Below are positions 1 through 64,000 of a DNA stretch of 64,000 nucleotides, piece by piece (within the stretch, counting starts at the first letter, position 1; every line of letters starts with the position of its first letter). Both the position numbers and the translations under genes were made by a program. The notes below the pieces were generated by a model. That model was not told the origin of the DNA. It did no database searches and saw nothing but the letters and a program-made list of their open reading frames with translations. The stretch is from Herbaspirillum sp. alder98 (lineage in GTDB: Bacteria; Pseudomonadota; Gammaproteobacteria; Burkholderiales; Burkholderiaceae_D): NCBI RefSeq assembly GCF_020179755.1, contig NZ_JAIUCY010000001.1:186001-250000 (forward strand). The letters run 5' to 3'.

Positions 1-355
1 AATTGGGTGGGTAATACAAAAATGAAGACGAAAAAAAACGCGGGCCAGCCGCGCTTTTCCAGAGGACGAAAAAGAACCCGACTAGCGTCGCAAGATATTT
101 CCAGTGCTAGTTCGCGGTGTCATAACCGATTCGCCTTTCTCGCTCTTATATAGAAGTAAATTCAATGATTTCGCCACCTGCCCGGACAACACCGACAAGC
201 GCAAAGGACGTAATTATAACAAACATCATGCAGTTGATGTCCCGACTGCCAACTTCGCCTTTTACAAATGCAAATACGACGGTATGCCACTTTTTTCAGA
301 CAGAGTGCAAACCGCCCCGTGATACGATTGATTTAGATATTCGGAGAAGCGCATC
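1..355. other. Gene-poor left edge of the window
   Basis: No convincing gene is visible in these 355 bases. A 72-codon open frame at 104-322 has no ribosome binding site or recognisable protein character and is probably chance. The stretch holds one terminator-like hairpin near position 45. Its right end must contain the promoter of the small gene starting at 356, but I could not identify a clear -35/-10 pair. Local base composition is more AT-rich than the genes around it. Confidence 0.5.
31..58. terminator. Bidirectional hairpin terminator
   Basis: CGCGG (39-43) and CCGCG (49-53) form a short stem. It is preceded by eight A residues and followed by CTTTT, so it can terminate on either strand. 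It probably ends a gene lying to the left of the window. The stem is short, so confidence is moderate. Confidence 0.5.
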
Positions 356-547
356 ATGTCGGACGAACAACACTGCATAGAACACCTTACTGTCATCAAC
401 AATGTCGAGTACACACTGCAGAGCCGCACCGTCGAGACCGAAGACGGCCAGCGCCACAGCGAGTACCGCGTGCTACTGGACGGCCATGAAATCAAAGGCT
501 GGACGCACGGTGAGATACTGCCGCTGTTTGGCATAGGTCGCAGCTAA
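356..547 (+). CDS. Small hypothetical protein, 63 aa
   Basis: I do not recognise this protein. It is 63 residues, acidic in its first half, with no signal peptide, membrane helix or cysteine motif (one Cys at position 7). The start is supported by a GGAG ribosome binding site about nine bases upstream. The stop is followed within 30 bases by a strong hairpin terminator, which supports a real transcribed unit. It stands alone, convergent with the CheY-like gene. The alternation of short charged strands suggests a compact beta-rich fold, but this is only an impression. Confidence 0.6.
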   Translation: MSDEQHCIEHLTVINNVEYTLQSRTVETEDGQRHSEYRVLLDGHEIKGWTHGEILPLFGIGRS

Positions 548-572
548 GCCCACCCGCAATTCCCGGCAATGC

Positions 573-600
573 AAAACGGCACCCCTCGGGATGCCGTTTT
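573..600. terminator. Convergent bidirectional terminator
   Basis: AAAACGGCA (573-581) and TGCCGTTTT (592-600) are perfect complements, and the loop contains a further CCC/GGG pairing. It lies between the convergent small gene (ends 547) and the cheY-like gene (ends 638) and can serve both. Confidence 0.8.
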
Positions 601-637
601 CGCTTCACGCCAAGCCATTACAACAACCACTTATTGC

Positions 638-1051
638 TTAGGTAGCCGCCTTGGCGAGCTGAGCGCGTCGCGCCAGGATCTTCTCGATCTTTTCCTTCAA
701 GGTGGCCGCATTGAACGGCTTGACGATATAACCATCAGCCCCCGATTGCGCAGCCTCGACGATGTTTTCCTTCTTGGCCTCGGCCGTGATCATCAACACC
801 GGCAGATGCGCCAGCGCCGGCGTGGAGCGGATCTTCTTGAGCAAGGTCAGGCCATCCATGACCGGCATATTCCAGTCAGTGAGCACGAAGGTGACGCCCA
901 AGGCACCCGCCTCCAGCACCTTGAGCGCCGATGAGCCATCGTCGGCCTCGACGATCCGGGTGTACTCCAACTCTTTCAGAAGACCACTGACGATGCGCCG
1001 CATGGTCGAAAAATCGTCGACAACGAGAAAATACTGATCATCCACTGCCAT
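638..1051 (-). CDS. cheY: CheY-like single-domain response regulator
   Basis: This 137-residue protein is a stand-alone receiver domain that relays a phosphoryl signal, most likely to the flagellar motor as CheY does. All key residues are present: the acidic pair D12/D13, the phosphoacceptor D59 in a [10 protein letters not shown] context, T89, and K111 before PF. There is no output domain. The ATG at 1051 is preferred over one 14 codons upstream because it gives the usual CheY N-terminus; a clear ribosome binding site is missing at both. No other flagellar or chemotaxis gene is adjacent, so a role as a general receiver protein is also possible. Confidence 0.85.
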
Positions 1052-1255
1052 AGCTAATTCAACATCCGTAGGAAGATTGTGCTTCGAGTGCAAATATCGA
1101 AAATGATTCGAACTACCGCAAGTTTAAAGCAATTTGGAAATGTTTCCGCAGCACAGCAAAGCCAAACTCAAAAAAAATCATACAAAGTTTGATCTACGCT
1201 CGGAGTTAATCCGATGCCAGCGGGAGAAGAAAAGAAAATGCACCGCAGAAAACAA

Positions 1256-1284
1256 AAATGGAAGCCGCGAATGCGCTTCCATTT
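1256..1284 (-). terminator. Terminator downstream of tRNA-Val
   Basis: AAATGGAAGC (1256-1265) pairs with GCTTCCATTT (1275-1284). On the minus strand the stem is followed by a T-rich tract. It lies 44 bases beyond the 3' end of tRNA-Val and is probably its terminator. The rest of 1052-1327, the cheY upstream region, shows nothing else I can name. Confidence 0.7.
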
Positions 1285-1327
1285 CAGTTTGACTTCGTTA
1301 TCCAATTCACTGCATCAACAGAAGAAT

Positions 1328-1404
1328 TGGTAGGCACGATTGGACTCGAACCAACGACCCCTACCATGTCAAGGTAGTGCTCTAACCAGCTGAGCTACGC
1401 GCCT
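1328..1404 (-). tRNA. tRNA-Val (anticodon GAC)
   Basis: Cloverleaf read on the minus strand. Acceptor arm AGGCGCG pairs with CGTGCCT, followed by A and an encoded CCA. The anticodon stem CTACC/GGTAG encloses the loop TTGACAT, giving anticodon GAC. The T arm carries GGTTCGAGTCC. The length is 77 nt including CCA. It stands alone. Confidence 0.95.
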
Positions 1405-1480
1405 AACGAAGAACAAGATTATAGGAGAGCTTTTCAGTTTTGCCAAGGGGTAAATTACAAAAAACTAAAACTTTTTTAAG

Positions 1481-3733
1481 TTACTGCCGCTTGGCCTCGA
1501 TCACGCCCTTCACATCACGAATAACCGTCAATGCTTTCTGCAGTTGTTCGGTCGAACCGATCTCGGCGGTGAAGGCCATGCGCGCATGGCCCTTTGCACT
1601 TTGCGTGCTCACACCAATCACGTTGATCTTGTCGCGCAAGAAGATATCAGAAATATCGCGCAGCAGCCCCTGTCGATCGCTGGCCAGCACAAAAATATCG
1701 ACCGGATAGACCGTATCGCGCGCCGGCGAACCCCAGGTGGTCTGAATGATCCGCTCCGGCGCCTGCGCACTCATCTCGGCAAAGTTCTTGCAATTCATGC
1801 GATGAATCGAGACGCCCTTGCCGCGCGTGACGAAACCGGCAATCACATCCGGCGGCGCCGGCTTGCAGCAGCGCGCCAGTTGCGTCAGCAAACCGTCGGT
1901 GCCCACCACCAGCACGCCTGACTTGGCCCCCTGCACAATACTGGAGGCGCGACTCTTGCGGGTAATCGCCGCCTCGTCGTCGACCTCGGGCTTCCTGGCT
2001 TCGGCATCATGCAGCGCCTGTTCGACATGGCGCAGGCTGAATTCGTCCTTGCCCAGCGACAGGCAAAGATCGTCGACCTTGCCAAAGCCCAGTTTCTGGG
2101 CCAGCTCTTCCAGATTGACGGCGGTCTTGCCCTCGCGCTGCAAGGTCTTTTCAAGCAGGCCGCGGCCGACCGAGAGGGTTTCCTGCTGCTCGATGGCGTT
2201 GAACCAGGCGCGCACCTTGGAGCGGGTCCGGCTGCTGGTGGCGTAGCCAGGGCTGAGCCAGTCGCGCGAAGGCCCTACCCCGGGGCCGCTCTTGACGGTG
2301 ATGATGTCGACCGTCTGGCCATTCTTGAGTGGGGTATTGAGCGGCACCATCACGCCATCCACCCGCGCGCCGCGGCAGCGATGACCGACATCGCTGTGCA
2401 GGTGATACGCAAAATCGATCGGCGTGGCGCCGCTGGGCAATTCGATCACCCGCGCCTGCGGGGTGAGCACATAGATGCGCTCGTCCAGCGCGGCGGCCTT
2501 GAGTTTTTCGGCCAGGTCGCGTCGCACCTCGCCCTCGTCGACCACGGCGTCGGTGACTTCGGTCTTCCATGCCAGCAGCTGGCGCAGCCAGGCAATCTTT
2601 TCGTCGTACTTCTGGGCGGCAAAATTGGAGCCGCCGCTTTCCTTGTAGCGCCAGTGCGCGGCCACGCCGTATTCGGCGAAATAATGCATCTCGTGCGTGC
2701 GCACCTGCACTTCGATGGCGCGACCGTCCTCGGCCATCACCACCGTATGCAGCGACTGGTAGCCGTTGGCCTTGGGACGCGATATATAGTCGTCGAACTC
2801 TTCGGGAATCGGGGTCCAGATGTCATGCACGATGCCCAGCACCGTGTAGCAGGTCTTGACGTCGCCCACGATCACCCGGAAAGCGCGCACGTCATAGAGC
2901 TCGGAAAAGTCGAGCGACTTGCCGCGCATCTTGTTCCAGATACTGTAGATGTGCTTCGGCCGGCCGCTGACTTCAGCCCGGATGTCGAGCGCCGCCAGCT
3001 CCGAGCGCAAGCGCGTGATGGCGTCGGCCACGAACTGTTCACGCTCGAGACGTTTCTCTTCGAGCATCTTGGCGATGCGCTTGTAGGTGGCCGGCTCCTG
3101 GAAGCGGAACGACAGGTCTTCCAGCTCCCACTTCAGTTGCCAGATCCCCAGGCGATTGGCCAACGGCGCATACAGCTCGAAGGTCTCGCGCGCATATTGG
3201 CGACTGGCGTCATTCTCCTGCTTGGTTTCGGCGAAGTAACGCAGCGTCGCCACCCGCGACGCCAGGCGCACCAGGACCACCCGCATGTCGGAAGCCATCG
3301 CCAGCAGCATCTTGCGCAATGTCTCGACCTGCGACGCGGCCTGCTGGGCGGCGTGCTTGCCGCGCAATACTTCTTGCTGCGGCGCCTGGAAGGTCAGGCT
3401 GTGAAAGCGCATCAACTGGCGCACGCCACCGACCAGGTCGGCAGTCTCTTTTCCGAAGCGCTCCTCGAGTTGCTCGTCGAACTCGGGGTGAATCATCTTG
3501 AGCTCGAACAGCAAGCCCGCCAGGCGAGTCTCGACATCGACATTGAGTGCCGTCAGTACCGTCACGACCGACAGCACGAACTGCAGCGCGTTCTGTCCGG
3601 ACGGAATCTGCCGCTCGGCATACAACGGCTCGAGCTCGGCCAGCGCCTTCTCGAGGCGCTCGGCCTCGGCGCTGCCAAGACCGGCGGTCAATGCGGCCAG
3701 GCCTTCGCCCTGGGTGCCTGCTACCGAAACCAT
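1481..3733 (-). CDS. relA: RelA, (p)ppGpp synthetase
   Basis: RelA makes the stringent-response alarmone (p)ppGpp from ATP and GDP/GTP on stalled ribosomes. The protein is 750 residues. Residues 45-200 match the hydrolase domain, but the metal-binding HD/ED signature is absent (ELKMIHPE where HDxxED is expected), so hydrolysis should be lost. The synthetase domain (about 245-360) carries the EFDD signature (residues 312-315) typical of RelA rather than the RxKD form of SpoT. A TGS domain (418-480) and a C-terminal ACT/RRM region follow. The start at 3733 has AGAAG upstream and lies only 4 bases after the ridA stop, so the two are cotranscribed. A separate SpoT hydrolase should exist elsewhere. 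Confidence 0.95.
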   Translation of the reverse strand: MVSVAGTQGEGLAALTAGLGSAEAERLEKALAELEPLYAERQIPSGQNALQFVLSVVTVLTALNVDVETRLAGLLFELKMIHPEFDEQLEERFGKETADLVGGVRQLMRFHSLTFQAPQQEVLRGKHAAQQAASQVETLRKMLLAMASDMRVVLVRLASRVATLRYFAETKQENDASRQYARETFELYAPLANRLGIWQLKWELEDLSFRFQEPATYKRIAKMLEEKRLEREQFVADAITRLRSELAALDIRAEVSGRPKHIYSIWNKMRGKSLDFSELYDVRAFRVIVGDVKTCYTVLGIVHDIWTPIPEEFDDYISRPKANGYQSLHTVVMAEDGRAIEVQVRTHEMHYFAEYGVAAHWRYKESGGSNFAAQKYDEKIAWLRQLLAWKTEVTDAVVDEGEVRRDLAEKLKAAALDERIYVLTPQARVIELPSGATPIDFAYHLHSDVGHRCRGARVDGVMVPLNTPLKNGQTVDIITVKSGPGVGPSRDWLSPGYATSSRTRSKVRAWFNAIEQQETLSVGRGLLEKTLQREGKTAVNLEELAQKLGFGKVDDLCLSLGKDEFSLRHVEQALHDAEARKPEVDDEAAITRKSRASSIVQGAKSGVLVVGTDGLLTQLARCCKPAPPDVIAGFVTRGKGVSIHRMNCKNFAEMSAQAPERIIQTTWGSPARDTVYPVDIFVLASDRQGLLRDISDIFLRDKINVIGVSTQSAKGHARMAFTAEIGSTEQLQKALTVIRDVKGVIEAKRQ

Positions 3734-3737
3734 GGGC

Positions 3738-4088
3738 TTACTTCTGGGCCGCGACGATGATAATCTCGACCAGCAGCTCCGGACGGGCCAGCTTGGATTC
3801 GACAGTGGCACGCGGCGGCGCATTGCCATCGGCCACCCAGCTATCCCAGACCGTATTCATGCCGGCGAAGTCCTTGACGTCGGACAGATAGATCTGGCAC
3901 GACAGGATCCGGCTCTTGTCGCTGCCGGCCTCGGCCAGCAGGCGATCGACATGCCCCAGCACCTCACGGGTCTGGCCTTCGATGTTCTGCGTGGTGTCTT
4001 CGGCGATCTGGCCGGCCAGATAGACCGTACCGTTATGGATCGCCACTTCGGAGAGGCGCTTGCCGACGTGCAGACGTTGTACTGACAT
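3738..4088 (-). CDS. ridA: RidA family enamine/imine deaminase
   Basis: This is a 116-residue member of the YjgF/YER057c/UK114 family. Family members hydrolyse reactive enamine/imine intermediates of PLP enzymes, or act on related substrates. Family features include the YLAGQIAEDT strand and the APPRATVESKLARPELLVEI C-terminal block with the conserved arginine of the active site. The ATG at 4088 gives the usual family length; a longer in-frame extension is rejected. It is the first gene of a two-gene unit with relA, separated by 4 bases. The substrate cannot be told from sequence, and the symbol refers to the family. Confidence 0.85.
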   Translation of the reverse strand: MSVQRLHVGKRLSEVAIHNGTVYLAGQIAEDTTQNIEGQTREVLGHVDRLLAEAGSDKSRILSCQIYLSDVKDFAGMNTVWDSWVADGNAPPRATVESKLARPELLVEIIIVAAQK

Positions 4089-4149
4089 GATGTTTCCCTT
4101 GTTTCGTGATGAGGCCGAAGCAATCGGCACTAATAAAAATAACGGTTTC

Positions 4150-5016
4150 TCAACCCAGCAGGAACTTCTTCGCCACCTCGATCTGGGGCGCGTGCATGAA
4201 GGTGGGCGCATGCCCGACGTCGGGCAATTCCACCAGCGTGGCGCGCGGCCCGCGCTGGGTCATCTGCTGCGCGGTCTCCGGCAGCAGCAGGTCGGACTGC
4301 GCGCCGCGCACCAGCAGGGTCGGACAGCGCAACGCATCGTAAGCGGCCCACAGCATCTGCTCGCCGGCGCTGGCCGCCTCGGGCGTAGACAGCTTGAAGG
4401 GCAGCGCCAGCGCCAGGTCGTAATGCCGGATCCACTGGCCCTGCGCGTTCTGGCGCAGCACATCGGCGGCCAGCTTGTGCCACTCTTCGTCGCTGTGCTG
4501 ACCAAAGCTGGCCGAGATGGTGCGGATGTACTGGGCCGCCTCGTCGAAGGTATCGAAGCGCACGTCCTGACCGATGTAGTCGCCGATACGCGCCAGCGCG
4601 GCGCCATTGATGGACGGACCGATATCGTTGAGCACCAGCTTGTGGATCGGGTTCTCGGGCATCGACGCCAGCACCATCCCGATCAGCCCGCCCATGGAAG
4701 TACCGAACCAGTCGACCAGTTCGGCATCGAGCCTGGCCAGCAGGGTGACCATGTCGCTGACGTATTGCGGAATGGTATAGAACTGCGGGTTCAACAGGCG
4801 CCCCGAGCGGCCACGGCCGACGATGTCCGGACACACCACCCGATAGGTATCGCAGAGCTCGCGCGCCAGCCGGTCGAAGTCGTCCGACACCCGGGTTACC
4901 CCGTGCACGCACACCAGCACATTAGGATTGCGCGGATCGCCCCATTCCTTGTAGGCCATGCTGTGCAGCCCGGCGGGAGAAATGCATTGCACCGTCTTCA
5001 CTACCGCTTCCGTCAT
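4150..5016 (-). CDS. Alpha/beta-fold hydrolase
   Basis: This is a 288-residue cytoplasmic alpha/beta hydrolase without signal peptide. It has an oxyanion-hole HG (VCVHGVTR), the nucleophile elbow GTSMGG, an acid in the RGAQSDLL strand and a C-terminal catalytic histidine in DVGHAP. Enzymes of this family cleave esters, lactones or C-C bonds, and the substrate is not predictable. The start at 5016 is chosen because the upstream in-frame residues look like intergenic translation. The gene ends 61 bases before ridA and may be in the same transcription unit. Confidence 0.85.
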   Translation of the reverse strand: MTEAVVKTVQCISPAGLHSMAYKEWGDPRNPNVLVCVHGVTRVSDDFDRLARELCDTYRVVCPDIVGRGRSGRLLNPQFYTIPQYVSDMVTLLARLDAELVDWFGTSMGGLIGMVLASMPENPIHKLVLNDIGPSINGAALARIGDYIGQDVRFDTFDEAAQYIRTISASFGQHSDEEWHKLAADVLRQNAQGQWIRHYDLALALPFKLSTPEAASAGEQMLWAAYDALRCPTLLVRGAQSDLLLPETAQQMTQRGPRATLVELPDVGHAPTFMHAPQIEVAKKFLLG

Positions 5017-5176
5017 GGTCGCCGCTCTTGGTGGTGGATGAAGACGGTATTTTACTCTGCCAGGGAGCCTTGGCGAGACTGCAGCATTGATGGGGGTGGC
5101 GCAACCTTGATTCAGATCGCAGCGACGCGGCAACAGGCCGATCGCCGGAGAGTGGATTGACTTCTTTAATTAGTGC

Positions 5177-5269
5177 TGGTGCCTGAGACCGGAATCGAAC
5201 CGGTACGCCCCTTTCCAGGTAAGCGGCGGATTTTAAGTCCGCTGTGTCTACCAATTTCACCACTCAGGC
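5177..5269 (-). tRNA. tRNA-Leu (anticodon UAA)
   Basis: Class II tRNA on the minus strand. Acceptor GCCTGAG pairs with CTCAGGC, then A and an encoded CCA. The anticodon stem GCGGA/TCCGC encloses CTTAAAA, giving TAA. A long variable arm follows. Total length is 93 nt with CCA. A minus-strand open frame starting at 5263 (MVKLVDTADLKS...) is an artefact of translating this tRNA. Confidence 0.95.
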
Positions 5270-5382
5270 CAGTGGGTTCCGGCATGGCTGCCGAAAGCGG
5301 ATCGCATTATAGCAGCGAGCGCAGAAGGGTCACGCAATTTTTCTGAGGGCAATGCGTTGGCGTCAGCCATGGCCGTCACACC

Positions 5383-6093
5383 TCAGCCATTGCCCTCCAC
5401 CCGATTGCGACCGCCCCGCTTGGCGCGATAAAGCCCTTCGTCGGCGCGCGCATAGGCGCTTTCGAAGTCACCTCCTGCGGCGCTCCATGAGACGCCGAAG
5501 CTGGCCGTTACCGGGTGCATCGGCAAGCATGCGAAGGGTTCGCCGATGATGACCTGGCGGATGTTTTCTGCAGCCTGCACCGCCGCTTCCAGCGGCATGT
5601 CGGCCAGCAGCACCGAGAATTCCTCGCCACCGACGCGACCGATCAAGCCTTCACCCTGCAAGCCCTGGCGCAGTCGCTGGACCAGTTCGCGAATCACGGC
5701 GTCGCCGGCGGGATGGCCAAACTCGTCGTTGATGCGCTTGAAGAAATCGATGTCGAGCACGATCAACGACAGCGCCGACTCTTCGAGTATGCTGCGCGCC
5801 GAATCAAACACCGCACCGCGATTAAGGGCGCCGGTCAGATTGTCGTGGCGCGCCTTGTAGTCCAGCTCGTCGCTCAACTGCTGCAGCCGCGCATTGAGCG
5901 CATTGAGTTCGCGCTCGGTGCGGTCGCTGCGCGAAATCAGGCGGCGGCTCTGACGCATCAGTTGACCGTAATTCTGCACCAGTTGCTCAAGCGCATCGCG
6001 ATAGTGCACGACGTCAGCGGCCGGGCTGTCAAGCACCTGACTGGCCCGCGCCAGCGCGGCAGCTTCAGCTTCGAAGAGGTCGACGTCGCTCAT
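5383..6093 (-). CDS. siaD: SiaD-like diguanylate cyclase
   Basis: This 236-residue cytoplasmic protein has a helical N-terminus (about 1-80, probable coiled coil) and a GGDEF domain that makes c-di-GMP from two GTP. The signature is GGEEF at 155-159, with the metal ligand D114 in VLDIDFF. The product-inhibition RxxD site upstream of GGEEF is absent (QGEG at that position). In Pseudomonas aeruginosa the SiaD cyclase is activated by binding unphosphorylated SiaC, and the same arrangement is inferred here because siaC lies directly upstream. The start codon overlaps the siaC stop by one base (TGATG), implying translational coupling. Confidence 0.85.
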   Translation of the reverse strand: MSDVDLFEAEAAALARASQVLDSPAADVVHYRDALEQLVQNYGQLMRQSRRLISRSDRTERELNALNARLQQLSDELDYKARHDNLTGALNRGAVFDSARSILEESALSLIVLDIDFFKRINDEFGHPAGDAVIRELVQRLRQGLQGEGLIGRVGGEEFSVLLADMPLEAAVQAAENIRQVIIGEPFACLPMHPVTASFGVSWSAAGGDFESAYARADEGLYRAKRGGRNRVEGNG

Positions 6094-6482
6094 CAGCTGG
6101 TTACCGCATGGTCATGAAACACCAGGTCGGCAAAGTCTTCCTTCAACTCCTGGCCGAACTCGAAGATGGTGTCGTCTTCTTCGTCGTGATACCAGTTGAG
6201 AATCACTTCGGTACCGGCTTCGGCTTTTTCGTTGAGCGCGTCGAACAACGAAAACAGCATCTTGGTGCTGGAACTGTTGAAATAGGCCAATGCCACGTTG
6301 ACCGTAATGGGTGACGCCACTTCATCCTGCGCCAGGAAGGCGCGCAAGGTCGAGATGATGTCGCCCCAGAACTGCGCGGCGTTCTCGGGGTATGACTCAC
6401 CCTTGAGCGAGAGAATCCGTTCTTCGAAGCGAAAATCGACCTCGGGAGAACTGGCACTGGCGGCGATAAATAAGTTATCCAT
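6093..6482 (-). CDS. siaC: SiaC-like regulatory phosphoprotein (DUF1987)
   Basis: This 129-residue protein matches the SiaC/DUF1987 family in length, in the FWGDII and LAYFNSSSTK blocks, and in context. In Pseudomonas, SiaC is phosphorylated on a threonine by SiaB and dephosphorylated by SiaA, and its unphosphorylated form binds and activates SiaD. Thr73 in the NSSSTK segment is the likely phosphosite by position; that residue choice is an inference. The gene sits between siaB (48 bases upstream) and siaD (1-base overlap). Confidence 0.85.
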   Translation of the reverse strand: MDNLFIAASASSPEVDFRFEERILSLKGESYPENAAQFWGDIISTLRAFLAQDEVASPITVNVALAYFNSSSTKMLFSLFDALNEKAEAGTEVILNWYHDEEDDTIFEFGQELKEDFADLVFHDHAVTS

Positions 6483-6529
6483 AGACTCGATCAGAAAGCT
6501 AGACGGGCCTGCATGGTAAGCCCTTTCTT

Positions 6530-7090
6530 TTAAATGGTGGCGCGCAGATAGAACATCGAACTGCCATCCGTGCCCGGTGCCGAAAACTCGAAATCAAGCG
6601 GCGCGCTTGCGTCCCGCGCCATCGTCAGCAGCCCCAACCCGGCGCCCTTGCTGTCGGCCGGCGTCTCCGAGCGCAGGGTTTCCTTGTAGGCCGACTTGAT
6701 TTCATCCATCGTCAGCGAACGCAGATGCGCCAGTTTGGCGCGCAGGCGTTCGGCAATCTCGGCATTGACCGGATTGGCGCAATGCAGGTAATAACGATCA
6801 TCGGTGTGCGAGATGAACACCGCGCCGTGGCGCATCGAAGTCTCGCCCTGCCCTTCCTTCTGGTACGAATCGGCCGAGTAATGCACGATGTTCTGGGCCA
6901 TTTCGATGAAGGACGAAAACAGCTTGCGACGCGTCTGCGCCACCGCGCCGGTCTGCTCCACGCGCAGCTTGACGGCGTCGGCCATGGCCGCAATGATGCT
7001 CTGAGAAAAATAACCGACGTAATAGAAGATCACGTCGCGCCGCTCCACGTAGCTATGGAAATCGGCCCATTCCTGTTCAATGCCGCTCAT
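6530..7090 (-). CDS. siaB: SiaB-like threonine kinase (DUF6272)
   Basis: This 186-residue protein resembles SiaB family kinases. It has a GHKL-like fold, with the helix FIEMAQNIVHYSADS carrying the ATP-binding Asn and a glycine-rich GAGLGLLTMAR box. In Pseudomonas the kinase phosphorylates SiaC and so holds the SiaD cyclase inactive. The start at 7090 overlaps the stop of the phosphatase gene by four bases (ATGA), indicating one operon. Because the fold resembles anti-sigma kinases of the SpoIIAB type, it could have been called an anti-sigma factor; the siaC neighbour decides the assignment. Confidence 0.8.
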   Translation of the reverse strand: MSGIEQEWADFHSYVERRDVIFYYVGYFSQSIIAAMADAVKLRVEQTGAVAQTRRKLFSSFIEMAQNIVHYSADSYQKEGQGETSMRHGAVFISHTDDRYYLHCANPVNAEIAERLRAKLAHLRSLTMDEIKSAYKETLRSETPADSKGAGLGLLTMARDASAPLDFEFSAPGTDGSSMFYLRATI

Positions 7091-8439
7091 CTTGATTGCT
7101 CGCTTTGGCCAGTGGAGGTCGACTCCACACGGCATCCAAAAAACGTGACGTCGTCACGACGACGCTGCTGCGCCTGGTAAGTCGAATACGCTGCCATGAC
7201 CTCGCGCCCCAGCTCGGCCATCGGCAGTGCACGATGGGCCAGCAACGCCTGGCGCAGGCGCTGCTTGCCGAACGCGATGTGCTTGGGGCCGCCGATCTGG
7301 TCGATAACGCCGTCGCTGCACACCACGATCATGGCGTCCTGCGCCAATGCGATGGTGCGGCTGCTCCAGGTCATGTCATCGGTGGTGTCGACATAGCCCA
7401 GGCCGACGCGCTCGCCATCGACCGTTTGTACATTGTCCTGTCCGGGCTCGAGCACGAACAGCGACATCTTGGCATTGGCCGTGGTCAGGCTGCGGGTCTC
7501 GGCCTGGTACCAGAAGAAACAGGCATCCATGCCATCGTCGGATTCGGAAGGCTTGTCGGCGCCGGCGTGCTGTCCCAGCACCCGCTTCATGGCGCGATTG
7601 ACTTCGCCCATCAGTCGCGCCGGATCGCGCGGCCCGCATTGCTCGATGGCCTGCTTCAGGCAGGACGAGGCGATCAGGGTCAGGAAGGCACCCGGCACGC
7701 CATGCCCGGTGCAGTCGGCAACGGCGGCGAACCAACCATCGGCGTGCTGCTCGAAATGATAGAAGTCGCCGCCGACGACATCGCGCGGCTCCCATACCAG
7801 GCAAGCGTCGGCCAGCGCCGCCGACATCGCGCTGCGCGAAGTGCTCAGCATGGCGCGCTGGATCACGCTGGCGTAATCGATGCTCTGCATCACCTGCCGG
7901 TTCTTCTCGACCTGCAGGCTCACCAGTTCGCGCATCAGCGCCAGGCCGGACCCCAATCCGGCAAGACGCCCTTCTTCCACGATCAGGAAACCGTCGGCCA
8001 GGGTCTTGTCACCGGAGGCCACCGCCAGCGCACCCAGCGTTTCGATGGGGGTGCCGACATCGACGATCAGCGGATCCTTGTCCATGAAGGCGATGCAGCT
8101 CTTGCGTTCGTACAGTTCGCGGTGATACGGCTTGGACATCTGCGACATGAAGATATGCCGGCTGATCAATCCGATCGGACGATCCTGCTCGACCACGGGC
8201 AGGCTCACCAGCTCGCGATGCTGCCCGAATATCTCCAGCACCCGCGCATTGTTCTCGTCGAACGGGACGACGGGAACACTGACCGCCAGGTTGCCGGCAG
8301 TTGGCTGGTAGATGTGGGAGCCCCTGGTCGGGGCAAGACTGAAAGGGCTGTTCACCGTGCTCGTACCCGCGTCATGATTTTGATCAGTCGCGGATTGTAT
8401 GCAACCCGTATGACAACAATGTGACGCGGCCGTAGCCAT
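7087..8439 (-). CDS. siaA: SiaA-like PP2C phosphatase with N-terminal CBS pair
   Basis: The 450-residue protein ends in a SpoIIE/PP2C phosphatase domain (about 190-440) with metal-site motifs VVGGDFYHF (221-229) and DCTGHGVPGAF (242-252). Its expected job is to dephosphorylate SiaC and switch on the cyclase. The Pseudomonas SiaA sensor is a membrane protein with a HAMP region. This one has no membrane segment and instead carries a CBS-pair module at about 47-175, related to the one in the EAL-CBS-GGDEF protein at 56162. Adenosine nucleotides are usual CBS ligands, so a cytoplasmic cue is inferred. The start is uncertain: neither the ATG at 8439 nor an in-frame GTG at 8355 has a good ribosome binding site. 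Confidence 0.82.
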   Translation of the reverse strand: MATAASHCCHTGCIQSATDQNHDAGTSTVNSPFSLAPTRGSHIYQPTAGNLAVSVPVVPFDENNARVLEIFGQHRELVSLPVVEQDRPIGLISRHIFMSQMSKPYHRELYERKSCIAFMDKDPLIVDVGTPIETLGALAVASGDKTLADGFLIVEEGRLAGLGSGLALMRELVSLQVEKNRQVMQSIDYASVIQRAMLSTSRSAMSAALADACLVWEPRDVVGGDFYHFEQHADGWFAAVADCTGHGVPGAFLTLIASSCLKQAIEQCGPRDPARLMGEVNRAMKRVLGQHAGADKPSESDDGMDACFFWYQAETRSLTTANAKMSLFVLEPGQDNVQTVDGERVGLGYVDTTDDMTWSSRTIALAQDAMIVVCSDGVIDQIGGPKHIAFGKQRLRQALLAHRALPMAELGREVMAAYSTYQAQQRRRDDVTFFGCRVESTSTGQSEQSR

Positions 8440-8475
8440 GAGAGGTGTGACGCCAGGGCGCAGGTGCGCGGCATG

Positions 8476-8703
8476 TCAGCGCTTGAGCAGTTCCAGTGCG
8501 TCTTCGGCGACGCTGCGCAGGTTGGTGATGGTGGCGTTGAGGTCGGCCAGTTCGGCCGCAGTAGGCGGTTGATCCATGCCGTCCTTCACCAGCGACGCCT
8601 TGATGATGGTGGCAGCCATCTGCCACGCTGCCCGGTTATGGGCTTCGACCAGCTCCCGCTGGATACGCTCCAGCTCGACTTTCTGATTTTTATCCATTGC
8701 CAT
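8476..8703 (-). CDS. Small helical hypothetical protein, 75 aa
   Basis: I do not recognise this protein. It is about 75 residues, almost wholly alpha-helical and amphipathic, rich in Ala, Glu and Leu, with no membrane helix, signal or cysteine. The start is ambiguous between ATG codons at 8703 and 8697. It ends 36 bases before the siaA reading frame on the same strand, so it could be the first gene of the sia operon. A small helical partner or regulator is possible, but nothing in the sequence proves it. Confidence 0.55.
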   Translation of the reverse strand: MAMDKNQKVELERIQRELVEAHNRAAWQMAATIIKASLVKDGMDQPPTAAELADLNATITNLRSVAEDALELLKR

Positions 8704-8893
8704 CTTCAACAAACCATTTATTGGAACCCTGCGGCTCCTCGCATGGGCTCACGATCGTCCTGATGGAAAACGATACCTTGAAAAACTTGAACATTACTTA
8801 CAGCGCGGCAATTGCACAAGCGATTTTGCACTACGCAATGCCGCTCGCCCGGCAATTCCCGCTCATTGATAAATACTCTTTCAATGCTGACAA

Positions 8894-9946
8894 TCAGCGG
8901 TGTCGATACAGCCCTTCAAGCAAAGTCGCTGTCAGTTCGGCGGCAGCGATTTCGCGGCAACCACTCACATTCTGGCCGGCCCATAGCGAAGTGAATTCAC
9001 CACTGCCCTGCGCCTCGGCCTTGGCGCGCAGCGGTGCAATGGCGGCCGTCGCCAAGGGGAACGCTGGCGCCGCTGCACTAATGGGACCCAGCTCCCGGAT
9101 GACACGATTGACGATGCCGCGTGCCGGGCGACCGGTAAACAGATTGGTCAGCGCTGTATGCACCGCGCCTTCGCTCTTGAGCGCTGCACGGTGTACGGCG
9201 CTGGTGGTGGCCTCCGGGCACAGCATGTAAGCCGTTCCCACCTGCACCCCGGCCGCGCCGAGCGCCATCGCGGCGGCCACGCCATTGGCGTCGGCGATGC
9301 CGCCGGCGGCGATCACCGGCACCGATACCGCCTGCACGATCTGCGGCAATAACGAAAACAGGCCTACCTGCGTGGTGAGGTCGTCGCTCAGGAAGATGCC
9401 CCGATGACCACCGGCCTCGACGCCCTGGGCGATGACCGCATCGACGCTGCGCTCGGCCAGCCAGCGCGCTTCGGCCACGGTGGTGGCCGAGGCAATGATG
9501 CGTCCGCCCCAGTCACGAATGCGTTGCATCGCTTCAGGCGCCGGCAGGCCGAAATGAAAACTGACCACCTTTGGCTTGAAACGGGCCAGCAGCTCGGCCG
9601 ACTCGGCACTGAAAGGCTGCCGTCCCGGTCCGGCGCCGATGCTGGCCGGGTCGATATCGAACTGGGCGTAGTAAGGTGCCAGCGCCTGGCGCCAGGCGGC
9701 CTCGCGAGACGGGTCGGGAACCGGATTGGTGTGGGCGAAGAAATTGACGTTATAGGGCCGGTCGGTGGCGGCCTGCAGTTTTTCCAGTTCACTCTGCAAC
9801 GCAGGCGCGGCCAGCATGGCACAGGGCAACGAGCCGAGCGCGCCGGCGTTGGACACCGCAGCGGCCAAACCATGGTCTTGCACGCCGGCCAGCGGCGCCT
9901 GGATCAAGGGATGTTCTATGCCTAACAGGGCTTGCAATGTGGTCAT
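8894..9946 (-). CDS. Nitronate monooxygenase, class I
   Basis: This 350-residue FMN enzyme of the 2-nitropropane dioxygenase family oxidises alkyl nitronates such as propionate-3-nitronate. A TIM barrel is indicated by QAPLAGV near the N-terminus, the AQGVEAGGHRG active-site segment with the catalytic His, and the FMN phosphate-binding IAAGGIAD and GAAGVQVGTAY blocks. The ATG at 9946 gives the standard family start. It is monocistronic by spacing, with 158 bases to the divergent lipoprotein gene. Confidence 0.9.
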   Translation of the reverse strand: MTTLQALLGIEHPLIQAPLAGVQDHGLAAAVSNAGALGSLPCAMLAAPALQSELEKLQAATDRPYNVNFFAHTNPVPDPSREAAWRQALAPYYAQFDIDPASIGAGPGRQPFSAESAELLARFKPKVVSFHFGLPAPEAMQRIRDWGGRIIASATTVAEARWLAERSVDAVIAQGVEAGGHRGIFLSDDLTTQVGLFSLLPQIVQAVSVPVIAAGGIADANGVAAAMALGAAGVQVGTAYMLCPEATTSAVHRAALKSEGAVHTALTNLFTGRPARGIVNRVIRELGPISAAAPAFPLATAAIAPLRAKAEAQGSGEFTSLWAGQNVSGCREIAAAELTATLLEGLYRHR

Positions 9947-10105
9947 GATGTCGAGGGCTCGGTTGGATCGATCCCGTTAGCATAGCAGGCATGGCAAACG
10001 CTCGTTGAGGCCCTGCGTTACCGATATTTACCAAGCCTTTCCAGCCCGGCGCTGGCGAATCCCTTACAATTCAGGCCACCAGAATCTGTCGTCGGAGAAT
10101 GCTGC

Positions 10106-10669
10106 ATGTCGCGCCCGCGTTTTTTTACCCCCACTGCCCTGCTGTGCCTGACCGCCTTGACGCTTGCCGGCTGCGCGAACAACCGCGCCGCGTTCTACCA
10201 TCAGGAAGAATTCACTGACACCAGTGCGTTCTCGCGCAGTTTCCCGGGCAGCGAAAAAGCGGTATGCGAAGCGGCGCGCCGCGCCTTGCTGGGCCAGGGC
10301 TACATCATCAACAAGAGCACCGCCAACACGCTCGATGGCAACAAGAGCTTCCAGCCCAGCGCCGACAAGCACATGGAAATCTCGTTTCATGTGGTGTGCG
10401 CGTCCAACGGCAATGGCAAGAGCTCGACCATGTTCGTCAGCGCCACGCAGGATGGCTTTGCCCTGAAAAAGACCGGGCAATCGGCCAGCGTCGGGGTCGG
10501 CGTGCTGGGTTCGGTGTCGATGCCCTTCACTTCCAGCGACGATTCGCTGGTGCGCGTGACCAGCGAAACCATTCGCTCGGGCGATTTCTATGACCGTTTC
10601 TTCGGCGCATCGGAACGCTATCTCATCGTCGATACCGAAGACGACGCCGACGCCCCCATCAAGAAATAG
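10106..10669 (+). CDS. DUF2242-type lipoprotein
   Basis: This 187-residue exported lipoprotein has an n-region MSRPRFF, a hydrophobic core and the lipobox LAGC with Cys22. The mature part (EEFTDTSAFSRSF, then a two-domain alpha/beta-looking stretch) resembles the DUF2242 family of uncharacterised betaproteobacterial lipoproteins. No function is known. It is divergent from the nitronate monooxygenase gene, and a strong hairpin follows the stop. Confidence 0.75.
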   Translation: MSRPRFFTPTALLCLTALTLAGCANNRAAFYHQEEFTDTSAFSRSFPGSEKAVCEAARRALLGQGYIINKSTANTLDGNKSFQPSADKHMEISFHVVCASNGNGKSSTMFVSATQDGFALKKTGQSASVGVGVLGSVSMPFTSSDDSLVRVTSETIRSGDFYDRFFGASERYLIVDTEDDADAPIKK

Positions 10670-10700
10670 ACATCAGTCGCGGCCAGCGGCGGCAAACGAC

Positions 10701-10722
10701 AATGGCGGCCGAGGCCGCCATT
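10701..10722. terminator. Bidirectional inverted repeat
   Basis: AATGGCGGCC (10701-10710) and GGCCGCCATT (10713-10722) are perfect complements around GA. They lie between the convergent genes ending at 10669 and 10762. There is no long T-run, so termination efficiency is uncertain. Confidence 0.6.
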
Positions 10723-10761
10723 GCTATTGATGCTGTCACGCCAGGTCAGGCCACTGGCCGA

Positions 10762-11082
10762 TCAGCGATGCCCCCAATACGGACCGGGTGGCGGCGGACG
10801 ATGCCCATGGCGATGACCGCGATAGTGCCCTCGCTCGTAGTACACCGGCGCCGGACGACCGTAATACACCGGTGGCGGGCCGTAATAAACGGGCGCCGGG
10901 CGCACATAGACCGGCGGCGGCGCATAGACCGGGGCCGGCTGCACGTAGACCGGTTGCGGAGCCCGGTAGACCGGCACGCCGATGTTCACCCCGACCGACA
11001 CCTGCGCCATGGCCGGCACACTGGCCAGACCGGCGGCGGCAATGGCGAACATGCCTGCAATCATGGTTATCGACTTTTTCAC
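10762..11082 (-). CDS. Exported Pro/Tyr-rich repeat protein
   Basis: The 106-residue protein has a clear signal peptide (MKKSITM, a hydrophobic core, cleavage after PAMA). The mature region is low complexity, with imperfect tandem units of the type PVYxxPAPVY or PPVYYGRP, and ends in a His/Gly/Arg/Pro-rich segment (YRGHRHGHRPPPPG). Such proteins are common in Burkholderiales and are usually annotated only as exported or PXPV-repeat proteins. An envelope or cell-surface structural role is a guess. It is monocistronic. Confidence 0.7.
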   Translation of the reverse strand: MKKSITMIAGMFAIAAAGLASVPAMAQVSVGVNIGVPVYRAPQPVYVQPAPVYAPPPVYVRPAPVYYGPPPVYYGRPAPVYYERGHYRGHRHGHRPPPPGPYWGHR

Positions 11083-11248
11083 GATGGCTCCTTATGAAGC
11101 AACGAAAGATGTCGTGAATATAGGCCTGTCAGGTGGGTGTCAGCTAGAGAGAAACCGTAATGTTTGTAAGCAAATGTTCACAAACATCAAGATATGACCG
11201 ACAGTTCTGATGCCGCGGGAGGCATTTTGTCGCCTCCCGCATTACTGC

Positions 11249-11764
11249 TTAAGCCGCGTTCAGCGCCGGGCGCGAGGTGTCGCCGGCGCGCACTGCGTCG
11301 AGCTTGGCGATCGTGCTGGCGCAGGCGTGTGCCGCTTCGCGCCCCTTGACCAGGAAATGCGCGTGGAAAAACTCGTGGTGTTCGCCATGTGAATGGAAAT
11401 GATGCGGCGTCAACACCGCCGAAAACACCGGCACGCCGGTCTCGAGCTGGACCTGCATCAGGCCGGTGATCACCGCCTGGGCCACGAAATCGTGGCGATA
11501 GATGCCGCCATCGACGACCAGGCCGCTGGCGACCACGCCGGCGTACTTGCCGGTCTGGGCCAGCACCTTGGCGTGCAGCGGGATCTCGTAGGCGCCCGGC
11601 AGCTCGAAGAAATCGATGCTCTCGAGCGGCCAGCCGAGCTTGGCCATTTCGTCGGTGAAGGCGATACGGCATTGGTCGACGATGTCCTTGTGCCAGCTGG
11701 CCTGGACGAAGGCAATGCGTTTGGTCGGGTTGGAATTGACTGCGGAAAGGTGCGACTGCGACAT
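11249..11764 (-). CDS. ribH: Lumazine synthase, type II (RibH2-like)
   Basis: This 171-residue enzyme forms 6,7-dimethyl-8-ribityllumazine, the penultimate step of riboflavin synthesis. The sequence follows the Brucella RibH2 pattern rather than the icosahedral E. coli type: QASWHKDIVD near the N-terminus, PGAYEIPLHAKVLA, DGGIYRHDFVAQAVI, and TPHHFHSHGEHHEFFHAHF with the catalytic histidine region. It stands apart from other rib genes and is preceded by an FMN riboswitch. AGGAG lies nine bases before the ATG. The type II assignment is by eye against remembered RibH2 sequence. Confidence 0.9.
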   Translation of the reverse strand: MSQSHLSAVNSNPTKRIAFVQASWHKDIVDQCRIAFTDEMAKLGWPLESIDFFELPGAYEIPLHAKVLAQTGKYAGVVASGLVVDGGIYRHDFVAQAVITGLMQVQLETGVPVFSAVLTPHHFHSHGEHHEFFHAHFLVKGREAAHACASTIAKLDAVRAGDTSRPALNAA

Positions 11765-11775
11765 GGTTCAGGACT

Positions 11776-11796
11776 CCTGTTTGATCAATAAACAGG
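11776..11796 (-). promoter_or_regulatory. Hairpin sequestering the ribH ribosome binding site
   Basis: CCTGTTT (11776-11782) and AAACAGG (11790-11796) are perfect complements around a 7-base loop. On the minus strand the 3' arm AAACAGG includes the first bases of the AGGAG Shine-Dalgarno sequence (plus positions 11774-11778) of ribH. This is the expected form of a riboswitch expression platform that blocks translation when FMN is bound. Confidence 0.6.
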
Positions 11797-11849
11797 GCGT
11801 GGGAATGCGCGGCCGCATGCGCACGCAGCGCACATCGACAGCCATCCCG

Positions 11850-12003
11850 TTCTCTTTCATCCGGACTATGACCGTCGGCCCCGGGATCACACCGGGTCTG
11901 CTGACTTCGTGACCGACAGCATCGGTAACACGAACGCTCGCGGGCTACAGGCCATCAAGCGCCTGATTACCGCCGGTGGGGAATTACACCCCGCCCCGAG
12001 AAC
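11850..12003 (-). promoter_or_regulatory. FMN riboswitch (RFN element)
   Basis: The minus strand carries the characteristic conserved blocks in order: TCGGGGCGGGGTGTAATTCC, then CACCGGCGGTAAT, then AGCCCGCGAGC, a variable stem-loop, then GGGGCCGACGGT and ATAGTCCGGATGAAAGAG. This is the full six-stem RFN aptamer. It lies 86 bases upstream of the ribH start and senses FMN to repress flavin synthesis genes. Confidence 0.95.
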
Positions 12004-12089
12004 ACTGCCGCGCCGGGGATAGCCCGAGGCGGCAGGCAGGACTTTATCATGATCATCGCGATGCTGCAGGACAGCACAGCAGTCCGGAT

Positions 12090-13739
12090 TCAGGCCGCCG
12101 CCACCAGGCCCAGCATGCCGCGCGCGATTTCCCGCTCGCCCATGATCACTTCGTTGGCGCCGTGCTTTTCGAGGTGTTCGACCTCGGCATCCGAATGCGC
12201 GCGCGCGGCCACCCGCAGCTGGGCATTGGCGGCGCGGGCGCGCTCGACCATCTGGCCCGCTTCGAACGCATCGGGAATCGCCACCAGCATCCAGCGCGCG
12301 CGTTCGATGCCAGCGGCCGTCAACACCCCGGCCTGGGCGGCGTTGCCGTAGAGCGCCGTGATGCCTTCGGCACGCAAGGCTTCCACACTTTCCAGTTGTG
12401 CTTCGATCACCACGAAGGGCGTACCCTGGGCGCGCAGTTGCGAACCGATGGCGCGACCTACGCGACCATAGCCCACCAGCACCACGTGGTCGTTCATCTC
12501 GACCGGTTGCTGGATCGCCTCGACCGGCGCCTCATTGCCTTCACGCTTTTCGATCACCGGCTTGAGGCGGTCCAGCATCGAAAACAGCAAGGGATTGATC
12601 AGGATCGACAGGATCGCGCCGCCCAGGATCAGGTCACGCGCCACCGGCGACAGCAGGTCGAGCGACAAGCCCAGGGTGGCCAGGATGAACGAGAATTCGC
12701 CAATCTGCGCCAGGCTGGCCGAGATCGTCAATGCCGTCGACATCGGATGGCCGAACAGGCGAACGATGAAGTAGGCCGCGAGCGACTTGCCGACCACGAT
12801 GATGAACACCGTCGCCAGCACCAGCAAGGGTTCGCGCACCAGCACCGAGGGGTCGAACAGCATGCCCACCGATACGAAGAACAGCACCGCGAAGGCGTCG
12901 CGCAAGGGCAGCGACTCTTCGGCGGCACGGTGGCTCAGCTCGGACTCGGACAGGATCATGCCGGCGAAGAAAGCACCGAGCGCAAACGACACCCCGAACA
13001 CATAGGCCGACCCCAGCGCGAAACCCAGCGCAATGGCCAGCACCGCCAGACGAAACAGCTCACGCGAACCGGTATCGGCAATGCGCTCGAGAATCCAGGG
13101 AATGACCCGCCGCCCGACGATCAGCATCACCGCCACGAACGCCACCACCTTGCCCAGCGTGATGCCCAGCGTCACCATCAGTGCGCTGCCGGTCATCGCC
13201 TCACCCTTGCCGCCCAGCACGCCAGACAACGCCGGAATCAGCACCAGCGCCAGCACCATGGCGATGTCTTCGACGATCAGCCAGCCGACCGCAATGCGTC
13301 CACGCTTGGTTTCGACCAGGCGCCGCTCCTGCAAGGCCGTCAGCAGCACCACGGTACTGGCCACCGACAGCGCCAGGCCGAACAGGAAGCCCTCCCCCAT
13401 CGGCCAGCCCAGCGCCCATCCCAATCCCATGCCGAGCAAGGTGGCGATGGTGATCTGCACCACCGCACCGGGAATGGCGATGGTCTTGACCGACAGCAAG
13501 TCCTTGAGCGAGAAGTGCAGGCCCACCCCGAACATCAGCAGGATGACGCCGATCTCGGCCAGTTCCTGGGCCAGGTCGGCGTCGCCGACGAAGCCCGGCG
13601 TGAACGGGCCGATGGCAATGCCGGCCAGCAGGTAGCCGATCAGTGGCGGCATCTTAAGCCGGTGCGCCAGCGTGCCGAAGATGAAGGCCAGCACGAGGCC
13701 GCCTACGATGGTAGCGATCAGGGGAGTGTGATGGGGCAT
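12090..13739 (-). CDS. ybaL: YbaL/Kef-type CPA2 cation:proton antiporter
   Basis: This 549-residue inner-membrane protein has about twelve transmembrane helices (residues 5-385) of the monovalent cation:proton antiporter-2 family. A cytosolic RCK/TrkA-N domain follows (about 415-530) with the nucleotide-binding glycine motif VGYGRVGRAIG. The N-terminus HHTPLIATIVGGLVLAF and FGVGLHFSLKDL are close to E. coli YbaL. The expected role is K+ or Na+/H+ exchange gated by a bound nucleotide. The C-terminal region beyond the RCK is short, as in YbaL. It is separated from ribH by the riboswitch region and appears monocistronic. Confidence 0.9.
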   Translation of the reverse strand: MPHHTPLIATIVGGLVLAFIFGTLAHRLKMPPLIGYLLAGIAIGPFTPGFVGDADLAQELAEIGVILLMFGVGLHFSLKDLLSVKTIAIPGAVVQITIATLLGMGLGWALGWPMGEGFLFGLALSVASTVVLLTALQERRLVETKRGRIAVGWLIVEDIAMVLALVLIPALSGVLGGKGEAMTGSALMVTLGITLGKVVAFVAVMLIVGRRVIPWILERIADTGSRELFRLAVLAIALGFALGSAYVFGVSFALGAFFAGMILSESELSHRAAEESLPLRDAFAVLFFVSVGMLFDPSVLVREPLLVLATVFIIVVGKSLAAYFIVRLFGHPMSTALTISASLAQIGEFSFILATLGLSLDLLSPVARDLILGGAILSILINPLLFSMLDRLKPVIEKREGNEAPVEAIQQPVEMNDHVVLVGYGRVGRAIGSQLRAQGTPFVVIEAQLESVEALRAEGITALYGNAAQAGVLTAAGIERARWMLVAIPDAFEAGQMVERARAANAQLRVAARAHSDAEVEHLEKHGANEVIMGEREIARGMLGLVAAA

Positions 13740-13866
13740 CAGTCAGTGTTCCTTTTTCAGATGGATGATTGGCGTATTGGAATGACTGGTGGAGCCGGAA
13801 AACACGACCAGCGCCAGGGCGCGGCACCGCAAGGTTAGCACGCGCGCCCCGGAGCGGCCGCGCCGA

Positions 13867-14742
13867 TCAGCGGCGCGCCTGCAACGCAGCGATACGGGTT
13901 TCCAGCGGCGGATGGCTGGAAAACAGTCCCATCCACGACTGGCGCCCCGAAATACCGGAAGCCTGCAGATTCTGCGGCAGGCCATCAGGCTCCAGTCCAC
14001 CCAGGCGGCGCAGTGCGTTGATCATCGGCAGGTTGGAGCCCATCAACGCAGCCGCGCCGGCGTCGGCGCGGTATTCACGCTGGCGCGAGAAGTACATGAC
14101 GATGACGCTGGCCAGGATGCCGAACACGATCTCGCACACCACCACGGTCACCATGTAGCCGATGCCGGGACCGCTCTGCTCGCTGTTGCGGCGCAGCGCC
14201 GAGTCGACGAAGTAGCCGACCACGCGGGCGATGAACATGACGAAGGTGTTGACGACGCCCTGGATCAGCGTGAGCGTGACCATGTCGCCATTGGCGATGT
14301 GGGCCACCTCGTGGGCCAGCACCGCCTCGACTTCTTCCTTGGTCATGCCCTGCAACAGCCCGGTGGATACCGCCACCAGCGAGTTGCTCTTGCTGGCGCC
14401 GGTGGCGAAGGCGTTCGGCGGGCCGTCATAGACCGCGACTTCCGGCATCGGCAACTGGGCCCGGGTGGCCAGCGTATGCACGGTATTGATCAACCACAAC
14501 TCGGTGGAGTTCTGGGGCTGCTCGATCACGCGCGCGCCGGTCGACCATTTGGCGATGGTCTTGGACATGAACAGCGAGATGAACGAACCGCCAAACCCCA
14601 TCAATGCGCAAAATACCAGCAGCATGCCGAAGTTGAGACCGTTGGCGGTCAGGTAGCGGTTCACGCCCAGCAGGCTGGCGGTGAAACTCAGCACCAGCAT
14701 GACCGCCAGGTTGGTGAAAAGGAACAGAACGATGCGTTTCAT
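13867..14742 (-). CDS. htpX: HtpX membrane metalloprotease
   Basis: The 291-residue zinc protease of the M48 family sits in the inner membrane and degrades misfolded membrane proteins. Two N-terminal helices (4-25, 36-58) precede the zinc site HEVAH (144-148). Two further membrane stretches follow, then the third ligand glutamate in [10 protein letters not shown]. The start at 14742 matches HtpX proteins (MKRI(V/F)LFL...). The upstream region contains an eight-G tract at 14813-14820 which on the minus strand reads CCCCATTG, resembling a sigma-32 -10 element, but no well-spaced -35 is present. Confidence 0.95.
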
Positions 14743-14881
14743 GGGTTTTTCCTGTGGAATAGCTTGAGCGCGCCCCCAAACACGGGATGGCGCAGGACGA
14801 GGCAACTGCAATGGGGGGGGCTGGCCGCAAGGATTGCGCCGGCGACACGGGGCCGACGGCATCAATCGCGATACGACCGGA

Positions 14882-15274
14882 TCAGGCTAGCGGGGGGGGA
14901 CGCAACTGGTCGCGATCAAACGACGGCCAGTTGAGCGGTGCTGCAAAGGCATGCGGGAAGGGATGCCAGGAAACGTGTGGGGTGGCAAGAACGGCGGGCA
15001 AGGTGTGATCTTCGCAATCGGCTTGCACACCGGGCGCATCGGGTTCGTCATCGTCGCCCGGCTGCGGGCTGGCCGGCGTATCGGCAGCGAATGCCTGCAG
15101 CGAAAGTGTCCCCTGCTTGGTAACGCCCTGCAGCGCGTGTGCGGACGATGCCGAACCGGTGCAGGCCTGCAATGCCTCATCATGGACACGCTGCGCCGAG
15201 ACGTCGCCCACCGTTGCCGCCAGCAATTGCAGCGGCAACAGGAAGGTCAACAGCAATAGCAGCAGTCGTCGCAT
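14882..15274 (-). CDS. Small exported hypothetical protein
   Basis: This 130-residue protein has a signal peptide of the form [20 protein letters not shown] and a mature acidic, proline-rich region with two cysteines (DEALQACTG and QADCEDH). The leader with its LPLQ motif resembles those of small exported proteins linked to heavy-metal efflux operons such as CzcI, but no efflux genes are nearby and the rest does not match anything I know. An eight-C homopolymer encodes part of the last residues (RPPPLA), where slippage would change only the tail. Confidence 0.6.
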
Positions 15275-15519
15275 TGATGATGGGCAAGAAATCGAAAAAA
15301 ATTGGCGTAAACCGTGGCCAGGCCGGGCGCAGCTTGTTTGGCAAGCCCGATATTATACGCACCTGATCGGATTACAGCCGTTTGGCATGCGGAAAGTTAT
15401 TCACAAAAAATGTGAACAAGTCTGTTGATAAGCCTGATTGCCTGGTCGGACAGCCTCGCGGGCAAAGGGTTTCCAATAAATTGCTCGGAATTTGCTCAGG
15501 CCGGCGCGAAAAGCACGCC

Positions 15520-16488
15520 TCAGTCGGTGGCGATCACCTTGTTGCGTCCACCCAACTTGGCGCGATACAGCGCGGCATCGGCGCTGGCCATGAGGCTGCG
15601 ACCGTCGGCGTCGTCTTCCAGTTCTTCGCCGCGCGTGCACACCCCGATACTGATGGTCATGTGACGATCGATCAGCGACTTGGCATGCGGCTCTTGCAGC
15701 GCGCTCACGCAGCCGCGCAGCCGCTCGGCAAAGCTGCTGGCCTGGGCGGCGTCCATTCCATTGGCCACCATGATGAATTCTTCACCGCCGTAGCGGGCGA
15801 ACACCCCGCCGGGGATAGTCAGCTCGCCTTTGAGGGCTTCCGCCACGCGCTTGAGCACACGATCGCCGGCGCCGTGACCATAGTGGTCGTTGTATTGCTT
15901 GAAAAAGTCGATGTCGATCATGAACAGCGACAGCGGGCTGCGATTGCGCCGGGCCTGCTGCAGCACCAGCGCAAAGTTCTCGTCGAAGAAACGGCGATTG
16001 TTGACGCCGGTCAAGCCATCGGTGACCACCTGCCGGCGCAGCGCCTCGGAATGCGACATGAGCATCTTCTCGCGCTTGACCGAGTTGCTGGCGTCGCTCA
16101 CCTGGATCAGGCAGGAACGGCTGCCATCGTGGCCGCGCAGAGGCGTCATCACCACCGATTGCACCATCCGCGCCGGCGGTTCGCCGGCGGCGGCGGCCAC
16201 ACTCGGATACAGCGGCAGCGGCGAACGGTGCAAGGCGCTCGACAACATCGCCGGCAAGCCATAGCTGACCGTATTGCTGAGCGCGCGCAGGAAACCGGGC
16301 GTCAACTGCTGGTTGAACAGCGACACGAAATTGGACTGCAGGGCCAGTTCGGCCGGCACTGCGCTGTGGCGCTCCATCCACTCATTCCACAACAGGATGT
16401 TGAAGTCGCGGTCGAGCGCGATCAGGCCGAGGTGCAAGTTGTTGAACACCTCTTGTGCGCTGACCCGGCCTGGCATGACGGGACTCAT
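15520..16488 (-). CDS. PAS-GGDEF diguanylate cyclase
   Basis: The 322-residue cytoplasmic protein has an N-terminal PAS-like domain (about 10-130, with the typical GLIALDRDFNILLWN strand) and a GGDEF domain (about 155-320). GGEEF lies at 234-238 and the metal ligands in MIDIDFF, so it should synthesise c-di-GMP. The RxxD inhibitory site is absent (IPGG at that position). The start codon overlaps the cheC-like stop by four bases (ATGA). It is thus the third gene of a translationally coupled receiver, CheC, cyclase operon, and its activity is probably tied to that phospho-signal. Confidence 0.88.
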   Translation of the reverse strand: MSPVMPGRVSAQEVFNNLHLGLIALDRDFNILLWNEWMERHSAVPAELALQSNFVSLFNQQLTPGFLRALSNTVSYGLPAMLSSALHRSPLPLYPSVAAAAGEPPARMVQSVVMTPLRGHDGSRSCLIQVSDASNSVKREKMLMSHSEALRRQVVTDGLTGVNNRRFFDENFALVLQQARRNRSPLSLFMIDIDFFKQYNDHYGHGAGDRVLKRVAEALKGELTIPGGVFARYGGEEFIMVANGMDAAQASSFAERLRGCVSALQEPHAKSLIDRHMTISIGVCTRGEELEDDADGRSLMASADAALYRAKLGGRNKVIATD

Positions 16489-17102
16489 AGGATGCTGCTC
16501 AGGTAGCGCTGGATATGCTCCACCAGCCGGTTCAGCGACGTCGAACTGAGCAGGAAGATCAAATGCCCCTGGGTCTGGTGCTTCTCGATCATCAGGTCGA
16601 TATGCAGCACCAGGACATAGGTTTCGTCGCTCTCGCCGGCCGACAGCCGCATCGATATCTCTTGCGGCGACGACACCACATAGTCCGGCAGCGAGCTGTT
16701 GAGGGTGATGCCCAGCATGTCCGCCATGGCCGACAGGCAGGCATTGAGAATGATGTTGCCCAGTTCGCACATGGCCTCCTGCTCGAATTCGGCCAGGTCT
16801 TCCAGGCGCATCTGCGAACCCATCATGTCGCGCACGATCTCCAGCGCATGCGCTTCGGTAAACAGCAGCACCGCCTCGGCGTCGAACGGACCGTCGAATA
16901 CCTGGCTGACGGCGGCAAAGCGGGCATTGCCCAGCGCCAGCACACGCTCGTCGATTTCACGCGTGCGCAGCACTTCGACCGACGGCACCGACAGCCGCAC
17001 TTCGTCGCCGACGATTTCCGACAGGCTGAGCGCGGCGCGTCCCGCGCCGACGTTGAAGATCTCGGTCAGCCCATCGAGCTCGATGTCGGAAAGTCTGGTC
17101 AC
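16485..17102 (-). CDS. cheC: CheC-family CheY-P phosphatase
   Basis: The 205-residue protein has the duplicated CheC/CheX/FliY layout. The first helix motif is in DGLTEIFNVGAGRAALSL. The second is in EFEQEAMCELGNIILNACLS, with the E..N pair needed for phosphatase action. Family members dephosphorylate CheY-like receivers. The start is a GTG overlapping the upstream receiver stop (GTGA), and the stop overlaps the GGDEF gene. The symbol gives the family, since the physiological target is most likely the receiver encoded just upstream rather than the motor CheY. Confidence 0.85.
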   Translation of the reverse strand: MTRLSDIELDGLTEIFNVGAGRAALSLSEIVGDEVRLSVPSVEVLRTREIDERVLALGNARFAAVSQVFDGPFDAEAVLLFTEAHALEIVRDMMGSQMRLEDLAEFEQEAMCELGNIILNACLSAMADMLGITLNSSLPDYVVSSPQEISMRLSAGESDETYVLVLHIDLMIEKHQTQGHLIFLLSSTSLNRLVEHIQRYLSSIL

Positions 17103-17482
17103 GGCGCCCCCACGAAATGATGCAGCGCCTGGGCGATGGACTTCTCGGTCACCGGCTTGGCGACGAAGACCGCGCCCATTTGCTGGACTCGCGATTGCAC
17201 GCTTTCCTGGATATTGGCCGAGAAGATCGCAATGCGCACCTGCGGATGCGATTGCAGGATGGCAGCGGCGGCATCGGTGCCGAGCATGCCGGGCATGTTG
17301 ATGTCCATGGTACAGAAGTCAGGCACGGCGCTGGCGACGGCGGCGATGGCGTCTTCGCCGGTGCCCACCTCAACCACCTGCCAGTCGGGATGCGCCGCCA
17401 GGATATGCGCCTTGATCACCATGCGCGAAACCTTGCTGTCGTCCACGATCAGTACTGTCCTTGCCGCTGCTGCTATCTTCAT
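17099..17482 (-). CDS. Single-domain response regulator of the CheC-GGDEF operon
   Basis: This 127-residue receiver domain has no output domain. The acidic pair is in VLIVDDSKV, the phosphoacceptor D60 in CTMDINMPG, the Thr-equivalent is Ser in IFSAN, and the invariant Lys is in VAKPV. The ATG at 17482 has AGGGA seven bases upstream and is preferred over a GTG at 17509. It is the first gene of a three-gene coupled operon with a CheC phosphatase and a PAS-GGDEF cyclase. No kinase is encoded in the operon, and the divergent histidine kinase is a NarL-type kinase with its own regulator. Confidence 0.88.
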   Translation of the reverse strand: MKIAAAARTVLIVDDSKVSRMVIKAHILAAHPDWQVVEVGTGEDAIAAVASAVPDFCTMDINMPGMLGTDAAAAILQSHPQVRIAIFSANIQESVQSRVQQMGAVFVAKPVTEKSIAQALHHFVGAP

Positions 17483-17880
17483 TGCCGTTCCCTGGAATCC
17501 CTGCGACACGTTGTCGTTTTTACACTATTTTACTAAGCGCCCCGACGCTTGCCGATGCGTTCGATCAAATAGTAATAAAAAATTATCATTGATCGTATGA
17601 GGCTTTTCCCTATGTGCATTGCCGCCAGGCATGCATGAACAGTCCCGACCAGGCGCAAACATGTCAAAACGGTCTCATACAACTTCGAGAAAAAGCCGCT
17701 AGTAACAGTTGTCAAAGCGTCGCGCAAGGTGCGCAATATTACGCAGTCCGACTACGTAGCACTACGCACACGGTCAGCCCCCACCCGGGTTTTGCCGGTG
17801 GACGGGCCGACAACCTGCGCGCATCGGGTGCACTGGCGGGTCGGAGCAGGCATTGCTAAGAGGCCGGGTTTTCATCGAAT
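17483..17880. promoter_or_regulatory. Divergent regulatory region between two signalling operons
   Basis: About 400 bases without a gene. They separate the minus-strand receiver-CheC-GGDEF operon from the plus-strand histidine kinase. They hold a 16-base near-palindrome TGCGCAATATTACGCA (17730-17745, one mismatched pair) and a nearby CTACGTAG (17752-17759) followed by CACTACGCAC. These could be regulator binding sites. No clear -35/-10 pairs were assigned. Confidence 0.4.
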
Positions 17881-19299
17881 ATGAAAAATCCTTCCTCGAT
17901 TCAAGCACCGATGCTCCGTCACAAAATCATCTTCCTGGCCGTCGCACCGCTGTCGTTGGCCCTGGCCGCGATCACGGTCGTGGTGCGCCAGCAGGCAGCC
18001 GAACTCGGTCAGCAGCAACGCGCTGCCATCGAGGCGGCCTACGTCGCCAGCAAGAACGCCGAACTCAAGCACTACGTCGACCTCGCCCTGCATGCGATCC
18101 GCCATCTGTACGACACCGGCCGCACCGATGCGGCGATCAAGAACGAGGCGCAGCAGATCCTGGCCGACCTCGAGTTCAGCGGCGATGGCTACTTCTTCAT
18201 CTATGATCAGAACGGCCGCAACATCATGCATCCGCGCCAGCCGGAACTGGTGGGCAGCGAGATGTGGGACTGGCACGACAGCAATGGCACGCTCACCGTG
18301 CAACTCTTGATCAACCGCTCCAACCAGGGGGGCGGCTTCGTGCACTACAACTGGCAAAAGCCTTCCAGCCGGAGCGTGGCGCCCAAGATGGGCTACGTCG
18401 ATGGCCTGCCGCGCTGGGGATGGGTGGTCGGCTCCGGGCTCTACCTGGACGACATCGAGCTGGCGCTGGCCGACATCGACCAGCAGGTATCGGGCCACCT
18501 GCATCGCACCATGCTGCTGATCGCCGCCATTGCCGTACTGAGTGCATTGATGGTGGCGCTGGCCGGCCTGCTGCTGAATTTTTCCGAGCAGCGCGCAGCC
18601 GACGCCAAGTTGCGCCATCTGGCGCAGCGCGTGGTGCGTTCGCAGGAAGAAGAACGGGCGCGCCTGTCGCGCGACCTGCACGATGGCATCAGCCAGTGGC
18701 TGGTCTCGATCAAGTTGCAGATCGAGGCCGCCCTGATCCGCATCAAGGGCTCGCCGGAACAGGCGGTGGCCGCGCGCGCAACGTTTCACAAGACCGCCAG
18801 CCAGATCAACGATGTGCTGGCCGAGGTGCGGCGCATCTCGCATGCCCTGCGCCCGGCGATCCTGGATGACCTGGGGCTGGCCGCCGCCATCGAGCACCTG
18901 TGCGGCGAATGGCGAACCACCAGCGGCGAGAGCGACGGCGCGGAGCTGGTGTTCGAATCCGAGGGCGATCTGGCGTCGCTGACCGACGTCGCCAACACGG
19001 TGCTGTTCCGGATCGCGCAGGAGGCGCTGACCAACGTGGCGCGGCATGCGCAGGCAAGTCGCATCGTGGTGCGCCTGCTGGGGGCCAAAACCTTTGTGAT
19101 GCTGCAGGTTGAAGATGATGGCCGGGGCTTCGACCTGGCGCAGGTGTGCCAGCATCCACGTCGCGGCATCGGGCTGAGCAACATGCAGGAGCGGGTCGAG
19201 GCCGTGGGCGGCCAGCTTTCGCTCGACTCTTCCGCTGCCGGCACCAAGGTGATCGCGGTGATCCCGCACCATCCGTCCTATTCGCTGTCGCATGCCTGA
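17881..19299 (+). CDS. Cache-domain sensor histidine kinase (NarL family)
   Basis: This 472-residue membrane kinase has transmembrane helices at about 13-33 and 211-234 flanking a periplasmic single-Cache domain (FIYDQNGRNIMHP, GYVDGLPRWGWVVGSGLY). The latter is typical of sensors for small carboxylates. A HisKA_3 dimerisation domain with H267 (SRDLHDGISQWL) and a HATPase_c domain (ALTNVARHAQA, DDGRGFD, GIGLSNMQERV) follow. The 3' end overlaps the regulator gene by 8 bases. The layout resembles MctS-type sensors for monocarboxylate uptake, but no transporter gene is adjacent, so the ligand is open. Confidence 0.9.
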   Translation: MKNPSSIQAPMLRHKIIFLAVAPLSLALAAITVVVRQQAAELGQQQRAAIEAAYVASKNAELKHYVDLALHAIRHLYDTGRTDAAIKNEAQQILADLEFSGDGYFFIYDQNGRNIMHPRQPELVGSEMWDWHDSNGTLTVQLLINRSNQGGGFVHYNWQKPSSRSVAPKMGYVDGLPRWGWVVGSGLYLDDIELALADIDQQVSGHLHRTMLLIAAIAVLSALMVALAGLLLNFSEQRAADAKLRHLAQRVVRSQEEERARLSRDLHDGISQWLVSIKLQIEAALIRIKGSPEQAVAARATFHKTASQINDVLAEVRRISHALRPAILDDLGLAAAIEHLCGEWRTTSGESDGAELVFESEGDLASLTDVANTVLFRIAQEALTNVARHAQASRIVVRLLGAKTFVMLQVEDDGRGFDLAQVCQHPRRGIGLSNMQERVEAVGGQLSLDSSAAGTKVIAVIPHHPSYSLSHA

Positions 19300-19951
19300 A
19301 CCGCACACACCGTCGGCCGCGACCATGGTCACCCGTGTCATGCTGGTGGACGATCATCCGCTGGTGCGCGATGGCCTGCGTGCTCGCCTGGAAGCCGTGC
19401 CGGGCCTGCAGATCGTGGCCGAAGCCAGCAGCGCCGGGGAGGCCCTGCAACTGGCCGCCAGCCAACTGATCGATCTGGCGCTGATGGATATCAACATGCG
19501 CGGCGTCAACGGCATCGAACTGACCGCGACGCTGCATAGCCAGTATCCTGAAATTGCGGTGTTGATCCTGTCGATGCATGACAAGAGCGAGTATGTGATC
19601 CAGTCGATCCGGGCCGGCGCCCGCGGCTATGTCCTCAAGGATGCGCCCAGCGAGGATATCGTGCAGGCCATCGAAACGGTGCGCCGTGGCGGCATCTACT
19701 ACAGTGCGGCCCTGGCCGGCCGGCTCGGCGGCCCCCTGCCCCAACCCGATCTGCTCACGCTGCGCGAGCGCGAGGTGCTCAAGCATATTGCCAACGGCGA
19801 ATCCAACAAGCAGATCGCCCGCGAACTCGACCTCAGCGTGCGCACGGTAGAAACCCATCGCCTCAACATCAAGCGCAAGCTGGCCATCGATGGCCAGGCT
19901 GAACTGATCAAGTTCGCCGTGGAATGGCAGCGCCTGGAAGGCCGCGGCTAA
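19292..19951 (+). CDS. LuxR/NarL-family response regulator
   Basis: This 219-residue protein has an N-terminal receiver (acid pair in VDDHPLV, phosphoacceptor D66 in MDINMRG, Lys in VLKDAPS) and a C-terminal LuxR HTH (LTLREREVLKHIANGESNKQIARELDLSVRTVETH). It is the cognate regulator of the overlapping upstream kinase. The start at 19292 gives translational coupling; an ATG at 19325 is an alternative. Its stop overlaps the convergent cobC stop (19948-19951), so no terminator separates them. Confidence 0.9.
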   Translation: MPEPHTPSAATMVTRVMLVDDHPLVRDGLRARLEAVPGLQIVAEASSAGEALQLAASQLIDLALMDINMRGVNGIELTATLHSQYPEIAVLILSMHDKSEYVIQSIRAGARGYVLKDAPSEDIVQAIETVRRGGIYYSAALAGRLGGPLPQPDLLTLREREVLKHIANGESNKQIARELDLSVRTVETHRLNIKRKLAIDGQAELIKFAVEWQRLEGRG

Positions 19952-20589
19952 CGCATCAACACACTAACGCGCGGCCCCAGGGCCAGCGTGATGACTTCGC
20001 CAAAGGCCACGTCGCGCTTGTCGGCCAGCGCCCGCAAGGCAATCGATTCGAGTGCATGCGCGTCCGGTGTGGCAGGCGTGGCAGAGGTGTTCGCGGCATC
20101 GGACTCATGCTCGGCATGCCAGGCAGCGCAAGCGCGCAGCAAGCGGATCGAACCGCCATGGCAGATCACCGCGCAGTCGTCGGCCGCCAGGGCGCGCAAG
20201 GCGTCGAAGCTGCGCCACACCCGGGCCGCCATGGCCAGCAGCGTCTCGCCGCCACCGGGGGCGTGATGCAGCAGGTCGCGATTCCATGCCTCGACCTCGT
20301 CCCAGGCGATGTCGTCCCAGGCGCGCAGCTCCCAGCTGCCGAAGTCCATCTCTTGCAGGTCGGCGTCGAGCGTGACCTCGGCCACCTCCAGTTTCTGCGC
20401 CAGGGCCAGCGCCAGGTCGGCGCAGCGCTGCAGCGGACTGCTCCACAGCAGGAGCGGCGACGGCAGCATCTGACTGACCCGCTCACAGCACAATGCCAGG
20501 GTCTGCGGCGCCACGGCGATGTCGCTGCGGCCGTAACAGTAACTCTTGTCGAGGATTGGCGCCGGATGGCGCACCAGGTGGAGATTCAT
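19948..20589 (-). CDS. cobC: Alpha-ribazole phosphatase (CobC-like)
   Basis: This 213-residue histidine phosphatase has the phosphohistidine motif LVRHP at the N-terminus (H8), GRSD, a mid-sequence E in LQEMDFGSWE, and the second histidine in VICHGGS. In cobalamin assembly it removes phosphate from alpha-ribazole-5'-phosphate or adenosylcobalamin phosphate. Its place four bases after cobS supports that role over other phosphoglycerate-mutase-like activities. The central region 165-185 is an Ala/Thr-rich insertion of unknown meaning. Confidence 0.85.
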   Translation of the reverse strand: MNLHLVRHPAPILDKSYCYGRSDIAVAPQTLALCCERVSQMLPSPLLLWSSPLQRCADLALALAQKLEVAEVTLDADLQEMDFGSWELRAWDDIAWDEVEAWNRDLLHHAPGGGETLLAMAARVWRSFDALRALAADDCAVICHGGSIRLLRACAAWHAEHESDAANTSATPATPDAHALESIALRALADKRDVAFGEVITLALGPRVSVLMR

Positions 20590-20593
20590 TTAT

Positions 20594-21421
20594 TCAGTTT
20601 TCCATGAACCCGGGCGCGGATGCCAGTGCCCCCAGGTAAAAAGCGGCTTCACTCAATTGCTGGACCGCGCCCAGGCAGTCGCCGGTATACCCGCCCAGGC
20701 GTCGCACGAACACGCGCGCCAGCCAGGCCGCCGCCAGCGCCGCGCATGCCACGCCCGCCACGATGCGCTGCCATGACATCAGCCCCAGGAAGATGCAGAG
20801 CGCCACCGGCACCACGGCAAAGCATGTCGCCAGCATGAATTCACCGGTGCGCATGTGCTGCGCCATCGGCTTGGCCCGCCCTTCCTGACGCACGTACTGC
20901 AGACGCCAGATCAGGCAGGTGGCCAACCAGCGCGATAGCGGATGCGCCATGCCCAGCGCCGCCAGCAATTGCCACGGCAGCATGGCATTGAGGCTGACGA
21001 TCTTGGTCGCCAGCAGCAGCACGATGCCGATCACGCCATAGGCGCCCAGGCGCGAATCACGCATGATCTCGAGTGCGCGTTCGCGGGTGGCGCCACCGCC
21101 CAGGCCATCGCAGACATCGGCGAAACCATCCTCGTGAAAAGCGCCGGTGAGCCAGATGCCGGCCGCCGTCGACAGCACCACCGCCACCGCCTGTGGCCAG
21201 AACTGCACCGCCAGCACGTAGACCAATGCCGTCGCCCACGCCACGATCCAGCCCACCGCCGGAAAATAGCGGGTCGATTGCTGCAGCCAGTCGGGATGAA
21301 ACCCGACTGCCCGTGGTATCGGCAGCCGGGTGAAGAATTGCAGTGCAATGAAGAACAAGCGCACCTGATGCAGGATACCGCTCCGCCCGGGCGTGGCTGC
21401 CGGATCGGGACGATCAGTCAT
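20594..21421 (-). CDS. cobS: Adenosylcobinamide-GDP ribazoletransferase
   Basis: This 275-residue integral membrane enzyme joins alpha-ribazole (or its phosphate) to adenosylcobinamide-GDP to complete the nucleotide loop of B12. Motifs include FFIALQFFTRLPIP near the N-terminus, the metal-binding FHEDGFADVCDGLGGG and DSRLGAYGVIG, with about six membrane helices. The start overlaps the cobT reading frame by 8 bases. Together with cobT and cobC it covers lower-ligand activation and attachment; cobU/cobP is not in the window. Confidence 0.95.
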   Translation of the reverse strand: MTDRPDPAATPGRSGILHQVRLFFIALQFFTRLPIPRAVGFHPDWLQQSTRYFPAVGWIVAWATALVYVLAVQFWPQAVAVVLSTAAGIWLTGAFHEDGFADVCDGLGGGATRERALEIMRDSRLGAYGVIGIVLLLATKIVSLNAMLPWQLLAALGMAHPLSRWLATCLIWRLQYVRQEGRAKPMAQHMRTGEFMLATCFAVVPVALCIFLGLMSWQRIVAGVACAALAAAWLARVFVRRLGGYTGDCLGAVQQLSEAAFYLGALASAPGFMEN

Positions 21422-22448
21422 GACGCTGGCTCACGCTGGCCGATGAGAAGGTCGCCATCTCGGCCAGGAAAGCGGTCGCCGAACGCAACAGCGGCAAGGC
21501 CAATGCGCTGCCGGTGCCCTCGCCCAGGCGCAGGTCGAGCTGCATCAACGCGCGCGCGCCAAGATGATCGAGCATGCGGCGGTGTCCAGCCTCGTCGGAA
21601 CAGTGCGAAAAGACGCAGTAGTCGAGCAGCGCCGGCTGCAAGGCGCTCGCCACCAGCAAGGCCGACGTGACGATGAAACCATCGATGACCAGCACCCGAC
21701 GCTGCTCTGCGGCACGTAGCATGGCGCCGACGATGAAAGCGATCTCGAAGCCGCCGAAGGCGGCCAGGCGGGCCAGCGGATCGGTGGCGTCGCGATGAAG
21801 CGCGATGGCGCGCTCGATCGTCAGCCGCTTGTGCTCGATGCCTTGGGCATCCAGTCCGGTGCCGGCGCCGACGCAATCGCCCACGTCGATGCCGGTGAAG
21901 ACGGCCATCAATGCGGCCGCAGCAGTCGTATTGCCAATCCCCATTTCGCCGAAGCCCAGCACATTGCCGTCGAGCGACTCCACCAGCGCCATGCCGTGCT
22001 GCATGGCCTGTTCGCATTGGGCGCGGCTCATGGCCGGCTCATGACAGAAATTGCGGGTGCCGGACGCGACCTTGCGATCGACCAGGCCAGGGCGCTGGCC
22101 GAAGTCATGGTTTACGCCGGCGTCGACGATACGCAAGGCGCAATCGTGCTGGCGCGCAAAGACGTTGATCGCCGCGCCACCGGCCAGGAAGTTCTCGACC
22201 ATCTGCCAGGTCACGCTTTGCGGATAGGCCGAGATGCCTTCTGCGGTCACGCCATGGTCACCGGCGCACACCACGATGGCCGGCTGCCGCACCGCAGGCT
22301 GCTCACTCGCCTGGATCAGGCCGAGCTGGCGCGCCAGGGCCTCGAGCACGCCGAGACTGCCGCGCGGCTTGGTCTTGTCGTCGATGAGAAGATCCAGCCG
22401 CACAGCGAGTGCATCGTTGCGGGTGGAGGTGATGGTTGGAATCTGCAT
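21414..22448 (-). CDS. cobT: Nicotinate-nucleotide:DMB phosphoribosyltransferase
   Basis: This 344-residue enzyme makes alpha-ribazole-5'-phosphate from nicotinate mononucleotide and 5,6-dimethylbenzimidazole. Typical blocks are KPRGSLGVLEALA near the N-terminus, VVCAGDHGVTAEGISAYP, GEMGIGNTTAAAAL, and the catalytic glutamate region LRLGEGTGSALALPLL. It is the first gene of cobT-cobS-cobC. Only about 108 bases separate it from cheV, and I see no cobalamin riboswitch there. Confidence 0.95.
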   Translation of the reverse strand: MQIPTITSTRNDALAVRLDLLIDDKTKPRGSLGVLEALARQLGLIQASEQPAVRQPAIVVCAGDHGVTAEGISAYPQSVTWQMVENFLAGGAAINVFARQHDCALRIVDAGVNHDFGQRPGLVDRKVASGTRNFCHEPAMSRAQCEQAMQHGMALVESLDGNVLGFGEMGIGNTTAAAALMAVFTGIDVGDCVGAGTGLDAQGIEHKRLTIERAIALHRDATDPLARLAAFGGFEIAFIVGAMLRAAEQRRVLVIDGFIVTSALLVASALQPALLDYCVFSHCSDEAGHRRMLDHLGARALMQLDLRLGEGTGSALALPLLRSATAFLAEMATFSSASVSQRHD

Positions 22449-22512
22449 GGAATACCGGGCTGGGCACGACTTGGTCGCAACAGCGCACAGTATAAGTTAT
22501 CGGACGTAAAAA

Positions 22513-22530
22513 GAGCCTCGAACGAGGCTC
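22513..22530 (-). terminator. Terminator of cheV
   Basis: GAGCCTCG (22513-22520) and CGAGGCTC (22523-22530) form a perfect 8-bp stem. On the minus strand it is followed by TTTTT. It lies 27 bases beyond the cheV stop and upstream of cobT, so cobT probably needs its own promoter in the remaining 64 bases. Confidence 0.85.
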
Positions 22531-22556
22531 TCGGCAAAACATGGAACAAGCTGTGA

Positions 22557-23543
22557 TCAGGCGCGCTCGGTTCTGGCGATGATGGTGCGCAGGATCTCGC
22601 CGATGGTCTGGCCCATTTCCGTGATGTCGAACTTGGCCACATAGGCATCCGCCCCCACCTTTTTGACGTGGTCTTCGTTGGCCGATCCGGTCAGGGACGA
22701 GTGGATGATGACCGGGATATTCTTCAGGAAATCCTCGTTCTTGATATTGCGGGTGAAGGTGAAGCCATCCATTTCCGGCATCTCGAGATCGGTCAGCACG
22801 AACGAGATCTTGTCGGTGATGGGCACGCGCGCGGCACGCGCCTGCTGGGACAGGAACTGCACCCGCTCCCATGCCTCCTTGCCGGTCTTGTACATCTCGA
22901 AATTGATCCTCAACTCCTGCAAACCCTTTTCGATCAGGTTGCGCGCGACCTTCGAGTCGTCGGCGGCAATGACCACCGCGCCCGGCTTCACGGCGCGCTG
23001 GATAAGGTCATCCAGGCTGTCGACCTTGAAGTTGCGGTCCTTCGGCATGATTTCGTGCAGGATCTGCTCCACGTCCAGCACCTGCGCCAGCCGCGTATTG
23101 TCCTTGTCGTCATCCAGCCTCGCGATGCTGGTGACGAAGTTGCCGCCGGCACTGGATTCGGCCGACAGCACATTGCTCCATTCCAGTCGCACGATCTCTT
23201 CGACCGACTCCACCGCGAAGGCCTGGGTGCTGCGCGCATACTCGGTCACCAGCAGGATGTTCAAGCCCGTCTTGGGCACGCATCCGACCACCGCCGGCAG
23301 GTCGATCACCGAAATGATCTGGTCGCGGATATTGACCACGCCCAGCATCGGCGACTGCGTGCCGGCCGGCTTGTTGATGGTCAACATCGGTACAATTTCG
23401 CGAATCTTGAAAACGTTAATGCCAAACAATTCAGAACGCTCGCCATGTGGATCGGTACCCAACCGAAACAGCAGCAACTCGAATTTATTGTTTGCAGTTA
23501 GATTGGTGCGCTCATCGATTTCCTGCTGAAAAGTGTCCATCAT
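22557..23543 (-). CDS. cheV: CheV chemotaxis coupling protein
   Basis: This 328-residue protein fuses an N-terminal CheW-like domain (about 20-165; LLLFRLG, FGINVFKIREIV, GVVNIRDQIISVIDL) to a C-terminal receiver (about 190-325; AADDSKVARN, phosphoacceptor D252 in LTDLEMPEMDG, HSSL, K after DAYVA). CheV links chemoreceptors to the CheA kinase and takes part in adaptation through phosphorylation. Two adjacent ATG codons (23543, 23540) are possible starts. It has its own terminator and no other chemotaxis gene beside it. Confidence 0.93.
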   Translation of the reverse strand: MMDTFQQEIDERTNLTANNKFELLLFRLGTDPHGERSELFGINVFKIREIVPMLTINKPAGTQSPMLGVVNIRDQIISVIDLPAVVGCVPKTGLNILLVTEYARSTQAFAVESVEEIVRLEWSNVLSAESSAGGNFVTSIARLDDDKDNTRLAQVLDVEQILHEIMPKDRNFKVDSLDDLIQRAVKPGAVVIAADDSKVARNLIEKGLQELRINFEMYKTGKEAWERVQFLSQQARAARVPITDKISFVLTDLEMPEMDGFTFTRNIKNEDFLKNIPVIIHSSLTGSANEDHVKKVGADAYVAKFDITEMGQTIGEILRTIIARTERA

Positions 23544-23742
23544 TCCCCCGACTTAAATGGATTAGCCTGTTGCAATAAAGGCACTCAACAATGTAGACGG
23601 GAAAGGTAGTGGCGGCAATCAGGAATTTCATTAGTGGACAAGGCTGTTGATATCTGGCCTCGTGCACAATGTTTCCCTGCCACACTGAATGGCGACGGGC
23701 AAAGGCGGGCAAAACGGCTGAAAGGATGCAGAAATGAAAAAA

Positions 23743-23768
23743 GGAAGCCCGAAGGCTTCCTTTTTTTC
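23743..23768. terminator. Terminator of the tRNA Cys-Gly-Gly unit
   Basis: GGAAGCC (23743-23749), loop CGAA, GGCTTCC (23754-23760), with six A before and seven T after. On the minus strand it closes the transcript of the tRNA genes lying to its right. The flanking A and T runs make it usable in both directions. Confidence 0.85.
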
Positions 23769-23772
23769 TTTA

Positions 23773-23848
23773 TGGAGCGGGAGAAGAGGCTCGAACTCTC
23801 GACCTATACCTTGGCAAGGTATCGCTCTACCAACTGAGCTACTCCCGC
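23773..23848 (-). tRNA. tRNA-Gly (anticodon GCC), copy 1
   Basis: 76 nt including encoded CCA. Acceptor GCGGGAG/CTCCCGC, anticodon stem ATACC/GGTAT with loop TTGCCAA (GCC), T arm with AGTTCGAGCCT. Identical to the copies at 23900 and 24216. Confidence 0.96.
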
Positions 23849-23899
23849 ATAAAGCTGGGTAAAACTAATGAAGTACGGCCAGGCACTTCATTTCAAAAC

Positions 23900-23975
23900 T
23901 GGAGCGGGAGAAGAGGCTCGAACTCTCGACCTATACCTTGGCAAGGTATCGCTCTACCAACTGAGCTACTCCCGC
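23900..23975 (-). tRNA. tRNA-Gly (anticodon GCC), copy 2
   Basis: Identical 76-nt gene to copy 1, 51 bases upstream of it in the direction of transcription. The shared sequence runs through the whole cloverleaf, while the spacers differ. Confidence 0.96.
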
Positions 23976-23989
23976 ATGGAGTATTATTT

Positions 23990-24063
23990 TGGAGGCGGGG
24001 GTCGGGATCGAACCGGCGTAGACGGCTTTGCAGGCCGCTGCATAACCACTTTGCTACCCCGCC
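23990..24063 (-). tRNA. tRNA-Cys (anticodon GCA)
   Basis: 74 nt including CCA. Acceptor GGCGGGG/CCCCGCC, anticodon stem GCGGC/GCCGT with loop CTGCAAA (GCA). Located 14 bases from tRNA-Gly copy 2, so cotranscribed with it. Confidence 0.95.
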
Positions 24064-24173
24064 TTGGGGACACGCATACTACCTAAAACACGTATCGTTT
24101 GCAAACATCTTTTTTCGATCCGGACCCAGCATCGCTGGACTACATCGTTGAAGTGCGCGCACCTTCTACAATA

Positions 24174-24206
24174 AAAAAAGGAAGCTTTATAAGGCTTCCT
24201 TTTTTC
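24174..24206. terminator. Terminator between tRNA-Gly copy 3 and tRNA-Cys
   Basis: GGAAGC (24180-24185) pairs with GCTTCC, flanked by seven A and six T. It resembles the hairpin at 23743 in its stem sequence. It should end the transcript of tRNA-Gly copy 3 before tRNA-Cys. Confidence 0.7.
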
Positions 24207-24215
24207 CAAGTAACC

Positions 24216-24291
24216 TGGAGCGGGAGAAGAGGCTCGAACTCTCGACCTATACCTTGGCAAGGTATCGCTCTACCAACTGAGCTACTCCCGC
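24216..24291 (-). tRNA. tRNA-Gly (anticodon GCC), copy 3
   Basis: Identical 76-nt gene to copies 1 and 2. It is separated from tRNA-Cys by about 150 bases that include a terminator-like hairpin, so it may be a separate transcription unit that follows pgsA. Confidence 0.96.
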
Positions 24292-24338
24292 ATCAACAAC
24301 AGAGCGCCATTATAGGCCCCCGTTGGAAATTGTCAACA

Positions 24339-24923
24339 TTATTTGCTATTTTCCTGCACTTTTCGGATCAGCGGCATCGCGCGACGCAGGTAATAAAGCA
24401 TCGACCATACCGTCAGCACCGCAGCAATGAACAACAGCACGGCGCCCCACAGGCGGGTGTCGATCACGCCGAACAACCAGTCGTAGTACAGCAGCATGGG
24501 AATGGCGATCATCTGCGCGGTGGTCTTGATCTTGCCCAGCGAACTGACGGCCACCGACTTCGATGCGCCCAGTTGCGCCATCCATTCGCGCAACGCCGAG
24601 ATGGCAATCTCGCGGCCGATGATGATGAACGCGATCACCGGATGCACGCGCCCCAGGTGCACCAGCACCAGCAAGGCGCCGGTCACCATCAGCTTGTCGG
24701 CGACCGGATCAAGGAAGGCGCCGAAGGCCGAAGTCTGGTTCCAGCGGCGCGCCAGAAAGCCGTCGAACCAGTCGGTCAGCGCAGCGACCACGAAGATCAC
24801 GGTAGAGGCGATACCCTGTTCGTAACGCGACAGTCCCAGTTCGGGCAGATAGAACACGCCGACCACCAGGGGAATCAGGGCAACCCGCAACCAGGTCAGC
24901 AGAATGGGAATATTGAAAGGCAT
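24339..24923 (-). CDS. pgsA: Phosphatidylglycerophosphate synthase
   Basis: This 194-residue membrane enzyme transfers the phosphatidyl group from CDP-diacylglycerol to glycerol-3-phosphate, the committed step to phosphatidylglycerol. The CDP-alcohol phosphotransferase signature [20 protein letters not shown] with its terminal FLDPVADK is complete. The N-terminus [18 protein letters not shown] is typical, and four to five membrane helices are present. It lies 130 bases downstream of uvrC; this uvrC-pgsA-tRNA-Gly order is common in beta- and gammaproteobacteria. Confidence 0.95.
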
Positions 24924-25053
24924 ACGTCTTTGATCGAGGGTGCGGCGTACACAAAAAAAAATTTAACGAATAGTAGCAGAGTCGCCAACCCGCAGCGTGG
25001 CCGCGTATGCCTGGTGTTAGAGAACTGCACCAAAGCCGCGCTGCGGCCCCGCT

Positions 25054-26919
25054 TCAATGCAGCTGGCGGTAGATCTCTTCGGCCAGTTGACGCGAGATGC
25101 CGTCGACCGAGGCCAGATCGTCGATGCTGGCGTCGACCACGCCGCGCAGGCCACCAAAGCGCACCAGCAAACGCTGGCGGCGCTTGGCGCCGATGCCTTC
25201 GATTTCTTCCAGGCGCGAACTCTGGCGCGCGCGCGCCCGCTTGGCGCGCATGCCGGTAATGGCGAAGCGGTGCGCCTCGTCGCGAATCTGGGCGATCAGC
25301 ATCAGCGCCGCCGACTCCTTGCCCAGTTCGCGCGGGGCGCGGCCGTCGGCAAAGATCAATGTCTCCAGCCCGACCTTGCGCCCCTCGCCCTTGGCCACGC
25401 CGACGATGAGGCCGATATCCAGGCCCAGTTCGGTCAGCACCTGGCGCGCCATCTCAACCTGCCCGCGGCCGCCGTCGATGAGCACGATGTCGGGCATCAC
25501 GCCGTCGCCATTGGCCACCTTTTCGTAGCGGCGCATCAGGACCTGGCGCATCGCGGCATAATCGTCGCCAGGCGTGATGTCGTTGATGTTGTAGCGGCGA
25601 TATTCGCCGTTCTGCATGGCGTGATGATGAAACACCACGCACGATGCCTGGGTCGCTTCGCCCTGGGTGTGGCTGATGTCGAAACACTCGGCGCGCAGGT
25701 TGTCGAGATCTTCGCTCTCAAGCTCAAGCACATCGGCCAGTGCGCGGGTGCGCGACTGTTGCGAACCCTGCTCGGCCAGCAGGCGCGCCAGCGACAGCTC
25801 GGCGCCCTTGCCTGCCATCTCCAGCCATTGGCGACGCTGGCCCTGGGGCTGGAAGGTCAGCGCAATGCGATGCCCGCACTGCTCCATGAGCGCGACCATC
25901 AGCGCCGGATCGTCGAACTCGGTGCCGACGATAAGCGCCGACGGGATGAACTTGTCGATGTAGTGCTGCGCCAGGAAGGCCTTGAGCACCTCGACCTCGA
26001 TGCTCTCTTCGCTAGTGGCCAGGGCGTCATCCACATGGGTCGGGAAATACGCGCGGTCACCCAGGTGCCGGCCACCGCGCACCATCGCCAGGTTGACGCA
26101 GGCGCGGCCGCCCTGCACCACCACGGCGATGACGTCGATATCGGCGTCGCTCACCGTTTCCATGCTCTGCTGGTGCAGCACGCTGGAGAGCGAACCCATC
26201 TGGTCGCGCACGGCGGCGGCCTGCTCGAACTTGAGATCGGCGGCAAAGGCGTGCATCTTCTGCTCCAGCGCCTGCATCACTTCGTTCTGGCGTCCACGCA
26301 GGAATTTGGAGGCATTCTCGACGTCGATGGCGTAGCTGTCGGTATCGATCAGCTTCACGCACGGCCCGCTGCAGCGATGGATCTGGTGCAGCAGGCACGG
26401 CCGGGTACGGTTGGCGAATACGGTGTCTTCGCAGGTGCGCAGCAAAAATACCTTCTGCAGGATCTGGATCGATTCCTTCACCGCGCTGGCGTTGGGGAAT
26501 GGTCCGAAATACTGGCTGCGCTTGTCGACCGCGCCGCGATAGTAGGCCATGCGTGGATAGGCATGGCCGGTGATCTTCAGGTACGGATACGACTTGTCGT
26601 CGCGAAACAGGATATTGAAGCGCGGGCGCAGCGTCTTGATCAGGTTGTTTTCGAGCAGCAGCGCTTCGGCTTCGCTGCGGGTGACCGTGGTTTCAAGACG
26701 GGCGATGCGCTCGACCATCATGGCGATGCGCGGGCTGGTCAGCGTCTTCTGGAAGTAACTCGATACCCGCTTCTTCAGGTCGCGCGCCTTGCCCACATAG
26801 AGCACGTTGTCTTCGCCATCGAAATAGCGGTACACGCCCGGCAGATGCGGCAGTTTGGCAACCGTCTCCAGCACGCGCTCGCGCGGGTCGGGCAACCGGG
26901 TTTCGATGGAGTCGGACAT
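25054..26919 (-). CDS. uvrC: UvrC excinuclease subunit
   Basis: This 621-residue endonuclease subunit of UvrABC nucleotide excision repair cuts on both sides of a DNA lesion. The GIY-YIG nuclease domain is at the N-terminus ([18 protein letters not shown]), followed by a UVR domain ([23 protein letters not shown]), the RNase-H-like second nuclease ([31 protein letters not shown]) and C-terminal helix-hairpin-helix motifs. The start at 26919 gives the canonical N-terminus; the longer frame upstream is rejected. It lies 25 bases after nagZ, in the same operon. Confidence 0.97.
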
Positions 26920-26944
26920 GGCGGCGGCTAACGGGCAGGAAAGG

Positions 26945-27961
26945 CTACAGCGACAGCACCAGTTCGCGCGCGGCCAGGTAACGTGGCTCGCGCTGCAGCG
27001 TCTCCCAGTCGGGTGCGGGAGCGGCCGGTTTGAGGGCGGCCAGGCGCGCGGACGAGGCGGCATCGATGCCCGGCTTCAGTCCGGCCAGGATCTGGTCGGC
27101 CTTGTCCGGCGAATTGCAGATCAACGCCACGTCGCAACCGGCCTCGAGCGCGGCCTGCGCCGCGTCCAGCGCACCACCGGCGACGCTGGCGCCGTGCATG
27201 CTGAGGTCATCGCTGAAGATGACGCCCTGGAACGCAAAGCGCTGGCGCAGCATGCCCAGCCACTTGCGCGAGAACCCGGCAGGCTGCGCATCGACCTTGG
27301 GGTAGATCACGTGGGCCGGCATCACCGCGGCCAGGCTCATGCCGAGCCAGTCGTAGGGGGTGGCATCTTCGCCCAGGATCTGGTCCAGCTCGCGCTCGTC
27401 GACCGGAATCGCCACGTGCGAATCGGCGGCGACGAAACCGTGACCGGGAAAATGCTTGCCGCAATTGGCCATGCCCGCCAGCGCCAGGCCGTGGTTGAGG
27501 CTCTTGGCCAGCAAGGTGACCACACGTGGATCGCGGTGAAAGGCGCGGTCGCCGATCACGGTCGATTCGCCGTAGTCGAGATCGAGCACCGGCGTGAATG
27601 ACAGGTCAATGCCACAGGCGCGCAACTCGGCCGCCAGCACATAGCCGGTGGCGGTCGCCATGCGGGTGGCCTGCAATACATCGGCGTCCCACAACGTGCC
27701 CAGGCGCCCCATGGCCGGCAGGCGCGTGAAACCATCGGTACGGAATCGCTGCACCCGACCACCTTCATGGTCGACCGCGATGATCAGATCGGGACGGGCG
27801 GCACGAATGGCCGAGGTCAACGCCACCAGTTGGTCGCGATCGTGGTAATTACGAGCGAACAGGATGACGCCGCCGGTCAGCGGGTGGCGGATGCGCGCCA
27901 GGTCGGACGGGTCAAGACGGGTGCCGACCACATCCAGCATCACGGGGCCGAGCTGACTCAT
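26945..27961 (-). CDS. nagZ: Beta-N-acetylhexosaminidase NagZ
   Basis: This 338-residue cytoplasmic family 3 glycosidase removes N-acetylglucosamine from recycled anhydro-muropeptides. Motifs are [20 protein letters not shown] in the substrate loop, and the nucleophile aspartate region FSDDLSMHG. The start at 27961 overlaps the acpS stop (ATGA). Because it controls the amount of AmpR effector muropeptides, it can affect beta-lactamase induction, but no ampC or ampR is in the window. Confidence 0.95.
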
Positions 27962-28350
27962 GCTTTCTCCACGATGACGAAGGCCACCGCGTATTCGGCC
28001 TCGTCGGTGAGCGTGACCTGGGCCGTGAGCCCCTGTTGCGTCATCCATTCCTGCAGGGCGCCGCTGCACTGCGCCACCGGCTTGCCGCTGGGCGCGTTGA
28101 GCACCTGCATGGCGCGCCAGGTCATGGGCATGCGCATGCCCATGCCGATCGCCTTGGAGAAGGCTTCCTTGGCGGCGAAGCGGGTCGCCAGGAAGCGTAC
28201 GCCACGGGCCTCGACCTTGGCCTTGCGACGCAGGTACTTCTGCAGTTCTTCCGGGCCCAGGATGCGCTCGGCGAAGCGGTCGCCATGACGCTGCAGCGCA
28301 GCCTGCACGCGCGAGATCTGGAGGATGTCGGTGCCGATGCCGTAAATCAT
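27958..28350 (-). CDS. acpS: Holo-ACP synthase
   Basis: This 130-residue enzyme transfers 4'-phosphopantetheine from CoA to the serine of acyl carrier protein. Signature regions are [11 protein letters not shown] at the N-terminus and [13 protein letters not shown], which hold the magnesium ligands. It is tightly packed between pdxJ (4-base overlap) and nagZ (4-base overlap). Its substrate AcpP is encoded about 12.5 kb away in the fab cluster. Confidence 0.96.
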
Positions 28351-29132
28351 TTGCGGGTCCCGGCCGACTGGCCGATGGCCTCGATGCGGGCCTTGACCAT
28401 GATCGCCTTCATGTCGGCCACCGCATTGCGCCAGCCGGCAAACACCGACTGCGCCACGATGGCGTGACCGATATTGAGTTCGGCGATGTCTTCGATGGCG
28501 GCAATGGCCTGGACGTTGGTGTAGTGCAGGCCGTGCCCGGCATTGACCTTGAGCCCCTGGCGCACGCCTTCCAGCACGCTGGCGCGGATGCGCTCGAGTT
28601 CGACCGCCTGCTCGCGCGCGTCATGGGCGTCGGCATAGCGACCGGTGTGCAACTCGATCACCGGCGCGCCCACTTCGGCGGCGGCGCGGATCTGCTCGGC
28701 GTCGGCATCGATGAAGAGCGACACGCGAATGCCCTGCTGCTGCAATTGCCGCACCGCTGCCTGCACCTGGGTGAAATGGCCGACCACGTCGAGCCCGCCT
28801 TCGGTGGTGATCTCGGTGCGTTTTTCAGGCACCAGGCAGACATCCTGCGGCGCGATGACACAGGCGAAGTCGAGCATTTCGCTGGTGACTGCGGCCTCCA
28901 GGTTCATGCGTGTAGTCAGCAGTGGACGAATCGCCCGCACGTCGGCATCGCGAATGTGGCGCCGGTCTTCGCGCAGGTGCAGGGTGATCGCATCGGCCCC
29001 GGCCTGCTCGGCCTCGAGTGCGGCCCTGATCGGGTCCGGATAGGCCGTGCCGCGCGCATTGCGCAAGGTGGCGACGTGGTCGATATTGATGCCCAATTCG
29101 ATGGTCGGGCCAGCAGGCTGCAGGTAACTCAT
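28347..29132 (-). CDS. pdxJ: Pyridoxine 5'-phosphate synthase
   Basis: This 261-residue TIM-barrel enzyme condenses 1-deoxyxylulose-5-phosphate with 3-amino-2-oxopropyl phosphate to form pyridoxine 5'-phosphate. Recognisable blocks are [41 protein letters not shown] and AGHGLHYTN. The start at 29132 is the usual one; the upstream extension is rejected. The recO-pdxJ-acpS order is conserved across proteobacteria. Confidence 0.97.
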
Positions 29133-29208
29133 GGTGTCTTGGATCGGTTGGTGGAGTGCCGGCGCTGCGCGACCCGTCGAGGACCGCGGCGCCACATCGA
29201 AAGCGGGT

Positions 29209-30060
29209 TCACAACTGCATCAGGTCGATCAGGATCTGGCGCGTGTTGAGCTGGGCATTGCCCAGGTGATGCGCCAGCAGGTAGCGCATCAGGAATTTGC
29301 TCTGCAACTGCGTGGTCGGGTCGCTGTAGTCTTCGCGCTCCATGTCCAGCAACGTCTTGCCCGACACCTTCGGCGCCCGGTCGGCCAAGCGTTCGGGGCG
29401 TGTGCCCTGCTCCGGATCGACCACATAGGCGCCTTCGGGCTGCACCGGACGGTTGCTCACGGTGCAGTGACTCCAGTTGCCGGCGACACCGGTCTGGCGC
29501 AGCAAGGCGCGTTCGAACTGGCGCAACACGATGGGCGCATTCTCGCCGTGCGCCAGCTTGTTGAGCGTGGCCACGTAGTGATCGAACAGGGCCGGATGCG
29601 CATCTTCGCGCGCCAGCAGCTTGACCAGCAATTCATTGAGGTAGAAACCGCACAGCAGCGCCGATTTCTCGAGCGGCAACAAGCCGCCGACCCACTCGGC
29701 TTCGGTCAGCGTGCGCATTTCGGACTTGCCGCTCCACGACAGCGAGAGCGGCTGGAAGGTCTGCAATGCGCCGCGCAACTTGGAGTGCGGACGCTTGGCG
29801 CCCTTGGCCACCAGCGCGACCCGGCCATGATCGCGCGTCAGCACATCGATGATCAGGCTGGTTTCTTTATAGGGATAGCTGTGCAGCACAAAGCCAGGCT
29901 GGGCCTGTACCTTGTGCTCTTTTTCGAGGGGACTGCTGCGCCCGCGTGCGGGGCTGCCGGTGGCGCGGGGCTTGCGGGCGGGTGCGGCCGGACGGGCAAC
30001 GACTTCCTGTTCTGCCTGCACCGGGGCGACCAGTTGGGATTCGGAGAGCACGGTAGTCAT
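29209..30060 (-). CDS. recO: RecO DNA repair protein with N-terminal extension
   Basis: The 283-residue recombination mediator loads RecA onto SSB-coated single strands with RecR. The OB-fold begins only near residue 56 ([18 protein letters not shown]), whereas E. coli RecO starts with it. The first 52 or so residues are low complexity and rich in Ala, Pro and Arg. The start at 30060 has AGGA six bases upstream and is favoured over an ATG at 30087. The C-terminal helical domain is complete. It lies 45 bases after era. Confidence 0.92.
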
Positions 30061-30105
30061 GGATGTCCTGAATGCGTTGAACTGCAATGCCGGCGGCGCA
30101 CCGCT

Positions 30106-31032
30106 TTATTCGTAGCCGTAGGCGCGCAGGCCGGCTTCGTTGTCGGCCCAGCCCGATTTGACCTTGACCCAGATCTCGAGATAGACCGGACCGCCGAACA
30201 AACGCTCCATGTCGAGCCGTGCCTGGGTCGAGATTTCTTTCAGGCGCGCGCCCTTCTGGCCGATCACCATGGCCTTGTGGTTGTCGCGCTCGACCAGGAT
30301 GGCGGCGAAGATGCGGCGCAGGTTGCCTTCCTGCTCGAATTTTTCGAGCACGACGGTGCTGGTATAGGGCAACTCTTCACCCACGTAGCGGAACACCTTC
30401 TCACGCACGATCTCGGAGGCGAGAAACTTCTCGCTGCGGTCGGTGATGTCGTCTTCGTCGAACATCGGCGGATTGTTGGGCAGGTGACGGCGGATTTCTT
30501 CCTGCAACCGGTCCAGCTGGAACCGCTGCTTGGCCGACACCGGCACCACGGCCGTGAAGTCGCGACGCGACGCCACTTCCTGGGCAAACGGCATCAACGC
30601 GGCCTTGTCCTTGCTGCGATCGGACTTGTTGAGCACCAGGATGCACGGCACCGACGGCGGCACCAGATCAAGCACAAGTTGATCGGCCGGGCCGAAGGTA
30701 CCGGCCTCGATCACGAACAGGATCACGTCGGCAGCCGTCAGGGTACTGGTGACGGTGCGGTTCAGGGTCTTGTTGAGGGCGTTGCTGTGACGCGTCTGGA
30801 AACCCGGGGTGTCGATATAGACGAACTGGGTATTGTCGAGCGTCTGGATACCGGTAATGCGGTGGCGCGTGGTCTGCGCCTTGCGCGAGGTGATGCTGAC
30901 CTTGGCGCCCACCAGGGCGTTCATCAAGGTCGACTTGCCCACGTTGGGGCGGCCGATGATGGCAATATAGCCGCAACGATAATCGTCCGGCGCCGGTGCC
31001 GGCTCAGTGCCGGTCATGGGGGAATCTGTCAT
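30106..31032 (-). CDS. era: Era GTPase
   Basis: This 308-residue GTPase assists 16S rRNA maturation and 30S assembly. G motifs are GRPNVGKST (G1), TTRHR (G2 region), DTPG (G3), NKSD (G4) and SAK (G5). The C-terminal KH domain carries the [12 protein letters not shown] loop that binds the 3' end of 16S rRNA. The start overlaps the rnc stop by 4 bases, the usual rnc-era coupling. Confidence 0.97.
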
Positions 31033-32168
31033 GCTGTCTTCGATTGCGTGGCAGCCGGGGCTGCCGAGATGGGTTCTGCCGTCACGGCATCGTGACGGCC
31101 TTCCTGCTTGGCCGATGGACGGGCTTCCTTGGCGTGCTTGGCAGGTTTGTCGCCCTCGGTCTTGTCGTGCTTGTCGGTTTTTTCAACCGCTTTCTCTACC
31201 GTTTTCTCAACGGTTTTTTCAGCCGTTTTCTCAGCTTTTTCCAGTTTCTCTACCTTGTCCGCCTTCTCGGCTTTTTCTGCTTTTTCTGCGCGCTCGGCCT
31301 TGTCCACCAGGTCATTCTTGGGCATGCGCGCTGCAGCGCGCTCGACCGCCTCGGGGCGATTGCCGCGAGCGGTGGCATCACCCGGCTCGACCGGCGCATC
31401 CGGCTGGATGGTGGCAATGCCGGCCAGCTTCAATTGCGCAGTGCGCGCACGCGGCTTGCGGGTAGTGGCCGGGCTCTTGACCAGCGCCAGCTGGACCGCC
31501 TCGAGCGCCAGCTTGGCGGCGGCCTGTTCGCCCGCACGCCGACTGCCGCCGGTGCCGAACACCTGGATGTCGAGCTTGGGCACCAGGCATTCGATCTCGA
31601 ATTCCTGGTTATGGGCAGCGCCGTGGGTGGCAATCACGTTGTATTGCGGCAGCGGTATTTTCTTGCCCTGCAAAAATTCCTGCAGCAGCGTCTTGGCATC
31701 CTTGCCCAGGGTGCGCGGATCGACGTGATCCAGCACCGGCAGGTAAAGCGCGCGAATCACATCGCGTGCCGCTTCGAAACCGGAATCGAGGAAGATCGCG
31801 CCGAACAGCGCTTCGAGCGTATCGGCCAGGATCGAGGGACGGCGGAAACCGCCCGACTTGAGCTCACCCTCGCCCAGCCGCAGAAACTGCGACAGCTCCA
31901 GCCGTTGGGCGATTTCGTAGAGGGATTGCTGCTTGACCAGATTGGCGCGCAGGCGGGACAGGTCGCCTTCGTCGATCTTGTCGTACCGGTCGAACAGCAG
32001 TGACGCCACGACACAGTTCAAGATCGAATCGCCGAGAAACTCCAGCCGCTCATTATGCAAGGCACTATGGCTACGATGCGTCAAGGCCTGCTGCAACAAT
32101 GAAGCATCCTTGAAGTTGTGGCCTAGCCGATGTTGCAAGAGTTGAGGATCCATTTGTTCATCCGTCAT
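31029..32168 (-). CDS. rnc: Ribonuclease III with a long charged C-terminal tail
   Basis: The enzyme cleaves double-stranded RNA in rRNA and mRNA processing. The catalytic domain has the signature ERLEFLGDS (40-48), and the double-stranded RNA-binding domain occupies about 160-230. Typical RNase III stops near residue 226. Here some 149 more residues follow, including a KAEK/VEK-type repeat region (about 289-350) rich in Lys, Glu and Ala and probably disordered or helical. Starts at 32168 and 32153 are both possible. The 3' end overlaps era by 4 bases, so the tail is not a frameshift artefact at the stop. Confidence 0.95.
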
Positions 32169-32300
32169 TCGGGCCGGTTCGTCGCAGCCCGCGTTGCCGC
32201 GGTTCGACTGCGCTCCGGCCAGTTCAGACGTCCCTTCAGGCGTTTGCCTCCACTGCAAAAGAATGCTCGATGGAAACTGCTCGATCAGGGATGCGGCCTG

Positions 32301-33215
32301 TTACTTGAAAGCGCCGATCCGCTTCAGGTTACCCAGATTCATCCAGACGAAGAAAGCTCGGCCGACGATGTTCTGGTCCGGGACGAAGCCCCAATAGCGA
32401 CTGTCCAGGCTGTTGTCGCGGTTATCGCCCATCATGAAATACTCGCCTGGCGGCACGGTGCAGGCAAAACCATCGGCGTTGTAGGTGCACAGCTCGTGAT
32501 GCGGGAACGCATCGGGATTGGGCACGAAGTTGGGCGCACGATCATCGGTAAGGATCTTGTGCTCCACGCCGGTCAGGTTTTCCTGCCATTGCTTATAGTA
32601 CGCCAGATTTTCCTCATCCAGATAATCCGGCAACGGTTTATAAGAAATTTCTTCACCATTCACCGTTAAGCGCTTGTTTTTATAGACTATTTTATCACCG
32701 GGAACACCTACCACCCGCTTGATGTAGTCGACCGTCAGGTCCTTCGGATACTTGAACACCATCACGTCGCCGCGCTGCGGGTCGTTCATGTCGATGATCT
32801 TCTTGTTGATGATGGGCAGGCGGATGCCGTAGGTGAATTTGTTCACCAGGATCAGGTCGCCCACCAGCAGCGTCGGCACCATCGATGCCGACGGGATCTT
32901 GAACGGCTCGTACAGGAACGAGCGCAGGCAGAACACCAGGGCGATCACCGGGAAGAAGCTGCCCGAGTATTCGATCCAGGCCGGTTGCTTGAGCAGCCGG
33001 GCCTGCAGATCGGCACGACCGCCGGCAGTGGCCGCATCGGCCTTGACGCCATCGGCCGACAGCCGCGCCGCGCGTGCATCGTACTCGGCCAGCGCCGCGT
33101 CGGCGCGGGCGCGGCGCTGCTTGGCCAGGAAGAACACATCGGCGAACCAGACGATACCGGTCACCACCATCAATACAAACAGAATCAATGCGAAGTTGCC
33201 CAACAGTGCCTGCAT
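32301..33215 (-). CDS. lepB: Signal peptidase I
   Basis: This 304-residue inner-membrane peptidase removes signal peptides from exported proteins. Two N-terminal membrane helices (8-30, 86-100) precede the catalytic Ser111 in PSASMVPTL and the general base Lys166 in DYIKRVVG. Box E (GDNRDNSLDSRYWG) is intact. It starts one base after the lepA stop, as in E. coli lepA-lepB, and is followed by rnc after 133 bases. Confidence 0.97.
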   Translation of the reverse strand: MQALLGNFALILFVLMVVTGIVWFADVFFLAKQRRARADAALAEYDARAARLSADGVKADAATAGGRADLQARLLKQPAWIEYSGSFFPVIALVFCLRSFLYEPFKIPSASMVPTLLVGDLILVNKFTYGIRLPIINKKIIDMNDPQRGDVMVFKYPKDLTVDYIKRVVGVPGDKIVYKNKRLTVNGEEISYKPLPDYLDEENLAYYKQWQENLTGVEHKILTDDRAPNFVPNPDAFPHHELCTYNADGFACTVPPGEYFMMGDNRDNSLDSRYWGFVPDQNIVGRAFFVWMNLGNLKRIGAFK

Positions 33216-33216
33216 G

Positions 33217-35010
<1,794 letters not shown>

Positions 35011-35031
35011 TAACAGACGGGGGAAACGATG

Positions 35032-35076
35032 AAAAAAGGCGCCCAGGAGCGGGAGCAGTCCCGGCCGAGCGCCTTT
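35032..35076 (-). terminator. Structured hairpin in the lepA leader
   Basis: AAAGGCGC (35035-35042) pairs with GCGCCTTT (35069-35076), with an inner stem CGGGA/TCCCG (35050-35063). On the minus strand it is followed by TTTTTT. It could end the glutaredoxin transcript or act as an attenuator in front of lepA. Confidence 0.6.
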
Positions 35077-35216
35077 GCAACAGCTTGTTCGACCCCGCAT
35101 TCTACCGGAATTCGGGGCAGAATCCGATTTTACCCATGGGCGATGCTGCACCGCGTGCAATAGCACCGCATAAATATTTCACAAAGGAAATATTGTCGCA
35201 CTCGCCATCACTTGCG

Positions 35217-35504
35217 CTAACGCGAACCGGCTCCCGCATCGTGAGCGCTCGACTGGACGAAGTCCTGCACTGCTGCGGGATCGAGAAAATAATGACATAA
35301 CCGGGTCAGGCCGCCATCGGCACCACGCCCCATCAAGACCGGCACAAGTTCGTCGTATTGCGCCTCGAGCGTGGCATCGGCATCGACATCGATCATCTCG
35401 ACCTGGTCGGCGGCCAAGCCGAAGGTGGCCAGCAAGGCCTCCTTCATGTCATCGCAAAGATGGCAATAGCTACGCGAATAGATGACAAAACGGGGTTGCT
35501 GCAT
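35217..35504 (-). CDS. Glutaredoxin-family protein
   Basis: This 95-residue thioredoxin-fold protein has the redox motif CHLC near the N-terminus (YSRSYCHLCDDM) and a cis-proline region (ELVPVLMGRG). It fits the small glutaredoxin-like (DUF836) family often found between mucD and lepA in betaproteobacteria. The start at 35504 has GGAG nine bases upstream. The substrate is unknown. Confidence 0.85.
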   Translation of the reverse strand: MQQPRFVIYSRSYCHLCDDMKEALLATFGLAADQVEMIDVDADATLEAQYDELVPVLMGRGADGGLTRLCHYFLDPAAVQDFVQSSAHDAGAGSR

Positions 35505-35525
35505 ACGGCCCTCTCCAGATGAAAA

Positions 35526-35552
35526 AGGCCGCATGCGCCTGGCATGCGGCCT
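35526..35552 (-). terminator. Terminator of mucD/degQ
   Basis: GGCCGCATGC (35527-35536) and GCATGCGGCC (35542-35551) form a perfect 10-bp stem, followed on the minus strand by TTTTT. It lies between the protease stop and the glutaredoxin start. Confidence 0.75.
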
Positions 35553-35573
35553 CGCTAGCCTGACACCCGGAGC

Positions 35574-37070
35574 TTAATTGCCGCCGTTCGGACGCAAGGG
35601 CACGAATTGCGACGAATCGCCACGGCGCACCAACACCGCCGCGCGCTTCTTGCTGTCCAGCTTGGACACCAACTGGTTGAATTGCTTGGCATCGGCGATA
35701 TCGACCTCGTTGAGGCGCTGCACCACGTCGCCCGGACGAATCCCGGCCGCTGCTGCCGAGCCGGTGGCAGATTCGACCAGCACGCCGCTGTCGGTCTTGA
35801 GCTCCTTCTTCTGGGCATCAGACAGATCGCTGACGATCAGGCCGAGGGCGTTGGGCGCGTTGTCCGGCTTGGCTTTCTTCTCTTCCGCCGCCTTGGCCGG
35901 CTTGTCGGCCTCGAGCTCGACCACCGTCAGCGACACGTCGCGCGCACTACCCTTGCGCCAGACGCTGACCGTGGCCTTGGCGCCAGGCTTGGTGGCGCCG
36001 ACCATGCGCGGCAGGTCGCTCGGACGCTCGATGGCGGTGCCATTGAACTTGAGAATGATGTCGCCGGCTTCGATCCCGCCCTTCTCGGCCGGACCACCCT
36101 GCTCCACCCGCTGCACCAGCGCGCCCTGGGCGCGGGCCAGACCGAGCGACTCGGCGACGTCCTTGGTGACTTCGCCGATCTGCACGCCGATACGGCCACG
36201 GGTCACGCGCCCGCTGGCCTTGAGCTGGTCGGCCACGCGCAGCGCTTCATCGATGGGCACGGCAAACGAGATGCCCATGAAACCGCCGGAGCGACTGTAG
36301 ATCTGCGAATTGATGCCGATGACTTCGCCCTTCAGATTGATCAGCGGACCGCCGGAATTACCCGGATTGACGGCGACGTCGGTCTGGATCAGCGGCAGGT
36401 AGTCACCGGTATCGCGTGCCTTGGCCGACACGATGCCGGCCGTCACGGTGTTTTCCAGGCCAAAGGGAGAACCGATCGCAAGCACCCATTCGCCGGCCCG
36501 GATCTTGTCGGAGTCGCCCATGGTCAGGCGCGGCAGGTTGCTGCCATCGATCTTCAATACGGCCACGTCGGTGCGGGTATCGGAGCCAACGATCCTGGCC
36601 TTGAATTCACGCTTGTCGGTCAGCGTGACATAGACCTCGCTGGCGCCTTCGACCACGTGGGCATTGGTCAGGATGAAACCATCGGCCGAGATGATGAAAC
36701 CCGACCCCACGCCGCGCGGGACTTCTTCCTGCTGCCCCTGCTTGCCGCTGCCATTGCCGCCACGAGGCGTGCCGGGCTGCTGCTGGCGCGGGATGGGAAT
36801 ACCGAAAAAGCGACGAAAGAACTCCTGCATCTCGGGATCGTCGGTTCCACCCTGCGCCTGCGCATTGCCGCGCACGCGCTCGGTGGTGCGAATGTTGACC
36901 ACGCCTGGGCCGGTACGATCGACGATGTCGGCAAAATCGGGCAAGGCAGCCACGCCTGGCGCCGCAACAGCCGGCGCGGCGGCCGGTGCCGCGTGCGCTG
37001 CCGGCATTCCGGCAAATACGGATGCTGCCAGCAAGGTACTGGTCAGAATGGTCTTGTTCAGTCGAATCAT
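35574..37070 (-). CDS. mucD: Periplasmic serine endoprotease, DegQ/MucD type
   Basis: This 498-residue HtrA-family protease/chaperone has a signal peptide cleaved after AHA (about residue 27), a trypsin-like domain with catalytic H138 (TNAHVV), D168 (TDVAV) and S239 (GNSGGP), and two PDZ domains. A Lys/Ala-rich linker lies between them near 385-400. In the sigma-E pathway it degrades misfolded envelope proteins. Its place downstream of rpoE-rseA marks it as the MucD counterpart. A 406-base gap separates it from rseA where rseB/mucB is normally found. Confidence 0.93.
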   Translation of the reverse strand: MIRLNKTILTSTLLAASVFAGMPAAHAAPAAAPAVAAPGVAALPDFADIVDRTGPGVVNIRTTERVRGNAQAQGGTDDPEMQEFFRRFFGIPIPRQQQPGTPRGGNGSGKQGQQEEVPRGVGSGFIISADGFILTNAHVVEGASEVYVTLTDKREFKARIVGSDTRTDVAVLKIDGSNLPRLTMGDSDKIRAGEWVLAIGSPFGLENTVTAGIVSAKARDTGDYLPLIQTDVAVNPGNSGGPLINLKGEVIGINSQIYSRSGGFMGISFAVPIDEALRVADQLKASGRVTRGRIGVQIGEVTKDVAESLGLARAQGALVQRVEQGGPAEKGGIEAGDIILKFNGTAIERPSDLPRMVGATKPGAKATVSVWRKGSARDVSLTVVELEADKPAKAAEEKKAKPDNAPNALGLIVSDLSDAQKKELKTDSGVLVESATGSAAAAGIRPGDVVQRLNEVDIADAKQFNQLVSKLDSKKRAAVLVRRGDSSQFVPLRPNGGN

Positions 37071-37476
37071 GGGATCTTTCTCTTCTTCTACTTGGTTTTC
37101 AACTCAATCGGATGGGAAACCCGGCCAGGCAATATACCAACCCACGCATTACCCGGCCTCTGGCGTACAGGATGCTACGGCAGCGTCGCCCCGTATTATC
37201 AAATGGAAACCTTGCCATCGCATAAGCAGCATTTCAACGATAGTAATGCAGGCCATGACCATACGCGACGCAAGCGCGTCAACGCACGCCGCAGGACGTG
37301 ACAATGAAAAATGGCAACAAAGGTGTTTCAAGCGGGAAAGCACCGCGACACTGGAACCAGGTCGGGCGAAAACTTCTGCTGGCGCTAGAAGCACCACACC
37401 GTCGCCTGCAAAGGCGAACGGTGCGGATGAATTGACAGGGCAGACCGATTGTCTCAATCGCCCCGTTCTCGGCATC
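37071..37476. other. 406-base gap between mucD and rseA, no rseB
   Basis: No convincing coding region on either strand. A minus-strand open frame (37149-37493) overlaps the rseA end, has no family character and is unlikely to be real. In related genomes rseB (mucB), of about 320 codons, usually occupies this place; the gap is too short for it, and I could not recognise remnants. The region directly before mucD contains an AGAAGAAGAG purine tract that serves as its ribosome binding site. It probably also contains the mucD promoter. Confidence 0.5.
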
Positions 37477-38142
37477 TTACTTGTTGGCGTCAACAGAGAA
37501 GGCTGCCGAGCGCGCGTACTGCGCCGAATTCAGTGGCTGCGAGAAACGCTGGTGCGAAAACAGGTACTCGTCGATGCGCGGATCGCGCTTGACTTCGCCC
37601 TGCTGCGCCAATGCACTCGCCTGCGCCGCGGTTGGCGGCGCCACATTGCCACCCGCATTGCTGGCCACCGTCGAGATAGCCGATGGCACGCTCACCGCCG
37701 CTACCTGCGCTGCAGCCTTGCCCGAATCGGCACTGATGACGGCCTGCTGCGGCATGGCGACAAACACTGCCGCCACTGCGGCGGCTGCAGCAGCCGCACT
37801 GGGCAGGAAGAACCTGCTCAGACGCGAGGGCGCCGCACGATGGTCGCCATTGGCCGGCTTCGCCTGCACCGCAGGCACTGCTGCCTCGAGCGCCGCCTGC
37901 GGCGCCACGATGGTCGGTTCAGCGTCAAGCAGCGCGCTCATCCTGGCGTTGAAGCCGGGGCTGAGCGACACATCCATGTCGTCCGAACGCAGGACTTCAC
38001 CGATCCGGTGATAGAGCTCCCAGTTATCGCGCTCGTCATCCGAGGCGCGCAGCGCAGCAAGCGCAATGGTTAATTCGTCAGAACTCAGCTCGCCATCGGC
38101 AAGCGCTGAAATCCGTTCGCTGGTCATTACTTTGGTATCCAT
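37477..38142 (-). CDS. rseA: Anti-sigma-E factor RseA (MucA)
   Basis: This 221-residue single-pass membrane protein binds sigma-E in the cytoplasm and releases it on envelope stress through regulated proteolysis. The N-terminal RseA domain is clear (ERISALADGELSSDELTIALAALRASD, WELYHRIGEVLR), an Ala-rich membrane helix lies at about 113-130, and a short periplasmic region follows. It is 65 bases after rpoE. Without rseB nearby, protection of the periplasmic part must differ or rseB lies elsewhere. Confidence 0.9.
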   Translation of the reverse strand: MDTKVMTSERISALADGELSSDELTIALAALRASDDERDNWELYHRIGEVLRSDDMDVSLSPGFNARMSALLDAEPTIVAPQAALEAAVPAVQAKPANGDHRAAPSRLSRFFLPSAAAAAAAVAAVFVAMPQQAVISADSGKAAAQVAAVSVPSAISTVASNAGGNVAPPTAAQASALAQQGEVKRDPRIDEYLFSHQRFSQPLNSAQYARSAAFSVDANK

Positions 38143-38207
38143 AAACAGTCACCCGGCAAAAAACTTTGGTTCCATATCCCGATTTTTGTTTTATTTCTGA
38201 CAACACA

Positions 38208-38810
38208 TCACCAGCGCTTGTCCGCTGCGGTATCCAGCAACGGACGCAACTTCTCGGCAATTGCTTCCCGTGCACGGAAAATGCGACTGCGCACGGTGCC
38301 GATCGGACAATTCATCGCATCCGCAATCTCGTCGTAGCTCAACCCCTCGATCTCGCGCAACGTGATGGCAGTACGTAATTCTTCTGGCAATGCTTCCATC
38401 GCCACGTTGACCGTTTGAGCAATCTGCTTGGTGGCCAACATCGACTCTGGAGTGTTGATGTCCCTTAGGTGGTCTCCGTCCTCAAAAGTTTCCGCCTCTT
38501 CGGCATCTGCTTCGGTAGAAGTTGGAGCACGTCGCCCCAAGGTGACGAGATAGTTCTTTGCAGTATTGATACCAATGCGATAAAGCCAGGTATAAAAGGC
38601 CGAATCGCCGCGAAATTGCGGCAATGCACGGTATGCCTTAATGAAGGCTTCCTGAACCACGTCCTCGGCTTCGGCCTGGTCGCGCACCAGGCGCGACACC
38701 AGTCGCATCAACTTGCGTTGATATTTGATCACCAAAATCTCGAACGCCTTCTTGTCACCGCGCTGGACACGCTCCACGAGCTGCTGGTCTATTTCGCGTT
38801 CTGTCGTCAA
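38208..38810 (-). CDS. rpoE: RNA polymerase sigma-E factor (RpoE/AlgU)
   Basis: This 200-residue ECF sigma factor of the RpoE/AlgU type has region 2 (LVIKYQRKLMRLVSRLVRD, DVVQEAFIKAYRAL) and region 4 (LPEELRTAITLREIEGLSYDEIADAMNCPIGTVRSRIFRAR). It directs envelope stress genes. The start appears to be TTG at 38810 with AAGGAA about eight bases upstream; no in-frame ATG lies between it and the preceding region. It is followed by rseA, its anti-sigma factor. Confidence 0.95.
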   Translation of the reverse strand: MTTEREIDQQLVERVQRGDKKAFEILVIKYQRKLMRLVSRLVRDQAEAEDVVQEAFIKAYRALPQFRGDSAFYTWLYRIGINTAKNYLVTLGRRAPTSTEADAEEAETFEDGDHLRDINTPESMLATKQIAQTVNVAMEALPEELRTAITLREIEGLSYDEIADAMNCPIGTVRSRIFRAREAIAEKLRPLLDTAADKRW

Positions 38811-38896
38811 ACCGGGTTCCTTGTATGGCCTTGTTGTTCTATGGTGATTGCCCTAGCCAGATGATTGCGGCCTTGCAATTTTCAAGCCATGTACTC

Positions 38897-39397
38897 TTAT
38901 TTTTCCAACATGCGGGTCTTCGCCGTATTGTGACTGATCAGCCAGCGACATGCGACGGAGAGTGCACGAAATGTATCTGCCGAGACCGAATCAGCGAGAA
39001 TCGGAATGGTTCGGGTCTTGCCGTTATCCAGGCGCAACCGCAAAAACAACATCCCCGGCCAGATTGTGGTGCCGGCCAGCAACTTTGCCAGCCCTGCCTT
39101 TACCACCTGCGGCTTGGCGCGCGCATTGCCCCTGACAAGATGTTCCACCACCCGGATCTGGCCAGTGGCCGAAATATGCAACCAGATGGTCTTGCGTGAA
39201 CGCAGCACCTGAAACAGGGCAATGGCGGCTGCCAACAGGCAAGCCAGCCCGAGCAGGCTGCGGATGGCAAAGGAGAGATGCACCGGCACCAGGAGACAGG
39301 CGAGGCTACCGACAAGGGCAACGCACAAGCAGGCGCCAGCCATGATTACAAACAGCAGGCGGGAGGGCTTGATATCCGCGGAAACTGCTATCGACAT
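38897..39397 (-). CDS. YgfX-like membrane protein
   Basis: This 166-residue protein has two adjacent membrane helices (about 16-36 and 43-63) and a cytoplasmic C-terminal part with the IWLHISATGQIRV strand. The layout matches the YgfX/CptA-type family often encoded between fabF and rpoE in betaproteobacteria. The ATG at 39397 is preferred over a TTG at 39406. No function can be assigned from sequence. Confidence 0.6.
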   Translation of the reverse strand: MSIAVSADIKPSRLLFVIMAGACLCVALVGSLACLLVPVHLSFAIRSLLGLACLLAAAIALFQVLRSRKTIWLHISATGQIRVVEHLVRGNARAKPQVVKAGLAKLLAGTTIWPGMLFLRLRLDNGKTRTIPILADSVSADTFRALSVACRWLISHNTAKTRMLEK

Positions 39398-39419
39398 AAG
39401 AGGCAATCAAAACGACAAA

Positions 39420-39443
39420 CCCGGCTTCCTTGCAGAAGCCGGG
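39420..39443 (-). terminator. Terminator downstream of fabF
   Basis: CCCGGCTTC (39420-39428) and GAAGCCGGG (39435-39443) form a perfect 9-bp stem with a 6-base loop. On the minus strand TTTGTCGTTTTG follows. It lies 8 bases after the fabF stop and separates the fatty-acid cluster from the rpoE locus. Confidence 0.75.
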
Positions 39444-39450
39444 CACCGCA

Positions 39451-40710
39451 TCAAATCCTGCCGATGACCAGGGTACCGTTGGTGCCGCCGAACCCGAAAG
39501 AGTTCTTCACGGCAACATCGATCTTCATGTCGCGCGCCTGATTTGCACAATAATCAAGATCGCAGTCCGGATCCTGATTGAAGATGTTCATCGTCGGCGG
39601 CGACACCTGATGATGAACGGCGAGCACCGACAAGACGGTCTCGAGACCACCTGCGCCACCCAGAAGGTGACCGGTCATCGATTTGGTCGAATTGACCACC
39701 AGCTTGTAGGCATGCTTGCCAAACGCGGCCTTGATCGCCTCGGTTTCGTTCTTGTCACCCAGCGGAGTCGATGTGCCATGGGCATTGAGGTACTGGACCT
39801 CATCGCCGTTGACGCCCGCATCGCGCAGTGCATTGAGCACGCAACGACGTGGACCATCCTGGCTGGGCGCGGTCATGTGATACGCATCGCCGCTCATGCC
39901 GAAACCGAGCAACTCTGCGTAGATCTTGGCGCCACGTGCCTTGGCATGCTCGTACTCTTCGAGCACCATCACGCCAGCGCCCTCGCCCAGCACGAAACCG
40001 TCACGATCCTTGTCCCAGGGACGGGATGCGGTGGCGGGGTCGTCATTGCGGGTCGACAGCGCACGCGCCGAGGCGAAACCGCCAATACCCAGCGGCGATA
40101 CGCTGGACTCGGCGCCACCGGCGACCATCACGTCGGCATCGCCGTACATGATCATGCGCGCGGAAGCACCGATGCAGTGCAGACCGGTGGTGCAGGCGGT
40201 CACGATGGCCAGGTTGGGCCCCTTCAGGCCAAACTTGATCGACAGGTTGCCGGAGATCATGTTGATGATCGAGGCCGGGATGAAGAACGGACTGATGCGG
40301 CGCGGGCCGCGATTGGTCAGTTCTGCATGGGTCTCTTCGATCAGCGGCAGGCCGCCGATACCGGATCCGATCATCACGCCGATACGTTCGGCATCCTCTT
40401 CGCCGACCAGCAACTTCTGGTCGTCGGTCAACCCGCTATCCTTGAGGGCCTGGATACCCGCTGCCATCCCGTAGTGGATGAAGGTATCCATGTGACGGGC
40501 TTCCTTGGCGGGGATGTAATCCTCGATATTGAAGCCCTTGACCTCACCAGCGAAATGCGTGGTGAATGGCGTAGCGTCGAACTTGGTGATGGTGGCGATA
40601 CCGGACTTGCCTTCCTTGATGGCACTCCACGTATCGGCAATATTGTTGCCGACAGGCGAAATGCACCCCAGACCGGTGATGACTACACGACGTTCACGAG
40701 TGCGGCTCAA
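39451..40710 (-). CDS. fabF: Beta-ketoacyl-ACP synthase II
   Basis: The 419-residue condensing enzyme elongates acyl-ACP in type II fatty acid synthesis. The catalytic Cys is in VTACTTGLH and the histidines in [11 protein letters not shown] and [23 protein letters not shown] closes the protein. The most likely start is TTG at 40710, preceded by AGGAG six bases away, giving [15 protein letters not shown] at the N-terminus (first residue read as Met). No ATG is available at a suitable place. It is the last gene of the plsX-fabHDG-acpP-fabF cluster. Confidence 0.96.
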
Positions 40711-40744
40711 GCAATTCTCCTGAAACTTAGATTCAAAGCCGGCT

Positions 40745-40984
40745 TCAGGCCTTGACGTGCGACGTGGCGTAATCGATCGCCTGTTGCACGGTGGTGATCT
40801 TTTCTGCCTGTTCGTCAGGGATTTCCATTTCGAATTCGTCTTCCAGTGCCATGACCAGCTCGACGGTATCCAGGGAGTCAGCGCCCAGGTCGTCAACGAA
40901 CGACGATTCGTTCTTGATGTCGGCTTCGGCGACGCCCAGTTGTTCAGCGACGATCTTCTTAACGCGTTGTTCGATATCGGACAT
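40745..40984 (-). CDS. acpP: Acyl carrier protein
   Basis: The 79-residue acidic carrier has the phosphopantetheine attachment serine S37 in [10 protein letters not shown]. It is modified by AcpS (encoded at 27958) and carries growing acyl chains for the Fab enzymes. It lies 34 bases before fabF and 154 bases after fabG; that longer spacer may hold an extra promoter for this abundant protein. An AGGAGGAA-like ribosome binding site precedes the ATG. Confidence 0.98.
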
Positions 40985-41138
40985 ATTGTTCCTCCAGGGG
41001 ATAGATAGGTTACAAAAGTGCGCGCATTTTAGCAGGTTTGCGCGGGGAAAATTTACTTTTAACTATTCTTGGCAAGATTGTGCCAAGTCAAGTTTAACTT
41101 CGATCAAAAAGCGCCAAAAACGCCTTAATACCAGGGCC

Positions 41139-41894
41139 TTAGCCCATGTACATACCGCCGTTGACATGCAGTTCGTTGCCAGTGATGTAACCGGCCTGGG
41201 TCGATGCCAGGAAGGCCACCGCCGCCGCCACTTCTTCGGCCGCGCCCAGGCGCCCCAGCGGGATCTGCTGCAGGATCGCGGCGGACTGCTGTTCGTTCAG
41301 GGCCTTCGTCATATCTGTGTCGATAAAACCCGGGGCCACGCAATTGACGGTGATATTGCGGCTGCCGATCTCGCGGGCCAGCGCACGGCTCATGCCTGCC
41401 ACGCCGGCCTTGGCCGCCGCATAGTTCATCTGGCCGGGGTTGCCCGCCGCGCCCACCACCGAGGTGATGCTGATGATGCGACCATACTTGGCCTTCATCA
41501 TCCCGCGCAGCACTGCACGCGAGAGGCGACCCACCGCCGACAGGTTGGTGGCGATGACGCTGTCCCACTCCTCGTCCTTCATGCGCATGGCCAGCTGGTC
41601 CTGCGTGATGCCGGCGTTGTTGACCAGGATCGACAGGCCGCCAAATTCCTTCTGCACCTGTTCCACGATGGCGCTGCAGGAAGCCACGTCGTTGACATTG
41701 AGCACCAGGCCGCGACCGGCCTCGGGCGCGACTGCCGCCAGGTATTCGGAAATCGCCGCCGCACCCGCTTCGCTGGTGGCGGTGCCGACCACCTTGGCAC
41801 CCTGGCGCGCCAGTTCGACGGCGATGGCGCGACCGATGCCGCGCGATGCGCCGGTGACCAGCGCGATTTGTCCTTGCAGATTCTGTGCACTCAT
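41139..41894 (-). CDS. fabG: 3-oxoacyl-ACP reductase
   Basis: This 251-residue short-chain dehydrogenase reduces 3-oxoacyl-ACP with NADPH. The cofactor motif is TGASRGIGRA, NNAG follows in ILVNNAGITQD, and the catalytic Ser and YxxxK (Y-A-A-A-K) are present in the ITSV and MNYAAAKAG segments. The start overlaps the fabD stop by 4 bases (ATGA). Confidence 0.96.
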   Translation of the reverse strand: MSAQNLQGQIALVTGASRGIGRAIAVELARQGAKVVGTATSEAGAAAISEYLAAVAPEAGRGLVLNVNDVASCSAIVEQVQKEFGGLSILVNNAGITQDQLAMRMKDEEWDSVIATNLSAVGRLSRAVLRGMMKAKYGRIISITSVVGAAGNPGQMNYAAAKAGVAGMSRALAREIGSRNITVNCVAPGFIDTDMTKALNEQQSAAILQQIPLGRLGAAEEVAAAVAFLASTQAGYITGNELHVNGGMYMG

Positions 41895-42823
41895 TTGAGC
41901 AACTCCAATACTTTATCCAGGGATGGCTGGTCGACGATGGCCTCGCCCACGAGTTCGCCGTTGATGCGCTTGGCCAGGCCGGTCAACACCTTGCCCGGGC
42001 CGCATTCGATGACGTGGGTGATGCCTTCGGCGCCGAATTTCTGGATCGTCTCGACCCAGCGCACGGGACTGGCCGCCTGGCGCACCAGGGCATCCTTGAT
42101 GGCTGCCGGATCGCTCACCAGCGCGACGTCGACGTTATTGATGACCGGAATCTGCGGCGCGGCGAAGCTGATCCCGGCCAGGTAGTCCTGCAGGCGATCC
42201 GATGCTGGCTTGAGCAACGACGAATGGAACGGCGCCGACACCGGCAACGCCAGGGCGCGCTTGGCGCCGCGCGCCTTGGCGGCTTCGCAGGCGCGCTCGA
42301 CGGCGGCCTTGTGACCGGCAATCACCACTTGCGCGGGCGCATTGTAGTTGACCGCCTCGACCACCTCGCCCTGTGCCGCCTCGGCACAGGCTGCGCGCAC
42401 ATCGTCGTCGGACAGGCCGAGGATGGCGGCCATGCCGCCCTGCCCCACCGGCACCGCCTCTTGCATGGCCTGGGCACGAAAACGCACCAGCGGCACGGCA
42501 TCCTTGAACGAGATCACGCCGGCGGCGACCAGCGCCGAATATTCGCCCAGGCTATGACCAGCCACCAGCGCCGGGATCGCACCCCCGGCAGCCAGCCAGG
42601 CACGATAGAACGCCACGGCGGCCGTCAGCATGACCGGCTGGGTGTTGGTGGTCAGGTCCAGCGACTCCTTCGGACCTTCGGCGATCAGGCCGGCGAGGTC
42701 GAATTGCAGCGCATCGGACGCCTCGGCCACGGTCTGGCGCACGACTTCATTGTCGGCAAAACCGTTGAGCATCCCGATGGCCTGCGAACCCTGACCCGGA
42801 AAAACAAAGGCAAATTTTGTCAT
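41891..42823 (-). CDS. fabD: Malonyl-CoA:ACP transacylase
   Basis: This 310-residue enzyme moves the malonyl group from CoA to ACP. The nucleophile Ser is in GHSLGEYSAL, and FPGQGSQ lies near the N-terminus. The catalytic His lies in the VSAPFHSSLL segment. The start at 42823 gives the standard N-terminus. It is 64 bases after fabH and overlaps fabG by 4 bases. Confidence 0.97.
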   Translation of the reverse strand: MTKFAFVFPGQGSQAIGMLNGFADNEVVRQTVAEASDALQFDLAGLIAEGPKESLDLTTNTQPVMLTAAVAFYRAWLAAGGAIPALVAGHSLGEYSALVAAGVISFKDAVPLVRFRAQAMQEAVPVGQGGMAAILGLSDDDVRAACAEAAQGEVVEAVNYNAPAQVVIAGHKAAVERACEAAKARGAKRALALPVSAPFHSSLLKPASDRLQDYLAGISFAAPQIPVINNVDVALVSDPAAIKDALVRQAASPVRWVETIQKFGAEGITHVIECGPGKVLTGLAKRINGELVGEAIVDQPSLDKVLELLK

Positions 42824-42887
42824 GCTTGATCTGAATTGAAGTTGGATGAAAATGGCTGCGCGCCAGCCATGCCGGCGCGCCCCTGCA

Positions 42888-43874
42888 TTACATTCTGGCC
42901 AGCACGGCGCCCCAGGTGAAACCGCCACCCACGCCTTCCATCATCACCGTCTGCCCCGGCTTGACGCGACCGTCGCGCACGGCCTGGTCGAGCGCCAGCG
43001 GGATCGATGCCGCCGACGTATTGCCGTGCTCGTCGACCGTCACCACCATGCGATCGAGCGGCAGGCCCAGCTTCTTGGCGGTCCCCTGCATGATGCGGAT
43101 ATTGGCCTGGTGTGGAATCAGCCAGTCGACTTCGCTGGCGGCCACGCCGGCGGCGTCGAGCGCTTCGCGCGCCACCTTGTCGAGCACCGAAACGGCCAGC
43201 TTGAAGACGGCCGGGCCATCCATGTAGAGATAGGCGCTGCCAGCGATGGCGCCGCCGTCGACGTTGCCCGGCACGCACAGGATATGTCCGTGGCTGCCAT
43301 CGGCATGCAACTTGGTGGCCAGTACGCCCGGCTCGGCGGAGGCGCTCATCACCACGGCGCCGGCGCCGTCACCGAACAGCACGCAGGTAGTGCGGTCCTT
43401 GAAATCGAGGATGCGCGAAAATACTTCAGCGCCCACCACCAGCACGTTCTTGTGGGCGCCCGACTTGATGAAGCTGTCGGCCACCGACATGGCATAGACG
43501 AAGCCGCTGCAGACCGCCTGCACATCCATCGCTGGCGCACCGTTCTTGATGCCCAGTTTGTTCTGCAGCACGCAGGCGGTGCTCGGGAAACCACCCAGGT
43601 GGTCCGGCGTGGACGTGGCCAGGATGATCAGGTCGATCTCATCGGCCTGCAATCCGGCCGCTTCCAGGGCGCGCTGCGAAGCTACCAGGGCCAGGTCGCT
43701 CGAGCGCTGGTCGGCGGCCGCGTAGTGGCGCGCCGAAATACCGCTGCGGGTAACGATCCACTCATCCGATGTCTCTACGCCCTGCTCCGCCAGTTGCGCC
43801 GCCAACTCATGATTGGTCACGCGTTTTGCCGGCAGATAGCTGCCGGTGCCGACGATTTTGCTATAGATGGTCAT
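42888..43874 (-). CDS. fabH: Beta-ketoacyl-ACP synthase III
   Basis: This 328-residue enzyme condenses acetyl-CoA with malonyl-ACP to start fatty acid synthesis. The Cys-His-Asn triad lies in [19 protein letters not shown] and [11 protein letters not shown]. The C-terminal [14 protein letters not shown] is typical. It lies 15 bases after plsX. Confidence 0.97.
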
Positions 43875-43889
43875 TGCGTCTCTGTTCTG

Positions 43890-44978
43890 TTAGTTCGATG
43901 ATTGCAACGGCGCCGGGGCTGCAACTGCATCAGCGGTCACGACCTCTGCCGGCTCCTGGGTCATCAATTCTGCCATGCTGGCGGCAATGCGCGAGAGCAC
44001 ATCGTATTTGGCCGCATCGTAGGCGCGGCGGATGGCCCATTCGAAAGCATAGACATCGGCGCCGCCATGACTCTTGAACACCAGGCCCTTGAGGCCCAGC
44101 AGGCTGGCGCCATTGTACCGGGAAGGATTGAGGCGACGCGACAGCGCCTTGATCGCACCATAGGCGATGAGCGCGCCCAGCTTGTTGATGATGCCCTTCT
44201 TGAATTCCGTCGTCAGTACGATCTTGACGAAGCGCCCCAGGCCTTCGGAAGCCTTCAATGTGACGTTGCCGACAAAGCCATCGCACACCACCAGGTCGGT
44301 CGTGCCTTCGAAGATATCGTTGCCCTCGACATTGCCGTAGAAGTTGAGGACGCCCTTGGCGTGGTCGGCCCGCAGCAGCGCGGCGGTCTCCTTGACCACT
44401 TCGTTGCCCTTGATGTCTTCCTCGCCGATATTGAGCAACCCGACCGTGGGTCGCGGCTTGCCTTCCATCACCGACACCAGCGCCGAGCCCATCAATGCAA
44501 ATTGTTGCAAATGCTGTGGTTCGCAGTCGACATTGGCGCCCAGGTCGAGCATGTAGGTCGGACCGTCCTTCTGGTTCGGGAGGATGGTGCAGATGGCCGG
44601 ACGGTCCACGCCCGGCAGGGTCTTGAGCACGTAGCGCGACACGGCCATGAGCGCGCCGGTGTTACCGGCCGATACGGCAGCCTGGGCATCACCCTGCTTG
44701 ACCAGCGTAATGGCCACGCGCATCGACGAATCCTTCTTGCGGCGCAGTGCCACTTCGATCGGATCTTCCATGGTGACCACCTCGGAGGCATGCTGGATGC
44801 GCACCCGTGGCTCATCGGCCAGGCGATACTTCTTGAGCAGCGGCTGCAATACCGCTTCAGCGCCCACCAGGATCAGCTCGGCGTCGGGTTCCTGCCGAAG
44901 GAAGGAGGCAGCGGCCGGCAGCGTGACTGACGGGCCGTGATCTCCGCCCATGCAGTCGATGGATATTTTGATGGTCAT
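43890..44978 (-). CDS. plsX: Phosphate acyltransferase PlsX
   Basis: This 362-residue enzyme converts acyl-ACP to acyl-phosphate for phospholipid synthesis. Family blocks are [39 protein letters not shown] and [17 protein letters not shown]. It is normally cotranscribed with rpmF; here a strong terminator-like hairpin lies between the two, so it may have its own promoter in 44979-45130. The C-terminus has an Ala/Val-rich tail. Confidence 0.96.
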
Positions 44979-45130
44979 TTATTTGATTCAGAGCCTTGCC
45001 AGCCCACATTATGGGGCAGTTCTGGCACCGTTCAACATGACGCCGCGCAAATGGCTGGCACATGTCGCACCGGCCACCGGAGCACCGACAAAGGGCGCAA
45101 CCGCGATGATCGGCAGATTGTGGCGGGCGT

Positions 45131-45184
45131 AAAAAAGCGGCGCAAAATGAACCTCCTTGTACAGAAGCTCATTGCGCCGCTTTT
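45131..45184 (-). terminator. Terminator between rpmF and plsX
   Basis: GCGGCGCAA (45137-45145) pairs perfectly with TTGCGCCGC (45172-45180), flanked by six A and four T. On the minus strand, after rpmF, the stem is followed by TTTTTT. The 26-base loop contains AAGGAGG on the minus strand, a perfect ribosome-binding sequence with no ATG, GTG or TTG at a normal distance followed by a recognisable gene. Confidence 0.75.
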
Positions 45185-45214
45185 CTTGAAAAACAGCAAG
45201 CTCAATGAATGAGA

Positions 45215-45397
45215 TTACTCGTCGTTCTTGGTCTTCAGCACCTTGCGACCACGGTAGAAACCGTTCGGGCTGATGTGGTGACGCAGGTGAGTCTCACCAG
45301 TTGTCGGCTCGACAGCCAGCGGAGGTGCAGTCAGAAAGTCGTGTGCGCGGTGCATACCACGCTTGGACGGGGTCTTTTTGTTCTGTTGAACGGCCAT
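45215..45397 (-). CDS. rpmF: Ribosomal protein bL32
   Basis: The 60-residue 50S protein has the typical start [20 protein letters not shown] and the [16 protein letters not shown] end. It lacks the zinc-binding cysteines, as other betaproteobacterial L32 proteins do. It lies 101 bases after yceD in the usual yceD-rpmF-plsX order. Confidence 0.97.
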
Positions 45398-45498
45398 GAT
45401 TACTCCTAAACCTTAAGATTGAAAATTTTAACACATCGAAACCAGTTTTTCTGCAATCGACATGTGCTGCCCGGCACCAGCCGGACATCCCCGAAACA

Positions 45499-45996
45499 TT
45501 ACTGCTTCAATTTCTTCAGTACCGCAAACGGGGAAGCCCGCTCAGTACCCTTGGCCTCGGCCACCACACCACTGTCGGGACAAACATCATGCTTGGGCGC
45601 CACCGGCAATGCCAGCAACGCCTCATCCTCGACCAGGTTGGCTGCGTCGAAAGCGGCTGACCCAACGATGACATCGATCTGGTCATCGTCGAGCAGTTGC
45701 TCGATCGCATCGGCCTGCGCCTCATCTTTTGCCAATACCAGCAGCGACTTCGAATCAATCTCGAAGGGCAATGCCGTCAGGCAACGCTGACAGGTCAGAT
45801 GAACAACTCCCGACACTGCCAGACTAAGTTGAGCATGTCCCAGCTTGTCGATATCGCCGGACAATGCCCACGAAATCGCACCGGAACGGTCAACCGTCTC
45901 TTGCGCCAGACGACCTAATTCAGCAACCGGAACCTGGCCTTGGGCCTGCTGCTTGTGGCGGCAGAACTCGAACGCGTCAATCACCAGTGCATTCAT
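45499..45996 (-). CDS. yceD: YceD family protein (DUF177)
   Basis: This 165-residue protein has the conserved CQRCL motif (HLTCQRCLTALPFEI) and a C-terminal CPDSG segment. The family is linked to 23S rRNA metabolism in plants and bacteria, and the gene nearly always precedes rpmF. The ATG at 45996 is preferred over a TTG two codons upstream. Confidence 0.9.
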   Translation of the reverse strand: MNALVIDAFEFCRHKQQAQGQVPVAELGRLAQETVDRSGAISWALSGDIDKLGHAQLSLAVSGVVHLTCQRCLTALPFEIDSKSLLVLAKDEAQADAIEQLLDDDQIDVIVGSAAFDAANLVEDEALLALPVAPKHDVCPDSGVVAEAKGTERASPFAVLKKLKQ

Positions 45997-46158
45997 AATC
46001 AAAGCTGGAATCCGGAAAACCTGCGATAATAACAGAAAAATTCCTTACCAGTCAAAGCGTTAGCGCAGTCCCTGCGATTTTCAACGTCCGACTGTGGCTA
46101 CCCGGTGCATTCGCCACCTCCTGCTTGCCATTCCAACCACATTTCTTCTGCCTCCACC

Positions 46159-46791
46159 ATGCTCCAGCAAGCCATCTTCCCTGCCCTGCCGCGCCTGATC
46201 CTGGGATCGAGCTCAGCCTATCGCCGCGAATTGCTGAGTCGCCTCGGCCTGCCGTTCGAGACCATGGTGCCGGACATCGACGAAAGCCCGCTGGCCGGTG
46301 AAACGCCCGACGTCACCGCGCAGCGCCTGGCGCGCGAGAAAGCGGCGGCGGTGGCCAGTCGCGCCGGCGCGGCGCTGGTGATCGGCTCCGACCAGGTGGC
46401 CACGCTGGATGGCCTGCAAATCGGCAAGCCCGGCAACCACGCCAATGCCTTGCAGCAACTGCAGACCATGCGCGGTCGCGAAGTGATCTTTCATACCGCC
46501 CTGTGCCTGTGGGATGGACGTCGCCCGGATGCGGCCGACGCCGCGCAAATCCGCAATGTACAAACCGTGGTGCAGTTTCGCGACCTGCCGGACGCCGAGC
46601 TGGATGCCTATCTCAGGATCGAACAGCCCTACGATTGCGCCGGCAGCGCCAAGAACGAAGGCTTGGGCATTGCCATCCTGCAAAGCATCCGCAGCGAAGA
46701 CCCGACCGCCCTGACCGGCTTGCCGCTGATCGCATTGACCGACATGCTGCGCCGCGCAGGCGTCGGATTCTTCGGCCAGCCCAGCCAATGA
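46159..46791 (+). CDS. yceF: Maf-like nucleotide pyrophosphatase (YceF type)
   Basis: This 210-residue house-cleaning enzyme hydrolyses modified nucleoside triphosphates. YceF-type proteins prefer 7-methyl-GTP. Maf motifs are LILGSSSAYRRELLSRLG, PDIDESPLAGE, VIGSDQVATLDG and EGLGIAILQSIRSEDPTALTGLPL. The start at 46159 gives the normal N-terminus. It is divergent from yceD, and its stop lies one base from the stop of the convergent DUF1289 gene. Confidence 0.92.
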   Translation: MLQQAIFPALPRLILGSSSAYRRELLSRLGLPFETMVPDIDESPLAGETPDVTAQRLAREKAAAVASRAGAALVIGSDQVATLDGLQIGKPGNHANALQQLQTMRGREVIFHTALCLWDGRRPDAADAAQIRNVQTVVQFRDLPDAELDAYLRIEQPYDCAGSAKNEGLGIAILQSIRSEDPTALTGLPLIALTDMLRRAGVGFFGQPSQ

Positions 46792-46792
46792 A

Positions 46793-47008
46793 TCAATAAT
46801 TGCGACGCGGGTAACCCTGCGCCAGGATGCGCAGCCACACCACCTCTTTTTCTTCCGGCGCCATGAATACCCATTGCGCCACTTCGTCGACACTGCGGCC
46901 GCAGCCGCGGCAGATGTCATCGAAGGTGGTCGAGCAGACTGCCACACAAGGTGTATCGGGTCGCTCCGGCAATGGAGTCGTGGGAGGAGACGCGGGAGAC
47001 TGGGACAT
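46793..47008 (-). CDS. DUF1289 small cysteine protein
   Basis: This 71-residue protein has the family pattern CVAVCSTTFDDICRGCGRS, a likely metal or iron-sulphur site of four cysteines, followed by EVAQWVFMAPEEKEVVWLRIL. DUF1289 proteins are widespread and uncharacterised. It is convergent with maf. Confidence 0.85.
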   Translation of the reverse strand: MSQSPASPPTTPLPERPDTPCVAVCSTTFDDICRGCGRSVDEVAQWVFMAPEEKEVVWLRILAQGYPRRNY

Positions 47009-47137
47009 GAAGGATTCTGACTAAAGCGGAAAGACCATGAGGCCACGGCACATTGGCGAGCCTGGCCCGACATCTTACAAGATGCAAGACGATGCTGCTG
47101 CCTTGCTGCATCACCACCCCAGACGCAAGACAAAAAA

Positions 47138-47166
47138 AAGCCCGCGAACCTGTTGGCTGCGGGCTT
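47138..47166 (-). terminator. Terminator downstream of the small lipoprotein gene
   Basis: AGCCCGC (47139-47145) and GCGGGCT (47159-47165) form a stem with a 13-base loop. On the minus strand it is followed by TTTTTTT. It lies about 120 bases past the lipoprotein stop at 47288. Confidence 0.75.
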
Positions 47167-47287
47167 CAATCCAATTTCTTAAGGAGGAGATTGGAGGAGA
47201 CAGGTGCAACTATAGCGATCGCCCCCACGCCAGTCTGCTTTATTGTGGCAATAGCAGATATTCACAAAAAAGATAACTCAACAGCAA

Positions 47288-47422
47288 TCAGCCATGTCCG
47301 GTCGACATGGTTACCGACAACGACGACGTCACCGGCTTGGGCGGCGTGCCGCCCTTGCGATCACAAGCGCTCAACGCCAGTACTGCAACCAGCAGCGACA
47401 GCGGCAACAGCAGTGCTTTCAT
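47288..47422 (-). CDS. 44-residue lipoprotein
   Basis: A short gene below most length cut-offs. It encodes MKALLLPLSLLVAVLALSAC as the signal peptide, with the lipobox LSAC (Cys20), and a mature part of 25 residues rich in Gly, Pro, Thr and Ser. AAAGGAG lies eight bases before the ATG, and a strong terminator follows downstream. It resembles the very small LptM-like or entericidin-type lipoproteins only in form. No function can be given. Confidence 0.65.
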   Translation of the reverse strand: MKALLLPLSLLVAVLALSACDRKGGTPPKPVTSSLSVTMSTGHG

Positions 47423-47489
47423 GGCAGGCTCCTTTCATGGCAAGCGCCTTTTCAGGCTTGCGCCAGAATCTCCCCGCCCGCCCATGCTG

Positions 47490-48680
47490 TCAAGCCACGC
47501 TGCGCAAGTCGGAACGCGTCGCCGCCAGATTCTTCTCGTACAGCGCGGCAATCATGTCGGATTGGGTCAGCATGCCGACCAGCTTGTCATCGGCATCGAC
47601 AATCGGGATCTGATGCAAGCCATCGGCCATGCGTGCCACCAGCGCCAGGATGGGGGTATCGACACGGGCCGTAACCACCGGGCGCTGCATGATCTGCCCC
47701 ACCACTTCCGGCTTGTCCGAATGCGAAAACGGCACGCGCCGCAACAGGCCGCGCAGCTTCTCGCTCCAGCCGCCGTGCGACTCGGCTTCGGCATGCAACA
47801 GAAAATCGCTGCGACTGACGATGCCGATCACATGACGCGCCCGATCCAGCACCGGCAAGGCGCGCAAGCGGTGTTGCCGCAACAGCGTCCAGGCCTCATC
47901 CAGACCCGTGGCAAACTCGACCGCCACGATGTCGCGCGACATCACCGCCTCACAATTAGTCTGGCCGAAGCGACGGTGGTACGCCCGCATCTCGGTCTGC
48001 ATGAAAATCTCTTCGAGGTCATCGCGACCGATATCGATCACCTGGTTGTAACGCTTGAGCACCTCGTCCAGGTCTGCATGCGAAAAACCCAGCCGCGTCA
48101 TCGGCGGCTCGTCGCGGGTCTGGTGCGCATGGCGCGCCTCGCTTTGCTGCGCGTGCGGATAGCGACGGCCGCTGGCGTTGTTGAAGAACAGCGCCGTGGC
48201 CAGCAACAGGACCGAATTGAGTCCGACCGGCGACAACACGAACGCATATCCCATGTCATGCACAGCCGGGCCACCCAGCACCGCCGTCAACGCCACCGCG
48301 CCGCTGGGCGGATGCAGGCAGCGCAGCAAGAACATCGCGCCGATCGCCAGCGCAATGGCCAATGCCGCCGCCAGCGCCGGTTCGTGCAACAGCCTGGCAC
48401 AGGTCACGCCGATCAGCGCCGCACTGAGATTGCCGCCGATGATCGACCAGGGCTGCGCCAGCGGGCTCGATGGCACCGCAAACAGCAGCACCGCAGAGGC
48501 GCCCATGGGAGCGATCAGCCAGATCGTGCCGACTGCACGCGGCAGCAGCGCGTAACTGGCCAGACCGACTAACAAAATTCCGAACAGGCTGCCGGCGCAG
48601 GAGCGCATGCGCTCGAAGCGATCGACATTGCCGGGGGCGGGAATGAAACTTTTGAACCACTGCAAGATAGAATCGGACAT
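47490..48680 (-). CDS. HPP family membrane protein with CBS pair
   Basis: This 396-residue protein has about four to five N-terminal membrane helices with the HPP signature HPPSGA (123-128). A basic linker follows, then a CBS pair (about 250-385: VMSRDIVAVEFATGLDEAWTLL, LPVLDRARHVIGIVSRSDF, IMQRPVVTARVDTPILAL, IPIVDADDKLVGMLTQSDMIAAL). HPP proteins of cyanobacteria and plants take part in nitrite transport; here the substrate is unknown. The start at 48680 has a GCAGGAC site; an ATG at 48722 has none. It is divergent from the MarR regulator. Confidence 0.85.
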   Translation of the reverse strand: MSDSILQWFKSFIPAPGNVDRFERMRSCAGSLFGILLVGLASYALLPRAVGTIWLIAPMGASAVLLFAVPSSPLAQPWSIIGGNLSAALIGVTCARLLHEPALAAALAIALAIGAMFLLRCLHPPSGAVALTAVLGGPAVHDMGYAFVLSPVGLNSVLLLATALFFNNASGRRYPHAQQSEARHAHQTRDEPPMTRLGFSHADLDEVLKRYNQVIDIGRDDLEEIFMQTEMRAYHRRFGQTNCEAVMSRDIVAVEFATGLDEAWTLLRQHRLRALPVLDRARHVIGIVSRSDFLLHAEAESHGGWSEKLRGLLRRVPFSHSDKPEVVGQIMQRPVVTARVDTPILALVARMADGLHQIPIVDADDKLVGMLTQSDMIAALYEKNLAATRSDLRSVA

Positions 48681-48720
48681 GTCCTGCTCTTTCGATCTGT
48701 CGCGACCGATTGACCTGATC

Positions 48721-48870
48721 ATTTAGTTAATCAAATAGATAACGCCGCGCCCTTCCCGACGCGGACCAGTCGCAATTACATCACAAGATGATACATATGT
48801 CCGGATTTGCTCTACCCTCAGCGGGATTCAGCCTGAACACGGCTTGCCAAAGTGATATCGGAGCATCCCG
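48721..48870. promoter_or_regulatory. Divergent promoter region, HPP protein and MarR regulator
   Basis: The region between the two divergent genes contains TTAGTTAATCAAATAGATAA at 48723-48742. This is an imperfect inverted repeat (TTAGTTA against TAGATAA) of the size usual for MarR operators. TAGTTAATC recurs at 49302-49310, just after the marR-like gene. Autoregulation is inferred. Confidence 0.4.
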
Positions 48871-49293
48871 ATGAAAGGCTCCCGATTGCAAAAGGAAGAC
48901 TTCGAAGCGCTCTCCGATTTTCGTTATCAGTTGCGCCGTTTTCTGCGCTTCTCGGAAGATGCGGCCCAGAGCGAAGGCCTGACTCCCCTGCAATACCTGC
49001 TGTTGCTGCACATCAAGGGCTTTCCCGGGCGCGAGTGGGCCAGCATCAGCGAACTGGCCGAGCGCTTGCAGGCCCAGCATCACGGCGTGGTGGCGCTGGT
49101 CACGCGTTGCGTCAAGGCCGGCCTGGTCACGCGCGCGCCCGACGACCGCGACAAGCGCCTGGTGCAGGTGCGGCTGACCGAACTGGGCGAGCAATATCTG
49201 CATCGCCTGGCGCAACTGCACCGCAACGAGCTGCAATCCTTGTCGGGGGTATTCCAGGTCTCGCACATCTCGGCCTTCAACGACCGCGACTAG
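48871..49293 (+). CDS. MarR family transcriptional regulator
   Basis: This 140-residue winged-helix regulator contains the MarR core (LTPLQYLLLLHI, ISELAERLQAQHHGVVALVTRCVKAGLV, RAPDDRDKRLVQVRLT) with the DxRxKR-type wing. Such proteins usually repress a divergent or adjacent gene and release DNA on binding a small aromatic or oxidant. The divergent HPP-CBS gene is the most likely target. Confidence 0.88.
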   Translation: MKGSRLQKEDFEALSDFRYQLRRFLRFSEDAAQSEGLTPLQYLLLLHIKGFPGREWASISELAERLQAQHHGVVALVTRCVKAGLVTRAPDDRDKRLVQVRLTELGEQYLHRLAQLHRNELQSLSGVFQVSHISAFNDRD

Positions 49294-49295
49294 CG

Positions 49296-49311
49296 ACTAA
49301 CTAGTTAATCG
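49296..49311. promoter_or_regulatory. Palindromic site between the marR-like and lacI-like genes
   Basis: A TAACTAGTTA core (49298-49307) is extended to a near-perfect palindrome by GAC/ATC flanks. It lies directly after the MarR stop and about 57 bases before the LacI start, and could be an operator for either protein. Its half-site matches the sequence at 48724. Confidence 0.4.
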
Positions 49312-49364
49312 TGGCCGTCGCACTTGCTGTTATGCTTGCTGACCAGGCCAGCCCTCCCCGCTAA

Positions 49365-50399
49365 ATGAAAAGAAAAACCGCTCCCGAGACGTCTCCCGGC
49401 ACCGTGCCGGTGCGCGCCATCACCAAGGAAGACGTCGCCCGTGCCGCCGGCGTGTCGCACATTACCGTCTCGCGCGTGATCAATACGCCGGAGAAGGTCT
49501 CGCCAGCGACCCGCGCCAAGGTCGAGACCTTCATCGCCAGCATGGGCTACATTCCCAACTTGCTGGCCGGTGGCCTGGCATCGCGCCGCACCCGCATCAT
49601 CGCCGCCATCGTGCCCACCATCAGCCATTCGATCTTCGCCGAAACCGTGCGCGGGCTGTCGGAACACCTCAGCGGCGAACGCTACCAGCTGCTGCTGGGC
49701 CAGACCAATTATTCGGAAGACGCCGAGACGGCGCTGGTGGAAGCCTTCATCGGCCGCCGCGTCGACGGCCTGGTGCTGACCGGCGTGCAACACTCGGCCC
49801 GTACCCGCCAACGCCTCAAGGCAGCGGGCATCCCGGTGGTCGAAACCTGGGACCTGACGCAACGCCCCATCGATATGCTGGTCGGCTTCAACAACCACGA
49901 CGCCGGGCGCGCAATGGGCGATTACCTGTACCAGAAGGGCTATCGCCAGATGGCGTTCGTCGGTGGCGAAGACCCGCGCGGGCTGGCCCGTTTTTCCGGG
50001 CTGCGCGACGCCCTGCTGGCGCGCCAGGCAGCCGAACCGGTCCACATCAAGATCGCGCTGGGCTCGTTCCTGCATGCCGGGCGTGAAGTAGTGGGCCGCC
50101 TGTTGCGCGATCATCCCCAGGTCGACGCCGCCTTCTTCAGCAATGACGTCATCGCCGCTGGCGCCACCATGGAATGCCTGCGGCGTGGCGTCGACGTGCC
50201 CGGGCGCCTCGCCCTGGCCGGTTTCGCCAATCTCGAAATCGCCCCCGAGGTAATGCCGGCGCTGACCACGGTCCAGATCAGCGGCCACCAGATCGGCGCC
50301 ACTGCGGCCCGCATGCTGGTGGCGCGCCTCAATGGCGAAGGCGTGGAGCAGCCCATCTGCGACCTCGGCTACAGCATCATCGAGCGCGAGAGCGCATAA
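49365..50399 (+). CDS. LacI family transcriptional regulator
   Basis: This 344-residue repressor has an N-terminal LacI HTH (residues 19-44: ITKEDVARAAGVSHITVSRVIN) and hinge (LLAGGLASRRT), followed by a periplasmic-binding-protein-like effector domain close to the GntR subgroup. It is convergent with the transporter at 50420, whose operon has a perfect 16-bp palindrome at its promoter; that site is the likely target. The effector is presumably a sugar or sugar acid related to the pathway. Confidence 0.92.
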   Translation: MKRKTAPETSPGTVPVRAITKEDVARAAGVSHITVSRVINTPEKVSPATRAKVETFIASMGYIPNLLAGGLASRRTRIIAAIVPTISHSIFAETVRGLSEHLSGERYQLLLGQTNYSEDAETALVEAFIGRRVDGLVLTGVQHSARTRQRLKAAGIPVVETWDLTQRPIDMLVGFNNHDAGRAMGDYLYQKGYRQMAFVGGEDPRGLARFSGLRDALLARQAAEPVHIKIALGSFLHAGREVVGRLLRDHPQVDAAFFSNDVIAAGATMECLRRGVDVPGRLALAGFANLEIAPEVMPALTTVQISGHQIGATAARMLVARLNGEGVEQPICDLGYSIIERESA

Positions 50400-50419
50400 G
50401 GCTGCTCACCGACAGCCGC

Positions 50420-51811
50420 TCACTGGTCCTCGTCGTAGACGATGCCACGCGTCTCCGGCGCCATGATCAGCGCCACCAGCGCGACCGTGCCCATGAACAC
50501 GATGTAGGCCACGATCGGATAATAGCTGCCACCGTAATACGCCAATAGTCCGGTAGCGATCACCGGCGCCATGCCGCCGGTGATGACCGACGACAGCTCG
50601 CGGGCCGTACAGATGCCGCTCATGCGCATGCGCGGCGGGAACAGTTCGGCAAAGAACGCCGCCTGCACCGAGAACATCGGATACAGGCCGAACACGATCA
50701 TCATCACGAACGCGCCGATGATCATCGGCGTCTGCCGGGTCTCGAGCATCCAGAAGAACGGCAATGCGCCGAAGATCATCACCAGGATGCCGAAGATATA
50801 CACCGGCCGCCGCCCCACCCGATCCGACAATGCGCCCCACACCGGATTGAGCAAGGCGCCAATGCCGGCGCCGATCAGCACCGCCATCAGCCCGACGCTG
50901 GTGGGCACCTTCAATTGACTGGTGAGATAGGACAGCGCCCACACCTGGAAGATATAGCCGGCCGTGTTTTCCGAAAAACGCGCGCCGATGGCAATCAGCA
51001 GGCTGCGCTTCTGCTCGCGCCAGACCGCCTTGACCGGCGACTTCTCGACCGTCTTGCGCTGCTTCATCTTTTCGAACGTGGGCGACTCCTGCACGAACAG
51101 GCGAATATAGATCCCCACGGCCAGGCCGATCGAACTCAGCAGGAAAGGAATCCGCCAGCCATAGCGCATGAAGTCATCTTCGGGCAGCATGCGCACCAGC
51201 GCAAAGGCGCCCGCCGACAACACCACGCCCAGCGCCACGCCCACGCCGGGCCAGCTGGCGTAGTACCCGCGCTTGTTGACCGGCGCATATTCGGCCGACA
51301 TGGTGACCGCCCCGCCGAATTCGGCGCCGGCCGCAAAACCCTGCACCAGCCGCAACAGCGTCAGCAGGATGGGAGCAGCAATGCCGATGCTGGCGTAGGT
51401 CGGCAGAAAACCGATCGCGGTGGTCGACAGCCCCATCATCAACAGCGTCACCACCAGCACATTCTTGCGCCCGATGCGGTCGCCGATGTGACCGAATACG
51501 ATGCCGCCCAGCGGACGCACCACGAACCCCAGCGCATACGAGCCGAACGCGGCCAGCGTGCCCATCATCGGATCGAGCTTGGTAAAGAACAGCACATTGA
51601 AGACGATCGCCGCCGCCGTGCCGTAGAGGAAGAAGTCGTACCATTCGAGCGCGGTGCCGATCACCGACGAGCGCAGCGCCATGCGCCGCTGTCGGATTTC
51701 CAGCGCGCTGGGCGCATCCTCCTGGACCGCACTGGCGGCATCGGGTTGAGCGCCAAACTGCGCGCGGCCGGCATTGCCCGGATGGGTCCGGGAGCTTGCG
51801 ATTGTGTTCAT
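50420..51811 (-). CDS. MFS transporter, metabolite:H+ symporter (MHS) family
   Basis: This 463-residue transporter has twelve predicted helices. Family signatures are GTALEWYDFFLYGTAAA, GGIVFGHIGDRIGRKNVLV and LRLVQGFAAGAEFGGAVTM. MHS members (ShiA, ProP, KgtP) take up organic acids, shikimate or osmolytes by proton symport. AGGAG precedes the ATG at 51811. It is the last gene of the PhyH-isomerase-transporter operon, so it probably imports the substrate of those enzymes. Confidence 0.9.
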   Translation of the reverse strand: MNTIASSRTHPGNAGRAQFGAQPDAASAVQEDAPSALEIRQRRMALRSSVIGTALEWYDFFLYGTAAAIVFNVLFFTKLDPMMGTLAAFGSYALGFVVRPLGGIVFGHIGDRIGRKNVLVVTLLMMGLSTTAIGFLPTYASIGIAAPILLTLLRLVQGFAAGAEFGGAVTMSAEYAPVNKRGYYASWPGVGVALGVVLSAGAFALVRMLPEDDFMRYGWRIPFLLSSIGLAVGIYIRLFVQESPTFEKMKQRKTVEKSPVKAVWREQKRSLLIAIGARFSENTAGYIFQVWALSYLTSQLKVPTSVGLMAVLIGAGIGALLNPVWGALSDRVGRRPVYIFGILVMIFGALPFFWMLETRQTPMIIGAFVMMIVFGLYPMFSVQAAFFAELFPPRMRMSGICTARELSSVITGGMAPVIATGLLAYYGGSYYPIVAYIVFMGTVALVALIMAPETRGIVYDEDQ

Positions 51812-51907
51812 TGTCTCTCTCCTTTTATGGGACGGGCGGCTGGCGTCACTGGCGTGGCGGCCGGCTGTTTTATTTATCGGTCCGGCGCCGTCCTCGTCTT
51901 GCTGCAA

Positions 51908-52786
51908 TCAGATATTGCCTGGGGCTTGCTCCTTGTCGAGACCTGCTTCGATGTCCAACTCTGTCGTATTCCATAGCCCACGCGCCATGCGCATGAGCGC
52001 TTGGGCTTCGTTCCAGCGATCCGACAGCTCGTAGCCGTCGGCGCCGGTCATGGCATATTCGGGCGGACCCAGTTCGCACAGGAAGGTCAGCACCTCGTCA
52101 TCGGGAGCGCGCCGACGCCAGCCCTCAAATCCCTCGCGCCACCACTGCATGAACAATTCGACCCATGGCCGGTGCTGGGCAAAACCCAGTTGCAACTGGA
52201 TCTGCTCACGGCTCGCCACGCGGCCATGAAAGCCCCAGGACTGGTCGAGGATGCGCTTGATCAAGGCATGGTTTTCGGCCGAGATGGGCCAGGCGAACTC
52301 GCGTCCCACCACATAGTGCGACAAGTCCGCGGTCAGGCGCAGCGCCGGAAAACGATCCAGCAGCTGCAGCGTGAACAGCAGGTCGGTGGTCATGCGATCG
52401 CGATGGGTTTCAATATGCAAGGCAATTCCGGCGTCTGCCGCCAGGCGGCTCCAGCCTTCGACATAGGGAATGCATTCGGCCAGCGTATAGGGCCGCACGT
52501 CAGCCTGCAGATTGATATGGTCGGCGCCCAATGCCTGCACATGTTCGATGATCGGCTTGAGCTCGTCGACCGTGCGCGGATAACACTGGGCCTGCCAGGT
52601 CATGCCGTTCTCGCGCAGGAAATCGGTCACGGTACGGGCATACTGGAAATCGGCAAAGCGCACGCCGGCGCCATCGAAACCGGCGTCGCGGATCATGGCC
52701 AGCTTCTGCTCGAGCGACCATTCGTGGCCGTCCGGACGACGGCACTCCATGGCCCACAGCGATTGATACACGCGAAACGTTTGCAT
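51908..52786 (-). CDS. Sugar phosphate isomerase/epimerase-like TIM barrel protein
   Basis: The 292-residue protein resembles the xylose-isomerase-like AP endonuclease 2 superfamily. It has repeated beta-alpha units and likely metal ligands in LHIETHRDRM, LTADLSHYVVG and the HGRVA segment, but the product family is not one I can name. Such enzymes isomerise or epimerise sugars or inositol derivatives. It sits 72 bases after the PhyH gene and 96 before the transporter gene. The start at 52786 is preferred over one six codons upstream. Confidence 0.75.
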   Translation of the reverse strand: MQTFRVYQSLWAMECRRPDGHEWSLEQKLAMIRDAGFDGAGVRFADFQYARTVTDFLRENGMTWQAQCYPRTVDELKPIIEHVQALGADHINLQADVRPYTLAECIPYVEGWSRLAADAGIALHIETHRDRMTTDLLFTLQLLDRFPALRLTADLSHYVVGREFAWPISAENHALIKRILDQSWGFHGRVASREQIQLQLGFAQHRPWVELFMQWWREGFEGWRRRAPDDEVLTFLCELGPPEYAMTGADGYELSDRWNEAQALMRMARGLWNTTELDIEAGLDKEQAPGNI

Positions 52787-52858
52787 GGGGATGACCTGTT
52801 GCAAAGAGTGCGGGTGACCCGCTACGCGAGGTAGCGGGCGTGTGCTAGCGGCGATTCT

Positions 52859-53752
52859 TCAGGTGCTGGCGGCCTGGCGCGGCACCTCGACCTGCTCGAA
52901 GAAGCGCTTGCCGCTGGCCGACTGGTTCTCGTAGATCGACCCCTGGTTGAGTGCCGGCGGCAACGGCATGCGCACCGGCGCATCCCGAAAACGCGGCACG
53001 ATGGTCGGCTCGCCCTGCAGCAGGCGGGCGTTGAAGGCGTCGAAGTCAGGCACGCCCAGCAACGGAAAGGCGTCAGCCGCACAGACCTCGTAGAGCAGGA
53101 AATTGCGCGACATGGTCGAGCGATTCTGGGCCGAGCCGTGGATCGCCCGCACGTGATGAAACGACACCGCACCGGCGCGGCCGACGATCGGTACCGCCCG
53201 TTCCAGACCCAGACCCGGCGCATTCGGATCGAGTGCGCCGCAGAAGCGGCCATCGGCGTCGTGATGATCGTAGGTCGGCCCCTTATGGGAACCGGGCACC
53301 ACCAGCATCGCGCCGTTTTCCAGCGACGTGTCGTCCAGCATCACGCCGACGGCCAGGATGTCGTCGTTGGTGGCCGGATAGAAGGCCCAGTCCTGATGCC
53401 ACTCGACGGGTGAGCCGAAGCGCGGCGACTTCAGGTTGAGCTTGGAGCTCTGCAGCCGCAAACCTGGCCCCAGCAGGGCTTCGAGTACCGCCAGCACCGG
53501 CTGCGAGCGGATGAATTCCTCGAAGACGGGGTGATTGACGTGCGGCTGCTTGATACGCCGCAGGCGCGGCTCGGCGGCGCTATGGCCGCGCTCCAGATCG
53601 AACACCTCGGTGTGATCGGTGACCGCGCGCGACTGCTCTATCCACTGCGCCAGCGCCTCCTTCATCCGCTGCCGCAGGATGTCATTGAGCAGGTCCGGCA
53701 CCACCAGCCAGCCCTCTTCCCGATACTGCGAAACCTGTTGCTGCGTGATCAT
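52859..53752 (-). CDS. Phytanoyl-CoA dioxygenase family protein
   Basis: The 297-residue Fe(II)/2-oxoglutarate oxygenase has the metal triad H119 and D121 (WHQDWAF) and a distal histidine H205 in HGSAQNRS, with an arginine nearby for 2-oxoglutarate. The PhyH family hydroxylates a wide range of small molecules; ectoine hydroxylase is one branch, but no ectoine genes are near. It is the first gene of the operon. AAGGAG lies seven bases before the ATG at 53752. Confidence 0.85.
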   Translation of the reverse strand: MITQQQVSQYREEGWLVVPDLLNDILRQRMKEALAQWIEQSRAVTDHTEVFDLERGHSAAEPRLRRIKQPHVNHPVFEEFIRSQPVLAVLEALLGPGLRLQSSKLNLKSPRFGSPVEWHQDWAFYPATNDDILAVGVMLDDTSLENGAMLVVPGSHKGPTYDHHDADGRFCGALDPNAPGLGLERAVPIVGRAGAVSFHHVRAIHGSAQNRSTMSRNFLLYEVCAADAFPLLGVPDFDAFNARLLQGEPTIVPRFRDAPVRMPLPPALNQGSIYENQSASGKRFFEQVEVPRQAAST

Positions 53753-53820
53753 GATTGTCTCCTTTGTCCTGGTGCTCGATGGCCCTGTTTCGGATGCCTT
53801 GGCGACACCCCGTAAAATCA

Positions 53821-53836
53821 ATGTTCGCGCGAACAT
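53821..53836. promoter_or_regulatory. Perfect 16-bp palindromic operator, LacI type
   Basis: ATGTTCGCGCGAACAT is a perfect inverted repeat with a central CG, the form typical of LacI-family operators. It overlaps the last two bases of the -10 box of the operon promoter, so bound repressor would block RNA polymerase. The adjacent LacI-type regulator is the natural candidate. Confidence 0.75.
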
Positions 53837-53863
53837 AATAGGCCGCAAAAAAACCGGCGTCAA
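53835..53863 (-). promoter_or_regulatory. Sigma-70 promoter of the PhyH operon
   Basis: Minus-strand TTGACG (plus positions 53858-53863) and TATTAT (53835-53840) are separated by exactly 17 bases. Transcription would start near 53828 and leave a 5' leader of about 75 bases before the ATG at 53752. Confidence 0.75.
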
Positions 53864-53889
53864 CACCGGTCCGGACAAAAGATGAAAGC

Positions 53890-55617
53890 CTAGCTGCTGG
53901 ACTCGACCCGGTCGCGCCCGGTCTGCTTGGCCAGGTAAAGCGCGTTGTCGGCCAGCTTGACCAGTTGTTCCAGGCTGCGCCCCTCCATCAGCGCGGCCAC
54001 ACCGAAGCTGGCGCTGATGCTCACCCGCTCACCGCCGTCGATGTCAAACACCTGCTGGCGCAGCGCCAGGCGCAGTTTCTGCGCCACCAGCACCGCCTGC
54101 TGCAGGTCGGATTCGGGCAGCAGGATGATGAATTCCTCGCCGCCGTAGCGCGCCAGCACATCGACCTTGCGCAGCAACTGCAACGCCGTCTGCGCCGCGC
54201 CGCGCAACACCGCGTCCCCCGCCAGGTGACCATGGGTGTCGTTGATGCGCTTGAAATGATCGATATCGAATAGGATCACCGACAGATCGCGCCCGTAACG
54301 CTGCGCCACCGCCATCTGCTGCTGCCCATGCGAGAAGAAGGCACGCCGATTCAGCACGCCCGTCAGGAAATCCGTATTGGACGAAGCCTGCAACTGCGTG
54401 ATCAGCGCCTCGCGCTCGCGCGCCAGGCTGTTACGTTCGAGAATGCGCTCCTTGAGCACCGTCAACGCCCCCAGCATGCCGCCGATTTCATCGTTGTAGC
54501 GAGTGGCCGGAATCGCGCGTTCGAGACGCCCTTCGGCCAGGCCCACCACCAGTTCGGTCGCATTGACCAGCGGCTGCACCACGCGGCGACGTATCAGCAC
54601 CATCAGCAACTGGAAGAACAGACAGGCCACCACCGTCAGCACGATCACCGCGATCAGAAAATTGCGCGCCCGCTGGTTGCGCTGCTCGGCCTGCACCAGC
54701 ATGTCATCGAGCACCAGGTCGCGCAGATCGAGGATGCTTTGCATGCGTGGCACGTAGCGCTGCGTCAGCTCGGCCGGCGTGAGTCCGTACTCACCCGACT
54801 TCAGCCCTACCTGCAGCAGGTAATCCAGGAACTGGAAACCGTTTTCGAAATACTGGCGATCAAGCTCATCGAGCCCGCGCTTGAACGCCGGCTCGGTCGA
54901 ATAGGTGCGCAATTGCGCCGACAGCAGCGAGCGCAGCAATTCGATGCGGCCGTACATGCGGCCGATCTCGACCACCTCTTCGGCATCCAGCATGCGGTGG
55001 GCGATGAGCGGCGCGATGAACGATGAGCCGACCTGCCCCGCGTATTCACGCAAGCTGGCCGTGGCGCGCACCGCGGCCAGGCCGTCGCGCAGTTCCGGAT
55101 CGGCCTGGTCGGCGACGCTGGCCAGCTCGGCCACCACCCGCACCAGCAGCGGCATCATGTCGATGGTGCTCTTGACCGCCGACAGCACATACATCTGGTT
55201 GCGCTCATCCTCGGCCTGCGCCCCCAGGCGATCGACCGCCATGCGCGAAGCGCTCAGCGCCTGCTGCACGGTCTGGATATTACCCGCGGTGGCCGAGCCT
55301 TCGAGGCGCGGATCCTTCTCCATCGCCAGGCGCAGATTGGTCAGCGCCGCGTCGCTGGCAACGCGCGCGGCCTGCAAGGTCTGGTAGAAGCCATGGCGCT
55401 CGTGCGGACGAGCACCCATGTAGGCATTGGACGGGCCGCGCTCGCTGGACACTTTCTCCATGGCGATCAGGCCCAGGCGAAAGTTCTGCAATGCCGGCAC
55501 GCTGTAGGCGCCGCGCTGGTACAAGCCCCATTGGATCCAGACCAGCGATACCGCCAGCGCAAGGAACAGCATCAGCAACGCACTGGAGATCAGCCGGAAC
55601 AGTCGGTTCAAGGACAT
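53890..55617 (-). CDS. Membrane diguanylate cyclase with HAMP
   Basis: The 575-residue protein has a transmembrane helix at 8-30, a long helical periplasmic region (about 31-318) that resembles nitrate/nitrite-sensing or similar all-helical sensor domains, a second membrane helix (320-342), a HAMP segment and a GGDEF domain. GGEEF lies at 492-496 with metal ligands in LFDIDHF, and an inhibitory RxxD site is present (RKVD, 483-486), unlike in the other cyclases of the window. It should make c-di-GMP in response to an unknown periplasmic signal. It is monocistronic. Confidence 0.88.
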   Translation of the reverse strand: MSLNRLFRLISSALLMLFLALAVSLVWIQWGLYQRGAYSVPALQNFRLGLIAMEKVSSERGPSNAYMGARPHERHGFYQTLQAARVASDAALTNLRLAMEKDPRLEGSATAGNIQTVQQALSASRMAVDRLGAQAEDERNQMYVLSAVKSTIDMMPLLVRVVAELASVADQADPELRDGLAAVRATASLREYAGQVGSSFIAPLIAHRMLDAEEVVEIGRMYGRIELLRSLLSAQLRTYSTEPAFKRGLDELDRQYFENGFQFLDYLLQVGLKSGEYGLTPAELTQRYVPRMQSILDLRDLVLDDMLVQAEQRNQRARNFLIAVIVLTVVACLFFQLLMVLIRRRVVQPLVNATELVVGLAEGRLERAIPATRYNDEIGGMLGALTVLKERILERNSLAREREALITQLQASSNTDFLTGVLNRRAFFSHGQQQMAVAQRYGRDLSVILFDIDHFKRINDTHGHLAGDAVLRGAAQTALQLLRKVDVLARYGGEEFIILLPESDLQQAVLVAQKLRLALRQQVFDIDGGERVSISASFGVAALMEGRSLEQLVKLADNALYLAKQTGRDRVESSS

Positions 55618-55934
<317 letters not shown>

Positions 55935-56161
55935 AGTACTACGGTCGTCTTCTCTGTGTGGAACAGCGAAGCACGCAACTATAGCAGAAGGTTTTTCAGA
56001 ATGGAATACGTCTTTTAAAAAAACTTAGCTGACACAGCAAAAAAAGATAAACACCCCTCATATCATCGTCTTGTCATAAATCGCTTCTAGCATCCGCAAA
56101 CAATTTCCATTTCATTCGTTTTGTCCGTTTACTAAGTTCTGTCCACCGGGACACCGCCACA

Positions 56162-58042
56162 ATGGCCCCTCTTTCCAACGCTCAATTCCCGCTCGATGGT
56201 CTGTCTGCCGAGCTATTCGCCCGTTCCCACGGCGAACTGCCGCCTGACACCGACGACCCGATGCTGGCCCTGCTCCACGAGATCATCGCCCAGCGCAAGT
56301 TGTCGGCCCTGTTCCAGCCCATCGTGCGCATGCGCAACGGCGAGATCCTGGGCTATGAAGGCCTGATCCGGGGGCCCTCCAATACCGCGCTGCATTCGCC
56401 GCTGGCCCTGTTCAAGGTGGCGCGCGCGCACAACCTGTCGGTACAGATGGAATACCTGTGCCGCCACATCGTGCTGGCGCGTTTCGCCCAGTCGGGGTTG
56501 CCGGGCAATCTGTTCCTCAACGTCACCCCTGGCGCGCTGATGCAACCCGAGGCGATCCAGGGCGAGACGCTGCGTTACCTGGAGCGCCTGGGCATCAACC
56601 CGCAGCGCATCATCATCGAACTGACCGAGAACGAGCCGACCTACGACTATGCGTTGTTGCGCAACGCCGCGATGCATTACCGCGACATGGGGTTCCAGAT
56701 CGCCATCGACGATCTCGGCGAGGGGTTTTCCAGCCTGCGCCTGTGGTCCGAGCTGCAGCCCGAATACGTCAAGATCGACATGCACTTCGTGCAGGGCATC
56801 AACCACGACCCCATGAAACTGCAGTTCGTGCGCTCGATCCAGGAAATCGCCGAGAAATCGGGCTCCATCGTGATCGCCGAGGGCATCGAATCGCAGGCCG
56901 AGCTGCTCACCATCCGCGATCTCGGCATCGCCTGCGGCCAGGGCTACCACATCGGCCGCCCGCTGGCCGACCCGCCCACCGCCATCTCGGACGACGTCAC
57001 CAAGACCCTGCGCCGCGACAAGGTGCCGCTGGCGGCGCAGAAGTACGGCCCGGGCAAGGGCCGCGCCACCGTCTTCAAGCTGCTGCGCGAAACCCGCTAC
57101 GTCAGCCCCGAGGTGAGCAACGACCAGGTCTACAGCATGTTCGTCAACGACCCCGAGCTGCAGGCGCTGCCGGTGGTCAGCAATGGCTTGCCGATCGGCC
57201 TGATCAACCGCTACAGCATGGTCGAGCGCTTTGCCCGCCTGTACGGGCGCGAGTTGTACGGCAAGAAGTCGTGCGCCTTCTTCATGGACCCGAGCCCGAT
57301 CATCACCGAGCAAGACACCAGCCTGCAGGACCTGTCCAACCTGCTGGTGCACGCCGAGTCGCATCACCTGTCGAATGGCTTCATCATCACCGATCGCGGC
57401 CAGTATGTCGGCCTGGGCACCGGCCACGACCTGCTGCGCGAGATCACGCAGATGCAGATGGATGCGGCGCGCCATGCCAATCCGCTGACCCAGCTGCCGG
57501 GCAACGTGCCGATCAACGACCATATCGAATACCTGCTGCAGAGCGGCGTCGAATTCTGCATCTGCTATTGCGACCTCGACCATTTCAAGCCCTTCAACGA
57601 CGTCTACGGCTATCGCAAGGGCGACGACATGATCCAGCTCACCGGACGCGTACTGCAACAGGCGTGCGACCCCGATCTCGACTTCATCGGCCATATCGGC
57701 GGCGATGACTTCCTGATCATGTTCCAGAGCGAAGACTGGGAAAAACGCTGCCGCACCCTGCTCGACAACTTCGCCGTCGAGTCGGCCGCCTGCTATTACG
57801 ACGAGGACCGCCTGCGCGGCGGCTATCACTCGGAAGACCGCCAGGGCAACCGGGTGCTGCATCCGCTGGTGGGGGTGTCGCTGGGCGCGGTCAAGATCGA
57901 GCCATCGCAGTATTCGTCGCCGCACCAGATCGCCTCGGCCGCCACCCGCGCCAAGAAGCAGGCCAAGAAAATCGTCGGCAACAGCCTGTTCATCGAGCGC
58001 CGCATTCCGACCACGTTCTCCTGGGCCATCAAGGAGGCCTAA
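56162..58042 (+). CDS. EAL-CBS-GGDEF c-di-GMP protein
   Basis: The 626-residue cytoplasmic protein has an N-terminal EAL domain (about 35-270), a CBS pair (about 305-432) and a C-terminal GGDEF domain (about 450-600). In the EAL domain the signature reads EGL (66-68), but the metal and catalytic residues are kept: E153 and N157 in ELTEN, D183/D184 in IDDLGEGFS, and E240 in AEGIES. Phosphodiesterase activity is therefore likely. The GGDEF motif is GGDDF (513-517) without an RxxD site, so it may bind GTP or act weakly. The CBS module parallels that of the SiaA-like phosphatase. It is a single gene with its own terminator. Confidence 0.88.
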   Translation: MAPLSNAQFPLDGLSAELFARSHGELPPDTDDPMLALLHEIIAQRKLSALFQPIVRMRNGEILGYEGLIRGPSNTALHSPLALFKVARAHNLSVQMEYLCRHIVLARFAQSGLPGNLFLNVTPGALMQPEAIQGETLRYLERLGINPQRIIIELTENEPTYDYALLRNAAMHYRDMGFQIAIDDLGEGFSSLRLWSELQPEYVKIDMHFVQGINHDPMKLQFVRSIQEIAEKSGSIVIAEGIESQAELLTIRDLGIACGQGYHIGRPLADPPTAISDDVTKTLRRDKVPLAAQKYGPGKGRATVFKLLRETRYVSPEVSNDQVYSMFVNDPELQALPVVSNGLPIGLINRYSMVERFARLYGRELYGKKSCAFFMDPSPIITEQDTSLQDLSNLLVHAESHHLSNGFIITDRGQYVGLGTGHDLLREITQMQMDAARHANPLTQLPGNVPINDHIEYLLQSGVEFCICYCDLDHFKPFNDVYGYRKGDDMIQLTGRVLQQACDPDLDFIGHIGGDDFLIMFQSEDWEKRCRTLLDNFAVESAACYYDEDRLRGGYHSEDRQGNRVLHPLVGVSLGAVKIEPSQYSSPHQIASAATRAKKQAKKIVGNSLFIERRIPTTFSWAIKEA

Positions 58043-58072
58043 AAAAGAGACCTGAACGGCAGGCCACAATGC

Positions 58073-58106
58073 AAAACGGCCGGTCCCTTCCGGGACCGGC
58101 CGTTTT
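58073..58106. terminator. Strong bidirectional terminator
   Basis: AAAACGGCCGGTCCC (58073-58087) and GGGACCGGCCGTTTT (58092-58106) form a perfect 15-bp stem closed by the loop TTCC. It lies between the convergent EAL-CBS-GGDEF and serS genes. Confidence 0.9.
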
Positions 58107-58123
58107 GTCATGCGCGCTGCAGA

Positions 58124-59518
<1,395 letters not shown>

Positions 59519-59556
59519 TTACCATGCGCCATCCCGATTTATGCCCGAAAAGCGCC

Positions 59557-60177
59557 ATGTCCGAACTCAAACCTGCTCCCCGCAAGATTTCCCTGCCGTT
59601 CTCCCTGTTCGGCCTGGCCGCCGCCGTCGCTCTGGCCCTGTGGGCCGGCAATCACTACATGCGCAACGAAGCCAGCCTGTTCTACGGCCTGGCCGCGGGC
59701 CTGTCGTTCGGCGCCGCATTTGCCTTCGGTCAACAGATCAAGAACCACTTCGTGCCGCCGCGCGCGCGCAAGAGCAGCTGGAAGGTCGAGGCGCCGGGCG
59801 CCGCCGGGCTGAGCCCGGCCAAGCTGGCGGCCCAGGCGGCGCGCAAGATCAATGTCGAATTCGACGACCAGGAAATCCGCACCACGGTGCGCGGCACCAG
59901 GCGCGAAGGCATCGCCTGGAGCGAGCTGAGCGACATCACCATCCGCATCAGCGAAGGCGACCTGCCTGAACCGCAATGGATCATCGCCGGGCGCGTAGGC
60001 GACGACATCAAGGGGGTGCTGGTGCCGAACGACGCCGAGGGGCTGGACGCCCTGATGGATGCGTTCAAGCAACGCCTGCCCGGATTCAGCGACGACCAGA
60101 CCTACCAGACCATCATCGCGGCGATGTCGGCGCTGGAGGGGAGCTTCCATATCTGGAGCCGCAAGCCGGCGACCTGA
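59557..60177 (+). CDS. Hypothetical membrane protein, 206 aa
   Basis: I do not recognise this protein. It has two hydrophobic helices (about 13-32 and 42-59), a basic linker, and a cytoplasmic domain of some 120 residues with alternating strands (VEFDDQEIRTTVRGTRREGIAWSELSDITIRI) and a terminal helix, reminiscent of a PH-like bacterial domain. The start at 59557 gives a natural MSELKPAPRK N-terminus. It is inserted in opposite orientation between serS and rarA. Confidence 0.65.
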   Translation: MSELKPAPRKISLPFSLFGLAAAVALALWAGNHYMRNEASLFYGLAAGLSFGAAFAFGQQIKNHFVPPRARKSSWKVEAPGAAGLSPAKLAAQAARKINVEFDDQEIRTTVRGTRREGIAWSELSDITIRISEGDLPEPQWIIAGRVGDDIKGVLVPNDAEGLDALMDAFKQRLPGFSDDQTYQTIIAAMSALEGSFHIWSRKPAT

Positions 60178-60225
60178 TAAAACAGGTTCCGAGATTCAGT
60201 TGCAGGCTTGACCGGGTGAAGAGGA

Positions 60226-61539
60226 TCAATCTTCCCCGGCCTCTTCATCCCACTTCTTGAGCATGGCGAGCTTCTCGCCGATCTTGATCTCCAGCCCTCT
60301 CGGCACCGGCTGATACCAGCCCGGCTCGCTGAGATCATCGGGAAAATAAGTCTCGCCGGCCGCATAGGCATTGGGCTCGTCATGGGCATAGCGATACTCA
60401 TGACCATAGCCCAGCTCCTTCATCAGCTTGGTCGGCGCATTGCGCAGATGCACCGGCACCTCACGGCTCTTGTCCAGCTTCACGAAGGCTCGCGCCTGGT
60501 TATAGGCGTTGTAGCCGGCGTTGCTCTTGGCCGCCACCGCCAGGTAGATCACCGCCTGCCCCAGCGCCAGCTCCCCTTCCGGGCTGCCCAGCCGTTCATA
60601 GGTCAGGGCCGCATCGTTGGCGATCTGCATGGCCCGGGGATCGGCCAGGCCGATGTCTTCCCATGCCATGCGCACGATCCGGCGCGCCAGGTAGCGGGCG
60701 TCGGCGCCGCCGTCCAGCATGCGCGTGAGCCAGTACAGCGCGGCATCGGGATGCGACCCGCGCACCGACTTGTGCAAGGCCGATATCTGGTCGTAGAAGT
60801 TATCGCCGCCCTTGTCGAAGCGGCGTGAATTCAGGGTCAGCGCGTTCTGCAGGAATTCGGCCGTGATCAGGCTGATGCCGGAGGTCTTGGCTGCAGTGCC
60901 GGTCTGCTCCAGCAGGTTCAGGAACCGTCTGGCGTCGCCGTCGGCATAGCCGATGATGGTGTCGGTGGCCAGCTCGTCGAACACCAGGTCGCCCAGCGTC
61001 CCTTGCGTGTTCTCTTGCGCCCGCTTGAGCAACAGCTTCAACTCGTCGTCGGTGAGCGACTTGAGCACATAGACCTGGGCGCGCGACAGCAACGCCGAGT
61101 TCACCTCGAAGGAAGGGTTTTCGGTGGTGGCGCCGATGAAGGTGACCAGGCCGCTTTCGGCATACGGCAACAGCGCGTCCTGCTGGGACTTGTTGAAGCG
61201 GTGGATTTCGTCGACGAACAGGATGGTGTGCTTGCCCAGCGCCAGGTTCTGCTCGGCCTGTTCCATCGCCGCGCGGATGTCCTTGACCCCGGAAAACACC
61301 GCCGACAGCGCAATGAATTCGCACTTGAAGGCGCTGGCGGTGAGCCGCGCCAATGTGGTCTTGCCCACCCCCGGCGGGCCCCAGAAGATCATCGAATGGG
61401 GCTTGCCCGACTGGAAGGCCAGGCGCAGCGGCTTGCCCTCCGACAGCAGGTGCGACTGTCCGACCACCTCGTCCAGGGTCTTGGGGCGAAGGGCTTCAGC
61501 CAGTGGTGCAACAGGCTCTTGTGCGAACAGATCAACCAT
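60226..61539 (-). CDS. rarA: Replication-associated recombination protein A
   Basis: This 437-residue AAA+ ATPase (MgsA/WHIP family) acts at stalled replication forks with SSB. Walker A is GPPGVGKTT, Walker B LFVDEIHRF, sensor 1 GATTENPSFEVN, and the C-terminal tetramerisation domain includes HPDAALYWLTRMLDGGAD. It lies between lolA/ftsK and serS as in many proteobacteria, divergent from fdxA. Confidence 0.95.
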   Translation of the reverse strand: MVDLFAQEPVAPLAEALRPKTLDEVVGQSHLLSEGKPLRLAFQSGKPHSMIFWGPPGVGKTTLARLTASAFKCEFIALSAVFSGVKDIRAAMEQAEQNLALGKHTILFVDEIHRFNKSQQDALLPYAESGLVTFIGATTENPSFEVNSALLSRAQVYVLKSLTDDELKLLLKRAQENTQGTLGDLVFDELATDTIIGYADGDARRFLNLLEQTGTAAKTSGISLITAEFLQNALTLNSRRFDKGGDNFYDQISALHKSVRGSHPDAALYWLTRMLDGGADARYLARRIVRMAWEDIGLADPRAMQIANDAALTYERLGSPEGELALGQAVIYLAVAAKSNAGYNAYNQARAFVKLDKSREVPVHLRNAPTKLMKELGYGHEYRYAHDEPNAYAAGETYFPDDLSEPGWYQPVPRGLEIKIGEKLAMLKKWDEEAGED

Positions 61540-61683
61540 GGATTATTTCGTTTCGATAGCAATGCAGGCGCTGCCACAGGCACGTGACGCCACGCCAAAG
61601 GCGTTAGTCTAACGCAGCGCGCCACGCCCGGTGCGCCATGGTGCAAACGGTTAGAATACCGGCTCGTCATTTCGAGAGCCAAC

Positions 61684-62028
61684 ATGCCCTTCGTCGTTAC
61701 CGATTCCTGTATCCAGTGCAAGTACACCGATTGTGTCAGCGTCTGCCCCATGGACTGCTTCGTCGAGGGGCCTAACTTCCTGGCGATCAACCCCGATGGT
61801 TGCATCGACTGCTCGATGTGCGTGCCCGAATGCCCGGTCGGCGCCATCTACAATGCCACCGACCTGCCCGCCGCCATGGCGCATTTCGAAGACCTCAACG
61901 CCAGGCTGGCGCAGCATCCCGGCTGGAAACCGATCACCCAGGCCAAGGCGCCCATGGACGGACACGCGCAGTGGAAGGACGTGCCGGACAAGCTTCATCT
62001 GCTGCAGATGAATGAGCCGGACCAATAA
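61684..62028 (+). CDS. fdxA: 7Fe ferredoxin
   Basis: The 114-residue electron carrier has nine cysteines placed as in the FdxA family: C9, C17 and C50 for the [3Fe-4S] cluster and C21, C40, C43 and C46 for the [4Fe-4S] cluster. A C-terminal helical extension follows (WKPITQAKAPMDGH). Monocistronic, with a strong terminator after the stop. Confidence 0.93.
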   Translation: MPFVVTDSCIQCKYTDCVSVCPMDCFVEGPNFLAINPDGCIDCSMCVPECPVGAIYNATDLPAAMAHFEDLNARLAQHPGWKPITQAKAPMDGHAQWKDVPDKLHLLQMNEPDQ

Positions 62029-62032
62029 TGCA

Positions 62033-62066
62033 AAAAGCCCTGCCAGTTGAACTGGCGGGGCTTTTT
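62033..62066 (+). terminator. Terminator of fdxA
   Basis: AAAAGCCC plus TGCCAGT pairs with ACTGGC plus GGGGCTTTT around a short loop. The stem ends in six T on the plus strand. It lies between the convergent fdxA and lolA genes and has A residues on the other side, so it may work for both. Confidence 0.85.
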
Positions 62067-62089
62067 TCTGCGCGCGAGCGTGCTTAGTC

Positions 62090-62809
62090 TTAGTTATTGA
62101 ACACGTCCGCGCCCTTGGGCACGGTAAAGCTGAAACTGTTCACCTTCAATGGCGGGTTCTTCTCGAAGCTGCCAAACGTCAGCAGCGACACCTGCCCGAA
62201 CGAGTCGTGCAACTCCATGGCCATGGGCGTACCGTTCTTCAAGCCGATACCGATCCGCTCGAAGGTGGTGTCGCGACTCTTCGGCACTGCCTCCAGCCAT
62301 TCCAGGCCTTCCTTGGTGCCGCCCTCCTTCAGGGTGAAATTCTTTTCGAGATCGTTGCTGCCGAACAGGATCGCCGCCGGCGACGATCCCAGCGCATTGC
62401 CCAGCTTCTTGGTGGTGACCTGGTTCAGGTCCTTGTCGTAGATGAACAGCTTTTCGCCATCGGCCTGGATCAGTTGCTCGTAAGGCTTCTGGTAGGTCCA
62501 GATGAACTTGCCCGGGCGCGAGAACACGAAACTGCCGCTGGAGGTGTTGACCACCTTGGCCACGCCATTCTCGGTGCGCACCTGGCGCTGGGTGAATTCG
62601 CCCTTGGCCGACTGCGTGCTGGCCACGAATTGCTTGAACTGGTCCAGCGCGGCGGCCTCGGCACGCGATGGCGCCAGCGCATTGATCACGATCGCCCCGG
62701 CCACTGCCAGGGTGGCCGCCAGCATCAGCCGACGACGGTTGACCGGGCTGGCCGCCGCGCGCGTGCGCGGCTGCTGCAGTGGCCGATGGTGCTTCCTGAA
62801 ATCATGCAT
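62090..62809 (-). CDS. lolA: Outer-membrane lipoprotein carrier protein LolA
   Basis: This 239-residue periplasmic chaperone shuttles lipoproteins from LolCDE to LolB. The mature part has the family pattern [41 protein letters not shown] and [16 protein letters not shown]. The predicted export signal is unusual: an N-terminal region of about 27 residues ends in NRRRLML before the hydrophobic core, which loosely resembles a twin-arginine signal. A start further in (MLAATLAV) would give a plain Sec signal. It lies 38 bases after ftsK. Confidence 0.9.
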
Positions 62810-62847
62810 GTTGTTATTCCCTTCTTGTGATGCCAGCACCTGCCGTG

Positions 62848-64000
62848 TTACTCAACCTCGCCGCCAGCACCGGCCGGCACCAGGATTTCCCGGTTGCCGT
62901 TCGATTGCATGGTCGACACCAGGCCACTCTGTTCCATTTGCTCCAGCAGGCGCGCGGCACGGTTGTAGCCGATGCGCAGATGGCGCTGCACCAGCGAGAT
63001 CGATGCCCGACGGTGCTTGAGCACCACCGCGACCGCCTGGTCATACATCGGGTCGCTTTCGGTGCCGCCACCTGCACCGCCGGCGGCAGCGCCACCGGCG
63101 TCGGCATCCTCGAGGACGCCGCCTTCTAGGATGCCCTCGACGTAATTCGGTTCCCCCTGGGCCTTGAGGTGCTCGACCACGCGGTGCACTTCGTCATCCG
63201 ACACGAAGGCGCCATGCACCCGCACCGGCAACGAGGTGCCGGGCGCGTTATAGAGCATGTCGCCCATGCCCAGCAGCGCTTCGGCGCCCATCTGGTCGAG
63301 GATGGTGCGCGAATCGATCTTGGACGACACCTGGAATGCGATACGGGTCGGCACGTTGGCCTTGATCAGGCCGGTGATCACGTCCACCGAAGGACGCTGG
63401 GTGGCCAGGATCAGGTGAATGCCGGCGGCCCGCGCCTTTTGTGCGATACGGGCGATCAACTCTTCGACCTTCTTGCCGACCACCATCATCAGGTCGGCCA
63501 GTTCGTCGATGATGATGACGATGGTCTCGAGCTGCTCCAGCGGCTCCGGCGCGTCTGGCGTCAGGCTGAATGGATTGGGAATCTTCTCGCCGCGCTTGTC
63601 GGCATCGATGATCTTCTGGTTGTAGCCGGCCAGGTTGCGCACGCCCAGCTTGGACATCTTCTTGTAGCGACGCTCCATCTCCTCGACTGCCCAGTTCAGG
63701 GCATGGCCGGCGTGGCGCATGTCGGTCACCACCGGCGCCAGCAGATGCGGAATGCCTTCGTAGATCGACAATTCGAGCATCTTGGGGTCGATCAGGATCA
63801 GGCGCACCTGGCGCGGCGTCGACTTGTACAACAACGACAGGATGGTGGCGTTGATCCCCACCGACTTGCCCGAACCGGTAGTGCCGGCCACCAGCAAGTG
63901 CGGCATCTTGGCCAGGTCGGCCACCACCGGATTGCCGGCGATGTCCTTGCCCAGCGCCACGGTCAGGCTGGAATGGCTGTCGTTGTAGACCTTGGAGCCG
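62848..64000 (-). CDS. ftsK: FtsK DNA translocase, C-terminal part (cut by window edge)
   Basis: The coding region runs off the right end, so only the last 384 or so residues are visible. They hold the translocase motor: Walker [11 protein letters not shown], Walker [11 protein letters not shown] and the [27 protein letters not shown] block, followed by the gamma winged-helix domain ([35 protein letters not shown]) that reads KOPS sites. A Gly/Ala-rich linker lies between motor and gamma. FtsK pumps the chromosome terminus at the septum and activates XerCD. Confidence 0.96.

Follow-up and report, generated by a model that had tools for sequence, protein, structure and literature searches.

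A putative Sia-type c-di-GMP switch with a CBS-pair phosphatase in Herbaspirillum sp. alder98

Four genes on the minus strand of a stretch of 64,000 nucleotides from Herbaspirillum sp. alder98 (the whole stretch that was analysed, hereafter the window) very probably make up a cytoplasmic partner switch of the Sia type, which sets c-di-GMP, has a CBS pair as its sensor and uses SiaC as an activator. They lie at 8439-5383 and code, in the Sia-type order given by the initial annotation, for a phosphatase, a kinase, a SiaC protein and a diguanylate cyclase (Table 1). The overlapping gene ends described there are present at two of the three junctions (ATGA for siaA/siaB, TGATG for siaC/cyclase), whereas siaB and siaC are separated by 47 bases. 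Judged from its relatives, the phosphatase is likely to start at the GTG of codon 29 (8355) instead of at 8439. The minus strand ahead of the phosphatase gene was scanned for promoters from 8439 out to 9000, and no promoter-like site turned up.

Table 1. Positions in the window of the four genes and of the regions discussed in the text.
Feature	Position	Strand	Remarks
CBS-PP2C phosphatase (SiaA-type)	7087..8439	-	450 aa counted from ATG
CBS pair, phosphatase residues 45-180	7900..8307	-	profile matches, AlphaFold, structure comparison
Unbroken helix, residues 165-208, linking CBS pair with PP2C	7816..7947	-	structure model
SiaB-family protein kinase (DUF6272), 186 aa	6530..7090	-	family profile; 6kko chain A alignment
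SiaC-family phosphoprotein (PF09345/DUF1987), 129 aa, Ser70 at the place of SiaC Thr68	6093..6482	-	
Diguanylate cyclase (SiaD-type), 236 aa, GGEEF, without RxxD	5383..6093	-	
Presumed SiaC-docking module of the cyclase, about residues 4-75	5869..6084	-	RSDRTE = residues 55-60

The SpoIIE/PP2C domain which had been assumed for the phosphatase was recovered by profile search (86.1 bits at residues 234-438, above the Pfam cut-off). The PP2C domain of P. aeruginosa SiaA (6k4e) is the sole sequence match of the phosphatase in the PDB at E 0.001 (E 2.6e-47), and the comparison of the two domains gave a Z of 32.9. Asp 225, 242, 376 and 430 of this domain, which we take by analogy to bind metal, are invariant over 45 aligned rows. 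The CBS pair, also proposed before, is present as well: one repeat exceeds the Pfam cut-off (28.8 bits, residues 55-96), and residues 45-180 searched alone gave 33.8 bits with two CBS stretches when E values up to a permissive 10 were allowed, a CBS match at E 10 being found also in 20 of 23 relatives. In a structure search with the whole phosphatase the match list was filled by PP2C, and the CBS part was therefore folded separately. The AlphaFold model of residues 45-180 (pLDDT 90.2) matches solved CBS pairs over its full length, with a best Z of 16.2; hence the second repeat is settled better by the predicted fold than by Pfam. By a crude hydropathy threshold the phosphatase has no membrane segment, as had been claimed, its highest 19-residue value being 1.41. 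This means that the cue should be cytoplasmic, so that this half of the earlier claim about the cue stands. Relatives of the phosphatase were also looked for in viral contigs, and none was found there.

The other half of that claim, an adenylate cue, is weakened. AMP, ADP or ATP is the ligand of many CBS pairs, and the canonical CBS motif of adenine-nucleotide binders includes a ribose-binding Asp. In our alignment of the phosphatase (115 of the 137 CBS-labelled sequences, kept after removal of duplicates over the last 380 residues and with locus L229 left out), 113 of the 115 rows have Ile96 where this Asp would stand, while at position 167, in the second repeat, an Asp is found in 15 rows only and is not conserved. 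Because the canonical nucleotide-binding Asp is absent, an adenylate cue is unsupported and should not be taken as the default. The charged residue R94, which is invariant (75 of 75 CBS pairs of the SiaA-CBS subtype), speaks in the same direction against a model with adenine nucleotides as the cue of the CBS pair and with SiaC as a brake that binds the cyclase; this model agrees with the presence of the nucleotide-containing AcuB and DarB among the best structural matches, which is a similarity of fold only, but the activation of SiaD by SiaC in P. aeruginosa contradicts its second part as well, and we regard it as very improbable. Alternatively, the output side could be that of our main model with a CBS pair binding adenylate in a non-canonical way, as some CBS pairs do bind nucleotides without the full motif. 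The predicted fold, being that of a CBS pair, is consistent with this version, which is nevertheless unlikely given the lack of the signature Asp in the first repeat and its poor conservation in the second.

The same subtype of CBS pair is carried by an EAL-CBS-GGDEF protein of the window (56162-58042; 121.2 bits with the SiaA-CBS profile), and these two proteins, both within the window, are the only ones of the genome to have it. A second match to the subtype occurs in 48 of the 53 genomes of the family which have a CBS-SiaA. One could thus imagine that the CBS pair is a dimerisation or docking part and no ligand sensor, pairing for example the phosphatase with the EAL-CBS-GGDEF protein, whose state would steer the phosphatase; the next-door genes at loci L090-L092 point the same way. 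However, the subtype is also matched in 63 of 192 family genomes without CBS-SiaA, so that the co-occurrence may be kinship only, and we consider a pure docking role rather improbable. That the CBS pair of SiaA was recruited from an EAL-CBS-GGDEF protein stays a guess, as a tree of 136 columns with many long branches gave no clear sister group. CBS domains in c-di-GMP enzymes are already known: Bordetella DdpB is reported to have two of them placed between GGDEF and EAL (PMC12805831), and it is likened to the EAL-CBS-GGDEF proteins by description only, the likeness of subtype concerning the window's own copy. In EAL-CBS-GGDEF proteins the sensor is fused straight to the c-di-GMP enzyme domains without a partner switch, whereas the Sia operon has this switch.

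The second and third proteins belong to the SiaB and DUF1987 families, as had been proposed: the kinase scores 208.9 bits with NF038262 (cut-off 85) and the SiaC protein 136.4 bits with PF09345 (cut-off 24.5). Residues 13-186 of the kinase align with chain A of 6kko, which we take to be SiaB, and have the IEMxQN and GAGLGLL boxes in common with it; residues 1-118 of the SiaC protein align with chain C. The place of the phosphosite Thr68 of P. aeruginosa SiaC is occupied by Ser70, and the region around it reads NSSS or NSAS at every one of the 137 CBS-labelled loci (the locus sets overlap). Matches to DUF6130 and MshEN fell below cut-off and were disregarded.

The SiaABCD biofilm switch of P. 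aeruginosa (6k4e, 6kko, 7e6g; PMC7647112, PMC8457831, PMC12834913) shares with our operon the gene order, the PP2C domain and the SiaB and SiaC families, and its SiaD is likewise a GGEEF cyclase with a SiaC-docking stalk. All four proteins of Herbaspirillum nevertheless score below the NCBIfam equivalog cut-offs of that system (190 against 700 bits, 85.5 against 225, 88.8 against 150 and 138 against 290). P. aeruginosa SiaA has a membrane/HAMP sensor and is reported to sense membrane perturbation and to need its N-terminal membrane part for this (PMC12834913), whereas the phosphatase described here has the CBS pair; the two thus differ more sharply than the initial annotation had supposed. The initial annotation had seen in SiaC binding the main brake of the cyclase. 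This conflicts with the mechanism published for P. aeruginosa, in which SiaD is switched on by unphosphorylated SiaC, an effect that SiaC loses once SiaB has phosphorylated it (PMC8457831); by analogy the cyclase would be driven by SiaC and held back by SiaB, and nothing that we observed reverses this direction. In RsbU/SpoIIE-type, HsbA and BgrV switches, too, a phosphatase of PP2C fold, a kinase and a small phosphoprotein control an effector, which for HsbA and BgrV is a cyclase (cited in PMC8457831). They differ from the present one in that SiaC is a DUF1987 protein, a family called structurally related to STAS (PMC8457831), and would dock at a defined region within its effector.

The GGDEF domain of the cyclase scores 110.3 bits. 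The RxxD inhibition site found in SiaD is lacking, in agreement with the earlier claim, and its place ahead of GGEEF is occupied by QGEG. Among the cyclases counted (132 kept, the long rows L090, L091, L092 and L220 and duplicates being left out), RxxD occurs in none of the 112 distinct cyclases of CBS-type loci and in 16 of 17 from loci of other types. In the absence of this site the cyclase should not inhibit itself through it, and the CBS-type switch is thus paired with a cyclase devoid of the usual feedback site. In the solved SiaC-SiaD complex, S82 and Q86 of SiaD are contacted by Thr68 of SiaC (PMC8457831); mapped on the sequence of 7e6g, this contact would fall on ISDRYQ, one of its two docking motifs (the other is ISDGFQ). 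The cyclase of Herbaspirillum has a single motif, RSDRTE, where the residue following SDRx is E, not Q. Exactly one motif is present in 107 of the 112 distinct CBS-type cyclases, and it reads RSDRAE or RSDRTE in 99; three of the remaining ones have no motif and two have a second, dissimilar match.

From these parts, families, missing sites and the conserved docking motif, which sequence or predicted fold establish, we infer a mechanism in all its biochemical steps, phosphosite and ligand included, the direction of SiaC action being carried over from P. aeruginosa. SiaB would phosphorylate SiaC, most likely on Ser70, and in this state SiaC would not engage the cyclase. Gain or loss of an intracellular ligand by the CBS pair would be relayed through the unbroken helix to the PP2C domain, and SiaC would then be dephosphorylated by this domain. 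Free SiaC would bind the SDRTE motif on the N-terminal stalk of the cyclase, giving an active dimer and raising c-di-GMP; SiaB and phosphodiesterases would provide the shut-off, perhaps together with the EAL-CBS-GGDEF protein and its like CBS pair. Our literature search, which left subscription papers mostly uncovered and hence proves no absence, found no paper joining a CBS domain with SiaC/SiaD or with a SpoIIE/PP2C partner switch, and no experiment on any CBS-type member.

The CBS-type set is not a quirk of a single genome: such loci are found in Herbaspirillum, Janthinobacterium, Duganella, Acidovorax, Cupriavidus, Bordetella and a number of Pseudomonas records. The survey of sensor types at sia loci, suggested by the initial annotation, gave a CBS+PP2C phosphatase at 79 of the closest 80 named SiaC loci, with SiaB beside SiaC at 75 of them. 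The four-gene set is complete at 28 of 29 fetched genus loci, and the adjacent siaB missing at four Acidovorax loci is present elsewhere in the three of these genomes that were searched. Loss of the RxxD site, of one docking motif and of the membrane region would fit a SiaABCD copy in decay, but the completeness of the operon, the intact family motifs and the CBS residues of the phosphatase, nearly invariant from genus to genus, make decay exceedingly unlikely. In the PP2C tree every CBS-type row stands on the same side of a branch with 100/100 support. The SiaB tree and the cyclase tree each need one type change, whereas the tree of SiaC only needs two, its types not forming clean sides and the branch of L090 being very long. 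L229 was relabelled as CBS by hand in the cyclase count, in the SiaC tree and in a row set of which 61 of 160 rows were kept after a similarity filter, as a frameshift breaks its phosphatase gene in two. The existence of this soluble sister type suggests an intracellular cue for the same switch in much of the group.

In other bacteria the docking module is found beside siaC ahead of GGDEF, class III cyclase, GAF-HD-GYP, histidine kinase or phosphatase domains, and SiaC is present in 57 of the 61 genomes with the module, among 398 genomes searched. DUF1987 proteins have been proposed to act on adjacent proteins (PMC8457831). We think it probable that SiaC is a general adaptor and that the docking module, some 70 residues long with the core xSDRxE/Q, is a transferable address for it placed before varied effectors, SiaC having its state set by SiaB and by a phosphatase with an exchangeable sensor. 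This sensor would be a membrane, CBS or receiver part, and the effectors would include diguanylate cyclases, class III nucleotide cyclases, GAF-HD-GYP phosphodiesterases, histidine kinases and a PP2C phosphatase. If this is true, one partner switch governs, according to the species, the making of c-di-GMP, its breaking, the making of cAMP/cGMP or phosphorelays, and the module can serve as a sequence tag for finding partners of DUF1987 proteins.

Finally, Bordetella genomosp. 13 has a CBS-type set plus, judged by motifs, a Pseudomonas-type set; since genomes like this one carry both, insulation between the two Sia types is a testable question.

The operon is a variant of the known SiaABCD switch, and a new and widespread one. 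The initial annotation had proposed a Sia-type operon in which the phosphatase carries a CBS sensor, and it was right on this point, as judged from the Pfam and NCBIfam families of the four products (see the table) and from the predicted CBS fold. All four NCBIfam equivalog models were matched below their cut-offs (190 bits for a cut-off of 700 for SiaA, 85.5 for 225 for SiaB, 88.8 for 150 for SiaC and 138 for 290 for SiaD); hence, these proteins are kin of SiaABCD and not the same proteins. The available parts of the literature searched contained no description of a CBS-type Sia variant.

Location of the features discussed; plain coordinates are those of the window, L numbers are loci fetched from other genomes
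Feature	Position	Strand	Remark
CBS+SpoIIE/PP2C phosphatase (SiaA-type)	8439-7087	-	450 residues; Pfam and NCBIfam
SiaB-family kinase	7090-6530	-	186 residues; Pfam and NCBIfam
SiaC phosphoprotein	6482-6093	-	129 residues; Pfam and NCBIfam
GGDEF cyclase (SiaD-type)	6093-5383	-	236 residues; Pfam and NCBIfam
tRNA-Leu (taa)	5177-5269	-	immediately downstream of the operon
Frame resembling RelA/SpoT by eye	1481-3829	-	782 aa; downstream of the operon, a few genes away
EAL-CBS-GGDEF protein	56162-58042	+	626 aa; 121.2 bits with the SiaA CBS-pair profile
Gene in siaD position	L091:4302-4994	-	230 aa; no Pfam match
siaA-type gene in two frames	L229:4174-5412		Massilia sp. Root418
Soluble SiaA-type phosphatases with N-terminal receiver-like domain	L312, L323, L325, L326, L337, L346		third kind of input
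Class III nucleotide cyclases with N-terminal docking module	L319, L321, L330, L339, L347, L086, L088, L089		after siaC
Docking module before histidine kinase domains	L342, L310, L296		L296 on the other strand
Docking module before second PP2C phosphatase	L066

Pfam recognises one CBS repeat in the full-length phosphatase and two CBS stretches in residues 45-180 taken alone when the cut-off is relaxed to E 10. In the AlphaFold model (pLDDT 84.8 for the whole protein, 90.2 for residues 45-180) the helix 165-208 runs into the PP2C domain. The predicted fold of the isolated residues 45-180 matches, over its full length, CBS pairs, AcuB being the best (Z 16.2, rmsd 2.8, 127 residues), and the modelled PP2C domain matches the SiaA-PP2C crystal structure with Z 32.9 over 245 residues. 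The phosphatase has no hydrophobic segment, its 19-residue hydropathy reaching at most 1.41 for a threshold of 1.7. Little variation is seen between P88 and L124 across 115 distinct relatives, and R94 is an Arg in every one of them, as it is throughout a 75-row set which includes other proteins with the same CBS subtype. The position which we take to be that of the ribose-binding Asp of the CBS motif (register set by profile alignment to 5g5r) is occupied by Ile in 113 of the 115 relatives in repeat one, and by Asp in only 15 of them in repeat two. From these residues and from the invariant R94 we would predict that the ligand is not an adenosine bound in canonical fashion. The mechanism offered along with the CBS sensor (an adenylate-like cue, SiaC as the brake, a cyclase without RxxD) was half right: the missing RxxD stood, the adenylate-like cue was weakened and SiaC as the brake was not supported.

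A profile search of the genome found only one other carrier of this CBS subtype, the EAL-CBS-GGDEF protein of the table, in which GGDDF replaces GGDEF. At E 1e-6 the subtype is present in 31 of 229 class genomes; the 30 classified loci, window phosphatase excluded, divide into 20 EAL-CBS-GGDEF, three CBS-GGDEF-EAL and seven which are neither, most of the latter resembling histidine kinases by eye. The 41 SiaA rows of the CBS tree form one group (99/92) among the other proteins of the subtype. A second match exists in 48 of the 53 family genomes with CBS-SiaA and any match in 63 of the 192 others, these counts being uncorrected for kinship. L090-L092, from three genomes of a single genus, have the EAL-CBS-GGDEF gene beside a CBS-siaA, siaB, siaC set without siaD (frames and Pfam checked in L091 alone). 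It is possible that CBS-SiaA and EAL-CBS-GGDEF provide a common input for the making and breaking of c-di-GMP.

SiaC was found in 9 of the 274 genomes drawn from the class, in 67 of the 245 from the family and in 30 of the 34 from the genus; CBS-SiaA occurs in 53 of the 245 family genomes (rows above 185 bits). The full CBS-type operon is present in 28 of the 29 genus loci fetched, window excluded; the exception, L121, has a SiaC with the Pseudomonas-type motif YLNTSSVK, and its stretch contains no phosphatase. Scanning named genomes for SiaC gave at least 577 relatives; in the best 80 of these, a set biased to the CBS type since the best matches were retained, CBS and PP2C occur together in 79 and SiaB adjoins SiaC in 75. 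In the PP2C tree (61 rows) all 42 CBS-type rows lie on the same side of a branch supported at 100/100 (length 1.85), and the same split is seen in the SiaB tree (58 rows, SH-aLRT 100) and in the cyclase tree (55 rows, 99); two changes of type have to be assumed in the SiaC tree (61 rows). Both types are present in genome G414 (L081, L141). Bordetella genomosp. 13 (L268, L280) has one set of CBS type and a second labelled Pseudomonas-like from its RxxD and its SiaC motif; the sensor region of this second set lies outside the stretch. We read two Sia types in one genome as parallel systems. In three Acidovorax loci (L168, L213, L224) siaB lies outside the operon, on another contig, with a profile match broken inside the frame, and it is likewise absent from the operon in L216, also Acidovorax. 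Pseudothauera nasutitermitis (L192) has siaC and a cyclase with no phosphatase or kinase alongside, and three siaC genes in its genome.

The CBS sensor is one of several types of input, since the phosphatases differ across the 60 loci of a phylum draw: typed by crude rules, 26 have a hydrophobic segment, 10 are CBS, six have a receiver-like start (confirmed by Pfam in L312, L337 and L346) and one is otherwise soluble, while 17 loci have none within 4 kb.

PMC8457831 reports that, when SiaC and SiaD of P. aeruginosa form their complex, Thr68 of the former touches S82 and Q86 of the latter, and that SiaD has a second, similar motif at S50/Q54. Mapped in 7e6g, these sites read ISDRYQ and ISDGFQ respectively. 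Whereas that SiaD has two SiaC-binding motifs, a pattern search found exactly one in 107 of the 112 distinct cyclases of CBS-type loci (RSDRAE in 69, RSDRTE in 30), the remaining ones having none (3) or a second, unlike match (2). The 17 cyclases of other loci have two motifs in 10 cases, three in one (of which one spurious by eye), one in three and none in three. RxxD occurs in none of the 112 CBS-type cyclases, nor in nine further ones from a separate draw, whereas 16 of the 17 from other loci have it, as do two of the three from loci without a visible phosphatase. All 137 CBS-labelled loci, drawn from two sets with genomes in common, have NSSS or NSAS as the SiaC motif. The 23 loci then labelled "other" show NTSS in 14, an NSS-type motif in eight (one of them, L229, really being of CBS type) and no match in one; hence, Ser at this site also occurs outside the CBS type.

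Among loci without a diguanylate cyclase, a class III cyclase whose stalk carries SDRQE was seen after siaB-siaC. A profile of the docking module, the N-terminal stalk presumed to bind SiaC, was built solely from 109 CBS-type cyclase N-termini and applied to 77 loci (17 earlier loci, and 60 of the 83 matches to SiaC in a phylum draw of 398 genomes). At a cut-off of E 1e-4 it matched 45 of the 2982 ORFs, and it matched no shuffled ORF at E 1; among 1029 ORFs chosen independently of SiaC the window cyclase alone scored (E 4.6e-32, the next being at 0.12). On the strand of siaC, 41 of the 45 start between 700 bases before and 400 after its end. The other four also lie within siaC loci: L338, a cyclase outside this position rule since its frame was taken too long, and L296, L314 and L341, elsewhere in their stretches. 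The 45 ORFs comprise 18 GGDEF, 14 HD-GYP, eight class III cyclases, three histidine kinases, one PP2C and one cut by a contig end (Pfam classified four of the HD-GYP, five of the class III, all three kinases and the PP2C, the rest being assigned by motif or profile). The HD-GYP proteins have about 690 aa and neighbour siaC in 13 cases of 14 (L341 apart); Pfam finds GAF and HD_5 in each of L315, L322, L346 and L341. In L088 a cyclic-nucleotide-binding protein lies nearby, besides the class III cyclase. Beside siaC, 36 of the 77 loci gave no match. The profile misses true partners, since these loci include the Pseudomonas-type L145 and L316, whose relative SiaD binds SiaC; others may have no docking partner. 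A general docking module would be the surprising part for a specialist.

The module was also searched genome-wide with a 20-row alignment in 398 phylum genomes, taken as the draw of the SiaC search since the number of genomes and the handles agree. Of the 61 genomes in which it was found, 57 also have SiaC, which occurs in 67 (hypergeometric p 2e-53, uncorrected for kinship); ten SiaC genomes gave no match. Of the four module genomes without a SiaC match, three have borderline E values (3.1e-4 to 8.0e-4), and the fourth (E 1.4e-7) is 88% complete. The presence side of this co-occurrence is partly circular, since most alignment rows come from SiaC loci of the same draw; the absence of the module from 327 of the 331 genomes without SiaC is not. 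Several genomes have further copies on contigs other than that of siaC, and in the window's own genome the operon cyclase is the sole carrier.
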